From: a virus | Strand: one strand, 5' to 3' | IMG/VR virus record: IMGVR_UViG_3300030098_003066 | Span: 1 to 23,413 of that record | Length of the DNA stretch: 23,413 nucleotides | In this document: positions 1-23,413 of the stretch, in pieces | How the letters are laid out: each line of letters starts with the position of its first letter | Position numbering within the stretch: position 1 is the stretch's first letter | Program-made: the position numbers and the translations under genes | Notes under the pieces: model-generated | Databases searched by the model: none | What the model was told of the DNA's origin: nothing | The model's input: only the letters and a program-made list of their open reading frames with translations

Positions 1-129
1 CAAGATAATTTTAACGAATTAAAGTTAGATACTTTACTTACACCAGGTAGAAGTAATGGTGTACACAGTATGTTAAAGAAAGTTAAAACTTATGCTAGTA
101 ATTTTAATAATTTTATTAATGCTACTTGA
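1..129 (+). CDS. C-terminal fragment of an unknown protein (cut by window edge)
   Basis: An open frame enters from the left edge in frame 1 and ends at TGA 127-129, giving 42 residues that finish in an Asn/Phe-rich tail (YASNFNNFINAT). The start lies outside the window. I do not recognise the family. Its last 8 bases overlap the 3' end of the leftward gene that ends at 122, so two transcripts converge here with no terminator hairpin between them. The fragment is too short to tell whether it is a virion protein. Confidence 0.55.
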   Translation, partial: QDNFNELKLDTLLTPGRSNGVHSMLKKVKTYASNFNNFINAT

Positions 130-316
130 TGACTTTTTTTAGCCACAAATAAAACGCGTAACAAGCAAATAAATAAATTGTTGCAACGCCTACATCCACT
201 AGGTGTTCTCTCATGTGATATATAAATTCTATTCCTGCTTGAACGTCACCCATGCTACCAGCTTCGTTGATAGTAACGTTTTTAGTTCCTTCAAAATTTT
301 CTATAGTTTGTTCCAT
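122..316 (-). CDS. Small protein with one C-terminal membrane segment
   Basis: 64 residues if started at ATG 316-314. A GTG nine bases upstream (325) is possible, but the ATG overlaps the TAA of the previous gene (TAATG), the coupling pattern used throughout this window. The N-terminal half is polar and acidic. Residues about 42-60 (VGVATIYLFACYAFYLWL) form one hydrophobic helix followed by a Lys-rich end, a layout that fits a single-pass protein with a basic tail. No family recognised. It is the last gene of the leftward cluster 1859-122, whose products are mostly membrane or exported proteins, so an envelope or lysis-related role is a guess. Confidence 0.6.
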   Translation of the reverse strand: MEQTIENFEGTKNVTINEAGSMGDVQAGIEFIYHMREHLVDVGVATIYLFACYAFYLWLKKVIK

Positions 317-621
317 TAATCCCACTTAGCTTTGGCACGTAGTGACCATCTTTTAAAAGCTTCTGCATCTATATCTTTTTTAACTAATGTAGCACCAGCT
401 GGTATTTCATTGTATAAAGCAATTACTTCTCCATCTTCTATGTGCACAATACCTGGACCACAAAAAGCATCTTTAACAAATTTAGTATTTTTCTTTTTCA
501 TCAATCTTACTTCTTTCATGCAAGACGATAGTGATTCCATAGGAATGTATTGTGTCATTTGACTTTCTTGGTCATTCATATTACCAAAAACAAACATTAA
601 AATTACACTAATGACTTCCAT
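316..621 (-). CDS. Small exported protein, hypothetical
   Basis: 101 residues. The N-terminus (MEVISVILMFVFG) is a short hydrophobic stretch like a signal peptide or anchor. The rest is polar, with two cysteines (C34 in SSCMKEVR and C54 in AFCGPG) that could form a disulfide in the periplasm. I recall short marine-phage proteins with a similar signal peptide plus 'SC...R...CG' layout but cannot name a function. It starts inside the previous gene (14-base overlap) and its stop overlaps the next start, so it is translated as part of one leftward operon. Confidence 0.65.
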   Translation of the reverse strand: MEVISVILMFVFGNMNDQESQMTQYIPMESLSSCMKEVRLMKKKNTKFVKDAFCGPGIVHIEDGEVIALYNEIPAGATLVKKDIDAEAFKRWSLRAKAKWD

Positions 622-1000
622 TTGCTCTCACTTTGTCTTCTAGTTTTTCTGTGTCCATAATTAATTTTTCTATATCCTGCTGCGCTCTTTTTATATTTAC
701 GGTATTACTCATCATACCCTCCATTTCTTCTTGCATAGCTTCTATTTGAGTTGCCATAAATTCAATTAACATGTCCTGCTGACTATCGGCAGGCAAATTA
801 CCCATCTCGCCACGAGGCCATTTAATTCTAAATTCTGTATTTTTTTCAACTTCAACAATCATTAACTTACCTTGGGTCTCAATATTATTTAGGCGTTCTA
901 TCACGCCAAAATAAGCCCACACACCTAGAGCTGTAGCTCCGAGTATACTGAGCAGGTTGCGCATAGGCATGCTTACACTTGTGTTGTCTGATATTTTCAT
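608..1000 (-). CDS. Membrane-anchored coiled-coil protein, hypothetical (spanin-like layout)
   Basis: 130 residues. After a short cytoplasmic stretch there is one transmembrane helix at about residues 15-33 (LLSILGATALGVWAYFGVI). A largely helical, Glu/Met/Gln-rich region from about 35 to the end looks like a coiled coil. This N-in, C-out topology is that of an inner-membrane spanin or another envelope-spanning phage protein, but there is no specific sequence signature, so the role is inference. The N-terminal block (MKISDNTSVSMPMRN) is one I recall as common to small membrane proteins of marine phages. Start ATG 1000 overlaps the TGA of the upstream gene (ATGA). A small exported Cys-containing protein lies immediately upstream. 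Confidence 0.7.
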   Translation of the reverse strand: MKISDNTSVSMPMRNLLSILGATALGVWAYFGVIERLNNIETQGKLMIVEVEKNTEFRIKWPRGEMGNLPADSQQDMLIEFMATQIEAMQEEMEGMMSNTVNIKRAQQDIEKLIMDTEKLEDKVRANGSH

Positions 1001-1221
1001 AATGTATTTAATCCTTTTATAGGAAAAGCTTTAAAGGGTAAACAATATCCCGTGGTTACCATATTATTCTTATATTCCAATGGTTTAGCTTCATAAATGT
1101 TTAAGTAATCTGCAAGTGCTGTCATGCAGCTATCTTCATCTGCATATAAAAAAGATTGTGTTTTTACTGATGGTAAATTAGGTTGTGATATCATTAAAAA
1201 TAGAAGCCAAACTTTTATCAT
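997..1221 (-). CDS. Small exported protein with signal peptide, hypothetical
   Basis: 74 residues. MIKVWLLFLMIS is a compact positively charged plus hydrophobic signal sequence. The mature part holds two cysteines (EDSCMTA and TGYCLPF) that could pair. There is no lipobox cysteine close after the hydrophobic stretch, so it does not look like a classic outer-membrane spanin lipoprotein. It overlaps both neighbours by 4 bases (ATGA), so translation is coupled from the 213-aa gene to the coiled-coil gene. No family recognised. Confidence 0.65.
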   Translation of the reverse strand: MIKVWLLFLMISQPNLPSVKTQSFLYADEDSCMTALADYLNIYEAKPLEYKNNMVTTGYCLPFKAFPIKGLNTL

Positions 1222-1859
1222 TTCTGTTCTTTTAAATCGTAAAAATAATTTGTGTCATCACCAGCTGTCCATTTTGATTTGTTTTCTACAGAGTAATATT
1301 CTGTTGACACTTTAAAATCAGGTTGTTTTGTTTCTGCAGGTGTAAGTGATTTGTCATAATATATAATTCTGTTGTTTGGTTGTGCTGCATAGTGACCATT
1401 ATCTAATTCTAATATGTTAAATGATTTGTGTTCTTCTGGCACTTCGCTGTAGCTGGTGTTTAATGTGTTGTGGTCTGAATGGCAATTGTCAATTGTAAAT
1501 AAATATTCTCCGTGATGCCATTTTTTAGATGGTGATAAATATTTACAACGCACACCCGCAAGTGATTGTTTTTCTATTACTGTAAAGTGATAACTAAATG
1601 CATCCCATAGCTCTAATTCTTCTAATGATAAATTTTCTTTGACATCAGGTGAACTAACAAAAGCACTAATAGGCAACTTATCATATAAAGCACCATATTC
1701 CGGCAAATACGTTTCAAAGTAGAGTGCTCTGCCTTGGATAGACTTACAAGTAATCCAAACACCTTCTACAAATTCTCCATGACCTTTTTGATGATCATAT
1801 AAGTATTCTTTTTTTATATATACTTTTATCGGTGGTAGATTTCCTACTAGATACGCCAT
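1218..1859 (-). CDS. Conserved marine-phage protein of unknown function
   Basis: 213 residues, soluble, no signal peptide or membrane segment. The N-terminal motif LPPIKVYIKKEYLYD, the block RALYFETYLPEYGALYDKLP and the C-terminal block SLTPAETKQPDFKVSTEYYS match a family I recall as widespread in marine phage genomes, always annotated as hypothetical. Aromatic-rich blocks and regular strand-like patterns suggest a beta-rich fold. Start ATG 1859 has a good ribosome-binding site on the leftward strand (GAGGGG, about 4 bases upstream). It is the first gene of the leftward cluster, so it is probably the most highly expressed of the five. I infer no function. Confidence 0.8.
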   Translation of the reverse strand: MAYLVGNLPPIKVYIKKEYLYDHQKGHGEFVEGVWITCKSIQGRALYFETYLPEYGALYDKLPISAFVSSPDVKENLSLEELELWDAFSYHFTVIEKQSLAGVRCKYLSPSKKWHHGEYLFTIDNCHSDHNTLNTSYSEVPEEHKSFNILELDNGHYAAQPNNRIIYYDKSLTPAETKQPDFKVSTEYYSVENKSKWTAGDDTNYFYDLKEQK

Positions 1860-2124
1860 AACCCCTCATGTAATGTTTGTGAGGTTCATATTGTAACCAT
1901 TTTAAAATTTTTTTCCAGTACTTTAGCATGTTTTCTTAAATGGGGACCCCCTGCAACGAATGTGCCTGGGATCCACCGAGATGAAATGAAGTTGAGAACT
2001 TTATGTGTACATTATGTGTTAATAATGTGCAAGAAAAAAGTGTAATGGTTTGTAATGGTGTCAAGAACAATATTTTACTTGACAACTATTTTTAATATTG
2101 GCTGTTTTCTGCGAAATATTGTGC

Positions 2125-2153
2125 TTGTTTTGTTCACATTGATGTGGTATAAT
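2125..2153 (+). promoter_or_regulatory. Sigma70-like promoter for the small-gene operon
   Basis: -35 TTGTTT (2125-2130), 17-base spacer, perfect -10 TATAAT (2148-2153) preceded by TGG, i.e. an extended -10. It points rightward into the operon that starts at 2357. The predicted transcript start is near 2160, just before the palindrome at 2167-2178. Confidence 0.7.
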
Positions 2154-2166
2154 TAGTTAAATGTCG

Positions 2167-2178
2167 ATGTTGCAACAT
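2167..2178. promoter_or_regulatory. Palindromic operator candidate ATGTTGCAACAT
   Basis: A perfect 12-bp inverted repeat placed about 14 bases after the -10 box, where a bound repressor would block initiation or early elongation. The 10-mer TGCAACATTG that covers its right half (2171-2180) occurs again at 7741-7750 beside another intergenic control region. The cognate regulator is unknown. The LexA-type protein at 4011-4247 is one candidate. Confidence 0.45.
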
Positions 2179-2356
2179 TGACTGAGTATGGCTGAACAAC
2201 TGTAACAAGGTAGTAAGGCACACTAAAGGAAAGATATGGTCGAATGACTGAAGGGTCCTAGGGTGGTACTGAAGTACTAGTTAACATTTAAAGGTGTTGA
2301 CTTGTCGGGAAAAGGTTGGGGGTAGTCAAAGAATCCCCCTACTCACTAAAAATATT

Positions 2357-2596
2357 ATGTTGAGTATAAGAAAGTATCAAGACTGGGTTAATCAATCTGC
2401 TAAAGGTGATAGCATGACTTATTATCGTGGGTTTATTATGGCACCGCATTTAGCAAAGATAGCACCTACATTAGATGAGCGACGTGTTAGCGCATTGAAA
2501 AGATATGTATACGGTTCATATGAATCTAACGTAGTTACACTTATGCAGAAAAAACACGCAGATTTTGACTACGAATATATTGCAGTGAGGTTATGA
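2357..2596 (+). CDS. Small conserved marine-phage protein, hypothetical
   Basis: 79 residues from ATG 2357. A GTG at 2294 would add 21 residues, but that stretch is encoded by the GGGGG/CCCCC hairpin region and looks non-coding. No clear Shine-Dalgarno precedes the ATG, so this start is less certain than others. The pattern YQDWxNQSAKGDSMTYYRGF, then an Arg-rich helix (DERRVSALKRYVYGSYES), then VTLMQKKHADFDYEYIAVR is a small family I recall from marine phages with no assigned function. It is the first gene of the rightward operon, and its TGA overlaps the next ATG. Confidence 0.7.
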   Translation: MLSIRKYQDWVNQSAKGDSMTYYRGFIMAPHLAKIAPTLDERRVSALKRYVYGSYESNVVTLMQKKHADFDYEYIAVRL

Positions 2597-2691
2597 TGTG
2601 GGAATTATTTATGGTTTTACTTATACCACTTAAAATTGCATTAGCGTTTTATGTGGCTTTTCATGTTTATAGTTTTGTGTTAGGTTTATGA
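2596..2691 (+). CDS. 31-aa single-pass membrane protein, paralogue of the 6350 gene
   Basis: A frame of 31 codons starting at the ATG that overlaps the upstream stop (TGATG) and ending at TGA 2689-2691, itself overlapping the next ATG. The product is almost entirely hydrophobic apart from one Lys and one His (core MVLLIPLKIALAFYVAFHVY). It shares LLIPLK followed by a hydrophobic aromatic helix with the 28-aa product at 6350-6436, so the two look like paralogues. Perfect start/stop coupling on both sides supports translation. Function unknown; small phage membrane peptides of this size can be holin-like or target host membrane proteins, but nothing here decides. Confidence 0.6.
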   Translation: MWELFMVLLIPLKIALAFYVAFHVYSFVLGL

Positions 2692-2837
2692 GTTTAGAGG
2701 CAAGATTAATTAAGTTAAAGATAGAGTTAGATAAGATTGCTTTACGTAATCCATTGACTGTACAACAAGTGCTTGATCGTAAAAAATGGGAAAGAGTGCG
2801 TAACATATTAATTAAAAGATATAAGAGACATGAGTAA
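2688..2837 (+). CDS. 49-aa basic helical protein, hypothetical
   Basis: Starts at ATG 2688, overlapping the previous stop (ATGA), and ends at TAA 2835-2837. The product is highly charged and basic (RLIKLKIELDKIALRNP then DRKKWERVRNILIKRYKR), predicted fully helical, with no membrane segment. The positive C-terminus could bind nucleic acid, but that is inference. It overlaps the next gene by 8 bases. Not recognised as a named family. Confidence 0.6.
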   Translation: MSLEARLIKLKIELDKIALRNPLTVQQVLDRKKWERVRNILIKRYKRHE

Positions 2838-3006
2838 ACCAGTGATAAAAGAAGTTAATACTAGAGAAGAATTAAAGCGTGCAGAAGACGCGTTTTATAA
2901 CGCTATGTTTGTGGGTAATGAGGAAGAGATGACATCTGCAAATAGCGCTGTGTGTTATTATCAGTCATTTGATAGTGATACTTGCCCCGAGTACCCAGGT
3001 TTCTAA
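2830..3006 (+). CDS. 58-aa hypothetical protein
   Basis: ATG 2830 to TAA 3004-3006. The N-terminal half is helical and charged (KEVNTREELKRAEDAFYNAM), followed by NEEEMTSANSAV and a C-terminal CYYQSFDSDTCPEYPGF with two cysteines. The start lies within the end of the previous gene and the stop overlaps the next ATG (TAATG), which supports translation. No family recognised. Confidence 0.55.
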   Translation: MSKPVIKEVNTREELKRAEDAFYNAMFVGNEEEMTSANSAVCYYQSFDSDTCPEYPGF

Positions 3007-3089
3007 TGAGATGGATGTACTATGCAATTTGGTTATCTATAGCTACGGGTTTATTATGCATGTATAGCATAGGTAACTCACCAATATAA
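3006..3089 (+). CDS. 27-aa membrane peptide
   Basis: ATG 3006 overlaps the upstream TAA (TAATG) and TAA is at 3087-3089. MRWMYYAIWLSIATGLLCMY gives a single hydrophobic helix with a basic N-terminus, then a short polar tail (SIGNSPI). It could be a cleaved signal-like or single-pass peptide. Its only support is the coupled start, composition and the continuous operon. It would be missed by ordinary gene finders because of its length. Confidence 0.45.
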   Translation: MRWMYYAIWLSIATGLLCMYSIGNSPI

Positions 3090-3100
3090 GGAGAAATATA

Positions 3101-3385
3101 ATGAAAGAAATGATAGATGCTGCAAGGCAGATAAACAAAATATTACACGAATGTGAAGACAGAGGCGATAGTGTTGATGTTACATTAGATAAAATTAGTG
3201 TTGTAAAAGTACATGGTTGTGTTTTTTCTACAATGATGTTGTTAGAAATAATGCATAAATTTTTAGATGGTTTTGAGGAAAGAGAAAGAGCTAGATCAAA
3301 TAAAAATTACATAGATACTGATGCAGAACAAGAAGTGCAAAACAAATATTCTGACGTTGCAGATAAGTGGAATAAAATTCATTAA
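3101..3385 (+). CDS. 94-aa hypothetical protein
   Basis: Starts at ATG 3101 with a clear ribosome-binding site (AAGGAG, about 8 bases upstream). Predicted helix (MKEMIDAARQINKILHECED), strand pair (SVDVTLDKISVVKVHGCVF), then a long charged helix to the end. Two cysteines; no membrane segment. The stop TAA overlaps the next ATG. Not recognised. Its strong RBS suggests it is translated independently of the five small coupled genes before it. Confidence 0.7.
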   Translation: MKEMIDAARQINKILHECEDRGDSVDVTLDKISVVKVHGCVFSTMMLLEIMHKFLDGFEERERARSNKNYIDTDAEQEVQNKYSDVADKWNKIH

Positions 3386-3663
3386 TGAATATAAATAGTA
3401 TACCACGCGTTACCATTACGTGGATGGATGCACGTGACATGGAAACTGGTTGGTTGCCTATAAAAGATATATTAGAGGCACCTTTGGCTAAATGCCAAGA
3501 AACTGGTTGGATGGTAGTTAATAACAATGATAAAATAGTTATAATGCGGTCCTGGTGTACAGATAAAGATGATAATCATGGTGGTGGTGCGATAGCAATA
3601 CCAAAAGGTTGGGTAACAAAAATAGAGTATTTACAAGGAACACATGCAAACGTACGAAATTAA
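3385..3663 (+). CDS. 92-aa conserved marine-phage protein, hypothetical
   Basis: Starts at ATG 3385 (TAATG overlap). The pattern PRVTITWMDARDMETGWLPIKDI, then TGWMVVNNNDKIVIMRSW, then AIPKGWVTKIEYL belongs to a small beta-rich family I recall as frequent in marine phages, unassigned. The alternating strands with an acidic turn suggest a small barrel. It overlaps the next gene by 20 bases. I am confident it is a gene but infer no function. Confidence 0.75.
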   Translation: MNINSIPRVTITWMDARDMETGWLPIKDILEAPLAKCQETGWMVVNNNDKIVIMRSWCTDKDDNHGGGAIAIPKGWVTKIEYLQGTHANVRN

Positions 3664-4039
3664 TTTATGGTTAGATAAAAAAATTATAGAAAAGGTTGTC
3701 AAACAATTTGATAATGATGAGCAGGTATTACAATACATACAAGATAATTTTGATACAAATCCTAATCCAGAATTTCCGTCATTAGATCCCACGAGGGGAT
3801 ATACAAGACCAAAAGCTTCTAAATATACAATTACGTGGTCTAGAATACACACGTATGTGCGTAAAAAAGGACCTTACAGGATAGATTTAACAGAAGAAGA
3901 AAAAGAAATACAAAAAACTTTAGAAGCATCTATTACAAAAGAAGCTATAGATGATTGGGGTAAAAATGAAATGTTAAGAGAAGCACAAAAAGATTATTGG
4001 AGTCACCCAGATGCCACAGGCCTCGAAGATAAAAAGTAA
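3644..4039 (+). CDS. 131-aa hypothetical protein
   Basis: ATG 3644 with AAGGA 5-6 bases upstream. Soluble, mixed charge, rich in Lys and Glu in the C-terminal half (TEEEKEIQKTLEASITKEAI then a short amphipathic stretch). The middle (KASKYTITWSRIHTYVRKKG) is basic and aromatic, compatible with nucleic-acid binding, but no motif confirms that. The last 29 bases overlap the start of the LexA-type gene. Not recognised. Confidence 0.65.
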   Translation: MQTYEINLWLDKKIIEKVVKQFDNDEQVLQYIQDNFDTNPNPEFPSLDPTRGYTRPKASKYTITWSRIHTYVRKKGPYRIDLTEEEKEIQKTLEASITKEAIDDWGKNEMLREAQKDYWSHPDATGLEDKK

Positions 4040-4247
4040 ACAAGGGCTAACGCCCAAACAGAAAAAGGTATTTGACATTATAAAAGCTTTTATAAAGCAA
4101 AATGGTGTGTCACCTTCTTACGAAGAACTAAAACAGCTTATGGGTAGTAAATCTAAATCCCATGTTCATGGTTTTGTGCATCAATTGATAGAACGTGGTT
4201 GGCTAGGAAAAGGAAATGGCAGAAATCGGTCAATTTATATTTTGTAA
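4011..4247 (+). CDS. LexA-type winged-helix DNA-binding protein without peptidase domain
   Basis: 78 residues, essentially just the LexA DNA-binding domain: LTPKQKKVFDIIKAF (13-27), NGVSPSYEELKQLMG (31-45, first helices of the wing-helix motif), SKSKSHVHGFVHQLIERGWL (46-65, recognition helix and following helix), then a basic wing (GNGRNRSIYI). Full LexA is about 200 residues with a Ser/Lys autoprotease; that part is absent, so this protein cannot be removed by RecA-triggered self-cleavage. It starts in the end of the previous gene with GGAG about 9 bases upstream. The array of GTGNCAC motifs immediately downstream is a natural candidate for its operators (inference). A transcriptional regulator of phage genes is the likely role. 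Confidence 0.8.
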   Translation: MPQASKIKSKQGLTPKQKKVFDIIKAFIKQNGVSPSYEELKQLMGSKSKSHVHGFVHQLIERGWLGKGNGRNRSIYIL

Positions 4248-4311
4248 TGTGGCATCTATAGTGGTATATTTGCTTAAAAGTTTTTTTTATTTTGTTACCG
4301 GGAACCAAACT

Positions 4312-4504
4312 GGTGCCACAGTGACACAATTGCTGATTAAACTATATAATTCAATGACTTATGTTGTGTCACCAATGTGTCACTACTCTAGACAACGCAA
4401 GGCACTTTTTTGTATTTTAGAAAATAAAATGAGTAAAAACTCAACTATATTGCGAGGTTTTGCATGGTAGATAAAAGAATTAGTGGTGACACAAGTGGTG
4501 CCAC
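4312..4504. repeat. Array of six GTGNCAC motifs in three pairs
   Basis: Exact copies at 4313-4319, 4321-4327, 4366-4372, 4377-4383, 4486-4492 and 4498-4504. They form three pairs with start-to-start distances of 8, 11 and 12. Allowing for orientation, the extended form is GGTGMCACAA, with the middle pair inverted. The first pair overlaps the -35 of the promoter at 4321-4350, the second lies just past its predicted start, and the third lies in the 5' end of the terminase small-subunit gene. This fits either operators of the neighbouring LexA-type protein or a TerS-binding (pac/cos) region. Confidence 0.7.
4321..4350 (+). promoter_or_regulatory. Promoter in front of terS, overlapped by GTGNCAC motifs
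   Basis: -35 GTGACA (4321-4326, five of six bases of TTGACA), 18-base spacer, perfect -10 TATAAT (4345-4350). The -35 is itself part of a GTGNCAC motif, and a second motif pair (4366-4383) starts about 10 bases after the predicted transcript start. This is the classic arrangement for repression by a bound dimer. Confidence 0.55.
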
Positions 4505-5057
4505 AAATATGGCAAAAAGATATCCAATTAGAAATGATGGATTGACAGATAAACAGCGTATCTTTGTGCAGATATATACAGAGAACGAAGGAAGATTGAC
4601 ACCTACAGAATGTGCAAGACAAGCTGGTTATGCAGAAGACAGAGCAAATACCACTGCATCAGAATTATTAAATGGTAAAAGATTTCCAAAAGTAGTAGAA
4701 GCTGTTCTTGCAAGAAGAGCAGAAATACAAAAAACACACGAAGTAAAATTAGATAAACATGTACAAGAATTGGCTAGGTTGCGTGAAAAATCATTGGCAG
4801 AAAAGTCTTATAGTGCTGCTGTTAATGCTGAGCGCTTGCGGGGTCAAGCCGCAGGATTGTACATTGACCGTAAAGAAATCAGGACGGGATCCATTGATTC
4901 TATGTCGCGTGATGACGTTTTAAAAGCATTAAAGGATTTAGGATTAGATGGACAAATTAAAAAAGAAGGAAACAACACAGTCGTATCGGTCGAGAAATCC
5001 AATAGCGAAGGACTTAAAGACATCACACCAGTATCGTCAGAGGATCAAAAAGAGTAA
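4464..5057 (+). CDS. terS: Terminase small subunit
   Basis: 197 residues. The small subunit recognises the phage DNA packaging site and hands the DNA to the large subunit. The helix-turn-helix core is LTDKQRIFVQIYTENEG (27-43), PTECARQAGYAEDRANTTAS (47-66), LLNGKRFPKVVEAVLARRAE (69-88), the usual pattern of the Terminase_2-type family. A charged helical, probably coiled-coil, oligomerisation region follows to about 130, then a polar C-terminal tail. Start ATG 4464 is chosen because GAGG lies 7-8 bases upstream. An ATG at 4509 (MAKRYPIRND) is the alternative, and it would remove the repeat-encoded SGDTSGAT segment, which comes from the third GTGNCAC pair. Large subunit is at 7979, unusually far away because of the inserted cassette region. 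Confidence 0.85.
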   Translation: MVDKRISGDTSGATNMAKRYPIRNDGLTDKQRIFVQIYTENEGRLTPTECARQAGYAEDRANTTASELLNGKRFPKVVEAVLARRAEIQKTHEVKLDKHVQELARLREKSLAEKSYSAAVNAERLRGQAAGLYIDRKEIRTGSIDSMSRDDVLKALKDLGLDGQIKKEGNNTVVSVEKSNSEGLKDITPVSSEDQKE

Positions 5058-5065
5058 AAAGAAGT

Positions 5066-5479
5066 ATGACCGTAAAGACGGAAACAAACTTTTGGAAGAA
5101 TTTAAAGAAATACTTAGACGCTGGTAATTACATATACTCACGATTAGAAAGTTACGTTACGCCAGGATTCCCTGATTGCCTAATTTATCACAAAGATATA
5201 GGATTCTTTACAGTAGAATTAAAAGTCGCTAATAGTAGTAATAAAGTGGTACTATCTCCGTTCCAAATTGCATGGAATATGCGTCATGCTACAGCTGGTG
5301 CACCTTCTTACATCCTAGTTAGCTTGCCTCTCGCAGAGCAAGTCAAACTGTTTCACGGATGCAAAACCAAGGAACTCGGCCAAAGTAACGTGTTCCAAGT
5401 GCCTGGGCTATACGAAGGACCCATCGCGGACCTCGATTTTACGAAAATCGTGTCAAACTCCCAAACTCCCCTATCATAA
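5066..5479 (+). CDS. VRR-NUC type nuclease (PD-(D/E)XK fold)
   Basis: 137 residues. PGFPDCLI (33-40) with D37, then FFTVELKV (47-54) giving E51-x-K53, then a conserved Gln in SPFQ (64-67) and a beta strand SYILVS, form the catalytic core of the VRR-NUC family of small phage nucleases related to Holliday-junction resolvases. Divalent-metal DNA cleavage is the family's activity; the exact substrate here is unknown, but cutting branched DNA before packaging is a common idea. It follows terS by 8 bases. The 3' end is odd: base composition becomes GC-richer from about 5330, there is a hairpin at 5434-5450, and the last residues (NSQTPLS) are encoded by two tandem AAACTCCC repeats, so the original C-terminus may have been replaced by repeat DNA. 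Confidence 0.8.
   Translation: MTVKTETNFWKNLKKYLDAGNYIYSRLESYVTPGFPDCLIYHKDIGFFTVELKVANSSNKVVLSPFQIAWNMRHATAGAPSYILVSLPLAEQVKLFHGCKTKELGQSNVFQVPGLYEGPIADLDFTKIVSNSQTPLS
5434..5450. repeat. Hairpin inside the nuclease gene 3' end
   Basis: CGATTTT-ACG-AAAATCG, a perfect 7-bp stem with a 3-base loop, placed just before the first AAACTCCC pair. It may mark the left edge of the repeat-rich region. Confidence 0.6.
5455..5470 (+). repeat. AAACTCCC octamer pair 1 (spacing 8)
   Basis: Two perfect copies in tandem (5455-5462, 5463-5470) within the 3' end of the nuclease reading frame. Confidence 0.9.
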
Positions 5480-5485
5480 ATTTCT

Positions 5486-5505
5486 TGTGGATAACCTGTG
5501 GATAA
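5486..5505 (-). promoter_or_regulatory. Two tandem DnaA-box 9-mers
   Basis: TGTGGATAA at 5486-5494 and 5497-5505, each the exact reverse complement of the consensus DnaA box TTATCCACA. They start 11 bases apart, one helical turn, so both face the same side of the DNA. The same two-box arrangement recurs at 6069-6088 and 7749-7768. Confidence 0.75.
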
Positions 5506-5508
5506 CTC

Positions 5509-5533
5509 GCGCAGCTGCGCACCGGGCGCCCGG
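5509..5533. repeat. Two adjacent perfect GC palindromes
   Basis: GCGCAGCTGCGC (5509-5520) is followed one base later by CCGGGCGCCCGG (5522-5533). Both are perfect 12-bp palindromes directly beside the DnaA boxes. Confidence 0.9.
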
Positions 5534-5538
5534 CGCCC

Positions 5539-5556
5539 AAACTCCCTGAAACTCCC
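5539..5556 (+). repeat. AAACTCCC octamer pair 2 (spacing 10)
   Basis: Perfect copies at 5539-5546 and 5549-5556. Confidence 0.9.
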
Positions 5557-5634
5557 TTCGTTTTTCCTTGTTTTCCGCCGATTCGTCAGTTGGCCAGGAT
5601 CCCAGCAGCCCAGGATGCAGCCAGGAGCTTCCTG

Positions 5635-5652
5635 AAACTCCCGCAAACTCCC
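5635..5652 (+). repeat. AAACTCCC octamer pair 3 (spacing 10)
   Basis: Perfect copies at 5635-5642 and 5645-5652. Confidence 0.9.
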
Positions 5653-5696
5653 CAGTTTCCCTAACTTTTTTGTGCAGCCCAACTTCACCTGCAGCT

Positions 5697-5712
5697 GCCG
5701 GGCGCGCCCGGC
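5697..5712. repeat. 16-bp perfect palindrome GCCGGGCGCGCCCGGC
   Basis: Every base pairs across the centre. The inner 14 bases (CCGGGCGCGCCCGG) recur at 6199-6212 and 6498-6511, each time upstream of a promoter for a tiny gene. Confidence 0.95.
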
Positions 5713-5759
5713 GTCATCACCTTCGTACCAGTCTGGTAAAAAATAAAATAAACTAAATG

Positions 5760-5788
5760 TTGCCATGTGGATAATTTTTTGATATAAT
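5760..5788 (+). promoter_or_regulatory. Promoter of cassette 1 with a DnaA box in its spacer
   Basis: -35 TTGCCA (5760-5765), 17-base spacer, perfect -10 TATAAT (5783-5788). An exact DnaA box (TGTGGATAA, 5766-5774) occupies the spacer right after the -35, so DnaA binding would be expected to interfere with polymerase. AT-rich DNA (5773-5810) follows. Confidence 0.7.
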
Positions 5789-5819
5789 AGGATTTAGAAT
5801 TAGAAACAAAGGAGCTATT

Positions 5820-6038
5820 ATGGTTTTACCAGAAGATACTAACAATCCAATAGTGGATGCGTTAAATAGATTAATAGAGGCTGTCGAAGATAACAACGAC
5901 ACTCTTAAAAGAATTGCCAATCATTATGATTCGGTAGTTCCTGTGATGAAGCGAAATGCAGAAGCACACGAAGAAGCTAGGTCAGATAACCGTAGTACAT
6001 TAGACCATATGTACGAGAAGTTGTTCTCTAGCAACTAA
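5820..6038 (+). CDS. 72-aa hypothetical protein (cassette 1)
   Basis: ATG 5820 with an excellent ribosome-binding site (AAAGGAG, about 6 bases upstream) and its own promoter at 5760-5788. The product is acidic and almost entirely helical (NPIVDALNRLIEAVEDNNDT, then KRIANHYDSVVPVMKRNAEA, then a charged end), likely a small coiled coil. No membrane segment and no recognised family. Its stop is followed six bases later by an AAACTCCC repeat. AT-rich codon use resembles the rest of the phage and contrasts sharply with the GC-rich DNA on both sides. Confidence 0.75.
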   Translation: MVLPEDTNNPIVDALNRLIEAVEDNNDTLKRIANHYDSVVPVMKRNAEAHEEARSDNRSTLDHMYEKLFSSN

Positions 6039-6043
6039 TTCTC

Positions 6044-6051
6044 AAACTCCC
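6044..6051 (+). repeat. Single AAACTCCC octamer
   Basis: One perfect copy six bases after the stop of the 72-aa gene. It runs into the left arm of the hairpin at 6049-6073. Confidence 0.85.
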
Positions 6052-6073
6052 CTGCGACATTTTGCCGCAGGGG
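6049..6073 (+). terminator. Strong hairpin after the 72-aa gene
   Basis: CCCCTGCG (6049-6056) and CGCAGGGG (6066-6073) form a perfect 8-bp GC-rich stem with a 9-base loop. There is no T run after it, so it is a terminator or mRNA-end stabiliser by position rather than a textbook intrinsic terminator. Its right arm runs into the first, degenerate DnaA box. Confidence 0.5.
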
Positions 6074-6088
6074 ATAACCTGTGGATAA
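6069..6088 (-). promoter_or_regulatory. DnaA-box pair (one degenerate, one exact)
   Basis: AGGGGATAA (6069-6077, degenerate) and TGTGGATAA (6080-6088, exact), start-to-start 11. The spacing and the joining CC match the pair at 5486-5505. Confidence 0.6.
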
Positions 6089-6129
6089 GTCGGCCGGGAG
6101 GCCGGGCGCCTGGCAGCTAAAACTGCCTC

Positions 6130-6145
6130 AAACTCCCAAACTCCC
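6130..6145 (+). repeat. AAACTCCC octamer pair (spacing 8)
   Basis: Perfect tandem copies at 6130-6137 and 6138-6145. Confidence 0.9.
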
Positions 6146-6194
6146 TATAACAATTTTTCCCAGTTTTCTGCGAAGTCGTATCCTGCATCTCCAC

Positions 6195-6223
6195 GCACCG
6201 GGCGCGCCCGGGTTAGTTGCTGA
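6195..6223 (+). repeat. 29-bp direct repeat, copy 1
   Basis: Identical over 29 bases to 6494-6522. It contains the palindrome CCGGGCGCGCCCGG and then GTTAGTTGCTGA. It lies 52 bases upstream of the -35 of cassette 2. Confidence 0.95.
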
Positions 6224-6275
6224 AGTCACGGATATTTTTTTCGCAGAAGCCCGGGCTTTTATTTGCAGAGACTGG

Positions 6276-6304
6276 TTGACAAACGCTGCAGCTGGATCTA
6301 TATA
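6276..6304 (+). promoter_or_regulatory. Promoter of cassette 2
   Basis: Perfect -35 TTGACA (6276-6281), 17-base spacer, -10 TATATA (6299-6304). It drives the 28-aa gene at 6350. Confidence 0.65.
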
Positions 6305-6349
6305 ACCAGGCAGCTGGAGATGCAGCTGCTAGAAAGAAGAAAGGATAGA

Positions 6350-6436
6350 ATGGATTTGTTATTAGCTTTATTAATACCCCTGAAGTGGGTTATTATTGCA
6401 TACTTCGTGTTTGTTTTCGTGTCCAAACTCCTGTAA
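6350..6436 (+). CDS. 28-aa single-pass membrane protein (cassette 2), paralogue of the 2596 gene
   Basis: ATG 6350 with AAAGGA about 6 bases upstream and its own promoter (6276-6304). The product is a hydrophobic helix (LLLALLIPLKWVIIAYFVFV) ending in SKLL. The LLIPLK core and following aromatic helix match the 31-aa product at 2596-2691, so this is probably a duplicated gene. The last codons (AAACTCCTG) and the stop are encoded by the first, degenerate unit of an AAACTCCC array, showing that repeat DNA forms the gene's 3' end, as in the nuclease gene. Function unknown. Confidence 0.6.
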   Translation: MDLLLALLIPLKWVIIAYFVFVFVSKLL

Positions 6437-6458
6437 CTCCCCAAACTCCCAAACTCCC
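6425..6458 (+). repeat. AAACTCCC array (two exact, two degenerate)
   Basis: AAACTCCT 6425-6432, TAACTCCC 6434-6441, then perfect copies at 6443-6450 and 6451-6458. The first unit encodes the end of the 28-aa gene. Confidence 0.85.
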
Positions 6459-6493
6459 CATCCTGGACCCAAGGTTCGTGACGTGCAGTCCGG

Positions 6494-6522
6494 GCACCGG
6501 GCGCGCCCGGGTTAGTTGCTGA
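6494..6522 (+). repeat. 29-bp direct repeat, copy 2
   Basis: Identical to 6195-6223, again containing CCGGGCGCGCCCGG. It lies 12 bases upstream of the -35 of cassette 3. Confidence 0.95.
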
Positions 6523-6534
6523 CGGAAGTTGGTC

Positions 6535-6563
6535 TTGACTGTATTTTGGATTCGTGTTATAAT
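6535..6563 (+). promoter_or_regulatory. Promoter of cassette 3
   Basis: -35 TTGACT (6535-6540), 17-base spacer, perfect -10 TATAAT (6558-6563) with TGT before it (extended -10). This is one of the best promoter matches in the window. Confidence 0.75.
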
Positions 6564-6589
6564 GGAAAGATAAATAGAAAGGATTAGTT

Positions 6590-6766
6590 ATGATTCATTG
6601 GAACAAATGGACTAAAGATTATACATATACTTATTTGTGGCATAAGGGTACTTGGGTACTTATCCACAAGAAAAAGAATAAACCAGTTGTGGCATGGGTT
6701 AAGTCATGGTATGACAATGGCAGAAATAGACTAAATGATATTTCTAGCCAATGGCTTAAAGTGTAG
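6590..6766 (+). CDS. 58-aa tryptophan-rich protein (cassette 3)
   Basis: ATG 6590 with AAAGGA about 6 bases upstream and a strong promoter at 6535-6563. Seven of 58 residues are Trp and many others are Tyr or Lys (HWNKWTKDYTYTYLWHKGTW, then VAWVKSWYDNG). No membrane segment; a small beta-rich, aromatic and basic fold seems likely. No family recognised. A DnaA box in the opposite orientation (6660-6668) lies inside the gene. Its size, its own promoter and its position between GC-rich islands make it a typical phage 'moron' candidate. Confidence 0.65.
   Translation: MIHWNKWTKDYTYTYLWHKGTWVLIHKKKNKPVVAWVKSWYDNGRNRLNDISSQWLKV
6660..6668 (+). promoter_or_regulatory. DnaA box inside the 58-aa gene
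   Basis: Exact TTATCCACA, in the opposite orientation to the other boxes of this region. Confidence 0.5.
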
Positions 6767-6937
6767 TTTGTAACTTCGTTCTATACTATAACCGTTAAAA
6801 AGAAAGCAGGAACAGTGGTCTTCACTACTGACCGACAGAGCAAAAGAATTGGGGTAAGATAAACGGTGTTAATCGGCTCTTACCTCAAACATAGAGGGGG
6901 TACCGAATCCGTTTCGAAGTATTATAATCGCCCCCTC

Positions 6938-6971
6938 AAACTACCAAACTCCCCCAAACTCCCAAACTCCA
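6938..6971 (+). repeat. AAACTCCC array (two exact, two degenerate)
   Basis: AAACTACC 6938-6945, perfect copies at 6946-6953 and 6956-6963, AAACTCCA 6964-6971. Confidence 0.85.
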
Positions 6972-6991
6972 ATCATATATTAAACAAGTGG

Positions 6992-7030
6992 CCGGGATCA
7001 CCTGCTGGCCGGGCATCCCGGTGTAGCAGG
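6992..7030 (+). repeat. Interleaved GC inverted repeats (pseudoknot potential)
   Basis: CCGGGAT (6992-6998) pairs with ATCCCGG (7015-7021), and CCTGCT (7001-7006) pairs with AGCAGG (7025-7030). Because the arms interleave, RNA or single-stranded DNA could fold as an H-type pseudoknot. Confidence 0.6.
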
Positions 7031-7046
7031 ACATCTAAACGGACAT

Positions 7047-7070
7047 AAAAAAAGGGCGAATAAATCGCCC
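7047..7070 (-). terminator. Intrinsic terminator of the leftward two-gene unit
   Basis: Read leftward, GGGCGA-TTTAT-TCGCCC (stem arms 7065-7070 and 7054-7059) is followed by seven T residues (complement of 7047-7053). This is a textbook intrinsic terminator 33 bases after the stop of the 95-aa gene. Confidence 0.85.
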
Positions 7071-7102
7071 TTGATTATGAAGTTAAGTTAGTAGAAAGAG
7101 GT

Positions 7103-7390
7103 TTAACCTAACCCCAATCTTTGCATAATATAACCTACATCAGATTGTAAATGTCTTAATAAGTCCATTGGGTCGACATCATTACCCTTGTTCTGTGCTA
7201 CCCACTCAACGACTGAGTTACACAACACACCACAAATTAACTTCCAATCAGCACTAGATTTTTCTGGAAGTTGTGCATTAATCAAGTTATCCAATTCGCC
7301 TGTTGCTTTTTTATCTTTTACTAGTTCTACTAGTGTTTCGATAACAGGTTGAATATTTACGTTATTGGCTGTTATAAGTTCATTAGGCAT
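7103..7390 (-). CDS. 95-aa hypothetical protein (leftward unit, gene 2)
   Basis: Started at ATG 7390 (MPNELITANN), which overlaps the end of the upstream gene by 8 bases. A longer form from 7420 is open but would need a larger overlap. Helical and acidic (PVIETLVELVKDKKATGELD, then SADWKLICGVLCNSVVEWVA, then a C-terminal helix). Two cysteines; no membrane segment. No family recognised. It is followed by a clean terminator, and both genes of this unit run against the surrounding transcription, which suggests independent acquisition. Confidence 0.7.
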   Translation of the reverse strand: MPNELITANNVNIQPVIETLVELVKDKKATGELDNLINAQLPEKSSADWKLICGVLCNSVVEWVAQNKGNDVDPMDLLRHLQSDVGYIMQRLGLG

Positions 7391-7676
7391 GAATTTCCCA
7401 CTCTCTAATAGAATTACCATTAACCTCGAATACAGTTTCAGGGTTAATATTTACCCAACGTCTATTGTCATCAGATAAACCATTACCAATACGATATGCT
7501 AATACATATTTGTCATGTTCGTTAACGCTACCTCGTGTAGCTATGTTAGTGTGTCGCCAAGCATTAGTACCTAGAATACCTCTCTTAAGTACAGACACTT
7601 CGCCTTTGTTGTTAATCCATTTGCAAGAGAAGATTTTGTTTTGACCTACTCTTGTTTTGAATTCTTGTTTAGTCAT
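7383..7676 (-). CDS. 97-aa protein, possible small SH3-like barrel (leftward unit, gene 1)
   Basis: ATG 7676 with AGAGGT about 5 bases upstream on the leftward strand. MTKQEFKTRVGQNKIFSCKW, then a turn (NNKGEV), then VLAYRIGNGLSDDNRRWVNI and ETVFEVNG give an N-terminal helix and a run of strands. The layout resembles small phage proteins annotated as SH3 beta-barrel fold (N-terminal MTKQEF..., strands ending in 'R..R...I..I'), but the match is from memory and weak. A regulatory or host-interacting role is possible. First gene of a two-gene moron-like unit. Confidence 0.65.
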   Translation of the reverse strand: MTKQEFKTRVGQNKIFSCKWINNKGEVSVLKRGILGTNAWRHTNIATRGSVNEHDKYVLAYRIGNGLSDDNRRWVNINPETVFEVNGNSIREWEIHA

Positions 7677-7716
7677 AGTTACCTCTTTCTATTTCTGTAT
7701 ACCTATTACCATATAC

Positions 7717-7745
7717 AGATAATATATGTTGTTGTATTTGTGCAA
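7717..7745 (-). promoter_or_regulatory. Candidate promoter of the leftward unit
   Basis: On the leftward strand, -35 TTGCAC (7745-7740), 17-base spacer, -10 TTATCT (7722-7717). A moderate match, but correctly placed about 40 bases before the ATG at 7676. The -35 lies next to the DnaA-box pair. Confidence 0.35.
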
Positions 7746-7748
7746 CAT

Positions 7749-7768
7749 TGTGGATATCCTGTGGATAA
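7749..7768 (-). promoter_or_regulatory. DnaA-box pair (one near-exact, one exact)
   Basis: TGTGGATAT (7749-7757, one mismatch) and TGTGGATAA (7760-7768), start-to-start 11, again joined by CC. Third occurrence of this two-box unit. Confidence 0.7.
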
Positions 7769-7796
7769 CTTGTGCCCGGGTGCGACAATTTGCCGC

Positions 7797-7811
7797 GCGA
7801 CATAATGTCGC
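7797..7811. repeat. Palindrome GCGACAT-A-ATGTCGC
   Basis: Perfect 7-bp arms around one central base. The local text TGCGACA-TTTGCCGC here also resembles the loop and right arm of the hairpin at 6053-6068, so islands B and E share ancestry. Confidence 0.8.
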
Positions 7812-7978
7812 AGGCGCCCAGGTCTTTAACTGCGCCCGAGCGCAAACGACGGGCCTACACCCCCCTTTTCTGCATAAGCATGCTTTATTTTTTTTGCTTG
7901 CCAGTCTGAGACTGTCAAAGACTAGAAAAATTGTTTTAAGTATGCTATAAGGTACCCTACCTAAAAAATTTTTAAAAA

Positions 7979-9442
7979 ATGGAAAACGTTTCTAATTTAG
8001 AATCCTTAGACACTAATACTCTCAAACTATTACTCAAAAACGCCATGGACAAAAAGCGTGACGAGGCACAAGGTGATTTTTTAAAATTTGTAAAAACAGT
8101 TTGGCCAGAGTTTGTAGAAGGTAAGCACCACAAGATATATGCAGAAAAACTAAATCGTATTGCAAACGGTGAGTTAAAACGTTTAATTGTAAACATGCCA
8201 CCAAGACATACAAAATCAGAGTTTGCATCTAATTTGTTTCCTGCGTTTTACATGGGCCGTCATCCAAAGGCAAAGCTTATACAAACCACGCACACAGGTG
8301 AATTAGCAATACGCTTTGGACGTAAAGCTAAAAACATGATAGAATCTAGTGACTATGAAAAAGTATTTCCAGAAGTTACACTTGCAGCTGACTCCAAAGC
8401 TGCTGGACGTTGGGAGTCAAATCATGGGGGCGAGTATTTTGCTGCTGGTGTTGGTGGGGCTATTACTGGTCGTGGTGCCGATTTACTTATTATTGACGAT
8501 CCTCATTCTGAGCAGGATGCGCTCTCCCCAACCGTTTTAGAATCACATTACGAGTGGTACACATCCGGTCCACGTCAGCGTTTACAACCTGGCGGCTCGA
8601 TCGTTATAGTTATGACTCGTTGGTCAATAAAAGATCTTACTGGTAAGTTGCTCGAGGCCCAAGGTAAAGACTCAGCTGCGGATCAATGGGAAGTAGTAGA
8701 GTTTCCTGCAATTATAAACGATAAACCTATGTGGGGTAATTTTTGGTCCATGGAAGGTTTATTAGGTGTCAAAGCATCTATACCTACAGCCAAGTGGAAT
8801 GCACAATGGATGCAAAATCCCGTGGCCGAGGAGGGTGCACTTATAAAACGTGAGTGGTGGCAAGCGTGGGATAATGAACAGATACCTGAGTTAAATTATA
8901 TAATACAATCGTACGATACAGCATTTAGCAAAAAAGAAACGGCAGATTACTCTGCTATTACAACGTGGGGTATATTTACGCCCGAAGAAGGTGGAGCACC
9001 AAACATAATATTATTAGACGCGAAAAAGGGTAGATGGAACTTTCCTGAACTAAAAGAAAAAGCACAAGAAGAGTATAAGTATTGGGAGCCAGAGGTTGTA
9101 TTGATCGAGGCCAAAGCGTCCGGGTTACCACTTACACACGAGTTACAAAAGGCTGGCATACCAGTTATTAACTTTACACCGTCAAAGGGAAATGATAAAC
9201 ATTCAAGAGTGAACAGCGTGGCACCGCTGTTTGAATCTGGTGCAGTATGGGCACCAAGCGATAGACGTTGGGCAGAGGAAGTCATAGAGGAGTGTGCTGC
9301 ATTCCCCTTTGGCGATCATGATGATTACGTGGATAGCATGACGCAAGCATTGATGCGATACCGTCAAGGTTATTACGTTGAACTAAAGGACGACTTTGCT
9401 GATGAACCAACAAATGCAAACTACAGAAGAAAATACTACTAA
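7979..9442 (+). CDS. terL: Terminase large subunit (packaging ATPase and nuclease)
   Basis: 487 residues, normal length for the family. The enzyme pumps DNA into the prohead using ATP and cuts the concatemer. Visible motifs: Walker A PPRHTKS (74-80), Walker B LLIIDDP (169-175), coupling motif VMTRWS (211-216), then the RNase H-like nuclease with SYDTAF (D313), LIEAKASG (E377) and GDHDDYVDSM (445-454, last catalytic Asp). All key residues are present, so it should be active. Start ATG 7979 is preceded only by A/T runs with no Shine-Dalgarno; the next ATG (8045) has none either and would cut a conserved-looking N-terminus. It opens the morphogenesis operon and overlaps the next gene by 41 bases. 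Confidence 0.95.
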   Translation: MENVSNLESLDTNTLKLLLKNAMDKKRDEAQGDFLKFVKTVWPEFVEGKHHKIYAEKLNRIANGELKRLIVNMPPRHTKSEFASNLFPAFYMGRHPKAKLIQTTHTGELAIRFGRKAKNMIESSDYEKVFPEVTLAADSKAAGRWESNHGGEYFAAGVGGAITGRGADLLIIDDPHSEQDALSPTVLESHYEWYTSGPRQRLQPGGSIVIVMTRWSIKDLTGKLLEAQGKDSAADQWEVVEFPAIINDKPMWGNFWSMEGLLGVKASIPTAKWNAQWMQNPVAEEGALIKREWWQAWDNEQIPELNYIIQSYDTAFSKKETADYSAITTWGIFTPEEGGAPNIILLDAKKGRWNFPELKEKAQEEYKYWEPEVVLIEAKASGLPLTHELQKAGIPVINFTPSKGNDKHSRVNSVAPLFESGAVWAPSDRRWAEEVIEECAAFPFGDHDDYVDSMTQALMRYRQGYYVELKDDFADEPTNANYRRKYY

Positions 9443-10433
9443 GAACTTTTACTTAGGCGGTTTTAACATGATGGGGCTTGATCCAGATGACCAAATGGAG
9501 CTTAATCAAGCACTAGCAAAAAACACGTCTGATTTAGCTAAAGGTGCTGTACAAACTGGTATAGAAACTGTTGGGATTGCAAACGCATTAGTAGATGCAC
9601 CGTTAAATCAAGGCACAAGAGATAGCGATTATTATGGTCCTATAGACGGTTTTAATAGAATTTTTAGTAATGCATTAGGTTACAGTGGTGACCAAGAAGC
9701 ATTAAGTGGCTTAACTATTCCTATAGAAGAATATTTATCTAATCCTAGATTTGTAGAGCACATGGCAGATCTAAATAAATACAGTGAATTTGATGCAGCA
9801 AGAGCTATTAGCCCTGAGTTTGGAGATGCTGTAAAAACTGCTCAACAAACAGGTAACATAGAGGATTTTACATCTGTTTTTAATAAATTAAGAGATGAAG
9901 CAATTTTAAATGAAGATTTAGCACAACAATTATTAGATTTTAAACAACAAAAGTGGCGTGTAATGTCATTTGATGAGAACCAAGAAAATATAATAGTAAA
10001 CAGATTACCACAAGTAGATGAAGGTATATTTGGAATTGATATTACATTAGATCCTTATTTTTCTAAAAAAGGTGATCTTGTATTACCAAGCGAAGGTGTA
10101 TTTGGCATGCGTGATGGTAAGTTGGTTCAACTAGCATCTTCTGTAAGCAGACCACTTGATGAAATGTTAATAGAAGGTAACCCAGGTGCAGAGTTTGTAG
10201 CAAAAAATGTTACTGATAAAATTGCTTTTCAAGGACCTGAAATGTTGCCACCAGAGGGAACTGGACCTATGTACATGTTACCAATGATGGCTGGTATGGT
10301 TACAGGTGTAGCTGTTCCTGCAGCAAAAGGAATAATGGCTGCTGGACGTACTGCTATGAAAACAAAACCTGCTGTAACAAAACAAAGAAAAGAACCGTAT
10401 TTATACGAAGGTATATTAAGCAATATAAAATAA
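9402..10433 (+). CDS. Unknown protein next to terL, possible virion component
   Basis: 343 residues from ATG 9402; AAAGGA lies about 11 bases upstream. Earlier TTG (9396) or later ATG (9414, 9468) starts are possible. Mostly soluble, with a Gly/Met/Ala-rich hydrophobic segment near the C-terminus (about 290-315, MLPMMAGMVTGVAVPAAKGI) followed by a basic tail. No recognised domain. It begins inside terL, and its TAA overlaps the ATG of the 1022-aa gene, so the three are translationally coupled. The position between terminase and portal suggests a structural or ejected protein. Confidence 0.75.
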   Translation: MNQQMQTTEENTTKNFYLGGFNMMGLDPDDQMELNQALAKNTSDLAKGAVQTGIETVGIANALVDAPLNQGTRDSDYYGPIDGFNRIFSNALGYSGDQEALSGLTIPIEEYLSNPRFVEHMADLNKYSEFDAARAISPEFGDAVKTAQQTGNIEDFTSVFNKLRDEAILNEDLAQQLLDFKQQKWRVMSFDENQENIIVNRLPQVDEGIFGIDITLDPYFSKKGDLVLPSEGVFGMRDGKLVQLASSVSRPLDEMLIEGNPGAEFVAKNVTDKIAFQGPEMLPPEGTGPMYMLPMMAGMVTGVAVPAAKGIMAAGRTAMKTKPAVTKQRKEPYLYEGILSNIK

Positions 10434-13400
10434 TGCCTAATCCAGCAGTATTAAAAAATTTAAAAAACATAGGACGTGTTGATAACATTGATGATGTAGC
10501 GACAACTAATTACACAGGTGTAGATGATGCATTATACACAGGTATATTTAATAGCTTAGTAGATTCTGGAAAAGATCCTGAACAAGTAAAAAATTTTTTA
10601 CACACCGAGTTTTATCCATACGAAGGCATGGGCATAGAAGGTTTACCGCCAATACAAAAAATTAAACAGAAGGTAAATGAAGATTTAGAAATGGGTAATA
10701 TAGATTTAATTGGTGATAAACGTGTTGATACTGCTGATGCACTATTGCCTCCTAACATTAGTAAAAAAGACCAAGCATTTATTGATTTCTTTTCGCAAGA
10801 AGGATTAGACTATACCGCTGTACAAAATTACGCAAAAAAATTAATTGATGATGGTGTGTATGCGCCTAATAAAACAGGATCGCCTTTTCAAAATGCTTTA
10901 ACACAAATAGGTAAGATTGCTAAAAAATATCCTGATCATCCAGCATCTAAAAATTATAAATTACTATCTAACCAGGCAATGAGTGAGGCTGGAAAAAAAG
11001 CAAACGTACCAATTGAAAAAATAAAAGAAGGACAAAAGAAAGGTATTGAAACCCAACGTCAAACTGGTGTTACAAGATACGAAAGATTGTATGATCACAT
11101 GATAAATAACAACATGACTATTGGTGATGCTGTTGCTGATTTATATAGTATAAATAATAATGGAAAAATTATTCCAAAAGGAACTAAACACGATCAAGTT
11201 GTAGGTTCTTTTTTAAGATTAGAAGATACAATTAAAAAAACTAATCCTGATTTACACAAAGCTTTAGACAACGAAATAAAAGCATATCAACTTAGTGAAG
11301 TTATAAACAGGCAAGTTAAATATGGAACTAAAGAATATGAAATGGCAAGAAGAGCTTTGGCAAATGACTTAGGAATAGATGTTGCTGACATTGACAGAGC
11401 GCATTCTGTTATGAAAAAAAGATTAGATAAACTTTACACATTGTTAGATGAAGGTAAAATTACTCGTCAAGATTTTGAAAGATTAAGAAGACCTAGTTAT
11501 TTTTTATTAAAAAAACAAAATGCAGAACATATAAAGTTAGAAGAAAATTTAGATATATTTTTAGAACGAAAAGCATTTGCACTTGAAAACGGCAATGATT
11601 TTGTGGCGCAAAAAGCACAAGAAGGCATAGATAAAATTGTGGCAAGAATGGATGAAATAGGTGTAAAATCAGAAATGTATGATCCAGTTGATAAAGCAAT
11701 TGCTATTTTTGGTAGAGAACCTACAAAAGAAGATTTTTTACGCTATAAAGATGATAGACTTACGAATGATAGAGGCAGTTTTTCCTTTGGTGGTGATACA
11801 ACACAATATAATAGGCAAGAAAACCCTAATGAGGTACAAGTAGCCATGGCATTTCCTAAAGGTAACCCGTTTAAACTTAAAGATCCACCTGATTTAACGA
11901 CAGATTTTGGCGCTGACACGTTAAAATTGCCTTCTTCAGGCGCAAAAAACGTAAATGTGACAGAAAATGTAGCTCCAGTTAACCCAAATTCAATTTTTTT
12001 CTTTAAATCAGACCAAATTTTAGCAAATGCGCCTATGAACAAGGCACAACCACAACAATGGCTTAATTATTTAAAAAAACAAGGTGTTTCTCCAACAGAA
12101 TTAGACGAATTTGGCTTACAAAACGTGATAATGAACCTAGGAGACTATGATCCTTCTACTGGAAAGTACAATAATGTTAAACCAATATCTAAAAACGATT
12201 TACTTAACATTTACAAAAAAGAAAAACCAATTTTAACTTATAAAATTAATCAAGTTGAGCCTTTTGAAAAAGGCATAAAAGATTTTAGACTTTTTTTAGG
12301 CCATACTAATAGATATAACAATCAAACAGACATAGAACAAATAAGAGAACTAAAAAACAAGCCTGCAGATCTTGCAGGTGACAATATGCGTAAAAAAATA
12401 GGTACAATATTAGATACTGAGTATGATTCTTGGGATGCTATGTCAAAAGACATAGAATTTGTAATAAATGACACTTATAAAAAATTTTACGGCATAGATA
12501 ATGTAATTAAAAACGGCGTTGGCGACGAAGTTGTGCCTTTTTATTCAAAATCAGTTTTAGACAAATTTAAACGTTTAAAAGATGGAGAAGGTTTTTACAT
12601 GTCTAAAAATGATGTTAGACATGGTGGTGCACAGTTTTTAAAGGGTGGAACTAACTATATAGAAGTGCCATTTACGTTTAATCCGCAAAAAGGCAGTAAA
12701 CGTGCAGCAGAACCTAAATATACTTATGGCGATGGACACTTTGCAAACCAAGACGGTAACAATCCTTTTATGTGGTTTAGAGCCTCGGAGCGCGTAGATG
12801 AATCCGGTAGACGTGTATTGTTTATAGAAGAAATACAATCCGACATGCACCAGCAAGTGCAGCAAAAAGGCAGTAAGTATGCAGCGAGGACCGATGCCCC
12901 AGGTCAAAAAGATATGGCTTATCTTAATGATAGAAAAGCTACATTGACCACTGAGTTAGAAAAAGTAAGTGATCAAATTGATAAAATTACAAACCACACT
13001 GACCCATCTGCTGCAACCATATTAGAAAGATTAAAAACTAAGAGAGATTTTATTAGAAGCAATTTGAACGTAATAAATGAACAGATGGCAAAGGTTACTA
13101 AAACAGACGGATTTCCAGAAGGACCATTTAAAAAATCTGAAAACCAAGCAAAAGTTGCAATTAAAACAGCCATAAATTTAGCAAGGCAAGAAGGGTTTGA
13201 CGGCGTTGCAATGGTTACAGGATTAGCTAAAAATAGAGGTGCAAATGCAACCGGAGCTAATGCAAAAGGTAATTTAGGCTTCTATGACAATATTGCCAGC
13301 AAAGCTATGAAAGTAACTGCAAAAAATTTAGACCTTGATTTTTCTGCTACAAACATTAAAGATGGTGACGGTAATACGTATGCAAAAATACCTTTGATAA

Positions 13401-13501
13401 CGTTTGATAAAGTTACAGATACTAAACCAGTAGAAATATACAAGAAAGATGGTGGATATATACATTACCCCTCTTTTGTTGATGTTGTCTCACCATTATG
13501 A
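10433..13501 (+). CDS. Large protein with a polyvalent-protein-type C-terminal domain
   Basis: 1022 residues, the largest product in the window. The C-terminal third carries GDGHFAN (766-772), WFRASERVDESGRRVLFIEE (about 781-800), IQSDMHQQ (801-808) and, near 903-930, AIKTAINLARQEGFDGVAMV. The order GHF, 'R..ER.D..G+RVLF.EEIQSD', 'A...A...GFD.VA..TG' matches a domain I know from large polyvalent phage and plasmid proteins, where it is one module among enzymatic domains delivered with the DNA. The rest is helical, Lys/Asp-rich and unrecognised. It begins on the upstream stop (TAATG) and precedes the portal by 11 bases. An injected virion protein is plausible; the biochemical activity is unknown. 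Confidence 0.75.
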   Translation: MPNPAVLKNLKNIGRVDNIDDVATTNYTGVDDALYTGIFNSLVDSGKDPEQVKNFLHTEFYPYEGMGIEGLPPIQKIKQKVNEDLEMGNIDLIGDKRVDTADALLPPNISKKDQAFIDFFSQEGLDYTAVQNYAKKLIDDGVYAPNKTGSPFQNALTQIGKIAKKYPDHPASKNYKLLSNQAMSEAGKKANVPIEKIKEGQKKGIETQRQTGVTRYERLYDHMINNNMTIGDAVADLYSINNNGKIIPKGTKHDQVVGSFLRLEDTIKKTNPDLHKALDNEIKAYQLSEVINRQVKYGTKEYEMARRALANDLGIDVADIDRAHSVMKKRLDKLYTLLDEGKITRQDFERLRRPSYFLLKKQNAEHIKLEENLDIFLERKAFALENGNDFVAQKAQEGIDKIVARMDEIGVKSEMYDPVDKAIAIFGREPTKEDFLRYKDDRLTNDRGSFSFGGDTTQYNRQENPNEVQVAMAFPKGNPFKLKDPPDLTTDFGADTLKLPSSGAKNVNVTENVAPVNPNSIFFFKSDQILANAPMNKAQPQQWLNYLKKQGVSPTELDEFGLQNVIMNLGDYDPSTGKYNNVKPISKNDLLNIYKKEKPILTYKINQVEPFEKGIKDFRLFLGHTNRYNNQTDIEQIRELKNKPADLAGDNMRKKIGTILDTEYDSWDAMSKDIEFVINDTYKKFYGIDNVIKNGVGDEVVPFYSKSVLDKFKRLKDGEGFYMSKNDVRHGGAQFLKGGTNYIEVPFTFNPQKGSKRAAEPKYTYGDGHFANQDGNNPFMWFRASERVDESGRRVLFIEEIQSDMHQQVQQKGSKYAARTDAPGQKDMAYLNDRKATLTTELEKVSDQIDKITNHTDPSAATILERLKTKRDFIRSNLNVINEQMAKVTKTDGFPEGPFKKSENQAKVAIKTAINLARQEGFDGVAMVTGLAKNRGANATGANAKGNLGFYDNIASKAMKVTAKNLDLDFSATNIKDGDGNTYAKIPLITFDKVTDTKPVEIYKKDGGYIHYPSFVDVVSPL

Positions 13502-13512
13502 TAGGATAAACT

Positions 13513-16083
13513 ATGGCAAAACCAAAAACTAGACCAGTCGCTGCCAGCACAATAGAAAAAGCAATTGACGCACTTGCAACAGCAGGTGTTGATGTTGGCG
13601 CAAATGAAACAGCTCAAGAAATTGATATAGATAGAGGCGTAGATTTTGACGCTGATTTTCAAATTATGGAGGATGGTAGTGCGGAACAAGTAACAGATCA
13701 AACACAATTAGATCAAACACAAATACCCTTTGATGCAAACTTAGCTGACTATATTGAAGAAGATGAATTAAGAAAGGTTGCAGATGATTTAACAAATTCT
13801 TTTGATTCAGATAAAAATTCTAGAAAAGATTGGGAAGACACTTACACAAAAGGTTTAGACATGTTAGGTTTTAAATACGAAGACAGAACACAACCTTTTG
13901 AAGGAGCTAGTGGTGTCATACATCCATTATTAGCAGAATCAGTTACACAATTCCAAGCACAAGCATACAAAGAATTATTACCACCTGGCGGACCAGTTAA
14001 TACAGAAATAGTTGGTGAGATTACACCACAAGTAGAACAACAAGCTAAACGTGTAAAAGATTACATGAATTATCAAATTACACACATTATGAAAGAATAC
14101 GACCCTGACATGGATCAATTACTGTTTTATTTACCATTATCAGGATCTGCATTTAAAAAAACATACTATGATGCAGGGTTAATGCGTCCTGTATCTAAAT
14201 TTGTTTCAGCAGAAGATTGCGTTGTAAATTATGGTGCAGCATCATTAGAAGATGCAATAAGAATTACACATGTAACAAAAGTTGATGGCAACACTTTACG
14301 TAAACAACAAGTAAATGGATTTTACAGAGATGTAGCAATTACATCAGGAAGTGTAGATTTAAACAGCGATGTAACAGATAAGGTAGATGAATTAGAAGGT
14401 GTATCGCCAGACAATAACGCAGGTGATGATGAGCATACATTATTAGAAATGCATGTTGATGCAGACATTCCTGGTTTTGAAGATGAAAGTGGAATTAAAT
14501 TACCATACATTGTTACAATAGATAGACATTCTTCTACTGTTTTATCCATAAGAAGAAATTATTCAGAAAACGATCCAACAAAATCTAGAATAGATTATTT
14601 TACACATTATAAATTCCTCCCCGGATTAGGCTTTTATGGATTTGGCTTGATCCACATGTTAGGTGGATTGTCAAGAACTGCAACAAGTGTTTTGCGACAG
14701 TTAATTGATGCAGGTACTCTTGCCAATCTACCAGCAGGATTTAAAGCACGTGGCATGCGTATACGTGACCATGATCAACCTTTGCAACCAGGAGAATTTA
14801 GAGATGTAGATGTAACAGGACAATCTATAAAAGAATCTTTATTACCATTGCCATACAAAGAACCTTCGCAAGTATTATTTGCATTACTAGGTTTCTGTGT
14901 TGATGCTGGTAAATCATTTGCCGCAATTGCAGACATGAAAATGGGTGAAGGCAATCAACAAAATCCTGTTGGCACAACACTAGCGTTATTAGAACGTGGT
15001 ACAAAAGTTATGAGTGCAATACACAAAAGATTGCACTATGCACAAGCAACAGAATTTAATTTATTAGCAAAATGTATACAATTATTTTTACCGCCAGAAT
15101 ATCCGTACATGGTAAAAGGTGGAAACAGATTTATAAAACAAACTGATTTTGATGCACGTGTAGATATACTACCTGTATCTAACCCAAATATATTTTCTAT
15201 GTCACAACGTGTTATGTTGGCACAGCAACAATTGCAATTAGCAATGGCTAATCCAGCGTTACACAATTTACGTGAAGCATACAGAAGAGTGTACCAGGCA
15301 TTAGATGTAGACAATATAGACGCATTATTAAAACCAGATCCATCACAACCAAAACCTATGAGTCCTGCTATGGAAAATTCTGTTGCTATGCGTGGTCAAC
15401 AACCAAAAGCTTTTCCACAACAAAATCATAAGGCACACATAGATACACACGCAGAATTTATGTTTACGCGTATGGTGCAAATTAACCCACAATTATACGC
15501 TATGATGCAAGCACATGTGATGGAACACATAGGATTAATAGCTGCATTGCAAGTTGAAGACGAAATGAAAGAACAAAACATGCAAATGCAACAAATGGCA
15601 CAACAAGCACAACAAAATCCACAAATGGCACAACAGTTACAGCAAGCACAACAAGAATTTATGCGTGTTAAAGAATCTCGTATTTCTGAATTAGAAGCAG
15701 AAATGATAAAAGAGATGGCAAAACAAGAGCAAGAAAAAGCTGGTAACATGACTCAAGATCCACTTGTAAGATTAAAACAACAAGAAATTGATTTAAGAGC
15801 AGTTGAATTAGCAGCAAAACAAGAGCAAGAAGACAATAAAATTATGGCTAACATTGGCATAGAAGCAGAGAAATTAGATCTTGCTAGAGATCAAATGAAA
15901 GCTAAAGGCGAAGAAGTTGTCTTTAAAGAAGGATTGAAAGCTGTTGCAGAGTCTGATAAACAAACTATTGAAGACATAAAAGAAAACATGGAAACTTTGC
16001 GAGAAGATCGTAGATTGCAAAGTGCAGAAAAACTTGCTACATTAAACAAAGGTAATAATGGACGACAAACTGACGATAATTAG
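13513..16083 (+). CDS. Portal protein
   Basis: 856 residues. The portal forms the dodecameric ring at the head vertex through which TerL pumps DNA. The diagnostic region DWEDTYTKGLDMLGFKYEDR (106-125), then FEGASGVIHPLLAESVTQFQ (129-148) and YKELLPPGGPVNTEIVG (152-168), and the stretch around DAGKSFAAIADMKMGEGNQQ, match large portal proteins of podovirus-like marine phages. The C-terminal part (from about 687) is a Gln/Met-rich helix and then a long Glu/Lys coiled coil, consistent with a barrel or crown extension. ATG 13513 has AGGA about 6 bases upstream. It overlaps the next gene by 26 bases. Confidence 0.9.
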   Translation: MAKPKTRPVAASTIEKAIDALATAGVDVGANETAQEIDIDRGVDFDADFQIMEDGSAEQVTDQTQLDQTQIPFDANLADYIEEDELRKVADDLTNSFDSDKNSRKDWEDTYTKGLDMLGFKYEDRTQPFEGASGVIHPLLAESVTQFQAQAYKELLPPGGPVNTEIVGEITPQVEQQAKRVKDYMNYQITHIMKEYDPDMDQLLFYLPLSGSAFKKTYYDAGLMRPVSKFVSAEDCVVNYGAASLEDAIRITHVTKVDGNTLRKQQVNGFYRDVAITSGSVDLNSDVTDKVDELEGVSPDNNAGDDEHTLLEMHVDADIPGFEDESGIKLPYIVTIDRHSSTVLSIRRNYSENDPTKSRIDYFTHYKFLPGLGFYGFGLIHMLGGLSRTATSVLRQLIDAGTLANLPAGFKARGMRIRDHDQPLQPGEFRDVDVTGQSIKESLLPLPYKEPSQVLFALLGFCVDAGKSFAAIADMKMGEGNQQNPVGTTLALLERGTKVMSAIHKRLHYAQATEFNLLAKCIQLFLPPEYPYMVKGGNRFIKQTDFDARVDILPVSNPNIFSMSQRVMLAQQQLQLAMANPALHNLREAYRRVYQALDVDNIDALLKPDPSQPKPMSPAMENSVAMRGQQPKAFPQQNHKAHIDTHAEFMFTRMVQINPQLYAMMQAHVMEHIGLIAALQVEDEMKEQNMQMQQMAQQAQQNPQMAQQLQQAQQEFMRVKESRISELEAEMIKEMAKQEQEKAGNMTQDPLVRLKQQEIDLRAVELAAKQEQEDNKIMANIGIEAEKLDLARDQMKAKGEEVVFKEGLKAVAESDKQTIEDIKENMETLREDRRLQSAEKLATLNKGNNGRQTDDN

Positions 16084-16297
16084 TAGAGCTATGCAAAATT
16101 TAGACAAAGCAGCAAGATTAGAGATTAAAACTGAAGAGGATAAATTATTGATTGCAAGTGCGCTAATGGCTGTTACAAGGAATCTTTATATTGAAACTAT
16201 TGGTGCCGATGATACGGCCCATGTGTTTGCTAGCGTTGCAGATAGCTTTTTTATAGATGATCTAACACGTTATGTGGACAAACCAACGATACATTAG
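16058..16297 (+). CDS. 79-aa hypothetical protein downstream of portal
   Basis: ATG 16058 with AAAGG about 6 bases upstream, overlapping the portal gene by 26 bases. A helical, acidic soluble protein (NLDKAARLEIKTEEDKLLIA, then LMAVTRNLYIETIG, then a C-terminal helix). I recall short proteins of this kind after marine-phage portals but no function. Followed by a strong ribosome-binding site for the next small gene. Confidence 0.75.
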   Translation: MDDKLTIISRAMQNLDKAARLEIKTEEDKLLIASALMAVTRNLYIETIGADDTAHVFASVADSFFIDDLTRYVDKPTIH

Positions 16298-16305
16298 GAG
16301 GTAAC

Positions 16306-16434
16306 ATGAATTTATTAAAAGATTTATGGGCACATCTAAAAGAGTGGAGTGATTGGGGCATGAAAGACTGGATTAAAGCCGGTATAGTTGCAATCATAGT
16401 GCTTTTAGTGCTTAATTCAATGATAGGTGCTTAA
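16306..16434 (+). CDS. 42-aa single-pass membrane protein
   Basis: ATG 16306 with a near-perfect AGGAGG about 5 bases upstream, the best ribosome-binding site in this part, so it is likely well expressed. The amphipathic N-terminus is Trp/Lys-rich (LKDLWAHLKEWSDWGMKDWI), followed by a transmembrane helix (about 24-40, AGIVAIIVLLVLNSMIG). The TAA is directly followed by the GTG of the next gene. The layout resembles small marine-phage membrane proteins of unknown role; a minor lysis or envelope role is conceivable. Confidence 0.75.
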   Translation: MNLLKDLWAHLKEWSDWGMKDWIKAGIVAIIVLLVLNSMIGA

Positions 16435-17385
16435 GTGGTAAAATTTACTGCAAGAGACGACGTAAGAGACGCTTACAGAGCTGGTCTATCCGGTGCTAGA
16501 CAATTTTCTGGCACCGGAGACGCTCAAGATGCTTTTCAAAGAGGTAAAAGATCTGCACGTGATTTTAGAAACAACAGAAGATTTAGTCCGGACAGAAACA
16601 CGTACGGCCGTAACACAGGAAAAACATTTATAACAAAAGCTGCAGACAAAGCAGGAGATAAATTAAGAGATATATATTCTGGTGCTGAAGAAGGCATTAT
16701 GGGCGCTTATGGCACAATGATGAAAGCTGGCAAAGAAATTTTTATTGATCCAATGATGAAAGCAGCAGAAAATAGAAAAATATTAGGACCAGAGTTTGGT
16801 CAAAAATCAAGAGACAAATTAGGAATGGCAATGATGACGCCAGAAGATGAAGCGTTCTACGAAAAATATATGCGTCTTGCCGACATGGCAACTGATAATA
16901 ATGAAGCAGATAGATTAAGAGAAGTAGCAGAAACAGCTTTTAGAAACGCGCAAATAAGCAGTAGAATTAATTATGGATTAGGGCAATTAGGATATGATAC
17001 AATAGGTAAGGAAGGTTTTGATTCTTACAAACAACCCATGTTTGGTGAAGATACTGCAAGATTTAACATGGACAATTTTATGTCAGGTTTAGGATCTTCA
17101 TCAATAGGTAGAGCATTTTTAGCAGAAGCACAAAAAGCACAAAGTGAAGAAAGTAGTGGGTCACCAATTGGTAACGCTATGAAAGAGTTTACTTTTATGG
17201 ATGAGCCAAATCAATTTGTAGGTGGTGATGAATTTTTTGAAGGTAAGGCAATGAAAAATCCAATGAATCCTCAATTTAATTATGGAAATGTTGCTATGTT
17301 TGATCCTTATTTAAGTCCTAACACACCATTTTTTGAAAAAGGCAGACCTTATTACCTCGATTATTTAAGACGATTTCAGGATTAA
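16435..17385 (+). CDS. 316-aa hypothetical, likely virion-associated
   Basis: Starts at GTG 16435, which directly follows the previous stop; no better ATG exists near the N-terminus. The N-terminal 60 residues are very basic with Arg/Gly/Asp repeats (RDAYRAGLSGARQFSG, then RGKRSARDFRNNRRF), suggesting DNA or inner-capsid contact. The rest is helical and Met-rich. No domain recognised. It sits between portal and scaffold in the morphogenesis operon, and that position alone suggests a structural or ejected protein. A similar acidic partner follows two bases later. Confidence 0.75.
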   Translation: MVKFTARDDVRDAYRAGLSGARQFSGTGDAQDAFQRGKRSARDFRNNRRFSPDRNTYGRNTGKTFITKAADKAGDKLRDIYSGAEEGIMGAYGTMMKAGKEIFIDPMMKAAENRKILGPEFGQKSRDKLGMAMMTPEDEAFYEKYMRLADMATDNNEADRLREVAETAFRNAQISSRINYGLGQLGYDTIGKEGFDSYKQPMFGEDTARFNMDNFMSGLGSSSIGRAFLAEAQKAQSEESSGSPIGNAMKEFTFMDEPNQFVGGDEFFEGKAMKNPMNPQFNYGNVAMFDPYLSPNTPFFEKGRPYYLDYLRRFQD

Positions 17386-17387
17386 AA

Positions 17388-18359
17388 GTGGTAAATCCAC
17401 ATACTGACATATACAACCAACAGACTGATCCATTTAACGTTAACGTTGGATCAACAACGGGTACCACTGGTGGGTTTGCTGGTAGTGGTATAACAGAACC
17501 TCCTCCTGACACAGGTGGTAATAATAATCAAACAAATAACCAAACAAATAATCAAACAAATAACCAAGCAACTGATTTTTTTAATTTTGAAGATAAAAAA
17601 CAAGCTGCACAACAAAAAGCTGCACAAGAAGCAAAAGATGCATACATAAGTAAATTAAAAAATTATGCTTTAACAAACATAGCAGATAAAGGTTTATTAA
17701 CTGATGAATCTGGTAATTTAATTTATGATACAGGATACGGTGGTGATGAAAGATATGAATTACAAAAAGATATATTTGACAATCCTTTGTTTAACGCTGC
17801 CAATGATCCAACTTTAAACACAGATTTATATAATATAGATAGCTTTAGTGGTGACATTCCTGTTTCTGATTATCAAAAATTAAGTTTATTACAAAATGTA
17901 GGAGGCATAGGTGGATTATACCCACAAGATCAATTTGGTAATCCATTATTAGATTCAAACGGTAACATGATTATGTCAGGTTTAGGACACGTTATGGTAA
18001 ATGATGTTTGGAATGCAGCTTTTGATCCTGGTGGCATTAGACCAGGTGAAGATTATACTGGAGCTGGAATATCTAGTTTTTTAAATGATGCAGCAAAAGA
18101 TTATTGGAGATCTATGGATGAAAATTGGTACGGCAGTTTTAACTATGATTCTTTTTTAGGAGAGCCAATAGGCATAGAAACATTAGGTATAAAAGATCCT
18201 AAATTCTGGCAACAAAAAGCATTGTCAGAGTTAGATCCTACTGGATTTATGGATAGAGAAATGATATATAGAGAAGAATTATCAGATCGCGTAGCAAATC
18301 CAGGTGCTGCTTTAGTAACACCATTTGCTGAAGGCGTGATCGAAGGAGTAGATGTATAA
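17388..18359 (+). CDS. 323-aa acidic hypothetical with NNQT repeats
   Basis: Starts at GTG 17388 with AGGA about 7 bases upstream. After a Thr/Gly/Pro-rich N-terminus there is a perfect tetrapeptide repeat NNQT-NNQT-NNQT-NNQA (residues 46-61), a flexible linker, then an Ala/Lys/Gln helix (KKQAAQQKAAQEAKDAYI) and a Gly/Asp-rich domain. No family recognised. The flexible linker and position suggest a virion or ejection protein. TAA overlaps the ATG of the holin-like gene. Confidence 0.75.
   Translation: MVNPHTDIYNQQTDPFNVNVGSTTGTTGGFAGSGITEPPPDTGGNNNQTNNQTNNQTNNQATDFFNFEDKKQAAQQKAAQEAKDAYISKLKNYALTNIADKGLLTDESGNLIYDTGYGGDERYELQKDIFDNPLFNAANDPTLNTDLYNIDSFSGDIPVSDYQKLSLLQNVGGIGGLYPQDQFGNPLLDSNGNMIMSGLGHVMVNDVWNAAFDPGGIRPGEDYTGAGISSFLNDAAKDYWRSMDENWYGSFNYDSFLGEPIGIETLGIKDPKFWQQKALSELDPTGFMDREMIYREELSDRVANPGAALVTPFAEGVIEGVDV
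17523..17570 (+). repeat. Four 12-bp tandem units inside the 17388 gene
   Basis: Units begin at 17523, 17535, 17547 and 17559 and alternate AAT and AAC in the second codon, so the pattern is really two copies of a 24-bp unit, with one change (ACA to GCA) at the end. They encode NNQT repeats. Confidence 0.9.
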
Positions 18360-18754
18360 TGTGGCAGTTATTAGCTAAACCCTTATTGGGTGTTGCCGTT
18401 GATGGAATCAAAGGCTTCGTAGAAACAAAAAAGTTAAAGGGTGAGGTAAAAATAGCTCAAATCCAAGCAGAGAAAAAAAGAAACGAAGACATTGCTGCTG
18501 GTAAAATTAAATGGGAAGCAGCAGCTGTGGATCAAATGAAAGGATCGTGGAAAGACGAACTGATTTTAATTTGCCTACTGGCGCCAGCCGTAGCAGTCTT
18601 CGTGCCTAGTTGGACACCACATATAAAAGCAGGCTTTGAAGCCTTGCATTCTTTACCGGATTACTATAAACATTTATTATATTTAGCTTGCTCAGTTTCT
18701 TTTGGCGTTAAGGCTGGACCTGTAGCAATGAATTTTTTTAAAAAGGGGAAATAA
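18359..18754 (+). CDS. Three-TM holin-like protein
   Basis: 131 residues. An N-terminal hydrophobic stretch (1-17), a charged helix (20-60), then SWKDELILICLLAPAVAVFV (63-82), and a third hydrophobic segment (about 104-120, KHLLYLACSVSFGVKAG). The 'W+DE...LL.P....F.P' pattern followed by 'GFEALHSLPDYY' is the signature I associate with the gene-transfer-agent/phage three-TM holin family. Holins make the timed hole in the inner membrane that starts lysis. No endolysin is visible in this window, so assignment rests on the pattern alone. ATG overlaps the previous TAA. Confidence 0.7.
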   Translation: MWQLLAKPLLGVAVDGIKGFVETKKLKGEVKIAQIQAEKKRNEDIAAGKIKWEAAAVDQMKGSWKDELILICLLAPAVAVFVPSWTPHIKAGFEALHSLPDYYKHLLYLACSVSFGVKAGPVAMNFFKKGK

Positions 18755-18756
18755 CC

Positions 18757-18978
18757 ATGGCAAAAAAACTTGTTGGAAAGCAAACTAAACTTGACAAAAA
18801 TAAAGATGGCAAGATTAGTGGCGTAGATTTTAAAATGATGGGTAATAAAAAAAATATGAAAAAAGGTGGTCGAGTAGCAAAAAAAGCTGGTGGTCGAGTT
18901 AAAAAAATGGGCGGTGGGTCTATGATGCAAAAACCTATGGCTGGAAGAATGTATAGAAGAGGAGGCAAAGCAAAATAA
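18757..18978 (+). CDS. 73-aa basic protein with an EF-hand-like loop
   Basis: ATG 18757 with AAGGGG about 7 bases upstream. DKNKDGKISGVDF (13-25) fits a calcium-binding EF-hand loop (D1, N3, D5, G6, I8, D12), although flanking helices are short. The remainder is very basic, Gly/Lys/Arg/Met-rich (KKNMKKGGRVAKKAGGRVKK with RV repeats), with nucleic-acid-binding character. I recall similar short proteins in marine phage structural clusters, function unknown. The stop overlaps the next start. Confidence 0.65.
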   Translation: MAKKLVGKQTKLDKNKDGKISGVDFKMMGNKKNMKKGGRVAKKAGGRVKKMGGGSMMQKPMAGRMYRRGGKAK

Positions 18979-19172
18979 TGGCTGATAAAAAAGATACACA
19001 CGTAACAAAAGATGGTAGAACTGTTAAAAAAGGTTTGTATTATTATATGAACAAAAGAAAAAAAGCAGGTACAAGCAGAAAAGGTAAAGGAACTGTTACT
19101 GATAAAGCTTTAAAACAATCTGCTAAAACAGCTAAAAAAACTACTAAAAAGAAGAAAAAGAAAAACGATTAA
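18978..19172 (+). CDS. 64-aa lysine-rich protein
   Basis: ATG 18978 (TAATG overlap). More than a third of residues are Lys or Arg. The core KKGLYYYMNKRKKAGTSRKG resembles a motif I recall as conserved in small marine-phage proteins. The C-terminus is a Thr/Lys tail (SAKTAKKTTKKKKKKND), histone-like in character. It may bind DNA or be packaged with it; no evidence beyond composition. Coupled to the next gene (TAATG). Confidence 0.65.
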   Translation: MADKKDTHVTKDGRTVKKGLYYYMNKRKKAGTSRKGKGTVTDKALKQSAKTAKKTTKKKKKKND

Positions 19173-19378
19173 TGCAAGATGAGACCGCGATTTATCTAAT
19201 CCTTAGAAAGATTAGAGCGCGCAAAGAAGATTTAAAAGAAGTTATCGCAGCTGGATTACCTAGTTGGGATGAGTACAACAAAACCGTAGGCGAATATAAA
19301 GCTTATGCAATAATAGAACAGGAAATACAAGACCTGCAGAAAGATGAGGAAAACAATGACGGAGAACGAACTACCTAA
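19172..19378 (+). CDS. 68-aa coiled-coil hypothetical
   Basis: ATG 19172 overlaps the previous TAA. Helical and acidic, with a central AGLPSWDEYNKTVGEYKAYA followed by EQEIQDLQKDEENN. This small family is one I recall beside head genes of marine phages, unassigned. Its last 23 bases overlap the GroES-like gene, and its GATGAGG supplies that gene's ribosome-binding site. Confidence 0.7.
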   Translation: MQDETAIYLILRKIRARKEDLKEVIAAGLPSWDEYNKTVGEYKAYAIIEQEIQDLQKDEENNDGERTT

Positions 19379-19859
19379 ACGTATATTTGCGTTAGAAGAA
19401 AAAGATTTGTCAGTAGAGGCTGACGAAAACCACAAGGTAGCAGAAGAAAAAGAAAATAAATTTCTTAAAAAAATACAAGAAGATGCTACAAAAGATATAG
19501 AGCATTTACCTACAGAAAAAGTTTTAGAACGTTTACCAGAACCAACTGGTTGGCGTATGCTAGTTTTACCATACAAAGGACAAGGTAAAACAAAAGGTGG
19601 TGTAATATTAGCTGATCAAACAATGGAAGAGCGTGGCTATACAACAGTTACGGGTTTGGTTCTTAAATTAGGACCAGATTGTTATACAGACAAAGAAAGA
19701 TTTCCAAACGGACCTTGGTGTAAGGTAAATGACTGGATTATATTTGGTCGTTATGCCGGGTCTAGATTTGGGATAGAAGGTGGAGAAGTGAGGATACTTA
19801 ACGAAGACGAGATAATTGCTGTGGTAAAAGACCCAGAGGATATCTTGCAATACAAATAA
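19356..19859 (+). CDS. GroES-like co-chaperonin
   Basis: 167 residues from ATG 19356, chosen because GAGG lies about 7 bases upstream; an in-frame ATG at 19344 is less well placed. Residues about 57-166 are a Cpn10 domain: PTGWRMLVLPYKGQGKTKGG (63-82), the mobile loop with GGVIL (81-85, equivalent to the GroEL-binding tripeptide region), TGLVLKLGPDCY (99-110), GPWCKVNDWIIFGRYAG (119-135) and a final strand EDEIIAVV. The first 55 residues are an extra charged helical extension absent from host GroES. Phage GroES proteins (T4 gp31 is the classic) replace host GroES to fold the capsid protein; here it lies just before scaffold and capsid genes. Confidence 0.9.
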   Translation: MTENELPKRIFALEEKDLSVEADENHKVAEEKENKFLKKIQEDATKDIEHLPTEKVLERLPEPTGWRMLVLPYKGQGKTKGGVILADQTMEERGYTTVTGLVLKLGPDCYTDKERFPNGPWCKVNDWIIFGRYAGSRFGIEGGEVRILNEDEIIAVVKDPEDILQYK

Positions 19860-19872
19860 ACAGGAGTAAAGT

Positions 19873-20808
19873 ATGCCTGCAGAAGCGCAAACTAAAGTAG
19901 AAGCTCAATCTGAAGCCGAAGCAAAGATGGTTGATTTACCGTCTGATGGACCATCGGTTGATGTAGAACTTCCTACAAAAAAAGAAAAAACTATTAATCC
20001 TGAACCAGAGCAAACAGAAGTAGTTGTAGAAGAAAATAAAAATACTGCATCTACAGAAGAAATGGATGACTATGGTAAAAAGGTACAGTCTAGGATTGAT
20101 AAATTAACAAAAAAATTAAGAGAAGCTGAAAGACGTGAACAAGCAGCTGTCCAATATGCTCAAGGAGTACAAGAGCAAGCTAAAACTTTACAAAGTAGAG
20201 TTGGAAATCTTGATAGAGGATATGTTTTAGAATACGGAAATCGTGTAAAAGCTGAAACAGAAGATGCTAAAAAAAGATTAAAAGAAGCAATGGATGCTGG
20301 AGATGTTAACGCTCAAGTAGAAGCACAACAAGATTTAGCAAGATTAGCTGTAGAAAACGAAAGAGTAAAAGCAACGGAAGCTAAAAGAGAAAAAGCAGAA
20401 ACACCTGTTTCTCAACCAAATACAGCTCAACAATACCAACAACCTAGAGCACCTCAACCTCCTGCTCCGCCAGATCCAAAAGCAGAAGATTGGGCCGAAA
20501 AGAACGAATGGTTTGGTAAAGATGAACCTATGACCTTGACTTCTTTCTCAATTCATCGTAAACTAATGGAAGAAGGATTTGACCCGCAGTCAGATTCATA
20601 TTATAGTGAAATTGACAAAAGAATGCGGGACACTTTCCCTCATAAGTTTGATAAACAAGTTTCGCCAACTCAAACGGTAGCCTCTGTAAATAGAGGAAGC
20701 CAACCGATTGCGCGCAAAGGTACTGTGAGACTCACACCATCACAGGTTGCCATAGCAAAAAAACTAGGTGTGCCACTAAGCGAATATGCGAAATACGTGA
20801 AGGAGTAG
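19873..20808 (+). CDS. Scaffolding protein
   Basis: 311 residues, ATG 19873 with CAGGAG about 7 bases upstream. An acidic, Pro/Glu-rich N-terminus (1-60), a long coiled coil (about 65-180), a Pro/Gln linker (about 183-205), then KNEWFGKDEPMTLTSFSIHR and YYSEIDKRMRDTFPHKF, and a C-terminal helix (LTPSQVAIAKKLGVPLSEYA) that would bind capsid subunits. This is the standard composition and order of phage head scaffolds, which shape the procapsid and are then released. It lies upstream of the capsid gene and just after GroES. Confidence 0.85.
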   Translation: MPAEAQTKVEAQSEAEAKMVDLPSDGPSVDVELPTKKEKTINPEPEQTEVVVEENKNTASTEEMDDYGKKVQSRIDKLTKKLREAERREQAAVQYAQGVQEQAKTLQSRVGNLDRGYVLEYGNRVKAETEDAKKRLKEAMDAGDVNAQVEAQQDLARLAVENERVKATEAKREKAETPVSQPNTAQQYQQPRAPQPPAPPDPKAEDWAEKNEWFGKDEPMTLTSFSIHRKLMEEGFDPQSDSYYSEIDKRMRDTFPHKFDKQVSPTQTVASVNRGSQPIARKGTVRLTPSQVAIAKKLGVPLSEYAKYVKE

Positions 20809-20812
20809 GCAT

Positions 20813-21280
20813 ATGGAAAAAACTAAAAATACAAAACTACCGTCACGCGAGTCTGAAAATAGGTCGAAGAGAGAGAGACCTAAGGTATGGACTCCACCGT
20901 CACAACTAGATGCACCACCTGCGCCTAACGGATTTAAACACCGTTGGATAAGGGCCGAAGCAGTAGGACAGTTGGATCAAAAAAATGTATCCGCTAGACT
21001 ACGAGAAGGATGGGAATTTGTGAGAGCAGATGAATATCCGGAAATGGAATGGCCAGCAATTGATTCAGGTAGATATGCGGGTGTAATAGCTGTTGGAGGT
21101 TTAATGCTAGCAAGAATTCCTAATGAGATTGTTGAACAGCGAAAAGAATATTTTGCAAAAATAACGCAAGATAAAGATGACGCAGTTGCAAACGATCCTC
21201 TTAGAGATCAACATCCTAGCATGCCAATCTCGAAAGAGAGAAGTTCTCGCGTAACCTTTGGTGGCAAAAGAAACACTTAG
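20813..21280 (+). CDS. Conserved head-cluster protein, unknown function
   Basis: 155 residues, ATG 20813 with AGGAG about 6 bases upstream. The central domain, APNGFKHRWIRAEAVGQLDQ then SARLREGWEFVRADEYPE then GVIAVGGLMLARIP, and the C-terminal QHPSMPISKERSSRVTFGG form a family I recall as frequent just upstream of capsid genes in marine phages. No function known to me. The polar Lys/Arg-rich N-terminus may be disordered. A capsid assembly or internal head role is inferred from position. Confidence 0.8.
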   Translation: MEKTKNTKLPSRESENRSKRERPKVWTPPSQLDAPPAPNGFKHRWIRAEAVGQLDQKNVSARLREGWEFVRADEYPEMEWPAIDSGRYAGVIAVGGLMLARIPNEIVEQRKEYFAKITQDKDDAVANDPLRDQHPSMPISKERSSRVTFGGKRNT

Positions 21281-21304
21281 TTTCTCCCACACAGTTACAA
21301 AATT

Positions 21305-21329
21305 TAACACACTCAAGGTGAGTGTGTTA
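21305..21329. repeat. Perfect 11-bp hairpin before the head accessory gene
   Basis: TAACACACTCA-AGG-TGAGTGTGTTA, 25 bases before the ATG at 21354. There is no T run, so it may act as an attenuator, processing site or RNA stabiliser that separates scaffold expression from head-shell expression. Confidence 0.75.
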
Positions 21330-21353
21330 TAACAATTATGTAAGGAGATAATC

Positions 21354-21926
21354 ATGGCTAATAAAAATGCGCCATTTGGTTTTAGGCCTGTAGGAAAACT
21401 TGGAAGTGACATGAACAATTCTGGAACTTCTAAGTATAAGATCGCTGCTGGTGAATCAGACGTTATTTTCAAAGGTGATGTTGTACAACTAGAAACTTCT
21501 GGTTTTATAACTGTAAGTGGTAACACTACTACTACAAACATCGGAGTATTTAACGGTTGTTTCTACAACGATCCTACTACACAAAAACCAACGTTTTCTA
21601 ATCATTACCCTGGTAGCATTACGCCTACTCAAGGTGATATAGAAGCATTTGTCTATGACGATCCAAACATGCTCTTCGAAGTTCAAGCTAATGGAACTAT
21701 TGCACAAGCGGCAGTTGGCGATAACGCTGACCAAGTTTATTCTGCTGGTTCTACTATCAATGGACAGTCTAAATCTGAATTAGGTGCTGCTGCTGGCGGA
21801 ACTGCTCAGTTTAGAATAGTTAGAATTTGTGAAGATCCAGATAATAATGACATTGCAAGTGCAAATTCAAATTGGGTTGTAAGATTCAACGAGCATCTGT
21901 ACTACAACAATGGAACTGGAATTTAA
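21354..21926 (+). CDS. Head accessory (decoration-like) structural protein
   Basis: 190 residues, ATG 21354 with AAGGAG about 9 bases upstream. Beta-rich, Gly/Thr/Asn-rich, acidic: NAPFGFRPVGKLG (5-17), then YKIAAGESDVIFKGDVVQLE, GVFNGCFYNDPT, IEAFVYDDPNMLFEVQANGT. The strand pattern and location directly before the capsid gene fit a decoration or stabilisation protein; I recall the 'NAPFGFRPVGKLGG' N-terminus beside marine phage capsid genes. Not proven. GC is slightly higher than in upstream genes, as is usual for highly expressed head proteins. Confidence 0.8.
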   Translation: MANKNAPFGFRPVGKLGSDMNNSGTSKYKIAAGESDVIFKGDVVQLETSGFITVSGNTTTTNIGVFNGCFYNDPTTQKPTFSNHYPGSITPTQGDIEAFVYDDPNMLFEVQANGTIAQAAVGDNADQVYSAGSTINGQSKSELGAAAGGTAQFRIVRICEDPDNNDIASANSNWVVRFNEHLYYNNGTGI

Positions 21927-21946
21927 CCTATAGGAGATATTGAACA

Positions 21947-22852
21947 ATGGTAATTTCAAGAATGCAATTGGTCAAAGAACTCGAACCAGGGTTAAATGCA
22001 CTGTTCGGGTTAGAGTATGACCGATACGAAAACCAGCACACAGAAATTTTTGATACAGAAAATTCTGATCGTGCTTTTGAAGAAGAAGTAATGCTTGGTG
22101 GGTTCGCTAACGCTGCTGTGAAACCTGAGGGTCAAGGGGTAACCTATGAAGACGCTCAAGAAACTTTCACGTCACGTTACACTCACGAAACTGTTGCTTT
22201 AGCTTTCTCACTAACTGAAGAAGCTGTAGAGGATAACCTCTATGACAAAATCAGCACTAGATACACAAAAGCGTTAGCACGTTCTATGGCTAACACTAAG
22301 CAAATCAAGGCAGCTGCAATATTGAACAACGGGTTCGATGCAAACTTCCCTGGTGGTGATGGTAAGGAGCTTTTTGCTACTGACCACCCAACGCTAAGTG
22401 GTACTCAAAAGAATGAGCTATCGACTGCAGCTGACTTAAACGAAACTTCGCTTGAGCAGATGTTAATTGATATTGCTGATATGAAGGACGAAAGAGGAAT
22501 GAAAATTGCTCTTCAAGGAATGAAAATGATTATTCCACTTCAACTTCAATTTGTTGCAGAAAGACTATTAAAAACTGATGGCAGAGTTGGTACAGCTGAC
22601 AATGACATTAACGCAGTGAAAAATATGGGAATGCTTCCACAAGGTTATGTGGTAAACAATTTCTTAACTGACACTGACGCTTTTTTCATTAAAACTGATT
22701 CACCAAACGGCTTAAAACATTTTGTTAGAGCACCAATCAGAACTGCAATGGAAGGCGACTTTGATACTGGTAATGTAAGATACAAAGCTAGAGAGAGATA
22801 TTCATTTGGATTCTCTGACTGGAGAGGTATCTTTGCTTCACCAGGAGCATAA
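21947..22852 (+). CDS. Major capsid protein (Mu gpT-like)
   Basis: 301 residues, close to the size of Mu gpT-type head subunits. ATG 21947 with AGGAGA about 9 bases upstream. The motif ELFATDHPTLSG (141-152) is diagnostic for this family. Other blocks are LVKELEPGLNALFGLEYDRY (8-27), SLTEEAVEDNLYD (88-100) and a C-terminal RYSFGFSDWRGIFA. It forms the shell of the head. Codon use is the most balanced in the window, consistent with very high expression. It is followed within 10 bases by a strong hairpin that probably ends or stabilises the head transcript. Confidence 0.9.
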   Translation: MVISRMQLVKELEPGLNALFGLEYDRYENQHTEIFDTENSDRAFEEEVMLGGFANAAVKPEGQGVTYEDAQETFTSRYTHETVALAFSLTEEAVEDNLYDKISTRYTKALARSMANTKQIKAAAILNNGFDANFPGGDGKELFATDHPTLSGTQKNELSTAADLNETSLEQMLIDIADMKDERGMKIALQGMKMIIPLQLQFVAERLLKTDGRVGTADNDINAVKNMGMLPQGYVVNNFLTDTDAFFIKTDSPNGLKHFVRAPIRTAMEGDFDTGNVRYKARERYSFGFSDWRGIFASPGA

Positions 22853-22860
22853 ATTAATTA

Positions 22861-22889
22861 AAAGTGGGCGAAATTAGTTCGCCCACTTT
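22861..22889 (+). terminator. Hairpin after the capsid gene
   Basis: AAAGTGGGCGAA-ATTAG-TTCGCCCACTTT, a perfect 12-bp stem with a 5-base loop. Only three T residues end the right arm, so it is a weak terminator or bidirectional; it could also protect the capsid mRNA 3' end. Confidence 0.7.
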
Positions 22890-22975
22890 ACCTAGTAAAC
22901 AGTTACCGAGGCTGGCTAGGCAGTACAGTATAGTGACGAGGTAACGAATGCCCTATACAGGCAAAGGAGTATAAC
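22890..22975 (+). promoter_or_regulatory. Leader of the next gene with inverted repeat
   Basis: Between the hairpin and the ATG at 22976. GTTACC (22902-22907) pairs with GGTAAC (22940-22945) around GGCTGGCTAGGC, so the leader may fold. AAAGGAG precedes the ATG. I found no good -35/-10 pair. Confidence 0.4.
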
Positions 22976-23413
22976 ATGGCTACACATTTTAAAGGCCCAG
23001 TACTATTCTCAAATGCATCTGCATTTGAAAATTTAAAAATGGCTATGTGGCCTGATCAATTCACATATTTTGATGATTTTAATCAGGGTGCATTAGACGC
23101 AACACACAATTGGACTATCGTAAAAGATTCAGGAGCAAGCGCAGCAGTTGTTGCTGATGCTTTAAATGGTGAGGTAAATTTAACCTCAGCAAACACTACT
23201 GACAATGATGGTGCATCAATACAAGCAAAACAAGAATCTTTTGCTCTACCAACAACAGCTGGTGAAAAACTTTATTTTGAAACAAGAGTAAAGATTTCTG
23301 ATGCTACACAAACTGATTTCTTAGTTGGTTTTACAGAAACATTTGCTACAAACCCAGAAAATGCTTTGCTATCAGCAAACGTTATTGGTTTTGTAAAAGT
23401 GGATGGCAGTGCT
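22976..23413 (+). CDS. N-terminal part of a likely virion surface protein (cut by window edge)
   Basis: Open from ATG 22976 (AAAGGAG about 7 bases upstream) to the right edge, 146 codons. MATHFKGPVLFSN followed by FTYFDDFNQG, NWTIVKDSGASAAVV, EVNLTSANTTDNDGASIQAK and KLYFETRVKISDAT, TDFLVGFTET is a beta-sandwich pattern like the lectin or concanavalin-like fold used in phage head-fibre and decoration proteins. Position right after the capsid gene agrees. The C-terminus is outside the window, so the assignment is tentative. Confidence 0.75.
   Translation, partial: MATHFKGPVLFSNASAFENLKMAMWPDQFTYFDDFNQGALDATHNWTIVKDSGASAAVVADALNGEVNLTSANTTDNDGASIQAKQESFALPTTAGEKLYFETRVKISDATQTDFLVGFTETFATNPENALLSANVIGFVKVDGSA

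Follow-up and report, generated by a model that had tools for sequence, protein, structure and literature searches.

Small genes between the nuclease gene and the large terminase gene of a marine phage clade are punctuated by a repeated array, the strongest signal of which is its DnaA boxes, mentioned in passing in the initial annotation, and the most constrained element of which is a double DnaA box. We could demonstrate the anatomy and conservation of this array, the exact spacing of its double boxes, a DnaA box in or near the promoter of the small gene o72, and the exchange and homogenisation of its modules. We hold the chances to be even that the clade uses interchangeable modules to bring a set of small genes, and perhaps also its replication start, under the control of host DnaA, through which the phage would read the replication or growth state of its host. 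That the clade-specific array binds host DnaA and thereby punctuates the chain of small phage genes is, as judged from its sequence, a shade less than evenly probable. The data suggest that more than 100 uncultured marine phages may put small genes or their own replication under the host replication machinery.

The window, a 23,413-base fragment of a marine podovirus genome in IMG/VR (IMGVR_UViG_3300030098_003066), had no DNA-level match among the records of the phage collection. Its TerL is 57-66% identical to those of the Pelagibacter phages HTVC027P and HTVC023P and of phage 023Pt_psg01, and by this kinship SAR11 is the likely host. When the AAACTCCC doublet alone was used as the scan pattern, 51 viral contigs were retrieved; the doublet combined with one DnaA box retrieved 118 viral contigs from IMG/VR and nothing from the genomes of 84,980 species of bacteria and archaea. 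A host or prophage source of the module was rejected on this null result, the TerL matches in those genomes being relatives at 47-67% identity. The array was present in every informative locus with a TerL above ~80% identity to the window, loci found by TerL only included, and absent from relatives at or below 71%. Its position was constant, between the nuclease gene that follows terS and terL, and it occupied 1.9-3.4 kb from nuclease to TerL in the 61 loci with both anchors. Across all anchored loci, AAACTCCC occurred 1004 times inside this interval versus 33 outside and DnaA boxes 545 versus 17, counts that are inflated by the choice of loci, with TerL-chosen loci in agreement. In a 61.7-kb record, 13/13 copies of AAACTCCC lay within a single 1.3-kb stretch. 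The initial annotation described terS and terL as normally adjacent; several kb filled with small genes also separate them in HTVC027P, HTVC023P, 023Pt_psg01 and DSL-LC04, so the gap is a trait of the phage group.

Table 1. Features of the array and its flanking genes in the window.
Feature	Position	Strand	Match or occurrence
Terminase small subunit, left anchor	4464..5057	+	PF03592 E 3.9e-9, phrog_51
nuc, nuclease/helicase-like gene; first AAACTCCC doublet encoded in 3' end	5066..5479	+	phrog_2165
AAACTCCC doublet 1, immediately 5' of nuc stop	5455..5470	+	
Double DnaA box TGTGGATAA-CC-TGTGGATAA, 2-bp gap	5486..5505	+	
GC palindrome CCGGGCGCCCGG, 3' of double box	5522..5533	no strand	
AAACTCCC doublet 2, 10-bp spacing	5539..5556	+	
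AAACTCCC doublet 3, 10-bp spacing	5635..5652	+	
GC palindrome GCCGGGCGCGCCCGGC	5697..5712	no strand	
o72 promoter (type I), TTGCCA-17-TATAAT; DnaA box 5766-5774 opens spacer	5760..5788	+	
o72, acidic 72-aa protein	5820..6038	+	family in 41/61 loci
AAACTCCC directly 3' of o72 stop	6044..6051	+	
Double DnaA box AGGGGATAA-CC-TGTGGATAA, first copy degenerate	6069..6088	+	
AAACTCCC doublet	6130..6145	+	
GC palindrome CCGGGCGCGCCCGG	6198..6211	no strand	
o28 promoter-like site, weak, TTGACA-17-TATATA	6276..6304	+	sequence
o28, tiny membrane peptide, 'LIPLK' family	6350..6436	+	31/61 loci
AAACTCCC doublet directly 3' of o28 stop	6443..6458	+	
GC palindrome CCGGGCGCGCCCGG	6497..6510	no strand	
o58 promoter, TTGACT-17-TATAAT	6535..6563	+	
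o58, basic aromatic 58-aa protein; reverse DnaA box 6660-6668 inside	6590..6766	+	17/61 loci
44-nt hairpin RNA motif, covarying stems, sporadic	6894..6937	+	
Final AAACTCC cluster	6946..6970	+	
m96, commonest array gene	7103..7393	-	57/61 loci
m97, 80-97 aa	7383..7676	-	38/61 loci
Double DnaA box TGTGGATAT-CC-TGTGGATAA, upstream of m97 and TerL	7749..7768	+	
Terminase large subunit, right anchor	7979..9442	+	PF17289, phrog_38

Exact DnaA boxes numbered 300 in 49 dereplicated arrays; counted against one-mismatch neighbours, there were 304 exact boxes versus a mean of 4.2 for each neighbour (~70 to 1). Partners of these boxes, with two mismatches allowed, lay at exactly 11 bp in 199 cases, at 12 bp in 15 and at 9 bp in 11, and at almost no other offset, a spacing that played no part in the search pattern used to choose the loci. 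The arrays thus show both marks of DnaA binding sites, the consensus TTATCCACA well over chance and pairs with a 2- or 3-bp gap; E. coli DnaA in vivo prefers box pairs 2 or 3 bp apart, as determined by ChIP-seq (PMC11317965). Outside the clade, in eleven related records (~560 kb) whose TerL identity is 57-67%, TTATCCACA was found 0 times and a reversed control pattern nine times. Each array holds 4-12 boxes, and 132/142 double boxes share one orientation, with a strongly GC-rich 3' side and a less GC-rich 5' side.

Consensus boxes in tandem, with a common orientation and a GC-rich 3' side, and gathered in a single dense cluster in each genome, would also suit a phage replication origin, the leading alternative to the control array, at which DnaA on the double boxes would melt the DNA and load host DnaB, a phage protein would use the AAACTCC doublets as iterons, and the presence of small genes would be incidental. 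The gene content of the phage is compatible with this, since it encodes polA, an AEP primase and SF1/SNF2 helicases and DnaB was not found. We nevertheless consider an origin rather unlikely: GC or TA skew at four-fold sites shows no step at the array (39-42 kb in one near-complete 61.7-kb genome), the DNA before the boxes is at most weakly AT-rich (72% AT over ~15 bp versus ~64% for the genome), boxes occur in promoters and within o58, and relatives that share the packaging genes have 0 boxes. Double boxes after stop codons could equally nucleate replication, which counts against a control function. A decoy that titrates host DnaA to block initiation of the host chromosome would profit from several boxes per array, the number of which would rise with phage copy number, yet it is very improbable in view of their placement at promoters and gene ends, which forms no compact sink.

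The repeats reported from the window proved real and far above chance. AAACTCCC is present in 13 copies, on the plus strand only and confined to 5455-6963, against 0.57 expected in the full window and a mean of 0.08 (maximum 2) in 1000 shuffles of 5453-7978; CCGGGCGCGCCCGG is present in three copies (5698, 6198 and 6497) against none in 1000 shuffles, and the exact DnaA box in six copies in this region against a shuffle mean of 0.03. The islands are indeed GC-richer than the ORFs (54-64%, with 45% at 6767-7050, versus 34-38%). In the arrays of relatives, AAACTCC forms doublets 8 bp, sometimes 9 or 10 bp, apart, with ~70-110 bp from doublet to doublet, and points in the terS/terL direction nearly without exception; downstream of the doublet come two DnaA boxes separated by 2 bp and, beyond them, GC-rich palindromic DNA. 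The association of AAACTCC with the 3' ends of the nuclease gene and of the 72-aa and 28-aa ORFs, claimed for the window, is correct there and is kept across relatives, in which the repeat lies at the stop codon of nuc in 49/49 cases, of o72 in 32/37 and of the tiny TM peptide in 29/30, compared with 24% of random positions. It was found at 0/64 gene ends of minus-strand m96/m97 and at 0/12 of their plus-strand counterparts, the latter indicating that AAACTCC is not a universal gene-end signal.

The composition of the doublets, C-rich and G-free, makes Rho-utilisation sites a conceivable but weak alternative, since the 70 nt 3' of them carry no C bias (C 0.27, G 0.28) and plus-strand m96/m97 genes are without doublets. 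A structured non-coding RNA from the modules was rejected, since the spacers do not fold more stably than their dinucleotide-shuffled versions (mean z -0.35) and the region gave 0 Rfam matches. Fixed orientation, lineage-specific sequence and a place adjoining terS would be in keeping with a packaging site in which the doublets are bound by the small terminase and diverge with terS by lineage; this is hardly credible, as the sites are scattered between genes along ~1.5 kb and are associated with stop codons, the DnaA boxes are left unexplained, and TerS, nuc and TerL diverge together, so that such co-variation is not diagnostic.

Lineages with a TerL at ~65-71% carry other short oriented repeats in the nuclease-TerL interval, including CTCCATT doublets at the nuclease end and directly 3' of a tiny membrane peptide; AAATCCC is the interval repeat in L022, and inverted CTGATCC units are found in L075/L077. 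Different oriented repeats in the same interval suggest that the layout probably predates its AAACTCC/DnaA version. The layout does not depend on DnaA, because the repeats that more distant lineages have at this position (e.g. CTCCATT) are not accompanied by DnaA boxes, and the reader of the repeats seems to change from lineage to lineage, as with stoperators.

Each small gene had been assigned a promoter with exactly 17 bases between -35 and -10. This applies to the near-consensus promoters of o72 and o58, and holds less clearly for the 28-aa ORF, where the weaker TTGACA at 6276-6281 is followed by TATATA at a spacing of 17 or TATAAC at 19. Two unrelated promoter designs precede o72: among 33 loci, 14 have type I, in which the -35/-10 spacer opens exactly with a DnaA box, 16 have type II, with AAAGTTATCCACA upstream of -35, and three have neither. 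The type switches seven times on the TerL+nuc tree, and the DnaA box is retained in 30/33 loci.

In the control array that we propose, a unit consists of an AAACTCC doublet where the gene before it ends, a double DnaA box, a GC-rich palindrome, more doublets, a promoter (in the case of o72 with its own DnaA box) and a small ORF. Host DnaA, we infer, binds the boxes; binding within type I promoters would repress them, and boxes directly 3' of stop codons would block the passage of RNA polymerase, an activity for which there is precedent in that DnaA is able to halt elongating polymerase (PMC11317965). With promoters occluded and roadblocks in place, expression of each small gene would therefore track the level or nucleotide state of host DnaA. 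The AAACTCC doublets may be an orientation-specific site for a putative factor and, because the modules are alike, recombination between them could add, remove or swap genes.

As had been anticipated, ORF content varies among relatives, with modules constant at the gene boundaries. In a tree of 42 loci, o58 changed five times, m97 seven, family F6 six and o72 two (occurrence in Table 1); o72, o58, m96 and m97 have no match in Pfam, PHROGs or NCBIfam that would indicate their functions. Modules within a genome are joined by exact repeats 18 bp or longer, of which there are 158 in 49 arrays and none in 41 control stretches. Within the window, the sequences of modules 2 and 3 agree at 94% over 34 bp, where both close relatives differ, which supports conversion of module 2 to the module 3 sequence. 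Together, gene turnover, within-genome repeats and the module 2/3 match point to recombination among modules; automatic indel breakpoints were not taken to prove this, because alignments also pair paralogous modules.

The proposal of a modular acquisition site is thus supported in part, as to varying gene content and homogenised modules; site-specific insertion is not supported, since no integrase was found and gene order is mostly kept. Tyrosine recombinase PF00589 was absent from the window and four relatives (including the 61.7-kb and a 69.8-kb record), with control genomes positive, and for lack of a recombinase an integron cassette array was ruled against. GC palindromes make weak candidates for insertion points, the DnaA double box being more constrained. 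Compared with morons, the array genes have their own promoters and show turnover, and no hairpin-plus-T terminators were found on the plus strand of the array. The same turnover, homogenisation and module 2/3 conversion might be expected if the modules served chiefly as linkers for recombination in a small-gene hotspot, comparable to T4 PeSLs or lambdoid boundary sequences, with boxes conserved merely for homologous exchange. We find this quite improbable, because there is no need for pure linkers to be consensus DnaA boxes spaced by 11 bp or to lie in promoter spacers, the boxes survive changes of o72 promoter type, and indel breakpoints are not cleanly placed for the reason given above.

If DnaA binds the arrays, widespread marine phages would cue on the host replication initiator. 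Regulation in SAR11-type hosts is very reduced, and DnaA would therefore be among the few cell-cycle signals that a phage could still read. For the grammar of DnaA sites (double boxes, promoter occlusion and roadblocks), the arrays amount to a natural alignment, more than 100 phage modules deep, and they provide a defined promoter in which to test a long-standing question, the sensing of host state by lytic phages.

Several known systems resemble the array. Origins such as oriC and the iteron-DnaA origins of plasmids and phage P1 combine tandem DnaA boxes with short direct repeats, as the array does; the array differs in its interleaved genes, its boxes spread over 2-3 kb, the lack of a detected initiator gene and the absence of a skew step. 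The PeSL cassettes of T4-type phages are promoter-stem-loop elements thought to mediate gene shuffling (Arbiol 2010, Comeau 2014, as cited in PMC4503421). They are likewise repeated intergenic regulatory cassettes whose promoters recur at the junctions of small variable genes, whereas the array phages have no T4 kinship, the components of the array are DnaA double boxes and doublets of AAACTCC, and the stem-loop terminator with a T tract has no counterpart on its plus strand. Stoperators of Cluster A mycobacteriophages are 13-bp asymmetric sites bound by the phage repressor (PMC6550527); the array shares with them short, asymmetric, intergenic sites mostly in one orientation to transcription and with a lineage-specific consensus, but has 7-8-bp doublets in one place where stoperators are genome-wide. 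A survey of Alphaproteobacteria phages found clusters of CtrA sites and looked for DnaA-site asymmetry, finding none (PMC9437464). Both systems cluster sites for a host cell-cycle regulator at phage genes, CtrA in those phages and DnaA-type sites in this uncultured marine clade; if DnaA control is true, the clade would be a direct parallel to the CtrA-controlled phages, with DnaA in the place of CtrA.

A 44-nt hairpin lies within the array of repeat modules and small genes that precedes terL, and its stems contain 28 cells with both sides changed, against 9 in shuffles (0/500). Beyond the copies tabulated below, the hairpin was found in nine other viral loci (L114, L133, L271, L272, L275, L285, L305, L317 and L324); it occurs in a few array loci, and in other phage contigs the copies are located ahead of genes. 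Comparison of the motif with Rfam returned no match. The hairpin is probably a mobile regulatory RNA, so far undescribed.

Coordinates of the RNA and protein features
Feature	Location	Strand	Remarks
44-nt hairpin	window 6894-6937	+	invariant TACCGAATCCGTTT; two covarying stems
44-nt hairpin, further copy	L053:2256-2299		
manA RNA family match	window 2165-2349	+	Rfam, full length, E 2.4e-6; 36.9 bits, below the Rfam gathering score
Protein matching phrog_3704 (annotation: ferredoxin)	window 1218-1859	-	E 1.3e-100

The 5′ leader of o72, the array gene for a 72-aa protein, carries inserts in eight loci (L103, L127, L156, L167, L016, L184, L191 and L181); they measure about 50-80 nt and lie downstream of the -10 element, ahead of the ribosome-binding site. 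Several of these inserts possess inverted arms, and none gave a convincing match to Rfam. Membrane peptides of 24-30 aa that share an (I/L)P(L/I)K motif at their centre form a family encoded at window 6350-6436 and in 30 other loci, and tiny membrane peptides resembling them were identified at the corresponding position of L053 and L043.

In L109, L118, L123 and L134, GGGAGTTT directly precedes AAACTCCC to form a short perfect hairpin, an exception in a few loci to the one-way orientation of the array's short repeat.

The consensus DnaA box was absent from eleven related records outside the clade that combines the array with such boxes (W01-W04, G002 and G007-G012; ~560 kb), in which the reversed control pattern occurred nine times; the box may be avoided in these relatives.

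The window segment that matches the manA family is probably a divergent member of it.
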